From Reichenbachiella agariperforans (GTDB lineage Bacteria; Bacteroidota; Bacteroidia; Cytophagales; Cyclobacteriaceae), in contig NZ_FRAA01000001.1 of the NCBI RefSeq assembly GCF_900142205.1, positions 112,889 to 176,888 on the forward strand: 64,000 nt of DNA, read 5' to 3'. How positions within the stretch are numbered: the first letter of the stretch is position 1; each line of letters starts with the position of its first letter. The position numbers were made by a program, and so were the translations under genes. The notes under the pieces are model-generated. The model saw nothing but the letters and a program-made list of their open reading frames with translations, was not told the origin of the DNA and searched no databases. This document shows positions 1 through 64,000 of this stretch, piece after piece.

Positions 1-1
1 G

Positions 2-1402
2 ATCATCAACAAAAACACAGACCAGCCTCTCTCCTATGGACTAAACGCTAAGCTCGTCAAAAACGAAGACGGACAGTTAGAAGAAATAGTATGGAAATCT
101 AACGGTCTCTACGGTACCGCCATCGATCAAATCATATACTGGCTAGACAAAGCCACCACTGTAGCAGAAAACGATGCGCAGAAAAAAGCATTAGAACTCC
201 TCATCAGCTACTACCAAACGGGGGATCTCAAAATATGGGACGACTATAATGTCGCATGGACTAGCGCGACGGAGGGAGACATTGACTACATCAACAGTTT
301 CATAGAAGTATACAATGACCCACTAGGATACAGGGGTTCTTTCGAGTCTATCGTGCAAATCAAAGATTTCGAAGCATCGGACCGCATGCAAGTACTCTCC
401 GACAATGCGCAATGGTTCGAAGACAACTCTCCCATCATGGACGAGCATAAAAAAAGCAATGTCGTAGGAGTCAGTTACAAGGTCGTCAATGTTGCCAGCG
501 AATCTGGTGATGCTTCGCCTTCTACTCCCATCGGTGTAAACCTACCCAATGCCAACTGGATTAGAAGCCAACACGGCTCTAAATCCGTTAGTCTTGGCAA
601 TATCATAGATGCCTACAAAAAAGGCAGCAGCGGTGGCATGACCGAGGAATTCACCTTCTCCAAAGAAGAAGCGGCAAGAGCAGAAAAGTATGGCGTATTA
701 GGAGACAAAATGCATACCGCCCTTCATGAAGTGATCGGACACGCATCAGGTCAAATCAACCCAGGTGTAGGTACGCCTAAAGAGACACTCAAAAACTATG
801 CTTCTACCCTAGAAGAAGGAAGAGCAGATTTGGTCGGCTTGTATTTCATCATGGATCCAAAACTCGTAGAGCTAGGGCTAATCCCTAGCCAAGAAGTAGG
901 TATGGAAGAATACGACAGCTACATTCGAAATGGTATGCTTGCCCAACTGAGAAGAATCGAACCAGGTGAGTCCATCGAAGAAGCCCATATGAGAAACCGC
1001 GCCTGGGTATCAAACTGGTCTTACGAACAAGGTCTAACAGACAATGTCATTGAAAAAGTAATGCGTGATAACAAAACCTATTATGTTATCCATGATTATG
1101 AAAAGCTCAGAGAGATATTTGGGCAACTACTCCGCGAGACACAGCGCATCAAATCCGAAGGGGATTACCAAGCCGCTAAAGACTTGGTAGAAAACTACGG
1201 GGTAAAAGTAGACCCTGTGATACACTCAGAAATACTAGCTCGAACCGAAAAATTGGACATAGCACCCTACGGTGGGTTTATCAATCCGCTGCTCGTACCC
1301 AACGCCGATTCGGATGGCAACATCACAGATATCACAATCGAATATCCAGAAGACTTTACAGAGCAGATGCTCTACTACGCCAAGAAGTACTCCTTCTTGT
1401 AA
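2..1402 (+). CDS. Dipeptidyl peptidase III (peptidase M49), 5' truncated by window edge
   Basis: The frame is open from base 2, so the gene starts upstream and 466 codons are visible. It carries the M49 zinc signature HEVIGH near bases 725-742, supplying two His ligands and the catalytic Glu, and the second metal motif EEGRAD about 85 bases further on. The stretch YNDPLGYRGSFE at 311-348 is also typical of bacterial DPP III. Known members remove dipeptides from the N-terminus of short peptides using one zinc ion. Signal sequence and cellular location cannot be judged without the start. A strong terminator follows directly. A GTG at 353 is internal and not a start. Confidence 0.93.
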   Translation: MINKNTDQPLSYGLNAKLVKNEDGQLEEIVWKSNGLYGTAIDQIIYWLDKATTVAENDAQKKALELLISYYQTGDLKIWDDYNVAWTSATEGDIDYINSFIEVYNDPLGYRGSFESIVQIKDFEASDRMQVLSDNAQWFEDNSPIMDEHKKSNVVGVSYKVVNVASESGDASPSTPIGVNLPNANWIRSQHGSKSVSLGNIIDAYKKGSSGGMTEEFTFSKEEAARAEKYGVLGDKMHTALHEVIGHASGQINPGVGTPKETLKNYASTLEEGRADLVGLYFIMDPKLVELGLIPSQEVGMEEYDSYIRNGMLAQLRRIEPGESIEEAHMRNRAWVSNWSYEQGLTDNVIEKVMRDNKTYYVIHDYEKLREIFGQLLRETQRIKSEGDYQAAKDLVENYGVKVDPVIHSEILARTEKLDIAPYGGFINPLLVPNADSDGNITDITIEYPEDFTEQMLYYAKKYSFL

Positions 1403-1405
1403 CTA

Positions 1406-1437
1406 AAAAGGGCTGTCATGTAAATGACAGCCCTTTT
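1406..1437. terminator. Bidirectional intrinsic terminator between convergent genes
   Basis: A perfect 14-bp stem, AAAAGGGCTGTCAT with its complement, closes a four-base GTAA loop. It has an A-run on the left and a T-run on the right, so it can end both the M49 peptidase (plus) and the peroxiredoxin (minus). Confidence 0.9.
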
Positions 1438-1458
1438 CAATTTCTATTCAATCAACAG

Positions 1459-2100
1459 CTATTTCAAATCTGGCTGAGGAGTCATTCTCAAATACGGTTT
1501 TACTTCTTTATATCCTTTAGGAAACAAAGCAGGAATATCCTCTGTCTTCACTGCTGGTACTACGACACAGTCATCACCAGCCTTCCAGTTGGCTGGAGTG
1601 GCCACTTTATGATAGGCAGTCAACTGCAATGAGTCGATAACTCTCAGGAGTTCTTCGAAGTTTCTACCCGTAGAAGCTGGGTAAGTAATCATCAGCTTCA
1701 CCTTCTTGCTCGGGTCGATGATAAACACCGATCTCACGGTCAATTTATCATTTGCATTCGGGTGAATCATGTCGTACAGTTCAGACACCTTTCTGTCCTC
1801 ATCCGCGATAATAGGAAAGTTCACTGTCGTGTTTTGCGTCTCATTGATATCCTTGATCCATCCATGATGAGACTCCACTCCGTCTACACTTAAAGCAACT
1901 ACTTTGACATTCCTTTTATCAAATTCAGCCTTGTAATTGGCTACTGCACCGAGTTCGGTCGTACATACAGGTGTGTAGTCAGCAGGGTGAGAGAATAGTA
2001 CGCCCCAGCTATCGCCGAGCCATTCATGAAAATTGATTTCTCCTTCCGAAGATTGTGCCGTGAAATTTGGAGCTTCATCTCCAAGTCTTATTGTGCTCAT
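1459..2100 (-). CDS. 1-Cys peroxiredoxin (Prx6 family)
   Basis: A cytosolic thiol peroxidase of 213 aa that reduces hydrogen peroxide and organic hydroperoxides. The peroxidatic Cys is in PADYTPVCTTEL (about residue 46), the standard Prx active site PxxxTxxC. The long C-terminal extension, including MTPQPDL at the end, is the dimerisation arm of the Prx6 subfamily. A later Cys in DDCVVVP is not at the usual resolving position. The length matches the family (about 210-220). The gene stands alone behind a shared terminator, and its 5' side is a 550-base intergenic region that may carry an oxidant-responsive promoter, though none is evident. The start is the ATG at 2100. Confidence 0.95.
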   Translation of the reverse strand: MSTIRLGDEAPNFTAQSSEGEINFHEWLGDSWGVLFSHPADYTPVCTTELGAVANYKAEFDKRNVKVVALSVDGVESHHGWIKDINETQNTTVNFPIIADEDRKVSELYDMIHPNANDKLTVRSVFIIDPSKKVKLMITYPASTGRNFEELLRVIDSLQLTAYHKVATPANWKAGDDCVVVPAVKTEDIPALFPKGYKEVKPYLRMTPQPDLK

Positions 2101-2651
2101 GATATATTATGATTAAAATGGTTTAAACAATGTTATTGAATTTCTGATCGGATTCCATTTAACTGAAATCGTATTTCATCAAAAGTTTCAGGGTACTAAG
2201 AAGATTCTACGATAGAATCAACAACCACTCAGACAGCAACCATTTCGCGATGCTGTAGAGTATAGATAGGAAAAGAAATAAGTCATCTTCATCTGTATTT
2301 TCTTTTGTTACTTCTACCAACGAAGGTTAGCTATTTAGGTTTACTAAAAACACCCCTTCTATTCTCAATTCAGTGTCGACTTTCTCAATACGAGAAAAAA
2401 CAAACTACTACTCAGGCGACAAAGAAGTAATTGATTAAAAATCATCAACCTATCTAAGCTAGAAAAGCCGCAAACATTCGAAACGAAACAATCTAATAAT
2501 CAATAAAATACTGCCACTCAAACACATGAGATATAAAACTAGGTTTATCGGAGGTTCCTGCAAGAGCAGGCATGGTATAAAATTGGCTCACAACGATACA
2601 GACCTTTACTAAACACCATAAATCATTAGAAAGAATAGATTATAAATCCGC
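2101..2651. other. Intergenic region, 551 bases, no gene recognised
   Basis: AT-rich spacer between divergent genes. Two small inverted repeats are visible: GATTCTA/TAGAATC with a 3-base loop at 2203-2219, and CCTGC/GCAGG at 2557-2570. Neither has a following T-run. No convincing ORF, tRNA or riboswitch was seen. Promoters for both flanking genes must lie here, but no TAnnTTTG match stood out. Confidence 0.5.
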
Positions 2652-3167
2652 ATGTCAAAACCCCAATTAATTCAAACCATCTTAGGCTGCCTATTAGCCA
2701 TCATTATACTTTCATCCTGTCAAGACGTTCCCAATACCACGGTAGAAATTCAGTTTCAGCCCAACAATACAAGTCCTCATTATGAAGCTGTACAGATCGA
2801 CCCCTCAGCGCTATTAGTCAAATCGATGGACGACCAAACGTGGCACCCCATCTCACAATCTTCCCCTGGTCACTATACAGCAATAAAACTAGAAAAAGGA
2901 GTAGAATCACTCTCTGGAGAAATTGTAATTCTCCATAAAAAACCAAAACACATTAAACTTATACTAGGCCATGAAAACACATTACTGTTAGATGATCAGG
3001 TCATCCCATTAGAAACCGTGCATGGTAATGAAGCACGAATCAAACTACAACTCTATACCGATTCAGAAGGAGAGATTAATTATAAACTGGTACTCGTATT
3101 CGATCACTATAAGCAAAACAACCCGCGTGAAGTCAATACATTTTCGGATATGTATTTGGCATCATAA
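2652..3167 (+). CDS. DUF4382-like lipoprotein
   Basis: 171 aa. It has a lipoprotein signal peptide with lipobox LSSC (Cys about residue 23), so it should be exported and lipid-anchored. The mature part resembles DUF4382: an early segment on the effect per residue (YEAVQIDPSALLV), a Trp-containing strand, and the late motif IKLILGHENTLLLDD followed by a Pro-Leu-Glu-Thr strand, which in the family is the most conserved block. The function of DUF4382 is unknown; members are secreted beta-rich proteins. The gene is monocistronic and followed by a terminator. The family assignment comes from remembered motif shape and is moderately sure. Confidence 0.75.
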   Translation: MSKPQLIQTILGCLLAIIILSSCQDVPNTTVEIQFQPNNTSPHYEAVQIDPSALLVKSMDDQTWHPISQSSPGHYTAIKLEKGVESLSGEIVILHKKPKHIKLILGHENTLLLDDQVIPLETVHGNEARIKLQLYTDSEGEINYKLVLVFDHYKQNNPREVNTFSDMYLAS

Positions 3168-3204
3168 TCAACTAAACAAAAATAAACATTAATTCACCTG
3201 CCCG

Positions 3205-3239
3205 AGCCCTGCCAGCGTCATACTGGTAGGGCTTATTTT
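3205..3239 (+). terminator. Intrinsic terminator after the DUF4382 lipoprotein gene
   Basis: An 11-bp stem AGCCCTGCCAG/CTGGTAGGGCT with one G-T wobble and a 7-base loop, followed by TATTTT. Confidence 0.8.
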
Positions 3240-3302
3240 GTATAACCCAAGGTTGATTTGTCATTTATGCGATAAAACAGTTCATTCAGTTCAAAATTTA
3301 AT

Positions 3303-3332
3303 ATTGTGATAACAAATAAACACCTACATTTG
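3303..3332 (+). promoter_or_regulatory. Candidate Bacteroidota sigma-70 promoter for the DUF6436-like gene
   Basis: TACATTTG at 3325-3332 matches the Bacteroidota -7 consensus TAnnTTTG exactly. ATTG at 3303-3306, 18 bases upstream, is a near match to the -33 TTTG. The start codon is 66 bases downstream. Confidence 0.5.
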
Positions 3333-3398
3333 TTTTCCCATCTGTAACACCCAGTTATACATTCAAAACATATCTATTTAAGCATATTATCAATTTGT

Positions 3399-4019
3399 AT
3401 GTTAAGGAAAATACTAGCCGCAGGGTTAATTTCTGTCGTATTTGGGTCAATCATATTTTTATTCTGGCAACAGGAGTTGCAGTATGTACTCCCTACCCCT
3501 ATCCCTACTGACTATACTGTGGTGCCTGTCAATCAACTACTGGATATAACCGACCAAAATATCGCTCCTCAGAGCAAACCTCGGCTCTATCATTTTTTCA
3601 AACCAGGATGCCCTTGTTCTCGCTTCAATGTCAAACATTTCAACTCCCTAAGAAAAACCTATCAGGATCAAATTGATTTCATTGTGGTAGTTCCTGAGGG
3701 AAGTGACTACTTCTCCTCAATAGAATATTTTGACGAAGGGCTACAAATCACAGAAGACAAAGGACTACTACTCGCTCATGAGTTCGGTGTATATGCTACA
3801 CCCCAAGCTGTGATCGTCTCTACAGATCAAAAACTATACTACCGTGGCAACTACAACAAAGCCAGATACTGTACTGATCCAGGGAGCAACTTTGCTCAGA
3901 TGGCACTAGACTCACTACTTGCTAACCGACACCCTCCAGAATTCGGACTATTGTCCACGGTATCCTATGGATGTGGGCTGTCGGATGACAACTTTAAATT
4001 ATGGAAACTTTCACTTTAA
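3399..4019 (+). CDS. Membrane-anchored thioredoxin-fold protein, DUF6436-like
   Basis: 206 aa with one N-terminal membrane segment (residues about 5-24), then a thioredoxin-like domain facing the periplasm. The motif KPGCPCSRFNVKHF (about residues 67-80) holds Cys-Pro-Cys-Ser in place of the usual CxxC. Two further Cys, in ARYC and SYGCG, lie near the C-terminus. This pattern recalls the DUF6436 family, whose function is uncharacterised. A redox or thiol-transfer role is inferred from the fold only. The next gene starts 6 bases after the stop, so the two are probably co-transcribed. Confidence 0.65.
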   Translation: MLRKILAAGLISVVFGSIIFLFWQQELQYVLPTPIPTDYTVVPVNQLLDITDQNIAPQSKPRLYHFFKPGCPCSRFNVKHFNSLRKTYQDQIDFIVVVPEGSDYFSSIEYFDEGLQITEDKGLLLAHEFGVYATPQAVIVSTDQKLYYRGNYNKARYCTDPGSNFAQMALDSLLANRHPPEFGLLSTVSYGCGLSDDNFKLWKLSL

Positions 4020-4025
4020 CCTCTT

Positions 4026-4799
4026 ATGAATAAATCAAAACAACTAACCAAGAAGCAGGCAAATCAAATCCTACAGCCTTATCATATCAAAGCTGACAAA
4101 TACATGACTCGTGTATTACTTGGTCACGCAGCTTTTGCGCTGGTAATAGCTCCATTCTATGACACTTGGATATTAGCTATCGCTGTGAGCGGTCTAGTAA
4201 CAGCTGCATGGTTTGGTACTCGAGCATTGCTACCTGAGAGCAGTACCAACCGTTATTTGGCCAGTTCCATTCTGGGTGTATATGTAGCCCTATTTATATA
4301 CCAAATGCATGGGTTATTTGAAATGCACTTTTTTGCTTTTATCAGTGCCGCTATCTTGATCATTTATCAAGATTGGAAAGTGCAAATTCCGTTGATTGGC
4401 TTTATCGCTTTGCACCATGGATCTTTTGCCTATGCACAGTTTTCTGGTGTACCAGACGTATATTTTACACAATTACAGTACATGGATTTACAGACATTCA
4501 TATTCCATATACTACTAGCAGCTACAGTCGTTACGATTTGCGGAAAATGGAGTCATTCGTTTAGAATCAACACCTTAAATGACGCGATCACTAAACTTCA
4601 ACTACGTGCATCCAACAAAAAAATGGCTGAAATGAACAAGGCACTGGGTAGAGCCCGTGCTGAACTCAAAGAAAAAAACGAGGAACTCAATATCAGCAAT
4701 GAAGAGCTAAACCAAAGAAACGAAGAGCTCATCGAGACTACCAACAAGCAAATAGAAATCAACGCCAAACTCACCAACATAGATTGGAAGTTGTTTTAA
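4026..4799 (+). CDS. Six-TM sensor-like membrane protein with C-terminal coiled coil, no output domain
   Basis: 257 aa. Residues about 28-180 form roughly six membrane helices that include MHGLFEMHFFAF, a YQDWK turn and ALHHGSFAY. This His-rich pattern is known from the N-terminal membrane domain of some methyl-accepting chemotaxis proteins and sensor kinases. It is followed by about 65 residues of Glu/Asn/Leu-rich coiled coil, and then the protein stops. No kinase, cyclase or MCP domain follows. It may be a scaffold or receptor working in trans, or a truncated sensor; no frame remnant of an output domain is visible downstream. It sits 6 bases behind the thioredoxin-like gene. Confidence 0.6.
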   Translation: MNKSKQLTKKQANQILQPYHIKADKYMTRVLLGHAAFALVIAPFYDTWILAIAVSGLVTAAWFGTRALLPESSTNRYLASSILGVYVALFIYQMHGLFEMHFFAFISAAILIIYQDWKVQIPLIGFIALHHGSFAYAQFSGVPDVYFTQLQYMDLQTFIFHILLAATVVTICGKWSHSFRINTLNDAITKLQLRASNKKMAEMNKALGRARAELKEKNEELNISNEELNQRNEELIETTNKQIEINAKLTNIDWKLF

Positions 4800-4808
4800 A
4801 ATTCTATT

Positions 4809-4849
4809 GACTCATAGGGCCAAGCAGCCCACTCATGTCCCTATGAGTC
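4809..4849 (+). terminator. Hairpin, probable terminator
   Basis: A perfect 11-bp inverted repeat GACTCATAGGG/CCCTATGAGTC with a 19-base loop lies 10 bases after the stop codon. The following tract ATTCCCTATTTT is T-rich but not a clean T-run. Confidence 0.55.
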
Positions 4850-5053
4850 ATTCCCTATTTTATGAGCAAACCGCACTACTCACCCATATCTCTTGGGCAA
4901 ATCTGCATACCCTAAAGTATGTAGATTAAGTTCGGTCATACCCTATACCAATCAGACAGAGAGCAAAACAGGTGCAACGTTGTATGTAATATTATTTCTG
5001 TAAATAGATTTTTTTGGTAACTTGAACTTATTAATCAAATCTAAACTTCAACC

Positions 5054-5641
5054 ATGAACTTTTTTCACCTAGGAATCAAGGATGACATCACTCCCTATAT
5101 GAAAGGGAAAGTCAAGTTATCCAATCAAGTATCTATTATGTGTGCATTCATAGGCTTCTTCTATGCCTTCTTTATTTATGCACACTATGAAGCACTGGTC
5201 ATTTACCCTGCTATGCTGTTTGTTATTTCCATCTCTTTATTGGCCTTAAATCATTTTGGTATGGTTCAAACCTCACGGTTTTTGGCCTCTTTTCAAATGC
5301 TAATCATGGCCTCTTTGTTTCATGCATCAATCATACAAAGTAGCGATTCATTTTTGATTCCATTCTTTTGCTCGATGCTCGCGATGACCCTTATCCCGTG
5401 GGTGCTGTATGGAATGGAAGAAAAAGTAATGTTAATCATCTCGCTAACGATATGCTACGGTCTACTATTGAGCCAAGGCTACCTCAATCAAATTCTTGAG
5501 ATACCTGTAGATGTGGCTTTCTTTAGAGAAAGCTACCTCAACATCATGACCTACGCATTTGCTATTGCTATCGCTGTAGTGTTGTTGATCATGATGAAAC
5601 TAGACGATAGTGAACGGTACAAACTGAAAGAAGTAGAATAA
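5054..5641 (+). CDS. Six-TM membrane protein resembling a detached sensor domain
   Basis: 195 aa, nearly all hydrophobic: about six membrane helices between residues 25 and 185, then a short charged tail (DDSERYKLKEVE). The opening LGIKDDITPYMKGKVKLSNQVS resembles the cytosolic lead-in of Bacteroidota histidine kinases and adenylate cyclases that have a six-TM N-terminal domain (family recollection, not proof). As in the previous membrane gene, no output domain follows. The gene is separated from its upstream neighbour by a terminator and followed by a strong terminator, so it is its own transcript. Function unknown. Confidence 0.55.
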   Translation: MNFFHLGIKDDITPYMKGKVKLSNQVSIMCAFIGFFYAFFIYAHYEALVIYPAMLFVISISLLALNHFGMVQTSRFLASFQMLIMASLFHASIIQSSDSFLIPFFCSMLAMTLIPWVLYGMEEKVMLIISLTICYGLLLSQGYLNQILEIPVDVAFFRESYLNIMTYAFAIAIAVVLLIMMKLDDSERYKLKEVE

Positions 5642-5655
5642 AGTATCGAGTAACC

Positions 5656-5710
5656 AAAAAAGGCTTTCGTGTCAGTTAACCTATATGGGCTGACATGAAA
5701 GCTTTTTTTT
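5656..5710 (+). terminator. Intrinsic terminator
   Basis: A 13-bp stem GCTTTCGTGTCAG/CTGACATGAAAGC (one wobble) with a 14-base loop, ending in eight T. It argues against the TTG at 5709 as a start of the next gene. Confidence 0.9.
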
Positions 5711-5747
5711 GGCTAACACTATCTCACATAAACCACAGTCACCCAGT

Positions 5748-7022
5748 ATGAAATATCTATTGTGCATTATTGGATTGATATTATCTCACAATGGGACAAC
5801 CCAAAACCTACCGTATGCCAAAAACATCATACAAACACTAGCCTCTGAAGAGTTTAAAGGACGCGGCTATGTAGATCATGGAGACCAAAATGCTGCTGAC
5901 TATATCCAGTCACAGTTTCAATCCATAGGTCTAGTTCCTTTTGGGAAAAGCTACAGTCAACCCTTCACTACTCCCGTCAACACCTTTCCTTCAGCCATGT
6001 TCCTCTCGATCAATGGTGAAGCAAAGCAACCTGGTATAGACTTCCTCATTGATGCTGGCTCTCCGGGCATAAAAGGAGCTTTTGAGACCGTATCTATGGA
6101 GATTGATGACTTCATCCATCGAGAAAAACTCTCTACTATACTCAATAATTCCACAGGGAAATTCCTTATCATCCCAGATTACAACCCTAAAGACTACAAC
6201 CCAGAGGAGCAAAAATCCATTCGTGAAGTCATCGATTTCATCAAGTACCACCCAGAAAACCCTGCCTCAGGGTCTATCAGCCTCACGACTAACAAACTCA
6301 CATGGAGTGCTTCCACTGCTGTCTACGCAAAACCATCACTAATACTGAAAATAGACAGTACCACTAGCAACATCCATACTGTCAAAATAAACATCAAAAA
6401 CAAGTTCATCTCCCGCTACCCAACCCAAAATGTAGTAAGTCATATCAAAGGACAGCATCCCGATTCGCTCGTCCTACTCACTGCGCATTATGACCACCTC
6501 GGTATGATGGGCAGTGAAACGATCTTCCCCGGAGCAAATGACAATGCGAGCGGTATCGCAATGCTCCTAAGCCTTGCTAAACACTACAAAGAAAATACTC
6601 CCAAATACACAACTGTTTTCATCGCTTTTGGTGGAGAGGAATTAGGATTATTAGGATCAAAACACTTTGTAGAGCATCCAATGTTCGAACTCTCCCAGAT
6701 CAAATTCCTAATCAATTTTGACATCTCAGGCACTGGCGATGATGGTATACAAGTGGTCAATGGGTCTATCTACCCAGATGAATTTGATCGATTGCGAGAC
6801 ATCAACGAAAAAGAAGCCTTGCTCCACCAAGTCAAAATTCGCGGAGAAGCCTGTAACAGTGACCACTGCTTCTTTCATCAACAGAACGTGCCCAGTTTTT
6901 TTATCTATACGCTTGGTGGCATACAAGCATATCATGACATCTATGATCGATCTGAAACGTTACCTATGACCGCTTTCGAGGATTACTTTCAACTAATGAC
7001 AGTATTTATCGATGGATTATAA
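5748..7022 (+). CDS. M28-family zinc aminopeptidase/carboxypeptidase, secreted
   Basis: 424 aa from the ATG at 5748, chosen because it opens a signal peptide (MKYLLCIIGLILS...) and because the only upstream start, a TTG, lies in the terminator T-run. M28 co-catalytic zinc ligands are visible in order: His in TAHYDH, bridging Asp in GANDNASG, Glu-Glu in GGEELGLLGS, Asp in NFDISG, and His in GIQAYHDIYD. These two-zinc enzymes release residues from peptide ends. The protein is exported and probably periplasmic or secreted. A PA-like insert may lie between residues 100 and 210 but is not clearly recognisable. Confidence 0.93.
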   Translation: MKYLLCIIGLILSHNGTTQNLPYAKNIIQTLASEEFKGRGYVDHGDQNAADYIQSQFQSIGLVPFGKSYSQPFTTPVNTFPSAMFLSINGEAKQPGIDFLIDAGSPGIKGAFETVSMEIDDFIHREKLSTILNNSTGKFLIIPDYNPKDYNPEEQKSIREVIDFIKYHPENPASGSISLTTNKLTWSASTAVYAKPSLILKIDSTTSNIHTVKINIKNKFISRYPTQNVVSHIKGQHPDSLVLLTAHYDHLGMMGSETIFPGANDNASGIAMLLSLAKHYKENTPKYTTVFIAFGGEELGLLGSKHFVEHPMFELSQIKFLINFDISGTGDDGIQVVNGSIYPDEFDRLRDINEKEALLHQVKIRGEACNSDHCFFHQQNVPSFFIYTLGGIQAYHDIYDRSETLPMTAFEDYFQLMTVFIDGL

Positions 7023-7126
7023 AGAAGGAAATAGCAAAGTCTTATTTCGGATTATTACGTTAATATTACCTCGAGATACAGTTGTATCTGGATGCAGAAA
7101 CGCCTGTATCTAAACCAAATCAAACA

Positions 7127-7231
7127 ATGGGAAAATCACAAGACGCCAAAAAGAGCGTAAAAAAAGAGGCTACTAAAACACCAAAAGAAAAGAAGGCCGA
7201 AAAACGATTGAAAAAATCCAAGAATAGTTAA
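7127..7231 (+). CDS. Lys-rich micropeptide, 34 aa
   Basis: Starts MGKSQDAKKSVKKEATK, is about 40 percent Lys with no hydrophobic segment, and ends in SKNS. It is followed at once by a terminator stem. The composition and the Met-Gly-Lys-Ser opening resemble small basic proteins conserved in Bacteroidota, such as the 70-aa one at 59330-59542 in this window. It is probably cytosolic and could bind nucleic acid or ribosomes, which is inference from charge alone. The tight placement before a terminator supports a real transcript. Too short for routine gene callers. Confidence 0.6.
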   Translation: MGKSQDAKKSVKKEATKTPKEKKAEKRLKKSKNS

Positions 7232-7249
7232 CAAGCTAACTACAACATC

Positions 7250-7288
7250 AAAGAAAAGGGAGACTTTATAAAGCCTCCCTTTTCTTTG
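7250..7288. terminator. Bidirectional terminator between micropeptide and moeZ-like gene
   Basis: AAAGAAAAGGGAG pairs with CTCCCTTTTCTTT around an ACTTTATAAAGC loop. A/T-rich stem bases on both sides let it act for both converging transcripts. It marks the 3' end of the cysteine operon. Confidence 0.8.
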
Positions 7289-7290
7289 AT

Positions 7291-8427
7291 CTAGTACTTC
7301 GCCATCTCAGGGTCAATCTGCTCAGCCCACGACAGGATACCTCCCTGTAGGTTGTAGAGATTACCATAGCCTTTGGCCTTGAGTGTGCGCAAGACATCCG
7401 CACTGCGATTGCCACTACGACAGTAGAGCACTACGTCCTGGTCCTTTTGGATTTGATCCAGTTGAGCCTCGATCTGGTTTTGTGGGATCAACGTGCCGCC
7501 GATATTGGCGATATCAAACTCATACGGCTCACGCACATCGATGAGTTGAAATGCTTTGTTCGTGTCTTTCCATTCCTTGAGCTGTACTGCTGTAATCTCA
7601 CGCACGGGTTCTTCTTGCTCCTCGTGTCCTGAACCACAGAAGAACTCATAGTCGATCAGTTCCGTCACGGGAGCAGTATTCGGGTTTTTCCGGATCTTCA
7701 TCGTCCGCGTCTCAAAAGACAACGTGTCGAACAAAAACAAACGCCCGCTAAGCGGCTCCCCTATTCCCGTGATCACTTTGATTACTTCATTGGCCTGCAT
7801 GGTACCAATCATCCCTGGCAAGACACCCATCACACCGCCTTCGGCACAGCTCGGCACAAGCCCCGGAGGAGGTGGTGAAGGAAAGAGGTCTCGGTAGTGT
7901 GGTCCCCGCACACCGGTTTTGTCCACATAGTTGAACACTGACAGTTGTCCATCGAAGCGAAAGATCGAAGCATAAACGTTCACTTTGTCAAGAATCACGC
8001 AAGCGTCGTTGACCAAATACCTCGTCGCAAAATTGTCCGTACCGTCTGCGATCACATCATAATCCTTGAATATCTCCAGTGCATTGTCTGAGGTCAATGC
8101 CGTATCATGTACTGTAAATTCGATGAAGGGATTGAGTTTCTCAAGCCGTGTCTTAGCAGTGGCAGCTTTGGACTGCCCTACATCCTCGACCGTAAACAAC
8201 ACCTGACGTTGTAGATTCGAATCATCCACCACGTCAAAGTCCACGATCCCGATGTGTCCTACTCCCGCAGCAGCCAGATACAACAACACTGGACTACCCA
8301 AGCCACCACTGCCCACGACGAGCACCTTAGCCTCTTTGAGTTTGCGCTGTCCCTCGATGTTGAACTCCGGGATGATCAGATGGCGACTGTATCGCTCTAG
8401 TTCCGCTTTCGAAAATGTAGTCGACAT
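7291..8427 (-). CDS. MoeZ-like sulfur-carrier adenylyltransferase with rhodanese domain
   Basis: 378 aa. Residues 1-260 are the ThiF/MoeB/E1 fold: nucleotide loop GSGGLGSPV, then FDVVDDSNLQRQ, DGTDNFATRY, and the conserved PSCAEGGVMG. Residues about 280-378 are a rhodanese domain with active-site loop CRSGNRS. Such fusions adenylate the C-terminal Gly of a sulfur-carrier protein and convert it to a thiocarboxylate with rhodanese persulfide. The segment that carries the first structural zinc CxxC in MoeB reads HYRDLF here, so that pair is missing, as in MoeZ-type relatives. It is the last gene of the cysM-JAMM-cysO-moeZ operon, 2 bases after the carrier gene, which makes the carrier its expected partner. 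Confidence 0.93.
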   Translation of the reverse strand: MSTTFSKAELERYSRHLIIPEFNIEGQRKLKEAKVLVVGSGGLGSPVLLYLAAAGVGHIGIVDFDVVDDSNLQRQVLFTVEDVGQSKAATAKTRLEKLNPFIEFTVHDTALTSDNALEIFKDYDVIADGTDNFATRYLVNDACVILDKVNVYASIFRFDGQLSVFNYVDKTGVRGPHYRDLFPSPPPPGLVPSCAEGGVMGVLPGMIGTMQANEVIKVITGIGEPLSGRLFLFDTLSFETRTMKIRKNPNTAPVTELIDYEFFCGSGHEEQEEPVREITAVQLKEWKDTNKAFQLIDVREPYEFDIANIGGTLIPQNQIEAQLDQIQKDQDVVLYCRSGNRSADVLRTLKAKGYGNLYNLQGGILSWAEQIDPEMAKY

Positions 8428-8429
8428 AT

Positions 8430-8708
8430 CTAGTTTGCTCCTCCTGCTATGGCTGGAATGATGCTGATTACCGTATCTGCCTCGATGGCCGTCTTTTCAT
8501 TGTCCAACGACTCGATATCGTCTTCTCCTTTGTAGATTCTGATGAAACGCTTGATTTGTCCCTGTGCATCAAATATTTGCTTCTTCAAATCCGGAAACTG
8601 TGTCACCAGATCCTCAATCGCAGACAGGATGTTGTCTCCTGCCACGGCGATAGTCGCCTGATTGTCTGCAAATTTCCTTAGGGGTGTCGGTATGATTATT
8701 TCTGCCAT
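8430..8708 (-). CDS. CysO-like (MoaD/ThiS fold) sulfur-carrier protein with GG-AN tail
   Basis: 92 aa from the ATG at 8708; a longer frame reading upstream overlaps the protease gene and was dropped. The beta-grasp signature is visible: an opening strand IIIPTPLRKF, VAGDNILSAIEDL, then late strands IKRFIRIYK and VISIIPAIAGG. The diglycine that would become the thiocarboxylate is not terminal; two residues, Ala-Asn, follow it before the stop. Such tails are known in QbsE-like carriers, where a JAMM protease trims them. It lies between the JAMM protease (4-base gap) and the activating enzyme (2-base gap). Its likely role is to carry sulfur for cysteine synthesis. Confidence 0.9.
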   Translation of the reverse strand: MAEIIIPTPLRKFADNQATIAVAGDNILSAIEDLVTQFPDLKKQIFDAQGQIKRFIRIYKGEDDIESLDNEKTAIEADTVISIIPAIAGGAN

Positions 8709-8712
8709 GTTG

Positions 8713-9138
8713 TTATTCGTTCGTAATGATTTCCTCCTCAAACTCGTTTTGCTCATTGAGCTGCCAAGACCGTGTGTTTTGTACCACGGTCTCCGAGACA
8801 GAGGCGATGATGTATGAAAAGAAAGGCAAAGCCTGCGCCAGATCATGCACTGAAGGCTCAGCAGGATGCTTGGGGTGTGAGTGATACACTCCCAGCAATT
8901 CCTGTTTGCTTTCAATAGCATATTTTTCGGCAGCCATGTAGTCCTTTGGGTCTACTTCAAACCTTCTTCGTTGATCCCCCACTTTGGAATTTTCCAATGG
9001 GGTGTATTCTGTCACTTTTTTGGCTTCACCAGCCGACTCTCCAAAGAAAAAGCCTACGCATTCGTTGGGAAAATCTGCCAGGGCATGCCTGTGCATAGAA
9101 GCCAATATTTCGTGATCGACTATGACTTTTTTACTCAT
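8713..9138 (-). CDS. JAMM/MPN+ metalloprotease, Mec+-like
   Basis: 141 aa, a single JAMM domain. The zinc signature is complete: Glu in FPNECVGF (about residue 27) and HSHP-KHPAEP-SVHD (HxH-x7-Sx2D). Mec+ of Mycobacterium cleaves cysteine from the C-terminus of CysO, and QbsD-type relatives trim a dipeptide from a carrier. Both jobs make sense here because the neighbouring carrier ends in GG plus two residues. The start codon overlaps the cysM-like stop by one base (TGATG), so the two genes are translationally coupled. Confidence 0.92.
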   Translation of the reverse strand: MSKKVIVDHEILASMHRHALADFPNECVGFFFGESAGEAKKVTEYTPLENSKVGDQRRRFEVDPKDYMAAEKYAIESKQELLGVYHSHPKHPAEPSVHDLAQALPFFSYIIASVSETVVQNTRSWQLNEQNEFEEEIITNE

Positions 9139-10067
9139 CAGAATAGTGATTTGATGATTTCGCTGTATTTCTCCGCATTGTCAGGGAAAAGTGTCACGAT
9201 GACTCCCTCCTCGATCTCATTGGCTAGATCGATTGCCCCTTTGAGGTTCGCTGCAGAAGATGGACTCAGTAGAATCCCCTCCTTTTTAGCCGTCTCTTTG
9301 AGCATATCATAAGCATCATAGGTATCCACGTGCTTGATTGCATCGACCAGTGAAGTATCATAAATACCCGGCACCTTGGCCGTCTCCATGTCCTTCCATC
9401 CCTCCAATCCGTGCAATGCACCATCCGGTTGCAATCCGATCGTTTGGATGCTAGGGTCGCGTTCCTTGAGGTACTTGCTGATCCCAGTAAACGAGCCCGT
9501 AGTACCGAGTCCTGTCATGAAGTGCGTGATGCTATCTCCCAACTCCTCAAATATCTCAGGTCCTGTCCCTTCGTAGTGGGCTTTCCAGTTGTTCTCGTTG
9601 TTGTATTGATTGGCGAGAAAGTACTTGTCCGGCTCGTTATTGTACATCTCGTGCGCCTTGGCCTCCGACTCATCGGACGAACCAAACTTCGATGTATAGA
9701 CGATGTTGACACCCAAGCCTTTGAGCAACTTCTTGCGTTCCCATGATGCATTCTCAGGGAGGCAAATCGTCACAGGAATCCCCAGCCGTGCACATATCGT
9801 CGCATATGCCAAGCCCGTGTTCCCACTGGAAGCATCTAGTAGCGTTTTGCCTGTACCGAGTTCACCACTCTCCAGCGCCGCTTTGATGATTTGGTAAGCG
9901 GGTCTGGTCTTGACACTCCCGCCAAACTGCATCCATTCCATTTTGGCATAGATCTTCACCTTTGGCTTAGGAGACAAATGCTGAATTTCGTACAGGGGTG
10001 TATTGCCGACATACTTGCCCAGCGTTGTGATACTTTTAAATACTTCTGATTCTTGATTGATCACCAT
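9138..10067 (-). CDS. cysM: Cysteine synthase CysM-like (PLP-dependent)
   Basis: 309 aa of fold-type II PLP enzyme. The Schiff-base Lys is in FGGSVKTRPAY (about residue 52), the substrate loop is DASSGNTGLAY, and the PLP phosphate loop is GLGTTGSFTG. These enzymes replace the side-chain leaving group of O-acetyl- or O-phosphoserine with sulfide or a thiocarboxylate. Next to a CysO-like carrier, a JAMM protease and a MoeZ-like activator, it most likely uses carrier thiocarboxylate, as mycobacterial CysM does. Which serine ester it uses cannot be read from the sequence. It is the first structural gene of the operon, 20 bases after the attenuator terminator. Confidence 0.93.
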   Translation of the reverse strand: MVINQESEVFKSITTLGKYVGNTPLYEIQHLSPKPKVKIYAKMEWMQFGGSVKTRPAYQIIKAALESGELGTGKTLLDASSGNTGLAYATICARLGIPVTICLPENASWERKKLLKGLGVNIVYTSKFGSSDESEAKAHEMYNNEPDKYFLANQYNNENNWKAHYEGTGPEIFEELGDSITHFMTGLGTTGSFTGISKYLKERDPSIQTIGLQPDGALHGLEGWKDMETAKVPGIYDTSLVDAIKHVDTYDAYDMLKETAKKEGILLSPSSAANLKGAIDLANEIEEGVIVTLFPDNAEKYSEIIKSLF

Positions 10068-10086
10068 TGTTTTAGTTTATTTCAAC

Positions 10087-10119
10087 AAAAAAGCCTTTCC
10101 TCGAAAGGGAAAGGCTTTT
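10087..10119 (-). terminator. Intrinsic terminator in the cysM leader (attenuator)
   Basis: On the minus strand a 12-bp stem AAAAGCCTTTCC / GGAAAGGCTTTT closes a 7-base loop and ends in six T. It stands between the leader peptide and cysM, 20 bases before the cysM start and after no annotated full-length gene, so it would block cysM transcription unless overcome. Confidence 0.9.
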
Positions 10120-10166
10120 AAATATTTTGATCTCTGACGAGCGTTTATTTAAATCTATACTTTCCC
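10107..10166 (-). promoter_or_regulatory. Candidate antiterminator pairing in the cysM leader
   Basis: Minus-strand GGGAAAG (10166 to 10160) is complementary to CTTTCCC (10113 to 10107), which forms most of the 5' arm and first loop base of the terminator. Pairing would break the terminator. The GGGAAAG arm begins 10 bases past the leader stop codon and 19 bases past the last Cys codon. A ribosome at the stop would cover it, while one stalled on Cys codons would leave it free. Confidence 0.6.
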
Positions 10167-10176
10167 ACAAATCACA

Positions 10177-10233
10177 TTATGAAACGCAACAACAGCAATC
10201 TGCCATCCTCATCGCTTTCTTGAATGTGTCCAT
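10177..10233 (-). CDS. Cysteine-rich leader peptide, 18 aa
   Basis: Reads MDTFKKAMRMADCCCCVS then TAA. Four consecutive Cys codons (TGC TGT TGT TGC) occupy 10197 to 10186, just before the stop. Cys is a rare residue, so four in a row in an 18-codon ORF ahead of a cysteine-synthesis operon is hard to explain except as a ribosome sensor of charged tRNA-Cys. A weak -7-like AATTTTTG (10306 to 10299, minus) could give a transcript that begins about 60 bases upstream. A longer in-frame extension to 10368 exists but is not needed. An alternative is a tiny metal-binding peptide. Confidence 0.75.
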   Translation of the reverse strand: MDTFKKAMRMADCCCCVS

Positions 10234-10436
10234 GGTACTGATTTTATTCACTTTCTTTTGTATTAAAAAGGGTTCAACGCAATGTTCCGCTATTCGATCA
10301 AAAATTGCTAGTTTTTTCGTTAGAAATTTTGGTCGAGAATCAAGAGTTAGATTCAAGAACTGATTCACTTAGCGCACAATCGTTTCGTGAGCACACGAAA
10401 CAGAGCGGTAAACTTTCTCACTTTTAATTCCCCTCT

Positions 10437-11630
10437 CTAAGCTCTCGCTAATACGCGACTAGAAATCTCATCGCCGATCGCCAGCGACGAAGTAGCTGCG
10501 GGTGATGGTGCATTGCAGACATTGACGAAGTGCTCGTCTTCGAGAATCTGAAAATCATCCAACAGCCCTCCGTTTCGATCGCAGGCTTGCGCACGGACAC
10601 CTGCCCCGCCTACTTCCAGATCAGACTCTTGGATCTCTGGGATGAGCTTTTGTAGCGCCTTGGTAAAAGCCGTCTTGGAGAACGAACGATACATCTCACC
10701 AAACCCTGTCCGCCAGTACTTGGCAGCTACTTTTTGAAAACCTGGCCATGCCAGTGTCTCTGCCAGTTCGGCTAGATTGATATCCGACTTCTTGTAGCCC
10801 TCCCTCTGAAAAGCCAAAACGGCATTGGGACCTGCCTCTACCCCTCCGTTGATCATTCGCGTAAAGTGCACACCTAGGAACGGGAAGTTCGGATCAGGCA
10901 CCGGATAAATCAAATTCTTGACCAGATGCTGACTTTCCTTCTTGAGTTGGTAGTACTCGCCCCGAAAAGGCACGATCTTTAGATCGGGCTTGAGAGGCGT
11001 CATCTTGGCTACCTTGTCCGAGTACAAGCCGGCACAGTTCACGACCAACTTGCCTTCGAAATCTCCCTTGTCTGTCACGATGGTTTGTACCTGTGGTGCA
11101 GCATTGATTTTGACTACCTTGTGATTGTAGTGTATTTCTGCGCCTGCTGCGAGTAGTTTTTCCTCTAGCTTCTTACATACAGCCGTATAATCGATGATCC
11201 CAGTCTGAGGGACGTAGATCCCTTTGACACCATTGACGTGCGGCTCGTATTCTTTGAGTTGATCCTGGTCCAACCACAGCATGTTCGTCAGGCCGTTTTG
11301 TTCGCCACGCTCGTGTAGTGTAGTCAGGTACGGCACCTCAGCCTCGTCGGTAGCCACGACAATCTTGCCACACAGATCGTACTTAATTTCTTCTTTTTGA
11401 CAAAAGTCCAAAAGCAAATGGTAGCCCTTGATACAATTGGTAGCTTTCAAGCTCCCTGGCTTGTAGTACAAGCCCGAATGGATCACACCACTGTTGTTGC
11501 CCGTCTGGTGCTTGGCTGGGCCTGACTCCTTTTCCAAAATAGCAATAGAGGTATTGGGAGCCTTTTCGAGGATCTTCCAAGCGCTAGCCAATCCTACGAT
11601 TCCTCCGCCGATGACGATGACATCTTTCAT
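10437..11630 (-). CDS. lhgO: L-2-hydroxyglutarate oxidase
   Basis: 397 aa from the ATG at 11630, chosen because it puts the dinucleotide-binding strand MKDVIVIGGGIVGLASAW at the very N-terminus; the upstream extension is not family-like. This is a DAO-superfamily flavoprotein that oxidises L-2-hydroxyglutarate to 2-oxoglutarate and passes electrons to the membrane quinone pool. Supporting motifs are HQTGNNSGVIHSGLYY (substrate/FAD loop) and, near the end, VGGAGVRAQACDR with a final GDEISSRVL. The length matches LhgO (about 400). It is monocistronic; the space before the cysM leader holds no gene. Confidence 0.93.
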   Translation of the reverse strand: MKDVIVIGGGIVGLASAWKILEKAPNTSIAILEKESGPAKHQTGNNSGVIHSGLYYKPGSLKATNCIKGYHLLLDFCQKEEIKYDLCGKIVVATDEAEVPYLTTLHERGEQNGLTNMLWLDQDQLKEYEPHVNGVKGIYVPQTGIIDYTAVCKKLEEKLLAAGAEIHYNHKVVKINAAPQVQTIVTDKGDFEGKLVVNCAGLYSDKVAKMTPLKPDLKIVPFRGEYYQLKKESQHLVKNLIYPVPDPNFPFLGVHFTRMINGGVEAGPNAVLAFQREGYKKSDINLAELAETLAWPGFQKVAAKYWRTGFGEMYRSFSKTAFTKALQKLIPEIQESDLEVGGAGVRAQACDRNGGLLDDFQILEDEHFVNVCNAPSPAATSSLAIGDEISSRVLARA

Positions 11631-11741
11631 GTGTGGTCTGATAATGTGTGATAAACTGAGGCTCGAAATTGAGCAAAGAATCAACGAAATGCAAGTATGA
11701 TGCCTCCAGAACTACTCGATCTATAAGGGCACTAAAGATTA

Positions 11742-12194
11742 CTACCCCAGAATCTGAGCTGTGTGTTCTTTGGTTTTGACTTTTCCGATGATCTCGGAGA
11801 TGACACCTTGCTCGTCGATGACGAAAGTCGTACGAAATGTCCCCATGTATTTGCGACCGTACATCTGCTTCTCGCCCCAAGTACCAAATAAATCATGAAC
11901 CACCTTGTCCGTATCTGCCAATAGATCGAAAGGCAACTCATGCTTATCGATGAATTTCTGATGAGACTTTTCGCTATCCGAGCTCACGCCTAATACTTCG
12001 TATCCTTTGGCCATAAGGTCTTGGTAGTTGTCCCGGAGGTTACACGATTGCGTGGTACATCCTGGTGTATTGTCTTTGGGATAGAAATAGAGTACTAACT
12101 TTTTGCCTGCATAGTCTGACAACTTAATCGTTTCGCCTTTTTGATTTACTCCTTCGAACGCCGGCGCAGCGTCTCCTACTTTCAATTCTGTCAT
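11742..12194 (-). CDS. bcp: Bcp/PrxQ thioredoxin-dependent thiol peroxidase
   Basis: 150 aa. The peroxidatic Cys is in NTPGCTTQSCNLRD, with the second Cys five residues later, the atypical 2-Cys arrangement of PrxQ. It removes peroxides in the cytosol with thioredoxin as reductant. LVLYFYPKDNTPG and the late GKYMGT-like strand are typical of the family. It ends the run kinase-regulator-bcp on the minus strand: the response regulator stop is only 1 base upstream, so all three are probably one transcript and Bcp output may follow the same signal. Confidence 0.95.
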   Translation of the reverse strand: MTELKVGDAAPAFEGVNQKGETIKLSDYAGKKLVLYFYPKDNTPGCTTQSCNLRDNYQDLMAKGYEVLGVSSDSEKSHQKFIDKHELPFDLLADTDKVVHDLFGTWGEKQMYGRKYMGTFRTTFVIDEQGVISEIIGKVKTKEHTAQILG

Positions 12195-12195
12195 A

Positions 12196-13257
12196 TTAGT
12201 ATCCTCTTGATATAATCACTGCTAACTCATCCGCATCTACCAGTTTGATCTTGTTGGACTGGATATCAATGAGCCCCTCAGTTTTGAAATCCGACAAAGT
12301 ACGGATCACAGACTCGGGGGACGTTCCCACAATATTAGATAAATCCTCACGGGAGATCGCAAAAGATTCAGTTTCATTGCCATACTTTTTCTTAACCGAC
12401 AGGAGTGCCTCTGCGACACGCTGACGAACAGAATTGTAGGCTAGATGAAGCATCTTTTCCTCCATCTCTAGAATGTTCTTAGAGAGGATTTTGATAAAAC
12501 TACTGGCTACTGCTCTGTCCTTGTAGATGAGCTGCAAAAAGTCGTCCTTAGGAATAAAATATGCTTCGACGGGCTCAGTAGCCATAGCTCCTTCGCTGTG
12601 ATCAGACTGGGTGATGAGGTCGTTAAATCCCAAGAACTCCTCTGCACCATATAACCCTGTGATTAATTCCTTACCATCAGAGTTGGTCTTGTAGGTTTTA
12701 ACTTTACCTGACTTGATATAGATCAGATAATTTGGATAATCCCCTTGATGATAGAGGTTCATTTTTTTCTTATACTCTCGTAGCTTTTTCTCGTGTGAGA
12801 GTGCTTTGAGGCTGCTGATTTCTTTGGCATCATGAAAGAAGTCATCTAAACCCGACACACTGGTTTCATAGTCCTTTTGCATCTGGCGGGTACGATTGAT
12901 CCGTGCCTCTACCGCATCGAGCAGCTCCACATCGTCATAGGGTTTAGTCAGATAGTCGTCCGCGCCTAGGTTCATTCCCTTGCGCATATCAGACTTCTCA
13001 GCTTTGGCTGTTAAAAAGATAAACGGAATGTGTGAGGTCTCAGGATTTCTCATCACAATGTGTAGCACACCATATCCATCTAATCCTGGCATCATGATAT
13101 CACAGATGATCAGATCAACGGTATTGTTTTCTCTGAGCATGGTGACCCCCTGTTTACCATCAGCTGCGGTGAGAACTTCATATCCTGCGAGTTCTAGAAT
13201 CTCTGCGGTGTTTTCCCGTACACTGTCATTGTCTTCGATGAGTAAAATTCTTTGCAT
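12196..13257 (-). CDS. REC - cyclic-nucleotide-binding-like - Crp HTH response regulator
   Basis: 353 aa. Residues 1-120 are a receiver domain: acidic pair ED at 8-9, phospho-acceptor Asp in ICDIMMPG (about 53), and the conserved Lys in LTKPYDD. Residues about 160-270 form a CNB beta-roll (YLIYIKSGKVK...). Residues about 290-350 form a Crp-type winged helix, with REDLSNIVGTSPESVIRTL as the recognition helix. It therefore joins phosphorelay input to Crp/Fnr-type DNA binding. No Cys cluster for an Fnr iron-sulfur centre is present. Its kinase lies 4 bases upstream. Candidate target palindromes occur upstream of uspA and ccoNO. Confidence 0.93.
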   Translation of the reverse strand: MQRILLIEDNDSVRENTAEILELAGYEVLTAADGKQGVTMLRENNTVDLIICDIMMPGLDGYGVLHIVMRNPETSHIPFIFLTAKAEKSDMRKGMNLGADDYLTKPYDDVELLDAVEARINRTRQMQKDYETSVSGLDDFFHDAKEISSLKALSHEKKLREYKKKMNLYHQGDYPNYLIYIKSGKVKTYKTNSDGKELITGLYGAEEFLGFNDLITQSDHSEGAMATEPVEAYFIPKDDFLQLIYKDRAVASSFIKILSKNILEMEEKMLHLAYNSVRQRVAEALLSVKKKYGNETESFAISREDLSNIVGTSPESVIRTLSDFKTEGLIDIQSNKIKLVDADELAVIISRGY

Positions 13258-13261
13258 AGTG

Positions 13262-14500
13262 TTATTTATTCAAAATAATGGTAAACGTCGATCCTGTTCC
13301 TTCTTCGCTCTCAAAGCGAATATCGGCTTCTAGTAAGTCCAAGTATTTCCGGACGATATTCAGCCCAAGTCCAGTCCCTTGTATATGGTGTGAATTGTGC
13401 GCTCTAAAAAACTTATCAAACAAGTGCTTTTGATCATTTTCAGGTATCCCTATCCCCTGATCGATCACAGACAGTTCTACTGTTTTATCGAGATCTGTCA
13501 GCACCACCCGAATCTGACTGCTCGAATACTTGATGGCATTAGAGATGAGATTGGTCATCACCTGTCGCAACATCAAGGGGTCTGTATTCATGATGCAGTT
13601 AGTCTCTATGGTTTCTAAAACTATGTCTTGCCCGTCCTTTGCCACTGTTGCTAGTTCATCGCTGAGTTCGTCTAAGAAAGCGACCATTTCCAGCTGAGCG
13701 AGTTCTACGCGCATTTTGCCGGCATCTATCTTTTCTAGGGAGAGAAATTCATTAAGAATACTAGTCAGCTCCGTTACATTGGACTTAATACGACCGATAT
13801 GTTTGTCTCGGTTGGGTTGGGTTTCGGTAGTCGTATACTTGCCGATCAAAGAAGCAGAAGACAATATCGTGCTCAGTGGAGTTCTGAACTCATGAGAAGC
13901 CATAGACACAAAGCGGCTCTTCAGTTCGTTCAACTCTTTTTCCTTCGACAAAGCCTTATTGGCTTCCTTTTCCGCTTTGATCCTTTCTTTAACTTCCTCC
14001 TCTAGGTGTTCATTAGTCTTTTTAAGATCAGTGACAACATCCGCTAGCTCTTGGGTTCGCTCCTGTACCCGTTTTTCTAATTCTGCTGCATACTCGATGA
14101 GCTGCTCTTCGCTCCGTTTGAGCGTCAGCTCAAATTGCTTTCGTACCGTGATATCAATGATATGAGCAATCACGGCATTCTTACCGTCTATAGTGGCCGG
14201 ATTAAGACTAATCTCTACGGGGAATGTAGAGCCATCCTTTCGCAGTGCTGTTAGATCTCTTCCTACTCCCATTTGTTTGGTTACAGGTGCCGAAACAAAA
14301 CCCTTGTAATGCTCACGATGCTGTTTCCTGATCTCCATCGGAACAAAATCCTCGATAACCATCCCCAACATCTCATCATGATCGTAACCAAAAAGAGATT
14401 CACACTGCGGATTGGCCAAAATAATTTTACCCTCACTTACGACCAGTATTCCTTCGACACAGGAGTAGTATATTTCGCGATAGGCGTCTGAGTTGTTCAC
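13262..14500 (-). CDS. PAS-domain histidine kinase
   Basis: 412 aa, no membrane segment. Residues about 5-125 are a PAS domain (VEGILVVSEGKIILANPQC...), followed by coiled coil. HisKA carries the phospho-acceptor His in SMASHEFRTPLST, and the HATPase has N (NLISNAIKYS), DQGIGIPE and GTGLGLNI boxes. It starts at a GTG (14500); an in-frame stop lies 30 bases upstream with no ATG between. The PAS ligand is unknown, and no obvious heme His was identified. With the downstream REC-Crp regulator it forms a two-component system divergent from the cbb3 cluster, which suggests an oxygen or redox input as in FixL-FixJ/K circuits (inference). Confidence 0.93.
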   Translation of the reverse strand: MNNSDAYREIYYSCVEGILVVSEGKIILANPQCESLFGYDHDEMLGMVIEDFVPMEIRKQHREHYKGFVSAPVTKQMGVGRDLTALRKDGSTFPVEISLNPATIDGKNAVIAHIIDITVRKQFELTLKRSEEQLIEYAAELEKRVQERTQELADVVTDLKKTNEHLEEEVKERIKAEKEANKALSKEKELNELKSRFVSMASHEFRTPLSTILSSASLIGKYTTTETQPNRDKHIGRIKSNVTELTSILNEFLSLEKIDAGKMRVELAQLEMVAFLDELSDELATVAKDGQDIVLETIETNCIMNTDPLMLRQVMTNLISNAIKYSSSQIRVVLTDLDKTVELSVIDQGIGIPENDQKHLFDKFFRAHNSHHIQGTGLGLNIVRKYLDLLEADIRFESEEGTGSTFTIILNK

Positions 14501-14553
14501 ATTAATTTGAGTTTTGTCTCGACAAATCTACTTAAATGACTCTCCCAACAAAG

Positions 14554-14565
14554 TGACATGAATCA
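14554..14565. promoter_or_regulatory. Candidate Crp/Fnr-type operator in the kinase-uspA intergenic region
   Basis: TGAC-ATGA-ATCA, an imperfect TGAT-N4-ATCA palindrome. Its centre is 51.5 bases before the first base of the -7 element at 14611, almost the same distance as at ccoNO. Confidence 0.5.
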
Positions 14566-14610
14566 TATTTTCTACTGATAGCAGTCCTTATGCAGAAAAT
14601 AAAGCGCTAG

Positions 14611-14618
14611 TAATTTTG
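14611..14618 (+). promoter_or_regulatory. -7 promoter element of uspA-ccoI operon
   Basis: TAATTTTG is an exact TAnnTTTG match, 22 bases before the uspA ATG. TTATG at 14588-14592 is a weak -33 candidate. Confidence 0.6.
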
Positions 14619-14640
14619 GAGACAAGACAAATCAACTAAC

Positions 14641-15276
14641 ATGGATTTCAACCCATTACATATTCTTGTCCCGATAGATTTTTCGGACACATCGCTGACA
14701 GCCATTCAGTTGGCTCACAGATGGTCCAAAAGTCTAGATGCTCATGTAACTCTGGTACATGCCTACCGCATGATCTCAGAGACCGAGGACACACGCCGGC
14801 TCAGCGCGGTAGAGCTCAAGCGCCAAATCACATCCGACTGTCAGGACAAGTACCTAGCCTTACAAGCCAAACTAGATTTCGCCATCCCAAAAGACTGGCA
14901 ATTCATGCTAGAGCCTGGGTTTACTTACCATATATTAGATAAACTGACACTGTCAGACACAGGCCATATTATCCTAAATGCTGTACCAACTCACCTGTCA
15001 TCACATCAATATGAAGAAATCACCTCAATGGTTCAAGCCACTAATACCCCTATCCTCTTGATTCCTGAACGATACAATTCCCCACCTGATAGTGAGGTAA
15101 ACACTCCTTTATCTGTATTCACAAGAGAGGTCTTTGCTAAAAAAGCGCATACCTTCCTTCCACTAATAGCCAGTACCCCTGACAGCTTGGTTCTGATCAA
15201 ATCGAATCATACTGACAGCCAACAATTCATCTCCTTATTTAGTCCAAACACTGTAAGAATCGCTAATTTTAACTGA
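14641..15276 (+). CDS. Universal stress protein-like, second domain degenerate
   Basis: 211 aa. The first 140 residues are a Usp fold (HILVPIDFSDTSLTAIQLAH, then VTLVHAY, ending TPILLIPERY). The remaining 70 residues are too short for a second full Usp domain, and the ATP-loop G-x2-G-x9-G(S/T) typical of ATP-binding members is not visible. Bacteroidota cbb3 clusters often include such genes (family context). It is the first gene of the microaerobic run; ccoI starts 17 bases after its stop. Role in the cluster unknown; perhaps stress signalling at low oxygen. Confidence 0.8.
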   Translation: MDFNPLHILVPIDFSDTSLTAIQLAHRWSKSLDAHVTLVHAYRMISETEDTRRLSAVELKRQITSDCQDKYLALQAKLDFAIPKDWQFMLEPGFTYHILDKLTLSDTGHIILNAVPTHLSSHQYEEITSMVQATNTPILLIPERYNSPPDSEVNTPLSVFTREVFAKKAHTFLPLIASTPDSLVLIKSNHTDSQQFISLFSPNTVRIANFN

Positions 15277-15292
15277 TGGAATCCCCTCGTCT

Positions 15293-17668
15293 ATGCAATT
15301 AACCGTAGAGCAAACCTGCTACCACTGTGGAGAAGACTGTGACAATGCTTCCTACGAGCTAGAAGACAAGCATTTCTGCTGTCTGGGTTGCCAGACTGTG
15401 TACCAGCTCTTAGAAGAAAACGATCTCTGTACCTATTATGATCTCGAACGTGCTCCGGGCAATCAGCTCAAAAGCTTCTATGCCAACAAATACGGCTACT
15501 TAGACAATCAGGAGATCGCGGATCGTCTGTTGGATTTCAAATCCGAGGACTATCACAAAATCACCCTAAATATTCCCTCCATACACTGCAGCTCATGCAT
15601 CTGGCTCCTCGAAAACCTGACTCGATTCGATGCAGGCATCATCCAGTCACGAATCAACTTTAGCCAGAAAAAACTCACCATAGATTACATGCCTCATAAG
15701 ACCCAGCTCCCCATTATCATCGAGCGTCTATGCCAGCTGGGCTATGAACCTGAGATTACGCTAGATACACAGCAGCAGGGTACAGAGACGAGTAGCAACA
15801 AAGACACCTTTGTCAAACTAGGCATCTCAGGATTTACCTTTGGCAATATCATGCTCTTCTCCTTTCCGGAGTACTTTGGACTTCATATCTCTTCGGAATT
15901 CGTGCAGTATTTTGGGTATCTCAATCTACTGCTATCCATTCCCGTCTTGGTATACTGTGCACAGGAGTTCTTTAGCTCTGCATTTCGTGGGGTAGCCAAA
16001 AAAGTCCTCAACATCGACCTACCCATCGCCATGGGGATTCTAGCGATATTTATCCGCAGCAGCTACGAGATCCTAAGCCAGACGGGGGCAGGATACTTTG
16101 ACTCCATGGCTGCTTTGGTATTCCTATTATTGATTGGCAGATGGTTTCAGGGACAGACCTACCGCAACCTATCCTTTGATCGCAACTACAAGTCTTACTT
16201 CCCACTCGCAGTGACGCTGATCAATCAGCAAGAAAAAAAGAGTGTCCTAGTAGAAACATTACAAGCCGGAGACAAAATTGAAATTCGAAACGAAGAAATC
16301 ATCCCCTGTGATGCCATTCTAGTCAGTCCATCAGCTCAAATAGACTACAGTTTCGTCACAGGAGAGACTAAATCAATTGCCATTCGTGAAGGAGAAAAAA
16401 TCTATGCAGGCGGACGCATCAAAGGCGTAGCTGTCAAAATGAATGTCCTCCATCCCGTATCCCAGAGCTACCTGACTCAGCTATGGAACAATGAGGTCTT
16501 TGCCAAAGAAAATCCCGACGAGGAGCACCTGATCATCAACCGTGTGAGTCGCTACTTTACGCCTACCATCCTCGGACTAGCAACCCTAGCTGGACTGGTC
16601 TGGCTCGTGATTGATAGTAGTCAGGCTATGAATGTCTTTTCTTCGGTATTGATTATCGCTTGTCCCTGCGCGCTGGCACTAGCGACTCCTTTCACACTAG
16701 GCAGTGTACTCAACGTCCTCGCCCGTCACCAGTTCTACCTCAAAGGCACAGAAGTCATCGAGCGTATCTGGCAAACCAAACACATCATATTTGACAAAAC
16801 TGGCACCATTACCAACCACCAAGATCACACCATCAACTACCATGGCATGGCACTCACTGCGTATGACGAGCAGCTAATCGCTTCGCTCACCAAACACTCA
16901 ACCCACCCACTCAGTCAGGCGATCTGTGCGATGTACTCCACTGTCACAGCCGTTCCAGTCACGCAGTTTGAGGAAGTCAAAGGTCAGGGACTCAAAGGAC
17001 AGCTTGATGGTCACCTACTACAGATCGGTTCGGCTTCTTTGACCCTAGCACCTCATACCACCATACAACAAACACAAGTGCATATCAACATAGATGGAGT
17101 TTATAGAGGCTTCTTTTCTTTCGAAAACCAATACCGCAAAGGGCTCAAAAACCTGATAAATCAGCTCAAAGCGCACTACCAATTCAGTATCCTCTCTGGT
17201 GACAATGATGCGGAACGAACCAAACTGAGTGAAATTTTTCCTCCAGATACTGCCTTCTACTTCAGTCACTCCCCTGTAGACAAACTAGAGAAAATCAAAA
17301 ACCTAGAAGCTACACAAAGCACCATCATGATCGGTGATGGACTCAACGACGCGGGTGCACTCAAAGCCAGCAGTGTTGGTCTCTCCGTCTCCGACAATAT
17401 GTCCTCTTTTAGCCCGGCCAGCGACGGCATACTCTTAGGCAAAAGGCTTGTCGATCTGGATTCTTTCCTGCGGCTAATCACCCAGTCAAGAATGGTCATC
17501 ATCATAGGGTTTGTGATCTCGTTTGCTTACAATATCGTAGGACTTAGTTTTGCAGTTGCAGGAATGATCACGCCTGTATTTGCTGCATTACTCATGCCGA
17601 TTAGTAGTATTTCTGTCGTGGCTTTCACCACCTTAACCATCCGATGGCTCGGCCGTCGCATCTCATGA
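15293..17668 (+). CDS. ccoI: CcoI-type copper-translocating P1B-ATPase
   Basis: 791 aa. The N-terminal Cys-rich module CYHCGEDC...CCLGCQ is followed by an HMA domain with CSSCIWLLEN. Eight or so membrane helices carry the metal-site motif ACPCALALATP. Catalytic parts are in order: TGET actuator, phosphorylated Asp in DKTGTIT, the HP dipeptide in THPLSQ, and GDGLNDAGAL. CcoI/FixI exports Cu(I) for assembly of the CuB site of cbb3 oxidase. The stop overlaps the ccoS start (ATGA), a coupling common in cco clusters. Confidence 0.96.
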   Translation: MQLTVEQTCYHCGEDCDNASYELEDKHFCCLGCQTVYQLLEENDLCTYYDLERAPGNQLKSFYANKYGYLDNQEIADRLLDFKSEDYHKITLNIPSIHCSSCIWLLENLTRFDAGIIQSRINFSQKKLTIDYMPHKTQLPIIIERLCQLGYEPEITLDTQQQGTETSSNKDTFVKLGISGFTFGNIMLFSFPEYFGLHISSEFVQYFGYLNLLLSIPVLVYCAQEFFSSAFRGVAKKVLNIDLPIAMGILAIFIRSSYEILSQTGAGYFDSMAALVFLLLIGRWFQGQTYRNLSFDRNYKSYFPLAVTLINQQEKKSVLVETLQAGDKIEIRNEEIIPCDAILVSPSAQIDYSFVTGETKSIAIREGEKIYAGGRIKGVAVKMNVLHPVSQSYLTQLWNNEVFAKENPDEEHLIINRVSRYFTPTILGLATLAGLVWLVIDSSQAMNVFSSVLIIACPCALALATPFTLGSVLNVLARHQFYLKGTEVIERIWQTKHIIFDKTGTITNHQDHTINYHGMALTAYDEQLIASLTKHSTHPLSQAICAMYSTVTAVPVTQFEEVKGQGLKGQLDGHLLQIGSASLTLAPHTTIQQTQVHINIDGVYRGFFSFENQYRKGLKNLINQLKAHYQFSILSGDNDAERTKLSEIFPPDTAFYFSHSPVDKLEKIKNLEATQSTIMIGDGLNDAGALKASSVGLSVSDNMSSFSPASDGILLGKRLVDLDSFLRLITQSRMVIIIGFVISFAYNIVGLSFAVAGMITPVFAALLMPISSISVVAFTTLTIRWLGRRIS

Positions 17669-17820
17669 AAATCATCATCGCACTTATATTGATCAGTTTA
17701 GTAGTCGCCCTTATATTCCTATGGCTGTTCGTCTGGTCAGTCAAATCAGGACAGTACGACGACACAGACTCTCCAGCAGTAAGAATGCTCATGGATGACA
17801 AAAAACCAAAGAAAGACTGA
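17665..17820 (+). CDS. ccoS: CcoS, cbb3 oxidase assembly protein
   Basis: 51 aa, one N-terminal membrane helix (IIIALILISLVVALIFLWLF), then the diagnostic FixS/CcoS tail SGQYDDTDSPAVRML. The ATG at 17665 overlaps the ccoI stop. CcoS is needed for cofactor insertion into the CcoN subunit in other bacteria. Missed by length-limited gene finding. Confidence 0.95.
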   Translation: MKIIIALILISLVVALIFLWLFVWSVKSGQYDDTDSPAVRMLMDDKKPKKD

Positions 17821-17886
17821 TACAGATCATTACGATCGATGAGCTATGCCTGTGCAAAGTAGATAGGCTCCTATTTATTTTGTCTC

Positions 17887-19257
17887 ATGAACACAGCCAA
17901 TAATCTCATACAAAAATACGACATCCCAGGTCCACGATACACCAGTTACCCCACAGTTCCTGCATGGAAAGAAGACCCTATAGACACAGACCTATGGAAA
18001 GCGCATGTTCGATCAGCGTTTGAAACCAATAATAGTGAGAAAGGCATCAGTCTATACATCCACCTACCCTACTGCGAAAGCTTATGCACGTACTGCGGCT
18101 GCAATACCCGCATCACTGTCAATCATAGCGTGGAGCGACCCTACATCGATACACTCTTACGCGAGTGGTCTCTTTATCTGGAAATCTTCGATGACACGCC
18201 TCAGATCGCTGAAATCCATCTGGGTGGTGGCACACCTACGTTTTTCAGTCCCGAACACTTGACCTTACTTATAGAGGGAATCACCCAAAAAGCCATCACC
18301 ACTTCAGAAACATGTATGAGTTTCGAAGCTCACCCCAACAATACTACCCGCGCACACATGCAGGCACTCTATGACCTTGGTTTTCGGCGGATGAGCTTGG
18401 GGATTCAAGACTTTGATCTCGCGGTGCAAAAGATCGTACACCGTATACAATCCTACGAAACCGTAGCGTCTGTAGTAGACACTGCCCGTGAGATAGGCTA
18501 CACATCCATCAATTTTGACCTGATCTACGGTCTACCTCTACAAAACAAAAACACCATCTCCGACACCTTTGATAAGGTAGCCCAGCTACATCCCGATCGC
18601 ATCGCCTACTACAGCTATGCCCATGTACCTTGGGTCAAGCCCGGACAACGCAGTTTCTCAGACAAAGACCTACCCTCCGCAACAGAGAAGCGCGAACTGT
18701 ATGAATTAGGCAAACGAATCTTGGCAGCTATGCAATACTACGAGATAGGAATGGATCACTTTGCACTCGCTACAGACGAGCTATACCTCGCAGCAGAGAG
18801 CGGGACACTACATCGCAACTTCATGGGCTACACTATCCATAGTAGCGACCTAGTGATAGGCTTAGGAGCCTCCTCTATTGGTGACACAGGCTCAGCCTAT
18901 GCGCAAAACGTTAAAAAAGTAGAAGACTATAAGGCACTCGTATACGCTGGCAAACTCCCTGTATATAGAGGACATTTCCTGACGGACGAAGAGATAAGTA
19001 TCAAGCAGCATATCTCGCGACTCATGTGTCAGTTCCAAACCAGTGCCGATACCGACGACCCTTTACGTGCATCACTCTTTCACTATGCAGAAAGCCGTCT
19101 GTCTGAACTCGTCGCTGATCAACTGATAGAAATCAAAAATGGGCAGCTGTACATCATGCCAGCGGGTCGCCCCTTTGTTCGAAATGTCTGCATGGCGTTT
19201 GACAAACACTACTGGCAGAACAACTCTGTTGAACATGTCTTCAGTCAAACCGTTTAA
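17887..19257 (+). CDS. hemN: Oxygen-independent coproporphyrinogen III oxidase
   Basis: 456 aa radical-SAM enzyme. The [4Fe-4S] cluster motif YCESLCTYCGC (CX3CX2C with the extra Cys typical of HemN) is at about residues 61-71, and the SAM-binding GGGTPTFF follows at about 112. The length matches true HemN (about 450) rather than HemW (about 380), and the C-terminal HemN domain ends with GRPFVRNVCMAFD. It makes protoporphyrinogen IX without oxygen, feeding heme to cbb3 oxidase when oxygen is scarce. Inserted between ccoS and uspA in the microaerobic cluster. Confidence 0.95.
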   Translation: MNTANNLIQKYDIPGPRYTSYPTVPAWKEDPIDTDLWKAHVRSAFETNNSEKGISLYIHLPYCESLCTYCGCNTRITVNHSVERPYIDTLLREWSLYLEIFDDTPQIAEIHLGGGTPTFFSPEHLTLLIEGITQKAITTSETCMSFEAHPNNTTRAHMQALYDLGFRRMSLGIQDFDLAVQKIVHRIQSYETVASVVDTAREIGYTSINFDLIYGLPLQNKNTISDTFDKVAQLHPDRIAYYSYAHVPWVKPGQRSFSDKDLPSATEKRELYELGKRILAAMQYYEIGMDHFALATDELYLAAESGTLHRNFMGYTIHSSDLVIGLGASSIGDTGSAYAQNVKKVEDYKALVYAGKLPVYRGHFLTDEEISIKQHISRLMCQFQTSADTDDPLRASLFHYAESRLSELVADQLIEIKNGQLYIMPAGRPFVRNVCMAFDKHYWQNNSVEHVFSQTV

Positions 19258-19374
19258 TAGAAACAGACATCATAGAATTATCGGACGATTAATTTTCTAT
19301 TCTGCCGACTTAATATGATCTTTAAAGACCACCAAAGAGGTTGGTCAAACTTTAAATCTCAAATCCTAAATAAA

Positions 19375-20214
19375 ATGAAAAAGATATTAGTACCCTACGA
19401 CTTTAGTCCATTTGCAGAATCAGCTTTGGAGTTAGCCCTTGAAATCAATGAACAGTCAAATGGGGAAATCACACTCGTTCACATCATAGAATACCCGATG
19501 GGTGACACCTTTCATGTGACGGGGGAAGTGACTTTGGATGATTCTATGGATCAGCTATTTACACTTCAGCTTATCAAGAAAGCAAAAAATGATTTACAAG
19601 AAATCCTCAATAAACACAGCGAACAGAATGTGACCTATGAGGTTTTGATGGGAAATGCCTTCAAAGGAATCGCAAGCCAAATCGAAGCTTATAGCCCCGA
19701 CCTCATCGTGATGGGAACCAAAGGAGCTACAGGACTCGCTGAGATACTGGTAGGATCCAATGCTGAAAAAGTAGTGCGAACGGCTAAATGTCCAGTCGTC
19801 ACTGTGCATCAGAAACATCAGGTAAAAGCGATCAACAACATAGTTTTCCCTACGGATTTGGATGTTGAAGCAGGATCAGTACTAGAGAAGTTCAAAGATT
19901 TCCAACACTTAGTGGGAGCAAAAATCCATTTGCTACATGTAGAAACACTTCACGATCCAGTCAGTGATGACATGGCCAGAGAAGCATTAGAAAAGCTAGC
20001 TAACGATCACAAACTAACCAATTTTGAAATCCACGTGACCAGAGGGATAGAAACGGATCAAGCTGTCATGAACTTTGCGCAAGAGATGAACGCAGATATG
20101 ATCGCGCTAGCGACACATAGTCACAGAGGTCTACTGCATCTCTTCCTAGGTAGTGTGGCGGAAGACATCGTCAACCATAGCAAGATGCCTGTCTGGACGA
20201 TGAGTCAAAAATAA
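19375..20214 (+). CDS. Tandem-domain universal stress protein
   Basis: 279 aa from the ATG at 19375, which gives MKKILVPYDFSPFAESALE as the first strand; a longer frame from 19315 adds 20 non-family residues. Two full Usp domains are present (about 1-145 and 150-279). Each has the G-x2-G-x8-9-G-S/N loop for ATP (GTKGATGLAEILVGSNAEKV and, in the second, HSHRGLLHLFLGSVAEDIV). Cytosolic. It lies between hemN and ccoNO and is closed by a terminator, so ccoNO has its own promoter. Confidence 0.93.
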   Translation: MKKILVPYDFSPFAESALELALEINEQSNGEITLVHIIEYPMGDTFHVTGEVTLDDSMDQLFTLQLIKKAKNDLQEILNKHSEQNVTYEVLMGNAFKGIASQIEAYSPDLIVMGTKGATGLAEILVGSNAEKVVRTAKCPVVTVHQKHQVKAINNIVFPTDLDVEAGSVLEKFKDFQHLVGAKIHLLHVETLHDPVSDDMAREALEKLANDHKLTNFEIHVTRGIETDQAVMNFAQEMNADMIALATHSHRGLLHLFLGSVAEDIVNHSKMPVWTMSQK

Positions 20215-20233
20215 GACAGAAAAAAGTCACTTT

Positions 20234-20271
20234 AAAAAGGATGATCAGTAAAATGGTCATCCTTTTTTTTT
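20234..20271 (+). terminator. Intrinsic terminator after uspA
   Basis: AAAAAGGATGA and TCATCCTTTTTTTT form an 11-bp stem with a 12-base loop and a long T-run. Confidence 0.9.
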
Positions 20272-20349
20272 GGTCTTACATTTTTCACACCTACCAGAAA
20301 ATGACTAATTCCATAACTAGTTGTAGTGATAAAATAACAAAAAAAACAA

Positions 20350-20365
20350 TATGATTCTAATCATA
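20350..20365. promoter_or_regulatory. Candidate Crp/Fnr-type operator upstream of ccoNO
   Basis: TATGATT-CT-AATCATA, a perfect 7-bp palindrome containing TGAT-N4-ATCA. Its centre is 52.5 bases before the first base of the -7-like TAATTTAG at 20410-20417. The Fnr consensus of other bacteria is TTGAT-N4-ATCAA, so the core matches. Confidence 0.6.
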
Positions 20366-20409
20366 CAAAATGCTGAACCTGTGTCATTAGGCACCTAAAG
20401 AAACCAAAC

Positions 20410-20417
20410 TAATTTAG
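20410..20417 (+). promoter_or_regulatory. -7-like element of ccoNO promoter
   Basis: TAATTTAG differs from TAnnTTTG at one position and lies 30 bases before the ccoNO start codon. Weak alone; supported by its spacing to the palindrome at 20350-20365. Confidence 0.4.
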
Positions 20418-20446
20418 CCACCGATCAATAAACTCAACGCTATCAC

Positions 20447-22564
20447 ATGGAACTTGAAAAATTCAGTTACGACAATAAGATCGTAAAGTATTTCACCATC
20501 GCCTCTGTCATCTTTGGTGTCATCGCCATGCTCGCAGGACTGACTGCAGCGATTCAACTATTTTATCCTGCATTCAATTTTGACTTGCAATACACGACCT
20601 TCGGTCGTGTGCGACCCCTTCATACCAATGCAGTCATATTCGGCTTCATCGGCAATGCCATGTTTGCAGGGATCTACTACTCCCTACAGCGACTCCTCAA
20701 AGCCCGGATGTTTAACGATACCTTGTCGTGGATCAACTTCTGGGGCTGGCAAGCTATTCTACTGACGGCAGCCATCACATTACCGTTAGGGATGACGAGT
20801 AGCAAAGAATATGCTGAGCTAGAATGGCCCATAGATATTGCTATCACGCTGATCTGGGTTGTGTTCGGTATTAACTTGATCGGTACGATCATCAAACGCC
20901 GTGAACGACACATGTATGTCGCTATCTGGTTCTATATCGCCACATTCGTCACGGTCGCGGTATTGCACATTGTCAATTCGGTGGCTATGCCCGTCGGTTT
21001 ATTCAAAAGTTACTCTTGGTATGCTGGAGTGCAGGATGCACTCGTACAGTGGTGGTATGGGCATAACGCCGTAGCGTTTTTCCTCACGACTCCTTTCTTG
21101 GGTCTAATGTACTACTACCTACCCAAAGCAGCCAAACGACCAGTGTATTCCTATAAGCTGTCGATCATTCACTTCTGGTCGCTGATCTTTATCTACATCT
21201 GGGCGGGACCTCATCATCTGCTTTACACCTCGCTACCTGACTGGGTTCAGTCGCTCGGCACGGCCTTTTCGATCATGCTGATTGCTCCCTCTTGGGGTGG
21301 TATGCTCAATGGTCTATTGACCTTGAGAGGTGCTTGGGACAGAGTTCGCGAGGATCCTATTTTGAAATTCATGGTAGTAGCGATCACTTGCTACGGTATG
21401 GCCACTTTCGAGGGACCTATGCTTTCTCTCAAGGAAGTCAGTGCCATCGCGCACTTTACGGATTGGATCGTCGCACATGTCCATGTCGGCGCACTAGGCT
21501 GGAACGGTTTCTTGATCTTCGGTATGTTCTACTGGCTAGTTCCTAGAATGTGGGGCACCAAACTTCACTCCATCAAATTAGCCAACATTCATTTTTGGTT
21601 AGGCACATTAGGAATCATCTTCTATGCCCTACCGATGTATGTCGCAGGTATCGTGCAGAGCCTCATGTGGCAACAGTTCGATGCGGACGGTTTCTTGGTT
21701 TACAAAAACTTCCTAGAAACTGTGATCCAAATCGTCCCTCTCTACGCACTTAGAGCCGTCGGTGGAGTACTCTATCTCTCAGGTGTCTTTGTGATGATTT
21801 TCAACCTGATCAAAACAACAGGTGCAGGACAATTCATCGCTGAAGAAGAAGCAGAAGCGCCTGCTTTAGAAAAGAAAAAAATCACTGGAGGTCACTGGCA
21901 CTCTGTGTGGGAGAGAAAACCAGTTTTCTTCACCGTACTAACATTGGTCGCGATTTTAATCGGTGGTGTAATTGAAATGGTACCGACTTTCTTAATCAAG
22001 TCCAACATCCCTACAATATCATCGGTCAAACCTTACACGCCACTGGAGCTGCAAGGACGTGACATCTACATCCGTGAGGGCTGCAACAACTGTCACTCGC
22101 AGATGGTCAGACCGCTGCGATTTGATACCGAGCGATATGGAGAATACTCCAAAGCGGGAGAGTTCGTCTACGATCATCCATTCCTATGGGGGTCCAAACG
22201 TACTGGCCCAGACCTTGCACGCGAAGGTGTCGGAAAGCTAAAAAAATCAGACACTTGGCACTACAACCACCTACTCGCTCCCGATGCAGTCTCTGCTGGA
22301 TCTATTATGCCAGCGTACCCTTGGTTATTCGAGCAAGCCATAGACAAAGAGAGCACCGCTGCAAAGATCTCTGCACTCAGAACGGTAGGCGTTCCCTATC
22401 CTGAGGGTTTCGAAGAGACTGCCAATATAGAACTGGAAATGCAAGCCAAAACCATCGTAGCAAATCTAAAAGCAGATGGAATCGACGCGACAGGCGAAGA
22501 AGAAATCATCGCTCTGATTGCGTATTTGCAAAGATTAGGTAAAGACATCACTGTAAAACAATAA
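20447..22564 (+). CDS. ccoNO: cbb3 cytochrome oxidase subunits I and II fused (CcoN-CcoO)
   Basis: 705 aa. Residues 1 to about 480 are CcoN with some 12 membrane helices and heme/CuB His ligands, seen in RPLHTNAVIFGF, WWYGHNAVAFFLT, WAGPHHLLYTSL and VAHVHVGALGWNGF. After a linker (about 480-505) and a transmembrane anchor comes a CcoO-like domain with one c-type heme site, EGCNNCHSQMVRP, and ERYGEYSKAGE. Separate in Proteobacteria, the two are commonly one gene in Bacteroidota. It reduces O2 at high affinity while pumping protons at the inner membrane. First gene of ccoNO-Q-P-G-H-safE. Confidence 0.97.
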   Translation: MELEKFSYDNKIVKYFTIASVIFGVIAMLAGLTAAIQLFYPAFNFDLQYTTFGRVRPLHTNAVIFGFIGNAMFAGIYYSLQRLLKARMFNDTLSWINFWGWQAILLTAAITLPLGMTSSKEYAELEWPIDIAITLIWVVFGINLIGTIIKRRERHMYVAIWFYIATFVTVAVLHIVNSVAMPVGLFKSYSWYAGVQDALVQWWYGHNAVAFFLTTPFLGLMYYYLPKAAKRPVYSYKLSIIHFWSLIFIYIWAGPHHLLYTSLPDWVQSLGTAFSIMLIAPSWGGMLNGLLTLRGAWDRVREDPILKFMVVAITCYGMATFEGPMLSLKEVSAIAHFTDWIVAHVHVGALGWNGFLIFGMFYWLVPRMWGTKLHSIKLANIHFWLGTLGIIFYALPMYVAGIVQSLMWQQFDADGFLVYKNFLETVIQIVPLYALRAVGGVLYLSGVFVMIFNLIKTTGAGQFIAEEEAEAPALEKKKITGGHWHSVWERKPVFFTVLTLVAILIGGVIEMVPTFLIKSNIPTISSVKPYTPLELQGRDIYIREGCNNCHSQMVRPLRFDTERYGEYSKAGEFVYDHPFLWGSKRTGPDLAREGVGKLKKSDTWHYNHLLAPDAVSAGSIMPAYPWLFEQAIDKESTAAKISALRTVGVPYPEGFEETANIELEMQAKTIVANLKADGIDATGEEEIIALIAYLQRLGKDITVKQ

Positions 22565-22574
22565 AGGAAAAGCC

Positions 22575-22736
22575 ATGTTTAAATATTATTTCGAACAAAT
22601 ACATAATGTGGAAATTTGGCCCATAATTTCCCTTTCAATCTTTTTCGTATTCTTCATAGGCCTCTTATGGTGGGTGTTCAGAGTGGATCGCTCCTACATA
22701 GATGAAATGAAAAATTTACCTTTTGACGAACACTGA
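22575..22736 (+). CDS. ccoQ: CcoQ-like small membrane subunit
   Basis: 53 aa, one membrane helix (about residues 15-36, IWPIISLSIFFVFFIGLLWW) and a short charged cytoplasmic tail VDRSYIDEMKNLPFDEH. Position between ccoNO and ccoP and the helix-plus-tail layout identify it as CcoQ (FixQ). In other bacteria this subunit stabilises the assembled oxidase. Start 10 bases after the ccoNO stop; frame verified codon by codon. Confidence 0.88.
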   Translation: MFKYYFEQIHNVEIWPIISLSIFFVFFIGLLWWVFRVDRSYIDEMKNLPFDEH

Positions 22737-22750
22737 AAAAACCTACAGAG

Positions 22751-23758
22751 ATGAAAATATTCAATCATACCTATAAAAAACTACCCCAAGGCAGAGCCCT
22801 AGGGATATTAAGATGGCTTCTAGTTCGGTTCGGCTCGAAGGTCAGGAATTTAAGCCCTGCAGGCTACCGCCCTGCGGTTAAACTTTTACTATGCGCGGTG
22901 CTCGTACTATGTGGGTCACTGAGTGCAAATGCACAAAGCGACACGATGGGTATCAGTTCGAACGATATGATGCTGATCATGATGAGCCTAGTACTACTGG
23001 TCGTACTGCTCGTGCTACTGGTGGCAATCGTCTTACTCAACATAATCAAGATGATGCTGAATACAGACCTAGAGAAAAAAGGTATAACCATAGACGAACC
23101 AAGCCTATGGAAACGACTTAATGACAAACTCACAGGAGCTGTACCACTAGAAGAGGAAGAGGCCATAGAACTCGATCATGACTATGACGGAATCAAAGAA
23201 CTCGACAATCACCTCCCTCCTTGGTGGAAATGGCTGTTTTACATCACCATTGTATTTGCCATCGCATACATGGTCAACTATCACGTCCTTAAACTCACAC
23301 CACTGCAAGATGAAGAATATGCACAGCAAGTAGCCAAAGCAGAGGCGGCAAAGTCAAGTAGCCAAGGCAGTGAAGAGCAAGCCATCGACGAGTCTAACAT
23401 TAGCTTCTCCGATGATGCCGCGCTACTCACCAAAGGAAAAACCATCTACGAACGCAACTGTGTGGCCTGTCACAAAGCAGGTGGAGAAGGAGGAATCGGC
23501 CCTAACCTCACCGATGACTACTGGCTACATGGTGGCTCAGCACAGGACACATATCACACGATATCCAATGGCGTGGTGGAGAAAGGGATGATCGCATGGA
23601 AGGAAGTACTATCCCCTGCCAACATGAATGCTGTCAACTCCTACATCTACACCCTCAGAGGAACCAATCCTGCCAATGCCAAAGCACCACAGGGTGAACT
23701 ATATCAAGAGGAAACAACTACGTCTGCAGCAACAGACAGTACAGCGGTAGCAGAATAG
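22751..23758 (+). CDS. ccoP: cbb3 oxidase subunit III CcoP, monoheme, with unusual N-terminus
   Basis: 335 aa. A signal-peptide-like hydrophobic segment ends at SANAQ (about residue 62) and is followed by two membrane helices (about 70-100 and 157-178). DYDGIKELDNHLPPWWKW is the CcoP hallmark. One c-type heme motif, CVACHKAGGEGG, is present rather than the two of proteobacterial CcoP. It passes electrons from soluble or membrane cytochromes to CcoO. Residues about 11-45 (LPQGRALGILRWLL...SPAGYRPAVK) are basic and sit where a short signal n-region is expected; they may be an inserted sequence. Confidence 0.93.
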   Translation: MKIFNHTYKKLPQGRALGILRWLLVRFGSKVRNLSPAGYRPAVKLLLCAVLVLCGSLSANAQSDTMGISSNDMMLIMMSLVLLVVLLVLLVAIVLLNIIKMMLNTDLEKKGITIDEPSLWKRLNDKLTGAVPLEEEEAIELDHDYDGIKELDNHLPPWWKWLFYITIVFAIAYMVNYHVLKLTPLQDEEYAQQVAKAEAAKSSSQGSEEQAIDESNISFSDDAALLTKGKTIYERNCVACHKAGGEGGIGPNLTDDYWLHGGSAQDTYHTISNGVVEKGMIAWKEVLSPANMNAVNSYIYTLRGTNPANAKAPQGELYQEETTTSAATDSTAVAE

Positions 23759-23762
23759 CACG

Positions 23763-25181
23763 ATGGAAAATCACTACGAATACGAAGAAGAATACCGAAA
23801 CACCATCGCCACTGTCGATGAATCTGGTAAACGTATTTGGGTCTATCCAAAAAAGCCGAAGGGCAAGTATCACAACAAGAGAATCATCGTCACGGTGATT
23901 CTCTTGTCCCTGCTTTTTAGTGGACCATTTATAACAATAGACGGGCAGCCACTGCTATTGCTCAATATATTCGAACGCAAGTTTATCATTTTCGGGCAGG
24001 CATTTTGGCCTCAGGATTTTTTCCTACTGGCTGTATTGCTCGTCACCTTCTTTGTGTTTATCATCCTATTTACCGTGGCTTTTGGGCGTGTGTGGTGTGG
24101 CTGGGCTTGTCCCCAGACACTATTCTTAGAAATGGTGTTTCGCAAGATCGAATACCTCATCGAAGGAGATGCCAACAAGCAACGCAAACTCAACCAAGCA
24201 CCTTGGAACAGTACAAAAATCTTTAAAAAAGGATCGAAGCAACTGATCTTTCTACTCATCTCGCTACTGATCTCGCACACCGTCATGGCCTATTTGATCG
24301 GTGTGGATCAAGTCATAGAGATTGTCTCTCAACCACCCCTCGAGAACCTTTCTGGTTTTTTGGGTCTCCTAGCTTTTACAGGGATATTCTATTGGGTATT
24401 CGCCTTTTTTAGAGAGCAGGCCTGTGTGGCTGTATGTCCTTATGGAAGACTACAAAGTGTCCTCTTAGTCAAGGAATCTATCGTCGTGATGTATGACTGG
24501 ATCAGAGGGGAACCTAGAGACAAAATCAAGAAAAAAGCAGAACAGACATCCGAAGCTGGCGACTGCATTGATTGCAAACTATGTGTACACGCCTGCCCTA
24601 CTGGAATAGACATTCGCAATGGTACGCAGTTAGAGTGTGTCAACTGCACAGCCTGTATGGATGCCTGCGATGAAGTCATGCATAAGGTCGACCGACCTGA
24701 AGGGCTCATTCGCTACAGCTCACATACTGCCATCGAAACAGGACAAACGAAGCTATTTACCGCACGAGTAGCTGGATACGCTGTGATCTTGGTCGCACTG
24801 ATCGGCTTCTTGTCGTTCATGCTGATCTCACGATCTGATGTGGACATCAATGCGTTGAAAGTACCTGGCACGCTATATGAAAAACTAGCTGGTGACACCA
24901 TCAGCAACTTGTACAACATACAGCTGATCAACAAAACATTTGATCCCAAAGAACTACGCCTGAGCGTACTCAATTTTGAACACGCGAGTATAGAGCAAGT
25001 CGGGAGCTCCCAGATTTTGCTCAACTCAAACGAGAAGTTCTCCGGAACCTTCTTTATTAAAATACCTAAAGCAGACCTAGCAAGCACCAAATCTAAAATA
25101 GACATAGGTGTCTATGCAGACGATGAACTAATCTCTGATTTCAAAGTCAGCTTTCTAGGACCTGTAGTACTAAAGAAATAA
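23763..25181 (+). CDS. ccoG: CcoG, polyferredoxin-like cbb3 oxidase accessory protein
   Basis: 472 aa. Several membrane helices (about 37-60, 85-110, 165-185, 200-220, 335-355) surround Cys motifs VWCGWACPQTLF and CVAVCPYGRLQ. Two ferredoxin clusters follow, CIDCKLCVHACPTGID and CVNCTACMDACDEV. The periplasmic C-terminus is an Ig-like domain. CcoG is reported to act as a cupric reductase that supplies Cu(I) to the CcoI route. Start 4 bases after the ccoP stop; standard place before ccoH. Confidence 0.96.
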   Translation: MENHYEYEEEYRNTIATVDESGKRIWVYPKKPKGKYHNKRIIVTVILLSLLFSGPFITIDGQPLLLLNIFERKFIIFGQAFWPQDFFLLAVLLVTFFVFIILFTVAFGRVWCGWACPQTLFLEMVFRKIEYLIEGDANKQRKLNQAPWNSTKIFKKGSKQLIFLLISLLISHTVMAYLIGVDQVIEIVSQPPLENLSGFLGLLAFTGIFYWVFAFFREQACVAVCPYGRLQSVLLVKESIVVMYDWIRGEPRDKIKKKAEQTSEAGDCIDCKLCVHACPTGIDIRNGTQLECVNCTACMDACDEVMHKVDRPEGLIRYSSHTAIETGQTKLFTARVAGYAVILVALIGFLSFMLISRSDVDINALKVPGTLYEKLAGDTISNLYNIQLINKTFDPKELRLSVLNFEHASIEQVGSSQILLNSNEKFSGTFFIKIPKADLASTKSKIDIGVYADDELISDFKVSFLGPVVLKK

Positions 25182-25186
25182 ACACC

Positions 25187-25615
25187 ATGAACTGGGGACA
25201 CAAAATCACCATTACATTCATCTTATTTGCAATCCTCATCATCACGATGGTCACCATCGCTATGAAACAGGATGTACATCTGGTCGCGCCAGATTACTAT
25301 GAGGAAGAACTCGCCTATCAGGATCAGATTGACAAAATGAACAATTACAATGCACTGATGAGCAAACCGATATTTTCTAAGCAGGATGGTAAAATCATCT
25401 TATCCTTTCCTGACACCATCGAGATCATTAGTGGCGAAGTACTCTTCTTTCGCCCCGCTCACTCGGGCATGGATCAAAAATTCACCTTGAAACTGGATGA
25501 CAGTGCACGACAGTATTTTACGCAAGCGGATTTTCAAAAAGGGCTATGGAAGACCAAACTAAGTTGGAAAGATCAAACGCACGATTATTTTGTAGAGAAC
25601 ACCATCATTCTTTGA
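25187..25615 (+). CDS. ccoH: CcoH/FixH, cbb3 oxidase assembly protein
   Basis: 142 aa. One N-terminal membrane helix (IKITFILFAILIITMVTIAM region, about 6-26), then HLVAPDYYEEELAYQDQIDKMNN, the conserved FixH segment just past the membrane, and a periplasmic beta-sandwich. CcoH interacts with CcoN and is needed for stable assembly in other bacteria. Tightly packed: 5 bases after ccoG and 1 base before the next start. Confidence 0.92.
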   Translation: MNWGHKITITFILFAILIITMVTIAMKQDVHLVAPDYYEEELAYQDQIDKMNNYNALMSKPIFSKQDGKIILSFPDTIEIISGEVLFFRPAHSGMDQKFTLKLDDSARQYFTQADFQKGLWKTKLSWKDQTHDYFVENTIIL

Positions 25616-25616
25616 T

Positions 25617-26321
25617 ATGTACTGGAGCGCATTGATATTGGGTTTTTTGGGCAGTATGCATTGCGTCATCATGTGTGGCCCCATCGCGCTGACACTCAAA
25701 AGCCAAAACTCGCTCAATCGCTTCGTCACCTCTCGATTGCTCTACAACCTAGGGCGTATCTCTACTTACAGCCTACTCGGTGTGGTCTTTGGGCTACTCG
25801 GACAGGGGCTCGTACTCGCTACTTACCAACAGTTCATCTCCATCCTTCTCGGTGCGATGATGCTACTGCTAGCCATTGCGCTGTACAAACGAATGGATGC
25901 AACAGGACTAGGACGACCACTCAGTCGGTTGACGCAGTGGTTTAGACGAATATTTGGACAAGCCATGAAAGGTCATCAGTTGCTCAGCAGCTACCTCACA
26001 GGGTTGATCAACGGCTTCTTGCCCTGTGGACTGGTCTATGCAGCCCTCGTCGGAGCGCTGGCGACAGGCGCACTCACCAAAGGCGCATGGTACATGATGA
26101 TCTTCGGGTTAGGTACCTTCCCAGCGATGCTCATCGTATCCCTGACGGGTCAACTGATTGCACATCGCATCACTCCTCAGGTTCACAAACTCTCAGCAGG
26201 TTTTGTCATGCTCCTCGGATGTATCCTCATCCTCAGAGGCATGGAACTCAGCGTACCCTACCTCAGCCCTGTCATTGGATTTCTCTACCCTTTGGATGGT
26301 GGGATTACTGTATGTCAGTAG
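25617..26321 (+). CDS. SafE/TauE- or DsbD-like membrane protein of the cco cluster
   Basis: 234 aa, six membrane helices. It opens with LGFLGSMHCVIMCGPIAL, the His-Cys / Met-Cys-Gly-Pro helix typical of the sulfite-exporter/UreH-like proteins that lie in cbb3 clusters, and has a second Pro-Cys helix, LINGFLPCGLVYAALVGAL. These related proteins are thought to move metal or reducing equivalents during oxidase maturation; the substrate is not established. Last gene of the cco operon, 1 base after ccoH. The tail beyond residue 225 is weakly hydrophobic. Confidence 0.88.
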   Translation: MYWSALILGFLGSMHCVIMCGPIALTLKSQNSLNRFVTSRLLYNLGRISTYSLLGVVFGLLGQGLVLATYQQFISILLGAMMLLLAIALYKRMDATGLGRPLSRLTQWFRRIFGQAMKGHQLLSSYLTGLINGFLPCGLVYAALVGALATGALTKGAWYMMIFGLGTFPAMLIVSLTGQLIAHRITPQVHKLSAGFVMLLGCILILRGMELSVPYLSPVIGFLYPLDGGITVCQ

Positions 26322-26354
26322 ATGGGCGACTTAACCAAACAATGTCTAAACTCT

Positions 26355-26930
26355 TTACTCTTCGGAGAGGTCTGGCACTACACCAAATATCCGTGTTCCA
26401 AAGAGGTAGTGCGCGTTCCAGTAATAGGGATCGTCGATCGGGATAATCTGTACGCCCTTGGATGTGGAAGCATGAATCATCTGACCATCCGCTAAGACGA
26501 ATGCCGCATGTGTCACCAGTTTGCGGGTGCTGTAGGTTTGGGTAAAGAAAATCACATCACCCGGTAGCAATTCGCTCTTGTCCAGTATGATCTCTCCAAA
26601 GCGGGCAAGAGCCTGTGCACCATGTGGGGCACTTAGTCCCAAGTCCCTAAACGTCCTGAAGATCAAACCAGAGCAATCCATGCCATCGGCAGTAGTTCCC
26701 CCGTACTGATAGGGAGTCCCCAGATAGTTTTTGGCCGTCGCGATGAACTCCTCTCGGGTATGCGTCCCACAGTCAAACGGCTTCTCATATCCACCTTTTC
26801 TAAACTGATCGATCCTGCCAAGGGCAACCGAATCAGTCAGGTTTTGCGCTATGAGTACTGACATAGCATCCTGTGCCGTGCCTATTTGAAAGCAACCCAA
26901 TAAAAATACAAGGATCAGTATATTTCTCAT
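26355..26930 (-). CDS. NlpC/P60 (C40) cell-wall peptidase, secreted
   Basis: 191 aa from the ATG at 26930, which opens a signal peptide MRNILILVFLLGCFQIGTAQ; an ATG at 26939 would add three residues. The catalytic triad fits: Cys in DGMDCSGLIFRTF, His in LVTHAAFVLAD, and a third polar residue in MIHASTSKGV. PGDVIFF is also conserved. C40 enzymes cut gamma-D-Glu-diamino acid bonds in peptidoglycan stem peptides. Monocistronic, convergent to the cco operon with only about 30 bases between and no clear terminator there. Confidence 0.92.
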   Translation of the reverse strand: MRNILILVFLLGCFQIGTAQDAMSVLIAQNLTDSVALGRIDQFRKGGYEKPFDCGTHTREEFIATAKNYLGTPYQYGGTTADGMDCSGLIFRTFRDLGLSAPHGAQALARFGEIILDKSELLPGDVIFFTQTYSTRKLVTHAAFVLADGQMIHASTSKGVQIIPIDDPYYWNAHYLFGTRIFGVVPDLSEE

Positions 26931-26954
26931 GTGAGTCATCAATGTACAAAAAAA

Positions 26955-26994
26955 AGACCATGAACCTACACTTTCAAAGTGTCATTCATGGTCT
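26955..26994 (-). terminator. Terminator of the HU-like gene
   Basis: AGACCATGAA pairs with TTCATGGTCT and an inner ACACTTT/AAGTGT stem extends it. On the minus strand it ends in a long T-run (complement of the A-run at 26948-26955). Confidence 0.85.
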
Positions 26995-27019
26995 CTTGTC
27001 ATTGGTGTATTGCAGGTGC

Positions 27020-27433
27020 TTATGCAGCGGGTTCCTCATGTTTTCCATTAGACGATTTTTCAAATTTCACATGGTCCAGCCCCTGTTGTAGCAGTGCGCT
27101 TGGACGATAGACGATCTTGAATCTACGGATGTTGTTTCTCGTAACTTCATCCGCACTATCAGCAGGCGAGCTGCTGATGGAAGGATAGAGCGTACCCAAC
27201 TGACCCAAATCTACTGCACGACCATTGATCAGATGATGGTTTGCTTTACGAAGAAACGCTTCCAATACGGCGATAAAAACACCGGGATGTACAACATTCA
27301 ACTCTTCGATCTCTGTCAAGAGATCACGAAAATCTACTTTGTCACCTCTATCGATGGCAGCATAATACTTGACGACTCCCCCGCCAACTACTCCTGGATG
27401 GCCTTTGGGGACTATTTTGAACTTTACAGTCAT
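27020..27433 (-). CDS. HU-HIG family DNA-binding protein
   Basis: 137 aa. The N-terminal half reads FKIVPKGHPGVVGGGVVKYYA and then the HU-like helices (VDFRDLLTEIEELNVVHPGVFIAVLEAFLRKANHHL). NGRAVDLGQLGTLYPS is the HU strand turn, and the late RNNIRRFKIVYRP strand is typical of the Bacteroidota HU-HIG family, which is longer than classic HU (90 aa). Expected to bend or coat DNA; targets unknown. The C-terminal tail KSSNGKHEEPAA is disordered. Own terminator downstream; the 5' side faces the 22-bp repeat array. Confidence 0.9.
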   Translation of the reverse strand: MTVKFKIVPKGHPGVVGGGVVKYYAAIDRGDKVDFRDLLTEIEELNVVHPGVFIAVLEAFLRKANHHLINGRAVDLGQLGTLYPSISSSPADSADEVTRNNIRRFKIVYRPSALLQQGLDHVKFEKSSNGKHEEPAA

Positions 27434-27746
27434 AACTTTACTATTTAGATGTTAAAAAAAAATTGAGAATCGCTTAACTAACCTTAGCGCAGTTTGGACA
27501 GAGTCCTTCCCTGAGGGAGACCTAGGCAAAAGCCGACAATGCTTGTCTGGAGCTTTGCTAAGTGGGTACTTGCAAAAGGGGTGTTGCTTGGCTGGGTCGC
27601 GACAGTGTAGTGCTCGACTTGGCTGGGCATGGGCTGTGAAAAGCGCGGGTATCGAATGGCCTTTTCGATGTATCTATTAGACAATATTTCTATAACAATT
27701 TCCGATCCAAAAGCACCACACGAGACGTTAATAAAAGTTAAAAACA

Positions 27747-27856
27747 AACACGTGTGTTTGACGCTCCAATCACGTGTGTTTGACCGTCCGAACACACGTG
27801 ATTGATCGACCGAACACGTGTCTTTGAAGCCGCAAACACACGTGATCAAAAAATCC
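27747..27856. repeat. 22-bp tandem repeat array of CACGTG palindromes, five units
   Basis: Units begin at 27747, 27769, 27791, 27813 and 27835, exactly 22 bases apart. The consensus is A-A/T-CACGTGTGTTTGA followed by a C/G-rich 7-base linker. Units 3 and 5 carry ACACACGTGAT, i.e. the palindrome moved by two bases and reading as the reverse orientation. CACGTG cores lie at 27749, 27771, 27795, 27815 and 27839. Confidence 0.85.
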
Positions 27857-28113
27857 CGCTCAAATGGCCCTAAACGCACTTTTTTGAGGGTGTTTTTTTC
27901 ACTAAACCACTATGAGCTGAAAGCACCATAGGTTTAGGGGGAGAATGAAATTCTCTACATTCCGAATCAAGACCTTAGATCGCTAGACAAAAAAGCATCA
28001 AATTTTAATCTAGAGACTAAAATCTAAATACTAGTATCCTATTGAGATTGATAGAAGCTAAAGCGAGATGCACTAAAGTGCATAGTTCTAACTCCAAGTC
28101 TGACCAATAAAGA

Positions 28114-28200
28114 AACAATATCGAATGTCGAACAATGCATCTTGAATAATGAAGTGATCTACTATCTCTCCCCCAGAAATACAGAGTGATCCGTTGTTTA
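28114..28200. repeat. Dispersed intergenic hairpin repeat, copy A
   Basis: About 85 bases, roughly 80 percent identical by eye to 58917-59000. Shared words include TCGAACAATG, ATCTTGAAT, GAAGT and CTCCCCCAGAAATA. The hairpin here is ATCTCTC/GAGTGAT, one mismatch, around the C-rich loop. Confidence 0.75.
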
Positions 28201-28410
28201 TAGTATTCGGCAGGGTGACTGTAAACCAATGAATATAAAATCAGTGTCTCCGACACGGCTCGCTACAAGGCTATCTCTAAGTTTTGAAATTATTTTCCAG
28301 TGCTTATTTGTACTCTTCACTTACACGGACAACAACTAAGAACTGACTACAATCATAAACTCTGAGCGAATCAATTCTTGGTATTGTAGCCATCCTGTAT
28401 TCGCAAATAC

Positions 28411-30444
28411 TCAGTAGATAACCTTTCGGCTACCATCTGGCATCAAGAAGCTGACGTCTTCCTCTACTCGGAACTCTTTGACAGGCATTAGGTCTTCTTT
28501 CGTCCATGTTTCACCAGACCACTTCCAAAGCATCAGTACCGCATGAATATTACTGTCTGAGCCAAAAGAATATGATGAAACAGCATTTAAAACCGTACTT
28601 TGATGACTGACCGGATTCAAACCTGTCGACGTGACTACTTCTACACTATCCCAACCGCTAAGGGGGATCATCGCCAATTGATATTCGCCATTGTCAATGA
28701 TGGACGCTTCATACCCTCCTACCGTCTGTGTACTACTGGTAATCTCCTGATCCAACTTCGGCAAGGCATAGTGTCCTAACCGCATGTCAATAGCCTTGTT
28801 GCTCAGGTTTCTGTCCACTCTCAGGATACCATTTGGCAGGGGCATTTCTGCCAATTGCATTTTGATACTTCCATCGGTTTCCAGTACTACATCTCGGTAG
28901 TAGATTTCGTCCTCGTACTTCCGGAATGTGTATAGTCTAAATGCCTCCCATTCTTCTTTGGCATTTTTGATCAGGTAGTTCATCGCTACTTCTCCATCTG
29001 GCCCATCCGCTTGCCATGGAAAAGCACTGTTGTACGATAGACGGTTGTAGTTTTCTGTGGACCGGAACTTTTGCCAGTCATCCGCTACTTTCTCATGACA
29101 CCAAATCCGTACTTCCGAAGCACCAATGTTCGGGTAGTCCGTAATCAGCAGGTTGCTTATGTCCTGAAATTTATTGTAGACCTGATCTTTTTCGAATTCC
29201 TTTTCCCATGGACCATTATTTTCTTGGACCGTCCAGAAAGGACTGTCCTCTGGGATCAGAAGCCCCAGAAAAGCTTTTCCCATCCAGTAGACACTACCGC
29301 GACAGCTATAGTTCTGCACCGCTGGCTCAAAATGATCATAAAAACCGAGTGTAGGCACACTGTCTTTCATGAATGCTGGGTTTTGCAAAAACTGCAGCAA
29401 GACCCCAGACGAAATTCGACGCAACCAGCCTAAATTGATATCCTTACCTTCCAACTGCCCCATAAACGGAAACGGCGCGACAGACCCCATCCGATAACTG
29501 ATGCTACGCCCAAACATAATCATCTCTCCATGCTCACTAAAGAGATAAGGATAGTTGTCCACCATGTCCTCGAAATTGCTAAGAAACTTCGCAGATATCT
29601 CAGGATAATACTGATTGCCAAACACTTCGCTCCACATAGAGCCATAGAGTTGAAACGCCCACATGCTATAATAGTCGTAAGCCGGGGCATCATTGTACCA
29701 ACCATCGGCCCGGTAGTGCTCGAGGGATTTGTGGAGGTACTCTACGAGCAAATCTTCGTTCACATCATATCCCTGACCTTTAAAGAAACTTAGGACAAAA
29801 ATATTGAAGAACTTCCAGTTGCTGGATACGGTCGGACCATCCCCATAGCTGAGCATGGTAGCCGCCAATTTGTCTTTGTCTTGCTGACTCAGTGGCTCCC
29901 AGAGTATATCCGGAGCTACGAAAAGCGACATTCCTAATGCTCCAAATTCCACCAATATCTGAGTAGGCCCTTGCTCTTCTCTCCTATGAGGAATGTATGA
30001 CGCATCTGTGGAGTCTAGCAAGTTCATAATCTGATGACGGTAATACTCCGCTACTCCAAGCCCTCCTATCGTCAGCTCTGGATCGTCTTTGAGCAAAGGA
30101 GCTGCTACGAACAGCGTACGACAGAGCCCTTCGAGTTTCTCAGTTGGTACACTATTCTCATCATGGGGATAACTTTTACCAGGCAACTTCGGGAATTTCA
30201 TGGGATCGTCCAGGTCATCCACATAGCTAAATGCCCCCTCTAACAAATACAAAGCTGCGTCCTTCCAATGCTGACGGGTCATACCCGTATAGGGACTTAT
30301 TTCAAAATCTGGGTTCACTACATCGAACACATTCTTGCTTTGATCTTCTTGTTCTACTGCCTCTTTTTTCCCCTCACAAGAAAATATCCACATACTTGTG
30401 GCAATTAGAAATAAGACACTGACACTAATCTTTTTCAATTTCAT
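28411..30444 (-). CDS. DUF2264 family lipoprotein, probable glycoside hydrolase (GH154-like)
   Basis: 677 aa. Lipoprotein signal with lipobox IFSC (Cys about 23). The mature part begins with TGMTRQHWKDAALYLLEGAF and continues through NWKFFNIFVLSFF, ADGWYNDAPAYDYYSMWAFQLYG and SEHGEMIMFGRSISYR, the conserved helices of DUF2264, an (alpha/alpha)-barrel fold. Some family members are classed as GH154 glycosidases (recollection); the substrate here is unknown. The C-terminal 250 residues are beta-rich. It stands alone, with no SusC/SusD partners or sulfatases nearby, so it is not part of a visible polysaccharide utilisation locus. Confidence 0.85.
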   Translation of the reverse strand: MKLKKISVSVLFLIATSMWIFSCEGKKEAVEQEDQSKNVFDVVNPDFEISPYTGMTRQHWKDAALYLLEGAFSYVDDLDDPMKFPKLPGKSYPHDENSVPTEKLEGLCRTLFVAAPLLKDDPELTIGGLGVAEYYRHQIMNLLDSTDASYIPHRREEQGPTQILVEFGALGMSLFVAPDILWEPLSQQDKDKLAATMLSYGDGPTVSSNWKFFNIFVLSFFKGQGYDVNEDLLVEYLHKSLEHYRADGWYNDAPAYDYYSMWAFQLYGSMWSEVFGNQYYPEISAKFLSNFEDMVDNYPYLFSEHGEMIMFGRSISYRMGSVAPFPFMGQLEGKDINLGWLRRISSGVLLQFLQNPAFMKDSVPTLGFYDHFEPAVQNYSCRGSVYWMGKAFLGLLIPEDSPFWTVQENNGPWEKEFEKDQVYNKFQDISNLLITDYPNIGASEVRIWCHEKVADDWQKFRSTENYNRLSYNSAFPWQADGPDGEVAMNYLIKNAKEEWEAFRLYTFRKYEDEIYYRDVVLETDGSIKMQLAEMPLPNGILRVDRNLSNKAIDMRLGHYALPKLDQEITSSTQTVGGYEASIIDNGEYQLAMIPLSGWDSVEVVTSTGLNPVSHQSTVLNAVSSYSFGSDSNIHAVLMLWKWSGETWTKEDLMPVKEFRVEEDVSFLMPDGSRKVIY

Positions 30445-30629
30445 ATGTATATTTTTTCATTAGAATTATTTGATGAGCGAAACACTAAAATCCTCCGTCA
30501 TAGCCCATAACCAAACATGAACCCAAGCTCAAGACAGGGCTTCTATTAGATGATAAACCCTGCGAAGATCGCTTCAAAGGGTTTAAAATTACACATTTAT
30601 TTTATCCCTTTTTGGGAGTAAATAAACCC

Positions 30630-30811
30630 TGTAATCTTCCCTAAAAACTGAAGTCGTTAAAAATATAGTTAATCGTTAAGTTTAGGGAAATATGAAGAAT
30701 AGTAAATTTACAGAGAGCCTGCTTATTAAGATTCTCAAAGAGCAAGCATCTGGCAGGAAAGTGACAGATGTTTATCGAATGGGATTAGCCAGCCTACTCA
30801 GGATCGAGTAA
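30630..30811 (+). mobile_element. IS3-family remnant (left end and start of orfA)
   Basis: TGTAATCTTCCC at 30630 has the TG start of IS3-family terminal repeats. An ATG at 30692 opens MKNSKFTESLLIKILKEQ, ASGRKVTDVYRMG, the N-terminal helix-turn-helix of IS3 OrfA, but the frame loses similarity and stops after 39 codons (30809-30811). No orfB and no right end were found downstream, so this is a decayed, immobile fragment next to the orphan antitoxin gene. Confidence 0.75.
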
Positions 30812-31061
30812 GAAGCGTTCTTTTGATTTGAGGTACTGAGTTCGTGCTCAAAGCTGAAAGACTTTCTGCCTTTTCCCTGATGTGCTGACAGTGTCCCTAT
30901 CAATTTAGGATCTGGTATCCCTCGCCAATGGGCGTAAACGAAATATCTGTTTTACTCACTTTGTGAGGCTTTATAAGTTGAATTCTGTAGCATAAGTGAA
31001 TGATTTTTTCTCATTCGTACTTCGTGAGCTTGAATTGAAAATATGATATCTGTCCCCATAA
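30812..31061. other. Intergenic, nothing recognised
   Basis: About 250 bases between the IS3 remnant and the HTH gene. It is where the toxin partner of a hipB-like gene would be expected on the minus strand. No open frame with hipA motifs is present. Confidence 0.5.
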
Positions 31062-31313
31062 TTAATCACTTCCTAATAGGTTAAAGTCTTGCAGCTTCAG
31101 ACCCAAATCATCGTCTGCAGCCAGTTTTAGAAAATCTTCATGAAGATTAAACACTCTAAGTACATTAAACAAAACACCCATGGACACACTTGGTGTTCCT
31201 TTTTCGAGTAGGTATAAAGTATTTCTGGCAATACCCGCTCGTTCAGCTACTTGAATAGCTGTTAGCTTACGTCTCTTTCGAGCCAGCTTGATATTCTCCC
31301 CCAGCTGCTCCAA
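31062..31313 (-). pseudogene. HipB-like XRE antitoxin/regulator, 5' end probably frameshifted
   Basis: The visible 83 codons begin with a TTG and read LGENIKLARKRRKLTAIQVAERAG...TLYLLEKG, an XRE helix-turn-helix close to HipB-type antitoxins, ending LGLKLQDFNLLGSD. Upstream, another frame (minus, about 31360 to 31316) reads EANTVSKALKGL, which is the usual N-terminal continuation of this family. Removing one G near 31314 would join it to EQLGENIKL. So a one-base insertion seems to have split the gene. No hipA follows. It could instead be a shorter functional protein from TTG, or the G could be a sequencing error. Confidence 0.65.
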
Positions 31314-31361
31314 GACCTTTTAATGCTTTGGAAACAGTATTTGCTTCTTGCTTTTCATAAC

Positions 31362-31400
31362 GTACTATAATAAGTACAAATAATGTATTTTATATAGTAC
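31362..31400. promoter_or_regulatory. Candidate autoregulatory operator of the HipB-like gene
   Basis: GTACTATA at 31362-31369 and TATAGTAC at 31393-31400 form a perfect inverted repeat with a 23-base spacer, and a third GTAC lies at 31373. It sits directly upstream of the HTH gene, where antitoxins of this class bind. Confidence 0.45.
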
Positions 31401-31769
31401 ATATTGATTTATGTGCATTTACAACACTTGAACCTATACTTCAGTAGCCAAACACATCATCTTTTACCATCTTCCTTTTCCCAAACCTACCCAAACTAAG
31501 AACCTATAAAAATCTCAAATCATGGATGAGACCACACTGCGGACGAATAAATGATTTGGACTAATTGAATACTGAAAGGCGTGAGCTTGCGAATAGTTTG
31601 AAGGTATTTGTAATGGCTTGAATCTGCGTGAAGGGATTTTATTCCAATGAACGACTCAGTTTACCAAATCATTAAGCTTTAGCCACTTTCAGAACAGTTT
31701 TCACTTCAATGTGTCAGGATTAAATCAAGTGGTTGTGATAGCCCGATTTATGCTCATTTCATGATTTTA
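31401..31769. other. Intergenic region, 369 bases, nothing recognised
   Basis: AT-rich. No ORF with family features, RNA gene or strong hairpin. It separates the antitoxin remnant from the RND operon 3' end. Confidence 0.5.
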
Positions 31770-32690
31770 TTACTTTTTATCTTTTTTAGGTGGCACAATG
31801 ACAATTCCGAATTGGAAGAATGGTCTATTCGCTATGTCATAATTTTCATAGTCTAAAGAATCATCTTGAAGCCCCACCCTTCGCGCTATGGTGATACCTC
31901 CTGAGGCCTCTAGCTGGATGAAACTTCCAATACGATAGTTTATAGTGGGGCCTACGATCACCCGAGTATAGGATAACTTATCCACCTGTTTGATCTCATT
32001 AAGAGAATTTACTCTTGAATAATTGGCGTTATAGCGCGAACCACTTACGGCCATCTGTAGTCCTACTGTGAATTTTTCAAAATAGTAATCATAAGTAATA
32101 TGGCGTGGCAAGAGTATTTCAAACTTGGCATTGTCCGATTTGAAGGTGAATTGTAATGTTGGGATCAACCTAGGTAATCCATAGCTAGATGTGAGCGCAA
32201 TACCACCACCATACGCAAAATGGTCAGTCTTTTCTTTTACAAAATGGAAAGTGCCATTGAGTAGAAAATCATCTCCTTCGAGTGCTGTGTTAAACGTAGT
32301 TGATAATGTAGGGTTCAGTGATACCAGCACCCTCCATTTATGCTCCAATTGATGTATCGCGGCAAAACGATAACCTATAACATGTAATTGCTGCCCTTCC
32401 AAACCCAAATTAAGGTCATTGTCTAAGAAAGGGGTTGCCAGTCTGTACTGGAGTCCATTGATCAAAATGGTCTCATTTTTGAGCGTTTTAGGAAGATTTA
32501 CAAAGAAATTGTATTCATTAACTTCCACGTTCTCATTCTGTGGTGAGTCCAACACTTCAGCATTTGAAAATCTAGTATAGCTGAGTCCTGCAAGTTGAAG
32601 ATTCTGTGACATAACAGTCGAGCCATTAAGTAGGAGTAATCCACATATTGCGCTCAATAGTGGTTTATAAAAGTGTTTCGGAATATTCAT
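31770..32690 (-). CDS. DUF6268-like outer-membrane beta-barrel protein
   Basis: 306 aa with a signal peptide (about 1-28, ending VMSQN). The mature part is built of alternating amphipathic strands typical of an outer-membrane barrel: ETILINGLQYRLATPF, FAAIHQLEHKWRVLVSLNPTLS, NYRIGSFIQLEASGG. The layout resembles DUF6268 (recollection). Function unknown. The start overlaps the RND pump stop by 4 bases (ATGA), so it is translated with the efflux system and may be an accessory outer-membrane part. Confidence 0.7.
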   Translation of the reverse strand: MNIPKHFYKPLLSAICGLLLLNGSTVMSQNLQLAGLSYTRFSNAEVLDSPQNENVEVNEYNFFVNLPKTLKNETILINGLQYRLATPFLDNDLNLGLEGQQLHVIGYRFAAIHQLEHKWRVLVSLNPTLSTTFNTALEGDDFLLNGTFHFVKEKTDHFAYGGGIALTSSYGLPRLIPTLQFTFKSDNAKFEILLPRHITYDYYFEKFTVGLQMAVSGSRYNANYSRVNSLNEIKQVDKLSYTRVIVGPTINYRIGSFIQLEASGGITIARRVGLQDDSLDYENYDIANRPFFQFGIVIVPPKKDKK

Positions 32691-35600
32691 TTTGGTAGGG
32701 ATACTTTATAAAATAATCGATAGAGCACCGGAACCAATACCAGCGTAATCACCGTGGCAAAAAGCAATCCGAATATGATGCCTATTGCGAGGGGTTTCCA
32801 CATGTCACCACCACCCAGCCATAAGGGAATTAAACCCAAAGAAGTAGTAAAGGTGGTGAGTAGAATGGGGCGAAACCGTTCGTGTGCAGCAGCCAATATT
32901 GCATCGTATTGCGTTCTTTTATACTCGTCCAGTTCCAATTGAATCCGGTCAAGGAGTACGATGGCATTATTAATCACAATTCCTGATAGTGAAATGATAC
33001 CCAGGAATCCGGTGAAGCTCAAATTGGTTCCAGTGATCAGCAAACCACCCACCACACCAATGATCCCAAAAGGAATGGCAAGCAGTACAATACTACTTTT
33101 TCGCAATGAGTTAAATTGCATGACAAGAAGCAGGATGATGATGAAAAATGAAATAGGCAGTTTAGCCATAACCGCACCCATTGCATCACTGCTTGCTTCT
33201 GACTCACCTCCAAGTTCAAAAACATATTCATTGCCCCACTTGTCTCGTTGCTCGTTGAGCCACATTAGCATTTCGTCAGTGACCTCAGCTGCAGTATATC
33301 CTGCCTGTAGCTGAGACTCTACCGTTATGGTTCTGTTGAGGTCTCGTCTAATAATTTTTGCTAATTGCCAATCTACACTGATGTCTGCTACCTGAGCCAT
33401 CGGCACGGTCTTACCTGTTCGTTGGCTATAGATGCTTAGTCCTTCCAGGTCTTCATAGGCTACCTCAAGGCTGCCTTCCGTTCGCATCGCTATAGGAATA
33501 TTGTCCTCTTCTTCACGGTATTCACCTACCGTATATCCCGACAAAGTAGTGTAAGAAGATAGTGCAACATCCTGATTGGTCAATCCATTGTAACTAAGTT
33601 TGGATGGATTGATATCGACATTAACTTTCTTAATTTTCGGACCCCAGTCGTCATCCACATTGCTAGTCCCGGCTATGGTTCGTAGTTGATTTTTCGTTTC
33701 ACCAGCAATCCGGGTTAGCTTTTCTGCATCAGGGCCACTAATTCTGATTTGTATAGGGACGCTGGCTCCTCCGCCACTGGTAAGTCTTTTCACCGTAACC
33801 TTGGCATCTGGCAGATGATTAAAAGCAAATGAATTAATCCTGTCAATGACCATCTGATTGTCGTCACCAGATGATGTATTGACTAAAAGGTGCGCATAAT
33901 TGGTCTGTTTTTGGTCGGGCTGATAGCCCAAATCATAAGACTTAGGGCCTTCACCAATGAAAGAAGACCAATTCCTCACACCACCAAGTCTTTCGTTGTT
34001 GATAAGCAGACTGTCCGATATAAACCTTTCTATTCGGGCGACTTGAGAATCAGTGGTTTCCAAACTTGTGCCAGTAGGTAATATGAGGTCAACGGTCACA
34101 AGATTACGCTCACTGTCAGGCATAAACACAAAGCCCAGTTTACCCATACCGATCAGTGAAAGTACCAGACATCCAAAAACTACAGATAAAATCAAAACGG
34201 GTTTAGCCAATGACCAGACGATAATTTGTTTGTAATATCTATTGAGGTTGTCGAAGAAACCGGGCTTTTGACTACTGCTATTCTGCTTGACTTTAATAAA
34301 TACAATGGCCAACATAGGCACAATAGTTAACGCCATAAGCCAGGAGGAGAGCAACGTAATGGTGATCACCGAAAATAGTGGACCCATGATTTCACCCATT
34401 ATGGAGTCGGCAATAAAAAAAGACAGGAATGCGGCAGAAGTAGTCAAAGAACTGGTCAATAAGGGAATCATAAGCTCTTTGCTGGAAGCGATTGCAGCAT
34501 CTAGCGCATTATCTCCTCTTTCCATTTTCACCATCATCGATTCGGCCATGACGATAGCATTATCCACCAACATACCTAATGCCATGATGAGGGCGGCCAG
34601 TGAAACCTGGTTGAGACCAATGTTAAAAACACCCATCAAAAACAGTGACATCATTATAGTAGCAGGGATCAGGCTTGCTACTACAACCCCTGTTCTAAGT
34701 CCAAGGAATACCAACATAACGGCCAATACAATGACCACACTTTGAATGAGGTTAGAGATAAAATCGCTGACACTTTTAGAGACGGCATGATCCTGTGATG
34801 CAATCCTTTTTGCCGTAATTCCAATAGGAAGGGTCTGGTTGAAACTGGCCAGTAGTTGGTCGACCTCCTCACCTAATTGCACAATATTGGCTCCATCCTT
34901 TAATGAAATATGCAGGCCAATGGCCGGTTGGCCGCTCATCCTTACAATGGTTTCCCTAGGCGAGATGTAGCCTTCATAGACATTAGCTATGTCCTTCAAA
35001 TAAACGGATTCCCCTTGATACCCAACCGGAATGATCATGTTCTGAATGTCCTCTATCGTTTCAAAATTTCCAGAAGGTTCCAGAATGACCCGTTCATCTT
35101 CGAAGCTGATCTGACCTGCAGGAATAATAATGTTCGTGCTTGTGATCGCATTCTTTAACTCATTGGCTGATAGTTCAATTTTTGCTAGCTCGGCATCATT
35201 GTAATCAATATATACCCTGCGCTCCAACACACCTGTAAGTTCTACTTTGGCTGCATCCCTTAACCGGATCAACACATTTCTCAACTGATCCGCATACTTC
35301 TTCAGCTCCCTGGGTTGATAACCGTCATTTTCCAGACCGATCGCAATGCCATAAGTAATCCCCAAATCCTCATCTTTTAAATCCGGGCCTTTGGTAATCC
35401 CTGAAGGCATTTCTATATTATCAATTTTTCTTCTCAGGCGATCCCAAATGGGTCTGAGCTCCGACTCGCCAATGCTCTCTTTCAGGGCAACTTTGACAAT
35501 TGAAATTCCCGTTCTCGATTCGCTTTCGATATAATCTACTTCTGGAATCTCCTGTACAACTTTCTCCAATGGGTCAGTGACCAAAAGCTCCATTCTTTCC

Positions 35601-35767
35601 GGGCTTGCCCCGGGAAAAACTGTAACAATCCTTGCCATCCGAATCGTAAATGGAGGCATGCTGTCTCTGGGTAATGAAGCATATCCTGTGATCCCAAGAA
35701 TGATGATGATCCCCAGTAACAAATAAGTAACGCGATTATTCTTGATCGCAAAAGCAGTAAGATTCAT
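32687..35767 (-). CDS. RND-family efflux pump, inner-membrane transporter
   Basis: 1026 aa, close to the AcrB/CzcA length. One N-terminal helix, a large periplasmic domain, then six and five further helices in two repeats. MPPFTIRMARIVTVFPGASPERMELLV is the canonical porter start. VSLAALIMALGMLVDNAIVMAESMM in TM4 carries the Asp of the proton relay. GIVINNAIVLLDRIQLEL is the matching second-half motif. HAE-type drug pumps and metal pumps both resemble it; no HME metal signature was noted, so drug or hydrophobic substrates are more likely. Operon with adaptor and TolC-like genes. Confidence 0.94.
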   Translation of the reverse strand: MNLTAFAIKNNRVTYLLLGIIIILGITGYASLPRDSMPPFTIRMARIVTVFPGASPERMELLVTDPLEKVVQEIPEVDYIESESRTGISIVKVALKESIGESELRPIWDRLRRKIDNIEMPSGITKGPDLKDEDLGITYGIAIGLENDGYQPRELKKYADQLRNVLIRLRDAAKVELTGVLERRVYIDYNDAELAKIELSANELKNAITSTNIIIPAGQISFEDERVILEPSGNFETIEDIQNMIIPVGYQGESVYLKDIANVYEGYISPRETIVRMSGQPAIGLHISLKDGANIVQLGEEVDQLLASFNQTLPIGITAKRIASQDHAVSKSVSDFISNLIQSVVIVLAVMLVFLGLRTGVVVASLIPATIMMSLFLMGVFNIGLNQVSLAALIMALGMLVDNAIVMAESMMVKMERGDNALDAAIASSKELMIPLLTSSLTTSAAFLSFFIADSIMGEIMGPLFSVITITLLSSWLMALTIVPMLAIVFIKVKQNSSSQKPGFFDNLNRYYKQIIVWSLAKPVLILSVVFGCLVLSLIGMGKLGFVFMPDSERNLVTVDLILPTGTSLETTDSQVARIERFISDSLLINNERLGGVRNWSSFIGEGPKSYDLGYQPDQKQTNYAHLLVNTSSGDDNQMVIDRINSFAFNHLPDAKVTVKRLTSGGGASVPIQIRISGPDAEKLTRIAGETKNQLRTIAGTSNVDDDWGPKIKKVNVDINPSKLSYNGLTNQDVALSSYTTLSGYTVGEYREEEDNIPIAMRTEGSLEVAYEDLEGLSIYSQRTGKTVPMAQVADISVDWQLAKIIRRDLNRTITVESQLQAGYTAAEVTDEMLMWLNEQRDKWGNEYVFELGGESEASSDAMGAVMAKLPISFFIIILLLVMQFNSLRKSSIVLLAIPFGIIGVVGGLLITGTNLSFTGFLGIISLSGIVINNAIVLLDRIQLELDEYKRTQYDAILAAAHERFRPILLTTFTTSLGLIPLWLGGGDMWKPLAIGIIFGLLFATVITLVLVPVLYRLFYKVSLPK

Positions 35768-35768
35768 T

Positions 35769-36863
35769 TCATTCTTGGGTTAAAAGTGAGACCTTCATTC
35801 CATCATATAGAGTCCTTAGACCAGCCACAGCTACGATTTGATCCAGAGCCAAACCTGACCTCACGATAAAGCCTTCTGAAGTGAGCCTACCAATTTCTAT
35901 TGCCTTTTTTTTCACTTCATAGACTTCATTATTTATGGGACTTAAGGCATAAACAAATTGTCCGCTTTCGTCTTCGCTCACAGCCTTGACCGGGACGATC
36001 AATTGCTTTTGCTGATTCTCATTACCAAAAGTGAACGTAACCTCAACCGGCATACCTGGCCGTAATTCATCTGTAGTGTTGGCAAGTGAAGTAATCACCG
36101 GATAGGTGCCACCAGAAGAAGTATATCCTACTTCTGTGATGACACCATCAAATTCATTTGATAGCGTAGGTATCCTAATTTTGGTAGGACTTCCCTGCTT
36201 TATCTGACTGATGTACTTTTCAGGGACTCCAGCTTGTGCTTCTATATCGCTGGCGTCTTCATTACTCATCGTAAGAATAATATGACCAGGACTAACTACC
36301 TCATTTGTTCCCACATGTACAGAAGAAACAATGCCAGACATAGGTGCAGTAATGGTGGTATAAGAAACCTGTGACCGTTGCAGATCCAAACGTTTCAGCG
36401 AGATTTCATAGGAACTTTGAGCACTGGATAGCGTACTCTTTGCCTTCTCATAATCACTCAATGAGGCATTATTGGTTTGATAAAGTTGTTTGACGCGTTC
36501 GAAGCTGGATGAGGCCGTTTCCATCTGTATTTTTGTGTTCGTTACATCTGCTTGAGCCTGCTGCAAGGCAAGTAGAACATCTGTTTGGTCTAATTGGGCA
36601 AGTAGCTGATTCTTTTTTATACGCTGACCTACGCCCACATTCAACCTGGTAATTAGGCCTCCCGTACGAAAACTCAGTTTCGTTTCCGAACCAGATTGCG
36701 TGATCCCGTTAAAGGTGCGTGTGGTTAAGCCTCCAAACGATTCTACCACTCCATACTTGATGGGTTTGACTAATTCTTTCTTTTCTTCCTCATTTGAATT
36801 CCCGCATCCTGAGAGAAGGATAAGGACCATGAGAGCCATGTATAAATATTTTACTCGTTGCAT
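35769..36863 (-). CDS. RND periplasmic adaptor subunit (membrane fusion protein), lipoprotein
   Basis: 364 aa, lipobox LLSGC (Cys about 20). Domain order is typical: first barrel/lipoyl half with GGLITRLNVGVGQRIKKNQLLAQLDQTD, coiled-coil hairpin (ALQQAQADVTNTKIQ through KSTLSSAQSSYEISLKR), second lipoyl half TTITAPMSGIVSSVHVGTNEVV, beta-barrel and membrane-proximal domain. It links the RND pump to the outer-membrane channel. One base separates it from the pump start, and it overlaps the upstream TolC-like gene by one base. Confidence 0.94.
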   Translation of the reverse strand: MQRVKYLYMALMVLILLSGCGNSNEEEKKELVKPIKYGVVESFGGLTTRTFNGITQSGSETKLSFRTGGLITRLNVGVGQRIKKNQLLAQLDQTDVLLALQQAQADVTNTKIQMETASSSFERVKQLYQTNNASLSDYEKAKSTLSSAQSSYEISLKRLDLQRSQVSYTTITAPMSGIVSSVHVGTNEVVSPGHIILTMSNEDASDIEAQAGVPEKYISQIKQGSPTKIRIPTLSNEFDGVITEVGYTSSGGTYPVITSLANTTDELRPGMPVEVTFTFGNENQQKQLIVPVKAVSEDESGQFVYALSPINNEVYEVKKKAIEIGRLTSEGFIVRSGLALDQIVAVAGLRTLYDGMKVSLLTQE

Positions 36864-39211
36864 CAGTTTTGATTATTTAAGTATTGTTGAAATCGGTTAT
36901 TGAAATGCTGAAGCTGATCTTCAGGCATCAGCATGATAAATGAGCCCACGTTGAATTCTAATTGAAGATGAGCCTGGATATACTGATAGATGGAAAAAGC
37001 AGCCGCTAATCTGGCTTCCAATGCTCTTTGCTGAGCATCTATCAGTTGGGTAATTGTTACCTGACCTTGTTTGTAATTTTCCTGAACCAGATCAAAGTTT
37101 TCAAGGGCACTCTCTGACGCAGATTTGCTATATCGAATATTTGTACTTGCACGCAACAAATCAAGTACGTTAGCTCTCACACCCAGCTCCAGATTCTGAT
37201 CTAGAAGTGTTTGTGAATGATCCAATTGGTTCAGCCTGATTTTAGATTGTTGGATAGCTGCTTGTCTACCGAATCCATCAAAAATCGGAAATGACAATGA
37301 AATCCCTGCAAACCATGTGTTGTATTGGAGTTCAGTAACACCTAGTGCCATGGCCTGCGCATCCAACGTGGAACCAGCCCCACCTCTCGCCAAGACCTGG
37401 GAAGTCTGGGCCTGTAGGGCAATAGTAGGCGTGTATAGCAAGCGTTGATTCTGTGCGAGCTGACGATTAGCCGCATTCATATTTTCTAATAATGCTTTTT
37501 TATTGGGATTTTGACGTTGACTTTCTGCCACTAAAAAATCCGAAACCATACGTAAACTTTCTGGAGTCTTCACTACCTCAGCAATGGGGCCTTGACTAAA
37601 CGCTTTAAAGAGCTCATCTTCTAGCGAAATATCCTCTACCTCAAACGCTGAATCCAAAGTATTCGCTAATAGTGTGTTCAATTGAAGTTTAGCAGTTAAC
37701 AGTGTTGTTTGCGCTTCGATAACTGACTGGCTGGCAATCGCCAACTCTGTTTCCCATCGGTAGAGATCAGTGTTATTTGAGGCTCCTAGGTTTACTCTAA
37801 TAGCTGCCAACTCCTTGTTTTTTCGTGTGTTCGAAAGGTTCTCTTGCTGTATCAGCACGTTGGTCTTGGCAGACAAAACATTCAAATAAGCTGTATAGGT
37901 ATCAAACAGCACCCTCAAAACTTCAGCCTCCGTATTGTACTCTTGGGCTTTTTCCAGATACTTTGAAATCTTAATGGCCGCTATGGCTTTTTCTGAATAG
38001 ATCAACTGGGTAAAGGTGAGACCTGCAGTCAATGATTGCTCTGGCGTATTGAATGCTGCGTTAGCCCGCTCCTCATTGATCTGAGAAGCTGTAAGACCTG
38101 ACTCTAGCGATGGCAATACGCTTGATCTTGCAGATTTGACACGCACCTTACTAAGCGCTACATCCTGATAACTGATTTGAATGTTAAGGTTCTCCTCTAG
38201 GGATTTTTCGGCAATTTCTTCAAAAGAATAGGTTTTGACTGCTCCGTCATTATTTCCTATGAGGGTAGCTGTGAGAAGTACTTCAAAAGGAATAGAAATC
38301 TGGATTTTTCGTGCGGTAGCCATATTGATATGCAGACTCTCATTAGTGTCCAGCATCACGGGCATGGATGAGAGATCCGATCCTGAGACAATTCCATCAA
38401 TCATTATGGCTAGTTTTCGAATGACCTGCTCTAGGTCATTTTCATCGGCCATCGACCCAAGCACGCCATAATCCACCAGTCTGGCGTTTCCCGAGAACGT
38501 TGCGATTTTTTGCTCATGGAGTTGATCAATCAGCCATCGGATCTGCGATTCGGTTTGATGTAAGAGTACAGTGAAATAGGTTGCATCTGCTTCTATAGGC
38601 ACTTGATTGATGACCTGATCCATGTTGGTGCCAACAGGGATAATAGTTACTGCAGCATTTAACTGTCTAGAAAGAGAATCAATGAGATTCTTGGCTTTTT
38701 GCGCACTGACTGTAGATGCAGCTTTCTCATCCACAAAAACTACTACGCTTTTGAAATCATGAATCTTATGAAAAGCTTCTAATTCTCTATCTAAATCGCG
38801 TGTTTGCCAGATATAAGTGAAATTCGGCTTTCCTGATGTTCCACTTATATAGGGAATTTCTTGTAAATCCGGGTCGATAATTCCCAAAGCAACGACAGGT
38901 GTTGGAAGATTGCTTATCAATGACAGCCCCTTCGTACTCATGCTTCCTACAGCAATGACGAGATCAACCTGATCATCAAATTGGTGATAAGATTGTTGCG
39001 CTGACTTAATATCAGAAACACCAAAGATAGTAGCTCCCAAACTGACTTCTCTTGACGTACCTGTAGTCTGATCGATTTCCTGAATTATCTGATTTAGGAT
39101 TGATGCCAGATTAGAAGATTTCTCAAAATCCGAAATCACGCCAACTTTAAATTGTTGTGCAAATACAGGAGTAATGCATACGAGCAGGACTAAACTTATT
39201 ACAAACTTCAT
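36863..39211 (-). CDS. TolC-family outer-membrane factor fused to an N-terminal periplasmic-binding-like domain
   Basis: 782 aa, much longer than TolC (430-490). After a signal peptide (FKVGVISDF follows the cleavage region), residues about 20-325 look like a two-lobed binding-protein fold of the ABC_sub_bind type: VDLVIAVGSMSTKGLSLIS, TPVVALGIID, FKSVVVFVDEKAAS, and YFTVLLHQTESQIRWLIDQLH. Residues about 340-775 are a TolC/OEP domain with two helical repeats (SFEEIAEKSLEENLNIQISYQ..., ENYKQGQVTITQLIDAQQRALEARLAAA). It should give the channel of this RND system, with the extra domain in the periplasm. Confidence 0.85.
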   Translation of the reverse strand: MKFVISLVLLVCITPVFAQQFKVGVISDFEKSSNLASILNQIIQEIDQTTGTSREVSLGATIFGVSDIKSAQQSYHQFDDQVDLVIAVGSMSTKGLSLISNLPTPVVALGIIDPDLQEIPYISGTSGKPNFTYIWQTRDLDRELEAFHKIHDFKSVVVFVDEKAASTVSAQKAKNLIDSLSRQLNAAVTIIPVGTNMDQVINQVPIEADATYFTVLLHQTESQIRWLIDQLHEQKIATFSGNARLVDYGVLGSMADENDLEQVIRKLAIMIDGIVSGSDLSSMPVMLDTNESLHINMATARKIQISIPFEVLLTATLIGNNDGAVKTYSFEEIAEKSLEENLNIQISYQDVALSKVRVKSARSSVLPSLESGLTASQINEERANAAFNTPEQSLTAGLTFTQLIYSEKAIAAIKISKYLEKAQEYNTEAEVLRVLFDTYTAYLNVLSAKTNVLIQQENLSNTRKNKELAAIRVNLGASNNTDLYRWETELAIASQSVIEAQTTLLTAKLQLNTLLANTLDSAFEVEDISLEDELFKAFSQGPIAEVVKTPESLRMVSDFLVAESQRQNPNKKALLENMNAANRQLAQNQRLLYTPTIALQAQTSQVLARGGAGSTLDAQAMALGVTELQYNTWFAGISLSFPIFDGFGRQAAIQQSKIRLNQLDHSQTLLDQNLELGVRANVLDLLRASTNIRYSKSASESALENFDLVQENYKQGQVTITQLIDAQQRALEARLAAAFSIYQYIQAHLQLEFNVGSFIMLMPEDQLQHFNNRFQQYLNNQN

Positions 39212-39235
39212 AGCTTAGATGTTTGGAGCGTTCAA

Positions 39236-39592
39236 TTATTTGATTTTCGCCCATTCAAGGTCTGCAGATACGAATCGAGCCGTTACTTCAAGGAGAAGTT
39301 TATTCCCATCCACCTGACATGCTACGTCCAGGAGCCTTCCTCTCCTTTTGGAATATATTTTCCCAACCCATTTACCATTTTTATATTCAAGGTTGAGTAC
39401 TTCGACTTCTGTATTTCTCTCTCCCTCTGCGTTGATGGGGTTTCCTATGTACCTGTCATCTACTTTGTAGATTTCTACTTGCGCTTCTTGCGTCTCCCAA
39501 GTGGCAATGATTTCATCTTGATTATTTTGAGCAAAAAGGCGAGTTGACAGGATGCATAAGGCAATTGCGAATAGTGTTTTGATCGTTTTCAT
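39236..39592 (-). CDS. DUF2147-like secreted protein
   Basis: 118 aa with a signal peptide (1-21, RLFAQ). The mature part, ATWETQEAQVEIYKVDDRYIGN, then LNLEYKNGKWVGKIYSKRRGR and LLLEVTARF, matches the DUF2147 pattern (a small lipocalin-like beta protein; function unknown). It is the first gene of the RND operon, 24 bases before the TolC-like start, and divergent from the LytS-type kinase gene. Confidence 0.75.
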   Translation of the reverse strand: MKTIKTLFAIALCILSTRLFAQNNQDEIIATWETQEAQVEIYKVDDRYIGNPINAEGERNTEVEVLNLEYKNGKWVGKIYSKRRGRLLDVACQVDGNKLLLEVTARFVSADLEWAKIK

Positions 39593-39797
39593 GTTTGTTT
39601 GATTTTTGATTTCGATGCGAAACTATTTCTACCACCAATCACCATGAAAAAGGATTTATGAACCACGAGAATAAATGAACCAAATGGCTATTGTGTTGAA
39701 CAAAGCCTTTCAATTAGCCAAATGAATCTTTCATGCGGCAAAATCATTGTTTCATTCATTTAATAATGTTTCCTTAGAAACTGAGTATATTATTGCA

Positions 39798-40844
39798 ATG
39801 ATGAGTAAAGCATTATCTAAGACAGAACGTTTCCTCAAAGTAGGACCTAACCTGCTGTGGTTCGGTATGCACGTTGCTATCAGTTTGGTACTGATCTTTC
39901 AGCGAAGTGGGGCGGAAACCATTTACTATTTGGTTACTTATGTCTTTTTTGGTACGCTGATTATTTGGTTTTTTGGATATAAGATATTCCCACAATACTT
40001 ATCTAGTGAGGGGAAAATTGACAGAAGATTGGGTATGATGATTGGTGTCAATACGCTGATTCTTGTTAGTGGAATATATGCACACACTTTTATGGCCGAG
40101 GCACTAGATTTGACACAAGTAAGAGAAGATTATGCTCCCAAATCAGTCAGAATAATTTTATGGGTATTGATGGTTTTTCTGGGGATCATTTATATGGCCA
40201 GCATTCGTGTGGCACGTGTATATTATCTCAACGCTGTTCAAAAGATTGAGCATAAAGCTCAAAGAGTTGAGGCAGAACTCAAGTTGTTAAAAAGCCAGAT
40301 TAGTCCACACTTCCTTTTTAATACGCTCAACAATATTTACGGGCTGGCCTATCTGAGGGATGAACGAGCTGCTGAAATGATTTCAAAGCTCTCCAAGCTA
40401 CTGCGCTATTTGTTGTATGATTGTGATCAGGAGAAAGTGCTTTTATCGAAAGAAAAAGAGCTGATTGAACACTATTTAAGTATTCAGATGCTTAAGCATG
40501 AAGATGCTATGAACATAGATTTCTACCATGCTGGTATCACCAACAGCCATAGAATTGCACCGATGATCCTTATTAATTTTATTGAGAACTGTTTTAAACA
40601 CTCTGATCTGGAAGGCAACCCGCAGGGATGGATCAAAATCAGTCTGGAAGTAGATAGTGGTGAACTTAATTTCCGAACAGAAAATACAATCAAGGAAGAA
40701 ATGGAGGGATCTAAAATGAACCGTAAAGGAATTGGGCTTACGAATTCGTTAAAATTACTTGAGGCTAATTATCACGGGAAACACAAAATTGACATATCTC
40801 GTGAAGATAACATGTATCTGCTGGATCTAAAGATTACATTATGA
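39798..40844 (+). CDS. LytS/YehU-type sensor histidine kinase
   Basis: 348 aa from the ATG at 39798 (the upstream TTG at 39747 adds 17 residues of no family character). Four membrane helices (about 20-140), then His_kinase PF06580: KSQISPHFLFNTLNNIYGLAY with the phospho-acceptor His, and an HATPase with NFIENCFKHS and KGIGLTNSLKLL. It pairs with the LytTR regulator whose start overlaps its stop by 4 bases. Divergent from the RND operon, which it probably controls (inference). Confidence 0.93.
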   Translation: MMSKALSKTERFLKVGPNLLWFGMHVAISLVLIFQRSGAETIYYLVTYVFFGTLIIWFFGYKIFPQYLSSEGKIDRRLGMMIGVNTLILVSGIYAHTFMAEALDLTQVREDYAPKSVRIILWVLMVFLGIIYMASIRVARVYYLNAVQKIEHKAQRVEAELKLLKSQISPHFLFNTLNNIYGLAYLRDERAAEMISKLSKLLRYLLYDCDQEKVLLSKEKELIEHYLSIQMLKHEDAMNIDFYHAGITNSHRIAPMILINFIENCFKHSDLEGNPQGWIKISLEVDSGELNFRTENTIKEEMEGSKMNRKGIGLTNSLKLLEANYHGKHKIDISREDNMYLLDLKITL

Positions 40845-41569
40845 AAATGAAGTGTCTTATAGTCGATGATGAAAATATTGCACGAAAAATTCTTTCGGAT
40901 TATGTGAGTAAAGTCCCTGAATTGGAATTGGTGGCTGCATGTAGTTCTGCGCTCCAAGCACTCAATCATATTAAAAATGACAACATTGATGTTCTGTTTC
41001 TTGATATTCAAATGCCTGATCTTACTGGCCTTGATTTTCTGAAAATTTTACCTAAAAAACCCGCCACTATTCTTACCACCGCCTATTCTGAATACGCAGT
41101 TCAGAGTTATGAATTAGATGTGGCAGACTATTTATTAAAACCCATAGATTTCGACCGATTTTACAAGGCTGTTGCCAAAGTAATCTCTGCAAAAGACTCT
41201 AAAGTTGATAATCTCCCAAAGCCCACCTCTTCGCAGCAAACTGACAAACTATTCATCAAAGCTGATAACAAGATCATTAAGGTCTCATTTAATGACATAA
41301 TTGTAATTAATGGTGATGGACCCTATGTAAAAATTATCACAAAGGATGGACGAAAAATCATGTCGCTACAGTCGATGAGTAAGCTAGTCCAAATACTTCC
41401 ATCCAATTTTTTCCGAGTTCACCGATCACACATTGTGAACATAGACCATATTGATAGTATTAATGGTAATATGGTTAAGTTAAGCAGCGATCATACTGCC
41501 ATACTGAGCAAGAACAAGCGAGACGAATTTCTTAAGCTGATTGATCAGCTCAATTTGTTGGGAGATTGA
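40841..41569 (+). CDS. LytTR response regulator
   Basis: 242 aa. Receiver domain 1-120: acidic pair DDE at 8-10, phospho-Asp in LFLDIQMPD (about 56), Lys in LLKPIDF. The LytTR DNA-binding domain covers about 145-240, with VNGDGPYVKIIT-like strand and FFRVHRSHIVNIDHIDSI, the diagnostic recognition segment. Partner of the kinase just upstream. Likely targets are promoters in the 39593-39797 divergent space; no repeat was firmly identified there. Confidence 0.94.
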   Translation: MKMKCLIVDDENIARKILSDYVSKVPELELVAACSSALQALNHIKNDNIDVLFLDIQMPDLTGLDFLKILPKKPATILTTAYSEYAVQSYELDVADYLLKPIDFDRFYKAVAKVISAKDSKVDNLPKPTSSQQTDKLFIKADNKIIKVSFNDIIVINGDGPYVKIITKDGRKIMSLQSMSKLVQILPSNFFRVHRSHIVNIDHIDSINGNMVKLSSDHTAILSKNKRDEFLKLIDQLNLLGD

Positions 41570-41627
41570 ATCTGAACTTTCATTTCGGAGAGGTTTGTTT
41601 TGAAGTGTTTATAGGTTGTTGAGAGGG

Positions 41628-42989
41628 CTATTTACCGATACAAAACTTACTAAATATATTATCCAACAGGTCGTCTGTCGATATCTCTCCCGTGATCTCA
41701 CCGAGGTAGTAGAGTGAGTGACGGATGTCTTGGGCGAGGAAGTCGTTGGTGATCTGGTTGTCGATCCCGCGTACTACATCGTGCAGTGCATTTTGGGTAT
41801 TGACTAGCGACTGGTGGTGGCGGGCATTGGTCACGACGACATTGCCGGTCTTGAAGTTGTCCATCTGGCTCTTGGCGAAGATCATATCCTTAAGTGCAGC
41901 CACTCCTGTTTCCTGCTTGGCCGCTATGGAGATGTAGTGTTCGTTCTCCAGCAGTGCAGCAGGCTCTGATTCTACCTTGTCCCGCTTGTTGCCTACAAGG
42001 ATGTAGGGCTTGTCCATCTCGATGAGCTGCTGCTCCTGTGCGAGGATCACATCGAGCCCTTCGGTCGAGAGGTCAAACAGATACATGATTAGCGAAGACT
42101 CTTTCATCTTCTGATTGGCACGCTCCACTCCGATCGCTTCGATCTGATCGGTCGTCTCTCGTAGACCCGCTGTATCGATGAAGCGGAACTTCACCCCACC
42201 GATGTTGATCTCGTCCTCTATCGTATCGCGGGTTGTCCCTGCGATATCTGACACGATGGCTTTCTCCTCTTCGAGCAGGGCATTGAGCAGTGTTGATTTG
42301 CCCGCATTGGGTTTTCCGACGATCACGACGGGCACCCCGTTTTTGATCACATTGCCGAGTTGGAAACTATCGATCAGCTTGACCAGTACCTTGTCTATGC
42401 CTTTGATCAGTTCTTTGAGTTCGTCACGGCTTGCAAACTCCACATCCTCTTCAGAAAAATCCAGTTCGAGCTCGATCATAGAGGCGAAGTGCACGAGTTT
42501 CTCGCGCAGGGCTTTGATTTCTTTGGATATCCCGCCACGCATCTGGTTGAGTGCTGCGGCATGTGATGATTCGTTTTCGGAGGCTATGAGGTCGGCTACT
42601 GCTTCGGCTTGCGCCAAATCAAAGCGACCATTAAGATACGCCCGTTGGGTAAACTCCCCCGGATTGGCCAGACGTGCGCCCTTACGGATCAGAAGTTGAA
42701 TGATGCGGTTGATGATGTACTGCGACCCGTGACAGGAGATTTCCACGCTTTCTTCCTTGGTAAAGGACCGCTGATTGAGGAATAGCGACACCAACACCTC
42801 GTCGACGATCTCCTCGCCATCGAGGATGTTGCCAAAGTGGATGGTGTGAGATTTTTGCGTCAGCAAATCCTTGCCATCGAAACAAGAGGCCGTCAGGGCA
42901 ATGCTCTCCGCACCAGACAGGCGAATCACTGCGATGGCACCTACTCCTGGAGGTGTAGCGAGAGCTACTATGGTATCGTTCATGTGCAT
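41628..42989 (-). CDS. mnmE: tRNA modification GTPase MnmE
   Basis: 453 aa. N-terminal THF-binding domain (TIVALATPPGVGAIAVIRLSG), a helical domain, and an inserted G domain with G1 GKPNAGKST, G2/G3 AGTTRDTIED and DTAG, and G4 NKRD, closing with the catalytic C-terminal CIGK. With MnmG it installs the cmnm5 group on U34 of certain tRNAs. Start MND at 42983 or MHM at 42989; both are plausible. Housekeeping gene on the right border of the RND/LytTR region. Confidence 0.97.
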   Translation of the reverse strand: MHMNDTIVALATPPGVGAIAVIRLSGAESIALTASCFDGKDLLTQKSHTIHFGNILDGEEIVDEVLVSLFLNQRSFTKEESVEISCHGSQYIINRIIQLLIRKGARLANPGEFTQRAYLNGRFDLAQAEAVADLIASENESSHAAALNQMRGGISKEIKALREKLVHFASMIELELDFSEEDVEFASRDELKELIKGIDKVLVKLIDSFQLGNVIKNGVPVVIVGKPNAGKSTLLNALLEEEKAIVSDIAGTTRDTIEDEINIGGVKFRFIDTAGLRETTDQIEAIGVERANQKMKESSLIMYLFDLSTEGLDVILAQEQQLIEMDKPYILVGNKRDKVESEPAALLENEHYISIAAKQETGVAALKDMIFAKSQMDNFKTGNVVVTNARHHQSLVNTQNALHDVVRGIDNQITNDFLAQDIRHSLYYLGEITGEISTDDLLDNIFSKFCIGK

Positions 42990-43060
42990 GACCGCAAAGA
43001 TAGAATATGGCTACCGATAATTAGACTTGAACTGAACTACTATACGCTAAAGCACAAAAA

Positions 43061-43101
43061 AATCACGACAACTCTAATAAAAAATTAGAATGGTCGTGAT
43101 T
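43061..43101 (-). terminator. Terminator of the PKD-like lipoprotein gene
   Basis: AATCACGAC pairs with GTCGTGATT, extended by an inner CTCTAAT/ATTAGAA pairing. On the minus strand it runs into a T-run (complement of 43055-43062). Confidence 0.8.
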
Positions 43102-43146
43102 CTGATTATAATGTCAATACGCTTGTATGCTATGTATTTGCGTCAA

Positions 43147-43932
43147 CTAGTACTTTTGTACTTTAATGTCAACCAATAGACGACTAGAGTTGATAGCTTT
43201 TAGCTTAATCGCTCCCTTCTTACCCTCTTGTGTTTCAAAGGTCACCACTAGAGGAAAATCTAATGAACCAATGATTTCATCATCATTCTCTACAGTGAGG
43301 CTTGATAACTCAGCATCATCGATCATCGAATCAAAGACACTTACTTCAAAGCCACTATCTGAGTTGTTGATTTTGGTGGTTTTTGCATTAGGTACGGTTA
43401 AGGAGCTATATTCACCGTCTGGAGTTTCAAAATAGATAAAAGCGGAATTGTCACCGTAATAAATCAAATCAATAGCACCACCATTAGATTCATTAATATC
43501 AGAATCAAGATACATGGCTTGCTCATTTATTGAATAACTTCTCCCATAAACGTCATCACCTTCGGTTTGCGAAAATTCGAGATCTATGATCTCAACAATC
43601 GCACTGTTACCTTCAATCGTCACACTTTTTTCCAAAACATCTTGCTTTGTCCCATCAATAGCAGTCAATGTTATTGTTAAATCACCTGATTTATCTACCG
43701 TAATTCCTGTAGGCAACTCTGCAGTAGATGACTCAATACTAGTCCCCTCACTAAACTCCCATTCATAGGTGGTAGCACTTGTTGAATTATTTACTAAACT
43801 CAACTGCGCATTAGGTGCTTCTCCTTCAATTACAATATCAAAATCTGCTTTTAAAGGTTGCCCAGAATCTGACTCTTCACAGGAAGCGAATACTATAGAC
43901 AATAATGCGAATGAATAAATTACTCTTTTCAT
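43147..43932 (-). CDS. Lipoprotein with PKD-like domain
   Basis: 261 aa, lipobox VFASC (Cys about 18), so surface- or periplasm-anchored. Residues about 28-108 look like a PKD/Ig fold: NNSTSATTYEWEFSEG is the PKD strand pair with its Tyr-x-Trp, and LTITLTAIDG closes it. The C-terminal 150 residues are Asp/Ser-rich beta structure with no recognised family. The role is unknown; PKD domains usually mediate adhesion or carbohydrate contact. Single gene with its own terminator. Confidence 0.75.
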   Translation of the reverse strand: MKRVIYSFALLSIVFASCEESDSGQPLKADFDIVIEGEAPNAQLSLVNNSTSATTYEWEFSEGTSIESSTAELPTGITVDKSGDLTITLTAIDGTKQDVLEKSVTIEGNSAIVEIIDLEFSQTEGDDVYGRSYSINEQAMYLDSDINESNGGAIDLIYYGDNSAFIYFETPDGEYSSLTVPNAKTTKINNSDSGFEVSVFDSMIDDAELSSLTVENDDEIIGSLDFPLVVTFETQEGKKGAIKLKAINSSRLLVDIKVQKY

Positions 43933-44121
43933 ATAAAATTACTTTTTTGGTTGAGCGCAATGCTACCCAAGAAATCTATGTCGTCAAAACACAAGTATAA
44001 AAAAAAGACTACTTATTCTTAGTAAAATCAAACTAGCGCTAACTAGTGGTTTATTCTCAATGAACTCCAACCGAATTGACATAACCCGTGTCTATAGGGT
44101 ACAAACAGATTTAGAATCAAA

Positions 44122-45072
44122 ATGAAAATTACTATGCAGAAAGGAAAAATATGGGTTGGGGTAATCGTCATACTCACAACACTTGTCACAGGATGTCTGG
44201 AGGAATCTGACTTTGAAAAACAACAAAAACAAAGCGACAAAGAAATCAGCAACTACTTGAAGGAAAACAACATCAATACTGAAACATCCTCTTTTGGTAT
44301 CCACTACGAAAAGTTAGTCTCTGAACCCAACGGAGAAGCCCCCGCATCAGGAGACGTTATGTATGTCAAATACGTAATCGTAACGCTAGACGGAGATACT
44401 TTAGAATCCGTACAGGACGAAGCTGTACCGTTCAAATTCAACTGGAACAGTGTATTACCACAAGGAATGAACTATGGTATAGACATCCTAAAAACAGGCG
44501 AGAAAGCACGCTTCTATCTCCCATCCTATACGAGTTACAACAGCTACTCACCATCCGACAATTCGTTCAGAGCCTACACCAACTTCATCGTAGAGATGGA
44601 ACTCGTAGCGACCATGGATGAGACGGATGTTCAAAATGCAGAGATAGATACGATCGAGGACTACATCGCATCAGAAGGGTTCGAAGATGTAATACCATCA
44701 TCGTCTGGTCTATACTACAAGACCCTTACGCCAGGAGAAGGAGAAAGTCCGAAAAGTTACAATCAAGTGAAGCTGCACTACAAACGCAGCTATCTAGATG
44801 GTACAGTAATACAAGAAACAGAAGCAGACAAACCACTCACAGTCCAAATGAATACAAACCAGCTGGTAAAAGGATTTGAACAAGGTGTCCTACAGATGAA
44901 AAAAGGAGAAAAGGCACTGTTGATCATGCCATCTAACCTAGCCTTCGGTAGCAGTGTCCAGATCATGCCAAGCAATCTACGAGAAGAGTTATTCGAATAC
45001 GGTCACATCACGACCAACGTCAAACCCTACGCACCAGTGATGTATGAGGTCGAGCTCTTGGAGATCAAGTAG
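44122..45072 (+). CDS. Lipoprotein FKBP-type peptidyl-prolyl isomerase, two FKBP domains
   Basis: 316 aa, lipobox LVTGC (Cys about 18). The first FKBP-like domain (about 50-165) is diverged; the second (about 185-316) is clear: VKLHYKRSYLDGTVIQETE, VKGFEQGVLQMKKGEKALLIMPSNLAFG and a final MYEVELLEIK. Such lipoproteins fold or check exported proteins in the periplasm. GldI-like gliding-associated isomerases have a similar build, but the neighbours here are not gliding genes. A strong terminator follows. Confidence 0.9.
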   Translation: MKITMQKGKIWVGVIVILTTLVTGCLEESDFEKQQKQSDKEISNYLKENNINTETSSFGIHYEKLVSEPNGEAPASGDVMYVKYVIVTLDGDTLESVQDEAVPFKFNWNSVLPQGMNYGIDILKTGEKARFYLPSYTSYNSYSPSDNSFRAYTNFIVEMELVATMDETDVQNAEIDTIEDYIASEGFEDVIPSSSGLYYKTLTPGEGESPKSYNQVKLHYKRSYLDGTVIQETEADKPLTVQMNTNQLVKGFEQGVLQMKKGEKALLIMPSNLAFGSSVQIMPSNLREELFEYGHITTNVKPYAPVMYEVELLEIK

Positions 45073-45112
45073 AATCTAGTTGCTAGACATTAGACCTGTC
45101 TATGCTATAGGC

Positions 45113-45176
45113 AAAGAGCCAAGAATCAAGACTGTGTATCTTGATTCTTGGCTCTTGGCTCTTGGCTCTTTTTTCT
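45113..45176 (+). terminator. Intrinsic terminator with triplicated TTGGCTC
   Basis: AGAGCCAAGAATCAAGA pairs with TCTTGATTCTTGGCTCT (17 bp, 7-base loop). The 3' arm continues as two more TTGGCTC copies before the T-run, so three registers of the outer stem are possible. Confidence 0.85.
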
Positions 45177-45190
45177 TAACGCTGATACAA

Positions 45191-47128
45191 TTACACCTTC
45201 GCCGCTTCTCTAAATAGCTGGGAAAATTCTTCTTTGGTAAAACTACCGAGATCACCTTCTCCGTGTCTCCGCGCAGAGACTTTGCCTTCTTCTTGTTCCT
45301 TCTCTCCTACGATCAGCATGAATGGGATTTTTTTGGTTTCCGCATCACGGATTTTTCGACCAATCTTTTCATCTCTATGATCGATGAATCCACGGATATC
45401 GTTTTCTTCCATGTATGCGTACACTTCCTCGGCATACTTGGCATATTTCTCCGAGATCGGCAATACCGCAATCTGATCTGGCGTCAACCACAGTGGGTAG
45501 TTACCACCACAGTGCTCTGTCAACACCGCTACGAATCGCTCTAGCGAACCAAATGGTGCTCTATGAAGCATCACTGGGCGGTATTTCTGGTTATCAGAGC
45601 CAGTATACTCTAGTTCGAATCGTTCTGGCAAGTTGTAATCCACCTGGATCGTACCCAGCTGCCAGCTTCTCTTCAGTGCATCTTTGACCATAAAGTCTAG
45701 CTTTGGACCATAGAATGCCGCCTCACCGTATTCGGTCACCGTCTTCAGGCCTTTTTCAGCAGCAGCTTCTTGGATCGCTGACTCTGCCTTCTCCCAATTC
45801 TCGTCTGACCCGATGTACTTGGCCTTGTTCTCTGGATCACGGAGCGAAATCTGTGCCGTATACTCCTCAAACCCTAGGGCATTGAACACATAAAGCACCA
45901 AGTCTATCACTTTCAAGAACTCTTCTTTGACCTGATCTGGTGTACAGAATATGTGTGCATCATCCTGCGTAAAACCTCTGACTCTCGTCAAACCGTGTAA
46001 CTCTCCACTCTGCTCGTAGCGATACACCGTACCAAACTCCGCAAAACGTACAGGTAGGTCTTTGTATGACCTTGGCTTAGATTTGTATATCTCACAGTGG
46101 TGAGGACAGTTCATCGGTTTGAGGAAAAATTCTTCGCCTTCATTAGGGGTCTTGATCGGCTGAAACGAATCTTCCCCGTATTTTTCATAGTGACCAGATG
46201 TCACATACAATTCTTTGTTTCCGATATGCGGGGTGACCACCGGCTGATACCCGGCCTTGGTCTGCGCCCTCTTTAGAAACGACTCCAATCTCTCACGAAG
46301 CATCGCTCCCTTGGGTAACCATAGCGGCAAGCCCTGCCCTACCTTCTGAGAGAAAGTAAACAGCTCTAGCTCCTTGCCTAATTTTCTATGATCCCGTTTT
46401 TTGGCCTCTTCTAGCAACTCAAGATGTTCTTTGAGCTCTTTTTGTTTGGGAAAGGTCACCGCATAGAGACGGGTTAGTTGCTTGTTCTTTTCGTCTCCTC
46501 TCCAGTACGCACCTGCTATATTTAGAATCTTAGCCGCTTTGATAAAGCCCGTATTCGGGATGTGTGGCCCTTTACATAGATCCGTGAAATTGCCTTGCTT
46601 GTAGAATGTGATATCTCCGTCTTGCAATCCCTCGATCAATTCGAGCTTGTATTGGTCTCCCTTTTCTGTAAAGTAGGCTACTGCATCAGCCTTAGATACT
46701 TCTTCTCTGACGTACTCACTCTTGTTTCGAGCGAGTTCGAGCATCTTGTCTTCGAGTACTTTGAGGTTTTCTGAGTCAAACTCCTGATCTCCAAAATCAA
46801 CATCATAGTAAAAGCCTCCTTCAATAGCAGGACCTATTCCGAGTTTCACGCCCGGGTAGAGCGCTTCGAGAGCCTCTGCCATCAAATGAGCAGATGAGTG
46901 CCAAAACGTAGACTTACCTTTATCATTTTGCCAGGTTAGCAGGTTCACCTCCGAGTCAGTGGTAATAGGACGGGTAGCATCCCACACCTCTCCATTTACT
47001 TCAGCTGCCAAGACATTTCTTGCCAAGCCTTCGCTGATACTCAATGCTACATCCAAACCGTTAGAACCTTTATCAAGCTCTTTGATACTGCCGTCTGGCA
47101 AAGTGATCTTAATTTTACTGTCACTCAT
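45191..47128 (-). CDS. thrS: Threonyl-tRNA synthetase
   Basis: 645 aa from the ATG at 47128, which overlaps the upstream stop (TGATG); a TTG at 47131 is not needed. TGS domain 1-62, editing domain with [12 protein letters not shown] and the zinc-like HxxxH pair, class II catalytic core with [12 protein letters not shown] (zinc Cys) and motif 2 [12 protein letters not shown], and the C-terminal anticodon-binding domain ([12 protein letters not shown]). It charges tRNA-Thr. No T-box leader is seen, and the gene is preceded directly by a TPR lipoprotein gene. Confidence 0.97.
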
Positions 47129-48222
47129 CAATCCAATGTTTTCTTTAATTCTGGGGAGGCAATATCAAAAGTCGGTATCGACTCCTTGCGTTCCCTTATT
47201 TTGCGCAAATATGCAATTTTTCCATTTACTTTTCTTACTCCTTCGATGGCTTCTTGGTCGAGGGAATCAATTTCTAAAACCAGCTCATAATACTGAATCG
47301 AACTAGAGAAATACCCCTTTAGATCATACATCTCCGCTTTGTCCATCATGGCATCCCTATTCACACTATCCTGCTCCAAAATCACAGAGGCATAATGTAA
47401 TACTGAATCTGCTTTATGACGCGCTTTGAAGAAGTTCACTAATTCTTTACCAGAACTAAGGTCTCCTTTATCAAGCTGCGCCTTTAGAATAGAGTTCGCC
47501 TCCAAATCCATACCTTGAGAGCGATAAATTTTGATTTTGACCGCACGAACTTCGGGAGAACTCTGATCTAAATCGACACGATCCAACCAAGAGATGGCTT
47601 CCTCTAACTCACCCTGTTCAGCATACAAACGAGCTACTTTGACAGGAATATCCAATTTGCTTTGATCCAACGACCAAGCCTGCTTATAATAAGTAAGTGC
47701 AGACAGACTATCTTTCATATGCAGATAGATGTTGGCCTTTTGATCAAACAATGTAGAGTTACTACTATTGATCAAGATTGCATTATTGATCTGATCAATC
47801 GCCAAGTCATAAGCTCCCAGTCTATTGTATATTTTGGATTTAAGGTCATACACCTCTAGTTCAGGCATGCCTTCTACTGGCGTATTCAACTGCTGAAGGG
47901 CTAGATCATATTCTCGCTGATCAAAGTAATACTCAGCCAATAAAAAACAAATATATGGTTCAGTCCCCAACTGCTCAGTGAGTTTACGAGCCACTCTCGG
48001 CGAGACTCCATCCCAATGCTTACGCTTCTCTTGCAATAGATACTGAATCACAAATTCTGCATGCAATGGCTCGTCAAGATCCAACGACAACCCCGACAAT
48101 TCCAATTGTCCGATAGACAATTGATTGTACATTTCATACTTTCCGTATCTCTTCACACAAGAGGTATCCATACACAAGGATATCACTGCCCAAAAGAGTA
48201 TTGTCAAAGACTTACTATTCAT
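47128..48222 (-). CDS. TPR-repeat lipoprotein
   Basis: 364 aa, lipobox MDTSC (Cys about 22). About seven TPR-like helix pairs from residue 88 to 340, for example [40 protein letters not shown] and [20 protein letters not shown]. It is probably a periplasmic or outer-membrane scaffold for protein contacts; partner unknown. It is translationally coupled to thrS (one-base overlap), an odd partnership that likely reflects transcript sharing only. Confidence 0.88.
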
Positions 48223-48704
48223 TATTCAAAATTATGTAGAAAAAATGGCGAAAACAGTCAAAGAGAAAGTAAGATAAAAACAGGTGATCGCATTTTTTTC
48301 AAACAGGCCTCTTGAACCTAAACCTAGGTCATTTTCAATCATCAAAAATGCCCTACACTAGGTAAATCCCCTAAGCTCTTAGGTTTACACTTAAATGATG
48401 TCGAAAAAAATAACAAGGCTTGGAAGTTGTCTTTATTCTTGGTAACATTCAAAGTTGATACAATTCAACCTGTGTTTAATTGAGAAAAAGAAACCTTGTT
48501 TTATTCAGTGACAAAGCTGAAATATCACATGTAAGGCTCCATCTTCGCGGGAGACAAAAAAAGCTTTTACTTTTTCTTTGAATAGTGCAAACAATGCATG
48601 TATTTTGATTCACTAATTGAATTCGAGCTAAAAAAAACATTATTATAAGTAAATGATTAGTTCAAATTCACCGATTATTATAGAATCAAGGCTTTTGATA
48701 AAAA
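48223..48704. other. Intergenic region, 482 bases
   Basis: Divergent spacer between the TPR gene and the SiaB-like operon. Small palindromic words (CCTAGG, CTAAGCTCTTAG) occur near 48313-48385. It must hold promoters for both sides, but none was assigned. No RNA gene or ORF recognised. Confidence 0.5.
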
Positions 48705-49277
48705 ATGGATCTCTTAAAAAGATATAAAAACATATACGACACCAACATCTTACTGATGTACAAAGGTGAGGTTACTTTTGACTTGGTTACCTCTATCATC
48801 GAGACTCTGGATGGTCGTATCGGGGAAATTGAAAGTGATCGATTGATCAAAAAGAAATTTTATGGTGCGGCTACAGAATGCATCCAAAACCTCTACCATC
48901 ATATGGACGAAGTATCGGATGAAACCATAGACACCTATGATTCTAAGGCTGGACTGCTGATGGTGACCTCTCGTAAGAAGTTTTTCAACATCATGACGGG
49001 AAATTTCATCCCAAATGACAAAATCAATACCATCAAAGGAAAACTGGACAACATCAACTCACTGGATAAGGATGAACTCAAAAAACTGTATAAGGAAATA
49101 CTCTACAACGGAGAATTTTCGGATAGAGGTACCGCAGGTCTTGGTTTTGTTGAGATCGCTAGAAAAACTGGACAAAAACTATCCTATGAATTTCATACAG
49201 TAAACGAAGATTACTCTTATTTCACCTTTCAGATTAGAGTGTCTAGAGTAAAAAAAGAAGAATTGACAGAAGCATAA
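48705..49277 (+). CDS. SiaB-like protein kinase (DUF6272)
   Basis: 190 aa, soluble. The layout is a GHKL-like ATPase of the SiaB type: FYGAATECIQNLYHHMDE corresponds to the Asn-bearing helix that binds Mg-ATP, and RGTAGLGFVEIARKTGQKLSYEF to the Gly-rich lid. In Pseudomonas SiaB phosphorylates the small protein SiaC, and the PP2C phosphatase SiaA reverses it, switching a diguanylate cyclase. A PP2C phosphatase lies three genes downstream here, but no SiaC (DUF1987) gene is in the cluster. First gene of a five-gene run. Confidence 0.8.
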   Translation: MDLLKRYKNIYDTNILLMYKGEVTFDLVTSIIETLDGRIGEIESDRLIKKKFYGAATECIQNLYHHMDEVSDETIDTYDSKAGLLMVTSRKKFFNIMTGNFIPNDKINTIKGKLDNINSLDKDELKKLYKEILYNGEFSDRGTAGLGFVEIARKTGQKLSYEFHTVNEDYSYFTFQIRVSRVKKEELTEA

Positions 49278-49298
49278 GCGCTTTCGAATAAGAATAAT

Positions 49299-49844
49299 AT
49301 GAAAGAACTTTACCACGAGGAGCAGAAGATTTTGTCGGATTATGTCGGCAAGGTAAAGCAGAAGGATTTAAGCATGGACGATGCTGTGGGTATTGCTGTG
49401 CACTATAAAGACTTATTAGATCAAAGCAAAGTCATCACACGAATCAGTGATAGACTACAGAAAAAACTCGATCACGCCAACCAAAAAATTAAAAGCCAAA
49501 ACTCGGAGATTCAGAAGAAGAACGTAGAATTGGAAGACACCATCAACGAGCTTGATAAAATGACTGTAGGTAAAAAAGCCTCCAGAATCATGTTTGCACT
49601 AGCTATTATTTTGTTCGTTTCAGAAGAGCAGTTTCTCGGACCTATTATTGAAGACGCTATTGATATCCCATATTTGGGATTGTTAATACTCTTGATTATT
49701 GCAATGTTTTTGAAATTCTTTGAAGGAATGCTGGAAAGTTATTTTCTAAAGCAAACTAAAAAGAAAATCTTAAGCAAAAGTTCGTTGAACAAAGACAACA
49801 CCAACTTAGGAGAGAATAGTAGTCTATCCTACTCAGAAAAATAA
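49299..49844 (+). CDS. Coiled-coil membrane protein of the SiaB-like operon
   Basis: 181 aa, no recognised family. A helical N-terminus (about 1-50), a coiled coil (about 55-95, LQKKLDHANQKIKSQNSEIQ), and two membrane helices (about 100-118 and 128-148), with a basic, polar C-terminal tail. It could tether or oligomerise the kinase module at the membrane (inference). 21 bases after the SiaB-like gene and 36 before the histidine kinase. Confidence 0.6.
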   Translation: MKELYHEEQKILSDYVGKVKQKDLSMDDAVGIAVHYKDLLDQSKVITRISDRLQKKLDHANQKIKSQNSEIQKKNVELEDTINELDKMTVGKKASRIMFALAIILFVSEEQFLGPIIEDAIDIPYLGLLILLIIAMFLKFFEGMLESYFLKQTKKKILSKSSLNKDNTNLGENSSLSYSEK

Positions 49845-49880
49845 TACTACTATGATTCACCCTAATCTAAATACACCAAA

Positions 49881-51782
49881 ATGAAAAAGGACAATCTGAT
49901 TAGATCTTATGTACTGACCATAATACTTATAATCATAGGGCTATTCTTTGGTCAATTTTTAGTTCAGAACACAATCCGTGTTAATAAAAATGATGCACGA
50001 CTAGTCAAGCTAGCTCAGCGCCAAGCCACCTATAGTGAAGACATTGCTAAAAACTCGATCTTAATGAGTACAGACAAAGTACTTAAGAGCGAGCGAAACT
50101 TCATCATCGCTAGACGTAGACTAAATGCCTCTATCGAACAATTCGAAAAAACACAAAAAGCACTAAAACAAGGTGATCCAGAGCTAGGTATCAGTAGAAT
50201 AGAAAACTCAGACCAAGTCATTTCACTATTAGAGGAATCAGACGTTTCCTTTATAGAAGTGAGAGATGCAGCCAAAGAAATCGCCAACATTAGTTTTGAT
50301 GATGACCCACAAGACAAAAACTTAATCATCGACCGAGCCTTAAATAACATTATTGACCAACAAAAAAAATACACAGAAAAAGCAAATGAAATCGCTGATG
50401 TCTACGAAATAGAAGCCAATATCAACAAAGCAGGTTCATCTTCCATGGGCTACATTATTACGGCTATTATTATTGGGGTGATATTGTTGCAAGCCTCTTT
50501 CGTATTCAGACCTGCCGTCAATCTTGCCTATAAAAACTTCATGACAGCAAACCAGGCTTTCACCAAACTCCAAAAATCAGAAGAGCAAATCAGACGCAGT
50601 GCTGAGAAACAACTAGAAGCCAATGAAAAGCTAATTCTCTCACAGCGTGCCCTAGAGCAGCGCAACAAAAAATTAAAACTCTCAGAGCAAGAAATCCTCA
50701 AAAGTTCACGAAAACAAATAGAGGTCAATGAGAAACTAATCCGCGTACAGGATGAACTAAGAAAGGCGTATGATAGAGTAAAATACTCTGAAGAACGCAT
50801 GAGAAATATCGCTGAAGAACAACTAGAAGCGACCGAAAAACTCATGATCACGGAGAACCAACTCAAACAAGCCCTAGAACATGAGAAAGATAGTAGTACG
50901 GAGTTAAAAAACACCCTAAACAACCTAAAGAGTACTCAGTCTCAACTCGTCCAGTCTGAAAAAATGGCATCCCTAGGTCAGTTAACCGCAGGTATCGCCC
51001 ATGAGATCAACAACCCGATCAACTTTGTATACAATGGTATTGACACCCTAAAAGTCTCTCTGGATGACCTCATGATTATCGTAAATAAATACGAAGAATT
51101 AGAAGAAACAACAGACTACAAACAAACACTAGAAGAGCTCAAAGATCTCAAAGAAGAGTACTCTTATGACGACCTGTTAGAAGACCTTAAAGAACTGGTA
51201 TCAGATATCAAAAAAGGAGCTGTACGTACTATAGAAATCGTAAAAGGGCTAAGAGTCTTCTCGAGACTAGATGAAGAGGAGATGAAACCAGCCAATGTCA
51301 ATGACGCTCTGGACGCCACCCTCACCCTACTCCGAAATAAAACCAAGAACATCATTGATCTAAAGAAATACTATGATGACGATATAGAGGAAATCAACTG
51401 TTTCCCTGGTCAGCTCAATCAAGTGTTTATGAATATCATCAGTAATGCGATTCAGGCCATCCCAGAAGAAAGAAAAGACGGGGAGATTCAGATATATACT
51501 GAGAACCAGGATCAGCACATCATGATCAAGATCAAAGACAATGGCGCTGGTATGTCAGAACAAGTCAAAAGAAGAATATTTGAACCTTTCTTTACGACTA
51601 AAGCAGTGGGTATTGGGACGGGACTAGGAATGTCTATTACCTTTGGAATCATAGAAAAGCATGGAGGCAACATCTATGTCAATAGTGAGGAGGGCAAAGG
51701 AACAGAATTCTCCATCCTATTACCAAAGCATCTGGCTGAAAAGAAAGGCCAAAACAAAGTCTCACAATCTCAACAAGCATAA
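49881..51782 (+). CDS. Histidine kinase with PilJ-like periplasmic domain and long coiled coil
   Basis: 633 aa. Two membrane helices (about 10-30 and 190-210) bracket a helical periplasmic domain like the PilJ type-IV-pilus sensor domain (NDARLVKLAQRQATYSEDIAKN). A coiled coil of about 130 residues holds three EQxEANEKL-like repeats. The kinase core has the phospho-acceptor His in GQLTAGIAHEINNPINFVYNG, N box NIISNAIQAIPEE, and G boxes KDNGAGMS and GTGLGMSITFGI. The next gene, a REC-PP2C protein, is a natural phosphotransfer partner. Confidence 0.92.
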   Translation: MKKDNLIRSYVLTIILIIIGLFFGQFLVQNTIRVNKNDARLVKLAQRQATYSEDIAKNSILMSTDKVLKSERNFIIARRRLNASIEQFEKTQKALKQGDPELGISRIENSDQVISLLEESDVSFIEVRDAAKEIANISFDDDPQDKNLIIDRALNNIIDQQKKYTEKANEIADVYEIEANINKAGSSSMGYIITAIIIGVILLQASFVFRPAVNLAYKNFMTANQAFTKLQKSEEQIRRSAEKQLEANEKLILSQRALEQRNKKLKLSEQEILKSSRKQIEVNEKLIRVQDELRKAYDRVKYSEERMRNIAEEQLEATEKLMITENQLKQALEHEKDSSTELKNTLNNLKSTQSQLVQSEKMASLGQLTAGIAHEINNPINFVYNGIDTLKVSLDDLMIIVNKYEELEETTDYKQTLEELKDLKEEYSYDDLLEDLKELVSDIKKGAVRTIEIVKGLRVFSRLDEEEMKPANVNDALDATLTLLRNKTKNIIDLKKYYDDDIEEINCFPGQLNQVFMNIISNAIQAIPEERKDGEIQIYTENQDQHIMIKIKDNGAGMSEQVKRRIFEPFFTTKAVGIGTGLGMSITFGIIEKHGGNIYVNSEEGKGTEFSILLPKHLAEKKGQNKVSQSQQA

Positions 51783-51799
51783 TTGATTAGGAAATAATA

Positions 51800-53086
51800 A
51801 TGGAATCAAATCAAGAATTAGTAGCAGAGCAAAAAGCCCCAAAAAATAGAGACAAGTACACGATTCTCTATGTGGATGACGAAGAAAGTAATCTTCGTAT
51901 TTTCCGCATGGCATTCAAAAGAGAATACAATGTACTCACAGCTCTGGGTGGGAACGAAGCAATAGAAATGCTACGCACCAATGATATCCAGTGCTTGATT
52001 ACCGATCAAAAAATGCCTGAAATGACGGGGACAGAACTCCTAGAGCGCGTACTTCCTGAGTTTCCAGATGTTATCCGAATGATTTTGACAGGTTTTGCAG
52101 ACATTGAGGCCATCGTCAAAGCAGTCAACAAATGCGGTATATATAAATATATCACCAAACCATGGGATAAAGGCGAGATGAAACTAACCATCGATAAAGC
52201 CCTAGAAGCCTACGAACTAAAAAGTGACAAAATCAACCTGATCCGTGAACTCGAAAAAGCCAACTCAAGTCTCGAAGAAAAAGTAGATCAAAGAACCAAA
52301 GAACTAGCAGAGGTCAACAAAAGACTCATGGATAGCATCAAGTATGCCATGACGATACAGAATGCTATGCTAGTATCTCCAGAACTCATCAAAGAAGCAT
52401 TATCTGACTTCTTCCTCATCTTCAGACCGCTGGATATTGTAAGTGGTGACTTCTACTGGATAGCAGAAATAGAAGGCGAAGATGGCAATGCATTAACATG
52501 TATCGCAGCAGTAGACTGTACAGGACATGGAGTAGCAGGTGCGCTGATGAGTATGATTGGAGAGTCACTACTCAACCAAATCGTACACGAGCATGAAATT
52601 ACTGATGTAGATGAAATTCTAGAAAACCTAAATATTGGTATCGTAGAGATACTAAACCAAGCAGAGACAGAAAACCATCACGGTATGGACGCCAGTATCC
52701 TAGTAATAGATAGAGCCAAATCTCAGGTTCTTTTCGCTGGTGCTAAACAAAACCTACTCTACACCAAAGACGGAAAAATAGAAACAGTCAAAGGTGACAG
52801 AATATCACTAGGAGGTGATACGGATCCTAACAAAAAACACACCAAGCATGTAATAGATTATATAGAAGGAGATACTTCTTTCTATATGTTTTCGGATGGT
52901 TTCCCCGATCAGTTTGGTGGCCCTAGCAACAAAAAATTCAGTGCAGCGAGACTGACCGAAGCATTGGAGAAAAATATAGATAAACCTATGGATGAACAAA
53001 AAGCCATCCTAGAACAGACATTAAACGATTGGATTGGTAATGAAAAACAAACCGATGACATTATGATCATGGGAGTCCAAGTTTAA
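51800..53086 (+). CDS. Response regulator with PP2C (SpoIIE-type) phosphatase output
   Basis: 428 aa. Receiver domain 10-130: acidic residues in YVDDEESN, phospho-Asp in CLITDQKMPEM, and YITKPWDK. A short coiled coil (about 145-180) is followed by a PP2C/SpoIIE phosphatase (about 190-428) with metal Asp in VSGDFYWI and AVDCTGHGVAGALMSM, then FMFSDGFPDQFGG and a final KQTDDIMIMG. It would dephosphorylate a Ser/Thr-phosphoprotein under control of receiver phosphorylation, as RsbU/SiaA proteins do. 17 bases after the kinase. Confidence 0.93.
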   Translation: MESNQELVAEQKAPKNRDKYTILYVDDEESNLRIFRMAFKREYNVLTALGGNEAIEMLRTNDIQCLITDQKMPEMTGTELLERVLPEFPDVIRMILTGFADIEAIVKAVNKCGIYKYITKPWDKGEMKLTIDKALEAYELKSDKINLIRELEKANSSLEEKVDQRTKELAEVNKRLMDSIKYAMTIQNAMLVSPELIKEALSDFFLIFRPLDIVSGDFYWIAEIEGEDGNALTCIAAVDCTGHGVAGALMSMIGESLLNQIVHEHEITDVDEILENLNIGIVEILNQAETENHHGMDASILVIDRAKSQVLFAGAKQNLLYTKDGKIETVKGDRISLGGDTDPNKKHTKHVIDYIEGDTSFYMFSDGFPDQFGGPSNKKFSAARLTEALEKNIDKPMDEQKAILEQTLNDWIGNEKQTDDIMIMGVQV

Positions 53087-53118
53087 TTCAGAGTAAGCGC
53101 ATAAACGAGGAGGAGTGT

Positions 53119-53361
53119 ATGAAGATAAAGGTGATAACATTAAAAAACTGGTGTAACAAAAACATTACCCCATTGGCATGGCAAAGGATCATTATCAAAG
53201 TCTTGCCCCAACTGCGAGAGAAAGGGTTTGAATTAGATGAATTAGAAGATCCAAACAATGACCGGCTATTTCAAGAAGAAGAGTTCAAACTATTCACTGA
53301 TGCACTTGATACTTTGTACAACATCAGCTTCCCAAAAGAAGTCATGGACAAAATACAATAG
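53119..53361 (+). CDS. Small protein of unknown function, 80 aa
   Basis: No recognised family. Soluble and mostly helical; starts MKIKVITLKNWCNKNIT and has an acidic middle (DELEDPNNDRLFQEEEF). An AGGAGG Shine-Dalgarno sits 5 bases before the ATG, which is rare in this phylum. It ends the SiaB-like operon before a terminator, so it could be the missing phosphorylated switch protein or another partner, which is speculation. Confidence 0.6.
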   Translation: MKIKVITLKNWCNKNITPLAWQRIIIKVLPQLREKGFELDELEDPNNDRLFQEEEFKLFTDALDTLYNISFPKEVMDKIQ

Positions 53362-53384
53362 TGTATCCACTCCTCTATTTAATT

Positions 53385-53407
53385 AGCTTCTCTTGGAAGC
53401 TTTTTTT
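53385..53407 (+). terminator. Terminator of the SiaB-like operon
   Basis: AGCTTC/GAAGCT with a 5-base loop and a seven-base T-run. Confidence 0.75.
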
Positions 53408-53413
53408 ATAACC

Positions 53414-53611
53414 ATGAAAAATAAACCTGAGAAAATATTAATTATCGCTATCTGTATCACGATATGCCTGGCACTCCCCTCCTGCTCACCCAAGCCATTT
53501 TCTAGGACGATAAGAGTAGTTAAGCCAAAAAACAGAATATTCTCACGTTACAATCATCAAAAACACGCCAACCGTAAGCGTACCAAAACTGTGCGTTACA
53601 AATCCTATTAA
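53414..53611 (+). CDS. Small basic lipoprotein, 65 aa
   Basis: From the ATG at 53414 (upstream starts fall in the terminator). Hydrophobic segment IIAICITICLALPSC gives a lipobox LPSC (Cys about 24). The mature 42 residues are Lys/Arg/His-rich (RTIRVVKPKNRIFSRYN...) with no acidic residues. Unknown function; the charge suggests contact with lipopolysaccharide, peptidoglycan or nucleic acid. Unusually close to the terminator hairpin (7 bases). Confidence 0.6.
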   Translation: MKNKPEKILIIAICITICLALPSCSPKPFSRTIRVVKPKNRIFSRYNHQKHANRKRTKTVRYKSY

Positions 53612-53750
53612 ATCACACACTCCAACTATTCCCCATCCCTCCAACAGATTTGTCAATAATGTAGACAATAGGTTTTTAGATCCAAACTAATACAACACAG
53701 AGTTTACATTTTATTCGTCTTCTCACAGGACATGATTATTATTGCATCCT

Positions 53751-55778
53751 ATGGATTTCAAAATCACCTCAGAATACGTTCCCACTGGCGATCAACCCAA
53801 AGCTATCGCACAACTCAAAGAAGGACTTGACAAAGGCGATCAATCCCAAGTTCTATTAGGAGTAACAGGATCTGGAAAGACCTTTACCATGGCCAACGTC
53901 ATCGAACAGACCAATAGACCCGCCCTAGTCCTCTGCCACAACAAAACCCTAGCTGCCCAGCTATATGGAGAGCTAAAACAGTTCTTTCCCGAAAATGCCG
54001 TAGAATACTTCATCAGTTACTATGATTACTACCAGCCCGAGGCATTTCTCCCAACAACTGGCCTATACATAGAAAAAGACCTTAGTATTAACGAGGAAAT
54101 CGAAAAACTACGCCTAGCCGCTACATCTTCCCTACTAACAGGTCGCAGGGATGTGATCGTAGTAGCCTCGGTATCCTGTATCTACGGTATCGGAAACCCT
54201 GAAGAGTTTGGAAAAAACGTCATCAAGCTAGAAGTTGGCCAGCAGATCAGTAGAAATCAATTATTATTCGCATTTGTCGACATTCTATATAGCAGATCAG
54301 AAGCAGACTTCAAACGTGGTAATTTCCGAGTCAAAGGCGATACCGTAGACATATTCATTGCCTACGGTGATTTTGCCTATCGCATCATATTTTGGGGAGA
54401 TGAAATAGAAGCGATTCAGAGGATAGACCCCTATTCAGGAAAAAAACTATCAGAAGAATCCATCGTGAGTATTTTCCCTGCGAACCTCTTCGTTACAGGC
54501 AAAGACACGCTATTTCAAGCCATCAATGAAATTCAAGATGACATGATGGCGCAGGTGCAGTACTTCGAAGAAGAAGGCCGCTTTCTAGAAGCCAAACGCC
54601 TCAAAGAAAGAACTGAATTTGATATGGAGATGATGCGTGAGCTCGGCTACTGCTCTGGAGTAGAAAATTACTCTCGCTATTTCGACAGACGATCCAAAGG
54701 TTCTCGCCCCTTCTGCCTGCTCGATTATTTCCCAGATGACTTCTTGATGATCATAGACGAAAGCCACGTTACACTACCACAGATTCGCGCCATGTGGGGT
54801 GGTGACCGTTCTCGCAAAGTCAATCTCGTCGATCATGGATTCAGACTTCCATCGGCGATGGACAATAGACCACTGACTTTCGATGAATTCGAAGGCTTGG
54901 TCAATCAAACCATCTATGTCAGCGCCACCCCTAGTGACTATGAACTACGCAAATCAGAAGGAGTCGTTGTAGAACAAGTCATCCGCCCAACAGGACTATT
55001 GGATCCTATTATAGAGGTACGACCTAGTACCAATCAAGTCGATGACTTGCTGGAAGAGATTGATGAAAGAATCAAAAAGGATGAGCGAATTCTAATCACC
55101 ACGCTGACCAAACGCATGGCAGAAGAGCTGACCAAATATTTTCAAGATTTAAATATTAAAACACGCTATATCCACTCCGAAGTAGACACACTTGACCGAG
55201 TAGAGATTTTGCGCGAGCTTAGACTAGGTGTTTTCGATGTATTGGTAGGCGTCAACTTACTCAGAGAAGGGCTAGATCTCCCTGAGGTATCTTTAGTTGC
55301 TATTATCGATGCAGATAAAGAAGGATTTCTCCGAAATGTAAGATCACTGGTACAGACCATAGGAAGAGCAGCACGTAACGAAAACGGTATGGTCATCATG
55401 TACGCAGACAAAGTCACAGGTTCTATGCAAGTAGCCATAGACGAAACCAATCGTAGAAGAGCAATCCAAGTGGCCTACAACACAGAACACGGCATTACGC
55501 CAACGACAGTGAAAAAGTCCAAAGAAGCAATCATGGGACAAACCTCCGTGGCAGACTCTAAAAAAGATACCAAAGGAAAATACTATGCGGGGAACGAATC
55601 TCCAGATATAGCGGCTGACCCAGTGGTAGCATACATGGATACTAAAGGTCTGGAAAAAATGATAGAACGTACAAAAAAACTCATGGAGAAGGCTGCCAAA
55701 GATTTAGACTTCATGGAAGCCGCTCGCCTCCGAGATGAAATGCAGGATTTACAGAAACTGAAAGAGACAAAAAAATAG
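53751..55778 (+). CDS. uvrB: UvrB, nucleotide excision repair helicase subunit
   Basis: 675 aa from the ATG at 53751; the TTG nine bases earlier is an alternative. Walker [10 protein letters not shown], the beta-hairpin region with [25 protein letters not shown] box in [16 protein letters not shown], and helicase motifs [14 protein letters not shown] and QTIGRAARN, ending in a UVR domain ([18 protein letters not shown]) that contacts UvrA or UvrC. It verifies DNA lesions handed over by UvrA. Single gene, convergent with a LysE-type gene 19 bases away. Confidence 0.97.
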
Positions 55779-55797
55779 GGCTTAAAAAAACAGTAAT

Positions 55798-56424
55798 TTA
55801 TAGATAGGCTATACCTTCCTGTATTAGCAACTTCAACCCAAAAGCAATCAAAACAATCCCTATTGTCATCCTAAGATAACGTTTCACTTTAGGGCTCAGG
55901 TACTTCTTCAGTTTTTCCGCATAGTATGCCTTGAGAGAATCAGTAAGCCATACGGTACTTAATATCCCAAAAAAATAAAACAACTCTCCTCGTGGACTGG
56001 TAAATGTAACAATCGCATAGTTAGACATAGCTGCCCAAAACGCCCATACAATTGGATTAATAGCGCCGAGCATAAAGCCCTGACCTAACAAACCAACATG
56101 TGCAAAGTTCTTCTTTTTGATGGGGGTTTCTATCTCTAACTCTTCGGAATTTTCCTTTTTGATCAGAAACACTAAACCAAAACTAATCAACAGCAAACCT
56201 CCTGCTAGTACCATCCATGGATTCGCAGTATCACCAGTCACCTTAGTCATCCCAAACCAAGTCACTGCTATAATCCCTGTATCGGCTATACCTACACCTA
56301 GCACAAAAAAAAGTGCTTTTTTGTAACCATGATCAATAGATTTTTGGATTAAAGTAAGGAAAACTGGGCCAGTAGAAACAGCCAAAATCAGTCCTGTAGA
56401 TAGTCCTATAAGATATGGAGGCAA
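55798..56424 (-). CDS. LysE-family translocator
   Basis: 208 aa, six membrane helices. The first, IGLSTGLILAVSTGPVFLTLIQKSIDHGYKKA, has the Gly-Pro of LysE/RhtB amino-acid exporters. The start is a TTG at 56424: no ATG is in frame between the GH3 stop 22 bases upstream and this codon. The solute is unknown. A cytoplasmic loop (KKENSEELEIETPIKKKN) lies between helices 3 and 4. Translated just after the GH3-like gene. Confidence 0.88.
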   Translation of the reverse strand: MPPYLIGLSTGLILAVSTGPVFLTLIQKSIDHGYKKALFFVLGVGIADTGIIAVTWFGMTKVTGDTANPWMVLAGGLLLISFGLVFLIKKENSEELEIETPIKKKNFAHVGLLGQGFMLGAINPIVWAFWAAMSNYAIVTFTSPRGELFYFFGILSTVWLTDSLKAYYAEKLKKYLSPKVKRYLRMTIGIVLIAFGLKLLIQEGIAYL

Positions 56425-56446
56425 ATCGTCTTTTTTTAAATTTGAG

Positions 56447-57994
56447 CTAAATTACGTCGTTTTCTAACAACGTCTGCCATGATTCTAATCTTTCGGATTT
56501 CAGTACACGTGGAAATTTACTTTGCCCTCCTTCCTTGCCGTTCTGTTTCATCCATTGGTAAAATTGCTGAGGAGAAACCACCGTCACAAAGATATCTTTG
56601 AGGGCAGCACTTCTCTCCACCTTATAGTCATCGTTGAGTTCCTTTAGGTGGTGGTCTAGCACCGATTTGAGTTGACTTTCGTCTATAGACTGATCCGTTC
56701 CCACATACCAATGATGTGCAAATAACCCCCCATGAGACTCCCCCGCTACTGTAAATTCCTTAACATCAATATTGAGCTGCTGAGCCGTCATTTCCATCGC
56801 ACGATTCATATTGTCCATAGAAAGGTGTTCGCCACAAAGGCTCAAAAAATGCTTGGTTCTACCCGTAATAATTAGTTCGGTTTCGGCTAAATTGGTGAAT
56901 TTCACTACGTCACCAATCAAGTAACGCCATGCACCCGCATTGGTACTCATCAAGAGCGCATACTCCTTATCCAATTCCACCTCATCAATTTTGTAGGTAG
57001 ATGCGTCAGCCTTCACCTGACCATCCTCATCAAAATTCTCAGAAGTAAAAGGTACGAACTCGTAAAAAATTCCATTGTTCATCACGAGCTTCATAGACTC
57101 ATGCGCCAGATCATCCTGAAAAGCCACAAAACCCTCAGAAGCCAAATAGGTTTCCAAATACATCAGTGGTTTGCCGAGTAGTTTTTCAAACCCCTTTTTG
57201 TAGGGTTTGAAGGAAACACCACCATGTACAAATATTTTCAAATTAGGCCAGATGTCATGGATATTATCGAGTTGGTAGTGAGCGATGATTTTTTCGATCA
57301 AAATCTGTATCCAAGCAGGCACACCTACCACCACTCCAATATCCCATGACGCAGCTTTTTCCACCATTTCATTCAGCTTCTGATTCCAATCAGGGGCTGC
57401 TGATATTTTCTTACCTGGTTTGTAAAAATGCTGAAACCAAAACGGAACCTGAGAAGTAGTAATTCCACTCAAATCACCTTCAAAATAGCGTCCATTAAAT
57501 TTGAGATCGGTACTGCCGCCTACCATCAAAATCCCCTTCTCGAAGAACTCTGGTTCCAAATCATACTTAGAAATAGACAAGAGCTGACGCACACTCGTCT
57601 TACGAATGGACTTGATCATATCCGTTGTTACTGGGATATATTTAGAGGAAGCGGAGGAAGTCCCTGAACTCAGTGCATAATACTTGACCTTACCTGGCCA
57701 AGTCACACCCTTTATTCCTTGTCTACCTTTGGACCACCACTCGTCATTGATCGTCTCATAAGAGTAGATTGGCACATTGCTCTTATAATATTGATAGAAC
57801 AGGTGCTCATCCTGATCTTTAAATCCATTCAGGATAGTTTTAAAATAATGATACTGACCAAAATAAGTATCCTTTGCTGTTATGAGCAGCTTACGCAACT
57901 CATTTTTTTGGAGATCCAAAGGAGAAGTATAATCCTGCTCCAAAGTCTCCCTGAGCTTAATTCCTTTCTTGAGTAGTTTACCTAAAAATGCCAT
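56447..57994 (-). CDS. GH3-family acyl-adenylate-forming protein
   Basis: 515 aa, full GH3 length. ATP/AMP motifs of the adenylating superfamily appear as YALSSGTSSASSKYIPVT, then YLETYLASEGFVAF and WRYLIGDVVKFTN, and the hinge ITGRTKHFLSL. Plant GH3 proteins join amino acids to auxin or jasmonate; bacterial members are uncharacterised and presumably conjugate a carboxylic acid to an amine. The neighbouring LysE-type exporter, 22 bases downstream, could export such a product (inference). Confidence 0.9.
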   Translation of the reverse strand: MAFLGKLLKKGIKLRETLEQDYTSPLDLQKNELRKLLITAKDTYFGQYHYFKTILNGFKDQDEHLFYQYYKSNVPIYSYETINDEWWSKGRQGIKGVTWPGKVKYYALSSGTSSASSKYIPVTTDMIKSIRKTSVRQLLSISKYDLEPEFFEKGILMVGGSTDLKFNGRYFEGDLSGITTSQVPFWFQHFYKPGKKISAAPDWNQKLNEMVEKAASWDIGVVVGVPAWIQILIEKIIAHYQLDNIHDIWPNLKIFVHGGVSFKPYKKGFEKLLGKPLMYLETYLASEGFVAFQDDLAHESMKLVMNNGIFYEFVPFTSENFDEDGQVKADASTYKIDEVELDKEYALLMSTNAGAWRYLIGDVVKFTNLAETELIITGRTKHFLSLCGEHLSMDNMNRAMEMTAQQLNIDVKEFTVAGESHGGLFAHHWYVGTDQSIDESQLKSVLDHHLKELNDDYKVERSAALKDIFVTVVSPQQFYQWMKQNGKEGGQSKFPRVLKSERLESWQTLLENDVI

Positions 57995-58119
57995 AGTTAA
58001 AAAACCGCATCATGCTATAATTAGTTTTCCAAACATAGAACTATTTATATTCGTTGGTCTTCATAAGTTAATGGTTATTTTGTTAATTCACCATTACGAA
58101 ATCATGAAACAACGCAGGG

Positions 58120-58806
58120 ATGAAATCTGAAATAGCAGAGAGAATTAGGGAAATAAACGAAGAATTATCAGACAGTACAGCAAGGCTCATTGCTGTCAGT
58201 AAAACCAAGCCTAATGAAGCGATCGAAGAAGCTTACGCGATGGGTCAAAGAGCTTTTGGAGAGAACAAAGTACAGGAGTTAGTAGACAAACACGAAGCGC
58301 TACCAAAAGATATAGAATGGCATATGATCGGCCATCTTCAGCGAAACAAAGTCAAGTACATTGCTCCTTTTGTTCATCTTATACACGGTGTAGATACAGA
58401 AAAACTCCTAAAAGAAATCAATAAACAAGGCAAAAAAAATGACCGAACTCTATCTTGCCTTCTTCAAGTACACATCGCTGAGGAAGACACAAAGTTTGGG
58501 TTTGACGCAGATGAAATAACCACCATGCTAGACGCGGGCATCATGGACGAACTTCAGCATATCAAGATTTGCGGACTCATGGGGATGGCAACCCACACAG
58601 AAGATCAGGCACAGATCATAAAAGAATTTTCAGGATTAAAATCTCTACGAGATCAACTCCAACAAAACTACTCGCACGACCGCTTAGAGCTGAAAGAACT
58701 CTCCATGGGAATGAGTGGAGATTACCCTCTGGCAGTCAGCCAAGGCAGTACTTTAATCAGAGTAGGCTCAACAATCTTTGGCCAGCGCGACTATAATACT
58801 AAGTAA
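58120..58806 (+). CDS. YggS/PLPBP pyridoxal phosphate homeostasis protein
   Basis: 228 aa, single-domain alanine-racemase-like TIM barrel. LIAVSKTKPNEAIEEAYAMG holds the PLP Lys (about 27), followed by GENKVQELVDK, WHMIGHLQRNKVK, LQVHIAEEDTKFGF, MGMATH and LSMGMSGDYPLAVSQGST with the phosphate-binding Ser. It has no known catalysis and buffers PLP pools. Single gene, divergent from the GH3-like gene. Confidence 0.95.
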   Translation: MKSEIAERIREINEELSDSTARLIAVSKTKPNEAIEEAYAMGQRAFGENKVQELVDKHEALPKDIEWHMIGHLQRNKVKYIAPFVHLIHGVDTEKLLKEINKQGKKNDRTLSCLLQVHIAEEDTKFGFDADEITTMLDAGIMDELQHIKICGLMGMATHTEDQAQIIKEFSGLKSLRDQLQQNYSHDRLELKELSMGMSGDYPLAVSQGSTLIRVGSTIFGQRDYNTK

Positions 58807-58916
58807 CTAAAAAGGATCAGTCTGTAAAGTTGGGGCATAAACTCGGTAGACAGGTTCGATATTTTTATCCCAATCATTCAAATTAACCTCAAGGACTTAT
58901 AAGAGATGGTTCGAAA

Positions 58917-59000
58917 AACAATAATGAATTTCGAACAATGAATCTTGAATCACGAAGTAATCCCCGATCGCTCCCCCAGAAATATGGAGCGATCCATGTT
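58917..59000. repeat. Dispersed intergenic hairpin repeat, copy B
   Basis: Second copy of the repeat at 28114-28200. Here the hairpin is perfect: GATCGCTCC/GGAGCGATC, nine pairs, around a CCCAGAAATAT loop. It lies between yggS and the cspA terminator. Confidence 0.75.
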
Positions 59001-59035
59001 AAGCAGCATAAGATCAGTTATACAGGTAGTACTGT

Positions 59036-59065
59036 CAAAAAAAAAGCGGACATATAGCCCGCTTT
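59036..59065 (-). terminator. Terminator of cspA
   Basis: On the minus strand AAAGCGG pairs with CCGCTTT across a 9-base loop and runs into a T-run (complement of the A-run at 59036-59045). Confidence 0.8.
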
Positions 59066-59091
59066 CAACTTAATCGAAATATCATGTATGA

Positions 59092-59286
59092 TTAACCGAT
59101 CACTTTTACGTTAACGGCGTTCAATCCTCTTCTTCCTTCTTCTACGTCAAATTCTACTTTGTCGTTTTCTCTTACTTCGTCAACTAATCCTGAAGTGTGA
59201 ACAAAAATATCATTCCCACCTTCGTCAGACTTAATGAAACCAAATCCTTTGGAATCATTGAAAAATTTAATTACTCCTTGTTGCAT
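59092..59286 (-). CDS. Cold-shock protein, CspA family
   Basis: 64 aa single cold-shock domain. RNP1 KGFGFIKSD and RNP2 DIFVHTSGL are complete, and QGVIKFFNDSKGFGF is the usual start. It binds single-stranded RNA and melts secondary structure. Expressed with the small basic gene upstream, 43 bases away, a pair seen in many Bacteroidota. No long cold-box 5' UTR was recognised. Confidence 0.96.
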   Translation of the reverse strand: MQQGVIKFFNDSKGFGFIKSDEGGNDIFVHTSGLVDEVRENDKVEFDVEEGRRGLNAVNVKVIG

Positions 59287-59329
59287 TATTATATTTGTTA
59301 TTAATTCTAATCTAAAAGTGCATTAGCAC

Positions 59330-59542
59330 TTACTTTTGTACTTCTTCTTTAGTAGCAACAGCTTCTACGGGCGGTTCTTCCAAAATGTTACCAAACTCAT
59401 CTACATAAGCCAACATTTCGTCTAAATTTCCTCCTTTGCTGTTCTCCTTTCTCTCAAGCTTTCGTTCCTCTTTTTCCTTCTTCTTAATCCTTTTCTTCTT
59501 TTCTTTTTGGAACTTGATAAAGCTATTTTGAGATCTACTCAT
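59330..59542 (-). CDS. Small basic protein paired with CspA
   Basis: 70 aa. Very Lys/Glu-rich helix (FIKFQKEKKKRIKKKEKEER) followed by a conserved acidic-aromatic tail, EMLAYVDEFGNILEEPP. This helix-plus-YVDEFGN layout occurs next to cold-shock genes across Bacteroidota (recollection); function unknown, plausibly RNA or ribosome contact. Precedes cspA on one transcript. Confidence 0.8.
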   Translation of the reverse strand: MSRSQNSFIKFQKEKKKRIKKKEKEERKLERKENSKGGNLDEMLAYVDEFGNILEEPPVEAVATKEEVQK

Positions 59543-59765
59543 AGAATATTTTTAGTTGAATACTAATTACTACATGGCCTACATTTAGACCCTGCAAGAA
59601 AAAAACAAATGCTTCTAAGAAAATGTCTGGAATGTATCGAGAATTACTTGTACTAGAAGTGGTATTACTAATTTCTGACACAAAGGTAGTTCTATTATTG
59701 GTATAACCATGGGTTGGATCAACTATTCCAGATAAATACTTAGAACCAACCCAGTACAAGACAAA

Positions 59766-59800
59766 AAAAGCCTTGGCTTTCATTGAAAACCAAGGCTTTA
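59766..59800 (-). terminator. Terminator of the leucine operon
   Basis: AAAGCCTTGG/CCAAGGCTTT with a 13-base loop; on the minus strand it ends in seven T. It falls between leuB and the cspA pair, so it ends leuB. Confidence 0.85.
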
Positions 59801-59819
59801 ATTTTGTATCAACAGGATA

Positions 59820-60875
59820 TTAAATATTCTCAGCCAACCAAGCCCCTACTTCTGAGGTCTTGTATGCTTTTCCTTCACCAGAAATGTCCTCAGTGACAAC
59901 ACCTTCATTGAGTGATTTGTTGACTACATCTCTTACGGCTTGGGCTTCTTCTAGCAAATCCAAAGACTCCAACAACATCGCCGCTGAAAGCACAGTCGCT
60001 AGTGGGTTAGCGATATCTTTGCCCGCAGCCTGAGGATAAGACCCGTGGATCGGCTCAAAAACAGAAGTCTCTCTACCGACAGATGCAGAGGGCAATAGAC
60101 CCATAGAACCTGTGATCACTGATGCTTCGTCCGACAGGATGTCTCCGAACATATTTTCGGTCACCATGACATCAAATTTCTTTGGCCACTGGATCAACTG
60201 CATCGCCGCATTGTCGACGAGCATGTAGTCCGTCTCAATATCTGTATATTCTTTCTCAACTCTCTGAGCGACCTCTCTCCAAAGTCTAGACGAGCTCAAT
60301 ACATTGGCCTTGTCCACTACAGTCACTCTCTTGCTGCGCTTGCCAGCATAGCTATAGGCCAATTTCAAGATACGCTCCACTTCCTCTACTGTGTACACAC
60401 ATGTATCAAAAGCTGAAGTCAAATCCTCAGATCTACCACGAGCACCAAAATAGATACCCCCGGTCAATTCTCTGATCACGACCAAATCTACATCTTGTAC
60501 AATATCTCTTTTCAACGGAGACTTGTCGATCAATGAGGGGAAAGTAGCTACAGGTCTGATATTGGCATATAGTCCTAGCTTTTGTCTCATCCCCAACAAT
60601 CCTTGCTCAGGTCTCACCTTCGCTGCAGGGTTGTTGTCGTACTTAGGATCACCGATCGCGCCGAACAGCACTGCATCAGAATCCAAACATACCTGGTGCG
60701 TCTCATCTGGGTATGGGTTGCCCGTCTCATCAATCGCGATCGCACCGACGAGTGCTTTTGTATAGTTGAACTGATGACCAAACTTGGTTGCTACTGCATC
60801 CATTACTTTGATCGCTTGCTCTACGATCTCTGGCCCGATACCGTCACCGGCCAATACGCCAATTTTAAATTCCAT
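59820..60875 (-). CDS. leuB: 3-isopropylmalate dehydrogenase
   Basis: 351 aa. [11 protein letters not shown] opens the fold; [13 protein letters not shown] carries the substrate loop with catalytic Tyr; [19 protein letters not shown] holds the Mg Asp and the NAD loop start; [20 protein letters not shown] is the NAD-binding segment. It oxidatively decarboxylates 3-isopropylmalate, the last committed step before leucine transamination. Last gene of the operon. The 55-base gap from the upstream synthase gene has no terminator. Confidence 0.97.
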
Positions 60876-60931
60876 TTATTCTTAGTTTAAAATTCAATAT
60901 GTAAAGGTCAAGGTTACAAATCCGCCCTCGA

Positions 60932-62452
60932 CTATATATTATTCTCTATGATATTCAACATCTTGATGGTCGCTTTGATCGCCGCGACCGTCTGATCCGA
61001 ATCCAAACCTTTGGTTTTGAATCGCTTGTCTCCCTGCCAAGTGATCGTGGTGATCACCAAAGCATCGGTCTCACCTCCTGGAGGAATCTGCACTTCATAA
61101 TCCACCAACTTGGGCAATTCTTTGTTCAGTTCCTGATAGATCAAGTTCAGCGAATTCATGAACGCGTCATACTGTCCATCCCCACCCGCTGTCTTCTCAT
61201 ACACTTTGCCGTTGACCTCTATACTCAGAGTTGCCATGGATTTCAAACCCTGCGCAACGGAAAGTGAGTAGTTCATGATACGGATCGATGGGTCTACCAC
61301 CTGCGTACCCAGTACATCCTTGATGATGAAAGGTAAATCTTCTTTGGAGATCGACTCCTTCTTATCACCCAGTTCGATGATCTTAGCGGTCACTTTTTTG
61401 GTTTCCTCCGGACTCAATTGAATCCCGAGTTCGTCCAAGTTCTTTTTGATACTGGCTTTCCCAGACATTTTACCCAAGGCATATGAGTATGTCCGTCCAA
61501 ACCGCTCAGGATTAATACTGTTTTGGTACAGGTTGTCCTTGTTGTCTCCATCGGCATGAATACCACTCGTCTGTGTAAACACAAACTCCCCGATCAAGGG
61601 CTTGTTGGCTGGAATTCGTATACCCGAAAAAGACTCTACGAGCTTACAGGTCTGATACAATTTAGACTCATCCACCTTCATCTCATAACCGAGATGATCT
61701 TTGACGATACCGATCACACTCGATAGCGGCACATTGCCAGCACGCTCCCCGAGCCCATTGAGCGTCGTGTGCACACCAGTAAATCCACACTCTAAAGCAG
61801 AATACACATTGGCTACCGACAGGTCATAATCGTTGTGTGCATGAAAATCGAACTTCATATCTGGAAAATTCTTGGTCATGATGCCACAGTACTCGCTTGT
61901 CTGGATATGATTGAGCATCCCCAAAGTATCTGGGAGCATGATACGGTTGACCGCCATCTTCTCTAGTCCCTGTACCATTTCGAGTACATAGTCTGGAGAA
62001 TCTTTCATACCGTTGGACCAATCCTCCAAGTATACATTGACTTTGATCCCCATCTCTTGTGCGATCGAGACCGTCTTAGCGATATCTGCTAGATGCTCCT
62101 CTAGGGTTTTCTTGAGTTGCTTTTCGCAATGCTTTCGAGAACCTTTGCATAGCAAATTAATCACATGCCCCCCTACATCCTTGATCCACTGTAGCGAGAT
62201 ATCTCCGTCTACAAACCCTAATATTTCTACTGCTTCGCCGTAACCATGGACATTGGCCCAATCGAGAATCATCTTCGCCGAGCGAAACTCCCCATCTGAT
62301 ACCCGCGCAGAAGCCACCTCTATCCTATCAACCTTGAGTTCGGCCAGTAGCATTTGTGCAACGCGCAACTTTTCCCCTTCGGTGAAAGACACCCCAGAAG
62401 TCTGCTCCCCATCACGTAGGGTGGTATCGAGAATTTCTACTTTTCTAGACAT
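60932..62452 (-). CDS. 2-isopropylmalate synthase-type enzyme (LeuA/CimA family)
   Basis: 506 aa. The HMGL-like TIM barrel opens LDTTLRDGEQTSGVSFT. Metal ligands are in DFHAHNDYDLSVAN, and LNGLGERAGNVPLSSVI is conserved across the family. The C-terminal LeuA regulatory domain (about 380-506, YSLSVAQGLKSMATLSIEV, GGETDALVITTITW) suggests feedback control. It lies between leuD and leuB, so isopropylmalate synthase is the first guess, but the branch resembles archaeal LeuA/citramalate synthases and either activity is possible. Confidence 0.88.
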   Translation of the reverse strand: MSRKVEILDTTLRDGEQTSGVSFTEGEKLRVAQMLLAELKVDRIEVASARVSDGEFRSAKMILDWANVHGYGEAVEILGFVDGDISLQWIKDVGGHVINLLCKGSRKHCEKQLKKTLEEHLADIAKTVSIAQEMGIKVNVYLEDWSNGMKDSPDYVLEMVQGLEKMAVNRIMLPDTLGMLNHIQTSEYCGIMTKNFPDMKFDFHAHNDYDLSVANVYSALECGFTGVHTTLNGLGERAGNVPLSSVIGIVKDHLGYEMKVDESKLYQTCKLVESFSGIRIPANKPLIGEFVFTQTSGIHADGDNKDNLYQNSINPERFGRTYSYALGKMSGKASIKKNLDELGIQLSPEETKKVTAKIIELGDKKESISKEDLPFIIKDVLGTQVVDPSIRIMNYSLSVAQGLKSMATLSIEVNGKVYEKTAGGDGQYDAFMNSLNLIYQELNKELPKLVDYEVQIPPGGETDALVITTITWQGDKRFKTKGLDSDQTVAAIKATIKMLNIIENNI

Positions 62453-62565
62453 GGATACAAATTAAGCACCTAACAATACGCAAGTGCAGCGACTCATTTT
62501 GACAAAAGGAGAAATCCAAAACACCTATTGCTTTAGATTTCTCCTTCGTCGAAATGACAAAAATA

Positions 62566-63162
62566 TTATAAAGGCAGTTCTTTGGCGAACTCTACGATCT
62601 CACCTTTGATGTTTTGTAGATAATCGATATCATCAAAACCATTGAGCATGTTGCCCTTCTTGTAACTATTGATATCAAAGCTTTCTGACTCGCCAGTAGA
62701 CACAAGTGTGACTGTTTGAGCAGGAAGGTCCACTTTGATCTCAGCTTTAGGATCTGCTTCGATGGCCTTGAATATTTTGTCCAAAAACTCCGCGCTCACC
62801 TGTACAGGCAACACGCCGATATTCAAACAGTTGCCCTTGAAAATATCTGCAAAGAAACTTGAGATCACACATCTGAATCCATAATCGTACACCGACCATG
62901 CCGCGTGCTCTCTCGACGATCCTGAACCGAAGTTCTTGCCACCTACTAGGATCTGTCCTGAATAAGTCGGGTTGTTGAGAACGAAATCCTGCTTAGGACT
63001 ACCGTCCGTATTGTATCTCCAGTCTCTGAACAAGTTATCACCGAACCCTACACGCTCGGTCGCTTTCAAGAATCTCGCTGGAATAATTTGGTCAGTATCC
63101 ACATTTTCGATTGGCAATGGAACTGCACTACTTGTCAATATTTCGAATTTATCGTATGCCAT
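62566..63162 (-). CDS. leuD: 3-isopropylmalate dehydratase small subunit
   Basis: 198 aa. NVDTDQIIPARFLK is the start of the aconitase swivel domain, and LVGGKNFGSGSSREHAAWSVYD is the substrate-binding Ser/Arg loop. It pairs with LeuC to isomerise 2- to 3-isopropylmalate. Its start lies about 450 bases after the leuC stop, with a broken extra gene in the gap. Confidence 0.97.
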   Translation of the reverse strand: MAYDKFEILTSSAVPLPIENVDTDQIIPARFLKATERVGFGDNLFRDWRYNTDGSPKQDFVLNNPTYSGQILVGGKNFGSGSSREHAAWSVYDYGFRCVISSFFADIFKGNCLNIGVLPVQVSAEFLDKIFKAIEADPKAEIKVDLPAQTVTLVSTGESESFDINSYKKGNMLNGFDDIDYLQNIKGEIVEFAKELPL

Positions 63163-63214
63163 ATTTATTTACTTTGGGTGTCGGGCTACTCGCTGTACGC
63201 AAATCGCTAAACGC

Positions 63215-63566
63215 CTATTTTATCTTATTAATCAAGTTATACAAACTCCTTTTGACCTGATTGACTATATCAAAAAGAGCATCATAATCCTTTTCATTCA
63301 AATATTTCAAATCTTTACTCAAGAGTAAAAAATATTCTAATTCAGATGCCGACCCTTTGGCTATTACCAAATAACGAGCGAATTCTTTATCACTATCTCT
63401 TCCACAGCCTTCACTTATGTTGGATGGGAATTGAATAAGCCGCTCTTTGCATCTGACTAACTATTCCAAACTTTTCAGCTGCAGGAAACTCCAAAGTAAC
63501 TCGGTAAATTTCAAGAGTCAACTCATGACCCAATTCCCATACCTTATACTTTCTATAATCTCTCAC
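63215..63566 (-). pseudogene. Four-helix-bundle (S23/IVS-type) protein gene, frameshifted
   Basis: Minus-strand reading from about 63566 gives VRDYRKYKVWELGHELTLEIYRV and FPAAEKFGIVSQMQRAAYSIP, the helix pattern of the four-helix-bundle family. After the run at 63426-63428 the frame breaks and stops. Dropping one base there restores SNISEGCGRDSDKEFARYL, IAKGSASELEYFLLLS and NLINKIK to a stop at 63215. One extra base in CCC thus disables an otherwise intact gene of about 116 aa. The start is unclear (GTG at 63566). It interrupts the leuC-leuD pair. Confidence 0.8.
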
Positions 63567-63613
63567 TGTATGTAGTTGCAGCGTAAAGCGAATAGCGCTA
63601 AGATTAAAGCCAA

Positions 63614-64000
63614 TTAAGCAATCAACTCTCTCGGGTCGCTCACAACGCCGTTTACAGCAGAAGCAGCGGCAACTAGTGGGCTGGCCAATAGTGTTCTAGA
63701 GCCTGGCCCTTGTCTTCCTTCGAAGTTACGGTTGGACGTACTCACGGCGAGTTTACCCGCTGGCACTTTGTCATCATTCATCGCGAGACATGCCGAACAG
63801 CCTGGCTCTCTCAATTCGAAACCTGCTTCGGTCAAGATATCCAAAAGCCCTTCTTCTTTGATGGCAGCCTCTACCTTGTGTGAGCCTGGCACCAACCATG
63901 CCGTCACGTGATCAGCCTTTTTCTTTCCTTTGACGAGTTCGGCAAATGCACGAAAATCTTCGATTCTACCGTTGGTACAGCTACCAAGGAATACATAGTC
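63614..64000 (-). CDS. leuC: 3-isopropylmalate dehydratase large subunit, partial
   Basis: The C-terminal 128 residues; the gene continues beyond the right edge. [14 protein letters not shown] carries the first cluster Cys (about nt 63977) and [11 protein letters not shown] the other two Cys of the [4Fe-4S] centre. [22 protein letters not shown] is the aconitase-fold substrate loop, and the protein ends [14 protein letters not shown]. First visible gene of the leucine operon on the minus strand. Confidence 0.97.

Follow-up and report, generated by a model that had tools for sequence, protein, structure and literature searches.

A candidate cysteine-sensing transcription attenuator in front of cysM operons of Bacteroidota

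Introduction

Just upstream of a cysteine synthase gene in Reichenbachiella agariperforans (phylum Bacteroidota), a short open reading frame (ORF) with four consecutive Cys codons is followed by a hairpin with a run of T. The locus raises the question of whether translation of these codons decides if the operon behind them is transcribed. We studied it within a stretch of 64,000 nt (contig NZ_FRAA01000001.1, positions 112,889 to 176,888 of the forward strand), hereafter the window, and in related loci of other genomes. On the strength of sequence comparison and RNA modelling, we consider the leader to be a ribosome-mediated transcription attenuator of the trp/his type for cysteine, and we put the probability of this reading at about 0.86. 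In searches that had a wider aim, we met no account of cysteine sensing in Bacteroidota, and a small RNA switch found again and again in front of the CysM-CysO operon would offer a directly testable answer.

Results

Parts of the leader and the operon behind it

The leader lies between a gene for L-2-hydroxyglutarate oxidase (10437-11684) and the cysM-JAMM-cysO-moeZ operon (10067-7291), with all of its parts on the minus strand (Table 1). An earlier sequence-only reading of this DNA had described an ORF with four Cys codons, a 12-bp terminator with six T just before cysM, and a 7-bp complement able to trap the 5' arm of the terminator, and each of these elements is present where it had been placed. 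The terminator reads AAAAGCCTTTCC-CTTTCGA-GGAAAGGCTTTT, and GGGAAAG (10166-10160) is the exact complement of CTTTCCC (10113-10107). The distances given for the trapping segment, 10 nt from the leader stop and 19 nt from the Cys run, are also correct. Set alone against shuffles, the antiterminator of the window is marginal (-8.2 kcal/mol, z -1.4, p 0.07).

Table 1. Leader elements and downstream genes, in positions of the window
Feature	Position	Strand	Remarks
Leader ORF, first-ATG version, MDTFKKAMRMADCCCCVS, 18 codons	10177..10233	-	ATG 10233-10231, TAA 10179-10177
Likely true leader ORF, MRMADCCCCVS (or MADCCCCVS from ATG 10206)	10177..10212	-	ATG-GCA kept 7/7
Sensor, four consecutive Cys codons TGC TGT TGT TGC	10186..10197	-	
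Strand 1, CCATGGACACATT	10223..10235	-	Pairs with first part of strand 2 (10178-10165), enclosing the ORF
Strand 2, 5' part, AATGTGATTTGTGG	10165..10178	-	Partner of strand 1
Strand 2, antiterminator part, GGGAAAG	10160..10166	-	
Extra antiterminator pairs, TTTAAATA	10146..10153 with 10124-10117	-	Minimum-energy fold, ribosome on Cys codons
Strand 3, CTTTCCC	10107..10113	-	Antiterminator target in terminator 5' arm
Intrinsic terminator	10087..10119	-	12-bp hairpin 10119-10089 and six T 10092-10087
cysM-type cysteine synthase, putative first target of the control	9138..10067	-	PF00291 above cut-off; TIGR01138/TIGR01136 below theirs
JAMM/Prok-JAB peptidase (Mec-like)	8713..9138	-	PF14464
CysO-like ubiquitin-fold sulfur carrier, ends ...GGAN	8430..8708	-	PF02597; SAMP1-like below cut-off
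MoeZ-like ThiF-rhodanese	7291..8427	-	PF00899 and PF00581

The 18-codon ORF of the earlier reading is borne out in its Cys codons and its stop; its start at the first ATG is doubtful. In an alignment of the genus, which has seven sequences from few lineages and thin covariation, that ATG (10233) is ATA in five of the seven leaders, and all seven retain an in-frame ATG-GCA a short way ahead of the Cys codons. For this reason, translation of the leader probably begins at 10212 or 10206 rather than at 10233.

The same seven sequences bear on the 13-pair helix between strands 1 and 2 (1:2), for which 89% of the cells are paired compared with 34-52% for slid versions. Two of the 13 pairs are broken in five of the seven species, and one pair is changed on both sides, as it also is in 438 of 500 shuffles. 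Pair counts for the 2:3 and 3:4 helices were not taken from this alignment, where three species seem to have their terminator columns out of register by roughly one base.

Beyond the window, genes for JAMM, CysO and MoeZ all lie downstream of cysM in 71 of the 75 loci whose downstream sequence extends to 1500 nt or more (the exceptions are L118, L120, L126 and L129). In the window, the cysM and JAMM frames overlap by one base (9138), which suggests translational coupling. An exact GG C-terminus occurs in only 6 of the 73 CysO-like relatives found (among L057-L136), and the carrier of the window ends in GGAN. Because so few carriers end exactly in GG, the tail may need prior trimming by the JAMM peptidase.

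A riboswitch or T-box-like RNA that senses cysteine or tRNA directly, with the ORF secondary, could draw on the structure of the leader, whose overall fold has a z of -2.6, a value too weak to lean on. No Rfam family reached its gathering score in 16 leader loci, and we regard direct sensing of this kind as extremely improbable. A search of window positions 9000-12500 gave six Rfam matches, none at gathering score. Leader families of Rfam such as T-box and Bacteroid-trp were rejected as candidates, as no covariance model matched at gathering score in these searches.

Recurrence of the leader upstream of cysM

Four TGY codons in a row are not rare in themselves; the genome of R. agariperforans has 28 exact matches, compared with 12 for a reversed-pattern control. 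Among 26 such places examined, seven of them more closely, only two looked leader-like by eye and had a terminator, namely the window leader and one other. The argument against chance is recurrence across CysM loci, not the pattern of the window alone.

At 14 of the 17 nearest CysM orthologs (at least 52% identity), a poly-Cys ORF and a terminator are visible by eye; no poly-Cys ORF was found at the nearest loci L016, L023 and L025. For all later scans, an ORF of 5-70 codons at most 450 nt upstream was counted as Cys-rich if it had CCC or at least four Cys in six residues. The best 80 of 577 CysM relatives, a selection biased to near ones, were chosen blind to their upstream sequence, and 69 of them are labelled Bacteroidota and have at least 300 nt upstream (L087 and L133 fall short). 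A Cys-rich ORF occurs in 56 of these 69 loci, compared with 3 on the antisense strand and 0.7 in shuffles; for ORFs starting with ATG the counts are 53, 1 and 0.2. Nine further loci are not labelled Bacteroidota, and among these L107 has a leader and eight do not.

Other samples gave similar counts. An even draw of the phylum found this CysM in 23 of 394 genomes (at least 80% complete, E<=1e-110), and 17 of the 22 loci besides the window's own have a Cys-rich ORF (antisense 3), scored for the ORF alone. A family scan, which left out L163 (too short) and L164 (CysK-type) and partly shares its loci with the nearest-ortholog set, found one in 26 of the 28 CysM-type loci that had sequence upstream. 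None of 13 CysK-type loci has a CCC ORF upstream, and much of that upstream sequence is coding. When runs of at least three identical residues are counted in the ATG ORFs of the 69 loci, Cys leads with 53, followed by Leu with 19 and every other residue with at most 4; some of the Leu runs may be the TGY tract read in a different frame. Chance origin of the Cys ORF is ruled out by this recurrence, and the expectation of the sequence-only reading that orthologous operons should share the Cys runs and the competing stems was upheld, with Cys-rich ORFs at 14/17, 56/69 and 17/22 loci.

One could still suppose that the hairpin simply terminates the oxidase gene, which lies upstream on the same strand, and that the ORF is there by accident. 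Across the 69 loci the terminator goes with the Cys ORF instead, being present at 46 of 56 loci with a leader and at 2 of the 13 without (p 1e-5), and the two exceptions, L081 and L098, show weaker CC ORFs. Genome G007 (L016, L141) has an apparent oxidase gene end before cysM, and neither leader nor terminator was found there (L016 by eye). Since an accidental ORF is also excluded by the count of 56/69 against 3 on the antisense strand, we judge this explanation very unlikely.

Pairing of the leader with its terminator

The leader set comprises 91 distinct leaders from 77 loci. A scan placed an intrinsic terminator after the Cys run in 83 of the 91, and three more, at L102 (second unit), L105 and L125, were seen by eye after being missed by the scan, which overlooks short or broken T runs. 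Across the 83 leaders, strand 2 pairs with the terminator 5' arm at a mean of -12.1 kcal/mol, compared with -7.9 for shuffled sequence, and 48 of them reach p<=0.05. Among 54 cluster representatives, own pairings (mean -12.11) beat those with permuted partners (-8.94, sd 0.32), and none of 5000 permutations was as good; strand 2 and the terminator thus evolve together.

Strand 2 starts a median of 14 nt past the last Cys codon (IQR 11.5-19), compared with 21 (9-35) when shuffled. The position at which the stop codon ends ranges from +3 to +57, and many relatives have a strand 2 that overlaps the 3' end of the leader ORF. PMC4833913 gives about 12 nt as the downstream cover of a ribosome. Across the leaders as a set, strand 2 would sit just past a ribosome stalled on the Cys codons. 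The trp/his-type geometry that had been proposed for the window is supported for the set, both by the median of 14 nt and by a match to the own terminator beyond permutations.

These comparisons also bear on the idea that the Cys-rich peptide is itself the product, as a metal-binding peptide or the precursor of a modified one. The longest Cys runs, of 3-9 residues, could bind metal. The peptides are dissimilar between groups outside the Cys run (by eye), however, and the permutation test links the sequence that follows the Cys codons to the terminator arm. The window ORF has no Pfam match, and with NCBIfam none of seven leader peptides came near a cut-off, the best being one chance match (E 0.74, 9 bits compared with a cut-off of 100). 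A functional peptide is accordingly as improbable, in our estimation, as direct sensing by the RNA.

Predicted effect of ribosome position

Sequence and modelling agree that the pairings 1:2, 2:3 (antiterminator) and 3:4 (terminator) are mutually exclusive. We modelled transcripts cut before the terminator 3' arm and assumed a downstream footprint of 12 nt. On average, the share of the terminator arm that is blocked is 0.71 with a ribosome on the first Cys codon, 0.16 with one at the stop codon and 0.53 without a ribosome; with shuffled spacers, the first two of these values were 0.45 and 0.30. The arm is blocked at 0.5 or above in 81 of 83 leaders on Cys, 6 of 83 at the stop and 47 of 83 without a ribosome. 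In the window, the 7-bp antiterminator has a probability of 0.98-0.99 when the ribosome sits on the Cys codons and of 0.03 when it sits at the stop; with no ribosome, the antiterminator has 0.28 and the 1:2 helix 0.89. The finished RNA of the window gives the terminator at 0.92-0.97 in every modelled state. Because the finished RNA always favours the terminator, the choice between terminator and antiterminator would have to be kinetic.

These results are consistent with the following course of events. When Cys-tRNA is ample, the ribosome would reach the stop codon and cover strand 2, and after its release the 1:2 helix would, in the genus, aid the masking of strand 2. With strand 2 masked, the terminator would form and transcription would end before cysM. 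Under a shortage of Cys-tRNA, the ribosome would halt on the Cys codons and strand 2 would emerge past its edge; free strand 2 could then capture the terminator 5' arm ahead of synthesis of the 3' arm, with readthrough into cysM-JAMM-cysO-moeZ. In the subclade with the early stop (L138, L139, L142, L143), a looser measure gives a poor off state, with 0.41-0.75 of the arm blocked at the stop codon; termination may depend on the 1:2 helix there.

Distribution, tandem leaders and a putative second target

Two leaders stand in series at 14 of the 77 loci (L057, L058, L060, L067, L068, L071, L077, L078, L102, L103, L108, L120, L125 and L149), and a scanned terminator follows each of the two in 12 of the 14. 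On a CysM tree, leaders occur on 66 of the 82 rows of the main Bacteroidota clade, with Balneolales and L107 counted in. Over the 91 rows of the tree there are 15 changes in leader presence, compared with 21.4 when shuffled, and none of 500 shuffles was as low. This distribution would fit an old leader that has disappeared many times, or one that was lost and later gained again. Bearers of the leader include Paraflavitalea, Pseudoflavitalea and Flavitalea (loci L073, L089 and L096). Two loci carry labels at odds with their CysM. The contig of L107 is labelled Rhodopirellula (Planctomycetota), and its CysM stands beside Flavobacteriales rows with a similar leader; it is probably misbinned. L136 is labelled Bacteroidetes and its CysM groups with an Acidobacteria row; its Cys-rich match may be chance.

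Four Balneolales leaders (L064, L074, L101 and L109) stop at or at most two codons past the Cys run, and no terminator was found by scan at these loci. By eye, an ACCGG/CCGGT stem lies downstream. These leaders possibly have a different output. They lend some weight to a translational or Rho-dependent account of the poly-Cys ORF, by which a stalled ribosome would expose the start site of cysM and the hairpin would have no part in the control. So do the mycobacterial poly-Cys leaders, for which translation attenuation (PMC13236596) or a possibly Rho-dependent effect (PMC1262725) has been described. Against this account, the scan found an intrinsic terminator in 83 of the 91 leaders, not counting the three seen by eye, and strand 2 matches that terminator specifically. 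We therefore think it unlikely and prefer transcription attenuation.

The genome of R. agariperforans holds a second poly-Cys leader outside the window (L165 1-4315; ...MMGCCQPCCCCAVTSTSGDIF, start uncertain), likewise with a terminator. The genes after it, named from reading their translations, are sulfite/nitrite reductase-like, uroporphyrinogen methyltransferase-like and siroheme-synthase-like. Matches to the sulfite reductase occur in 63 of 98 genomes, and 14 of the best 30 loci drawn from these have a Cys-rich ORF (antisense 0/30). Of the 14, seven come from the 8 genomes of the genus and seven from the 22 other loci, among which L195 lacks a terminator. The fit is poor in two cases: strand 2 of L176 reaches only -3.3 kcal/mol, and the arm of L183 is blocked 0.36 on Cys and 0.73 without a ribosome. 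Together, the cysM and sulfite reductase leaders would form a small cysteine regulon. G007 (L016, L170) is the sole genome of the eight in the genus without a cysM leader, and its sulfite reductase leader is absent too, which on comparison of these loci would be a coordinated loss.

Discussion

Our findings raise the broader proposal of an old, phylum-wide cysteine attenuation that controls the CysO-dependent operon and, in some lineages, sulfite reduction, with repeated loss and with tandem leaders in a fair share of species. We hold the chances of this wider picture to be about even. If it is true, two attenuators in series should multiply stringency and sharpen the response, and the series arrangement would be a natural experiment in the stacking of attenuators. 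Cysteine would also join the amino acids sensed by terminator-type attenuation.

We found no description of a poly-Cys attenuator in Bacteroidota in the open literature; Lyubetsky 2014 and Lopatovskaya 2010 lie outside that coverage and may hold such predictions. The former, on PF00480/PF14340 proteins and sulfur metabolism, reportedly predicts leader genes with tracts of Cys codons and Rho-dependent or classic attenuation. The Bacteroid-trp RNA motif (RF01692) is presumably a trp leader. It shares with the present leader that it is a cis-regulatory leader in Bacteroidetes and differs in being named for trp, not cys (PMC2864571). For Flavobacterium psychrophilum, a passage of PMC9723704 offers clues for leader-peptide attenuation of amino-acid operons and does not name cysteine there.

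With the trp/his-type attenuation of Proteobacteria and Actinobacteria, the leader shares a leader peptide rich in the end product, the competing helices 2:3 and 3:4, with a candidate 1:2 helix, and an intrinsic terminator before the first gene. It differs in that the amino acid is cysteine, the phylum is Bacteroidota, strand 2 often overlaps the end of the ORF in relatives, and two units can stand in series (14/77). Short polycysteine ORFs of mycobacteria are reportedly the subject of Canestrari 2020, and they are the closest relatives in print. What they share with the leader is the run of Cys codons before cysteine operons (PMC1262725, PMC13236596). The mycobacterial leaders are described as translation attenuation in PMC13236596 and as having no conserved terminator hairpins in PMC1262725, whereas here an intrinsic terminator comes with a matching antiterminator. 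On this comparison, one codon sensor would serve both Actinobacteria and Bacteroidota, coupled to a different output in each.
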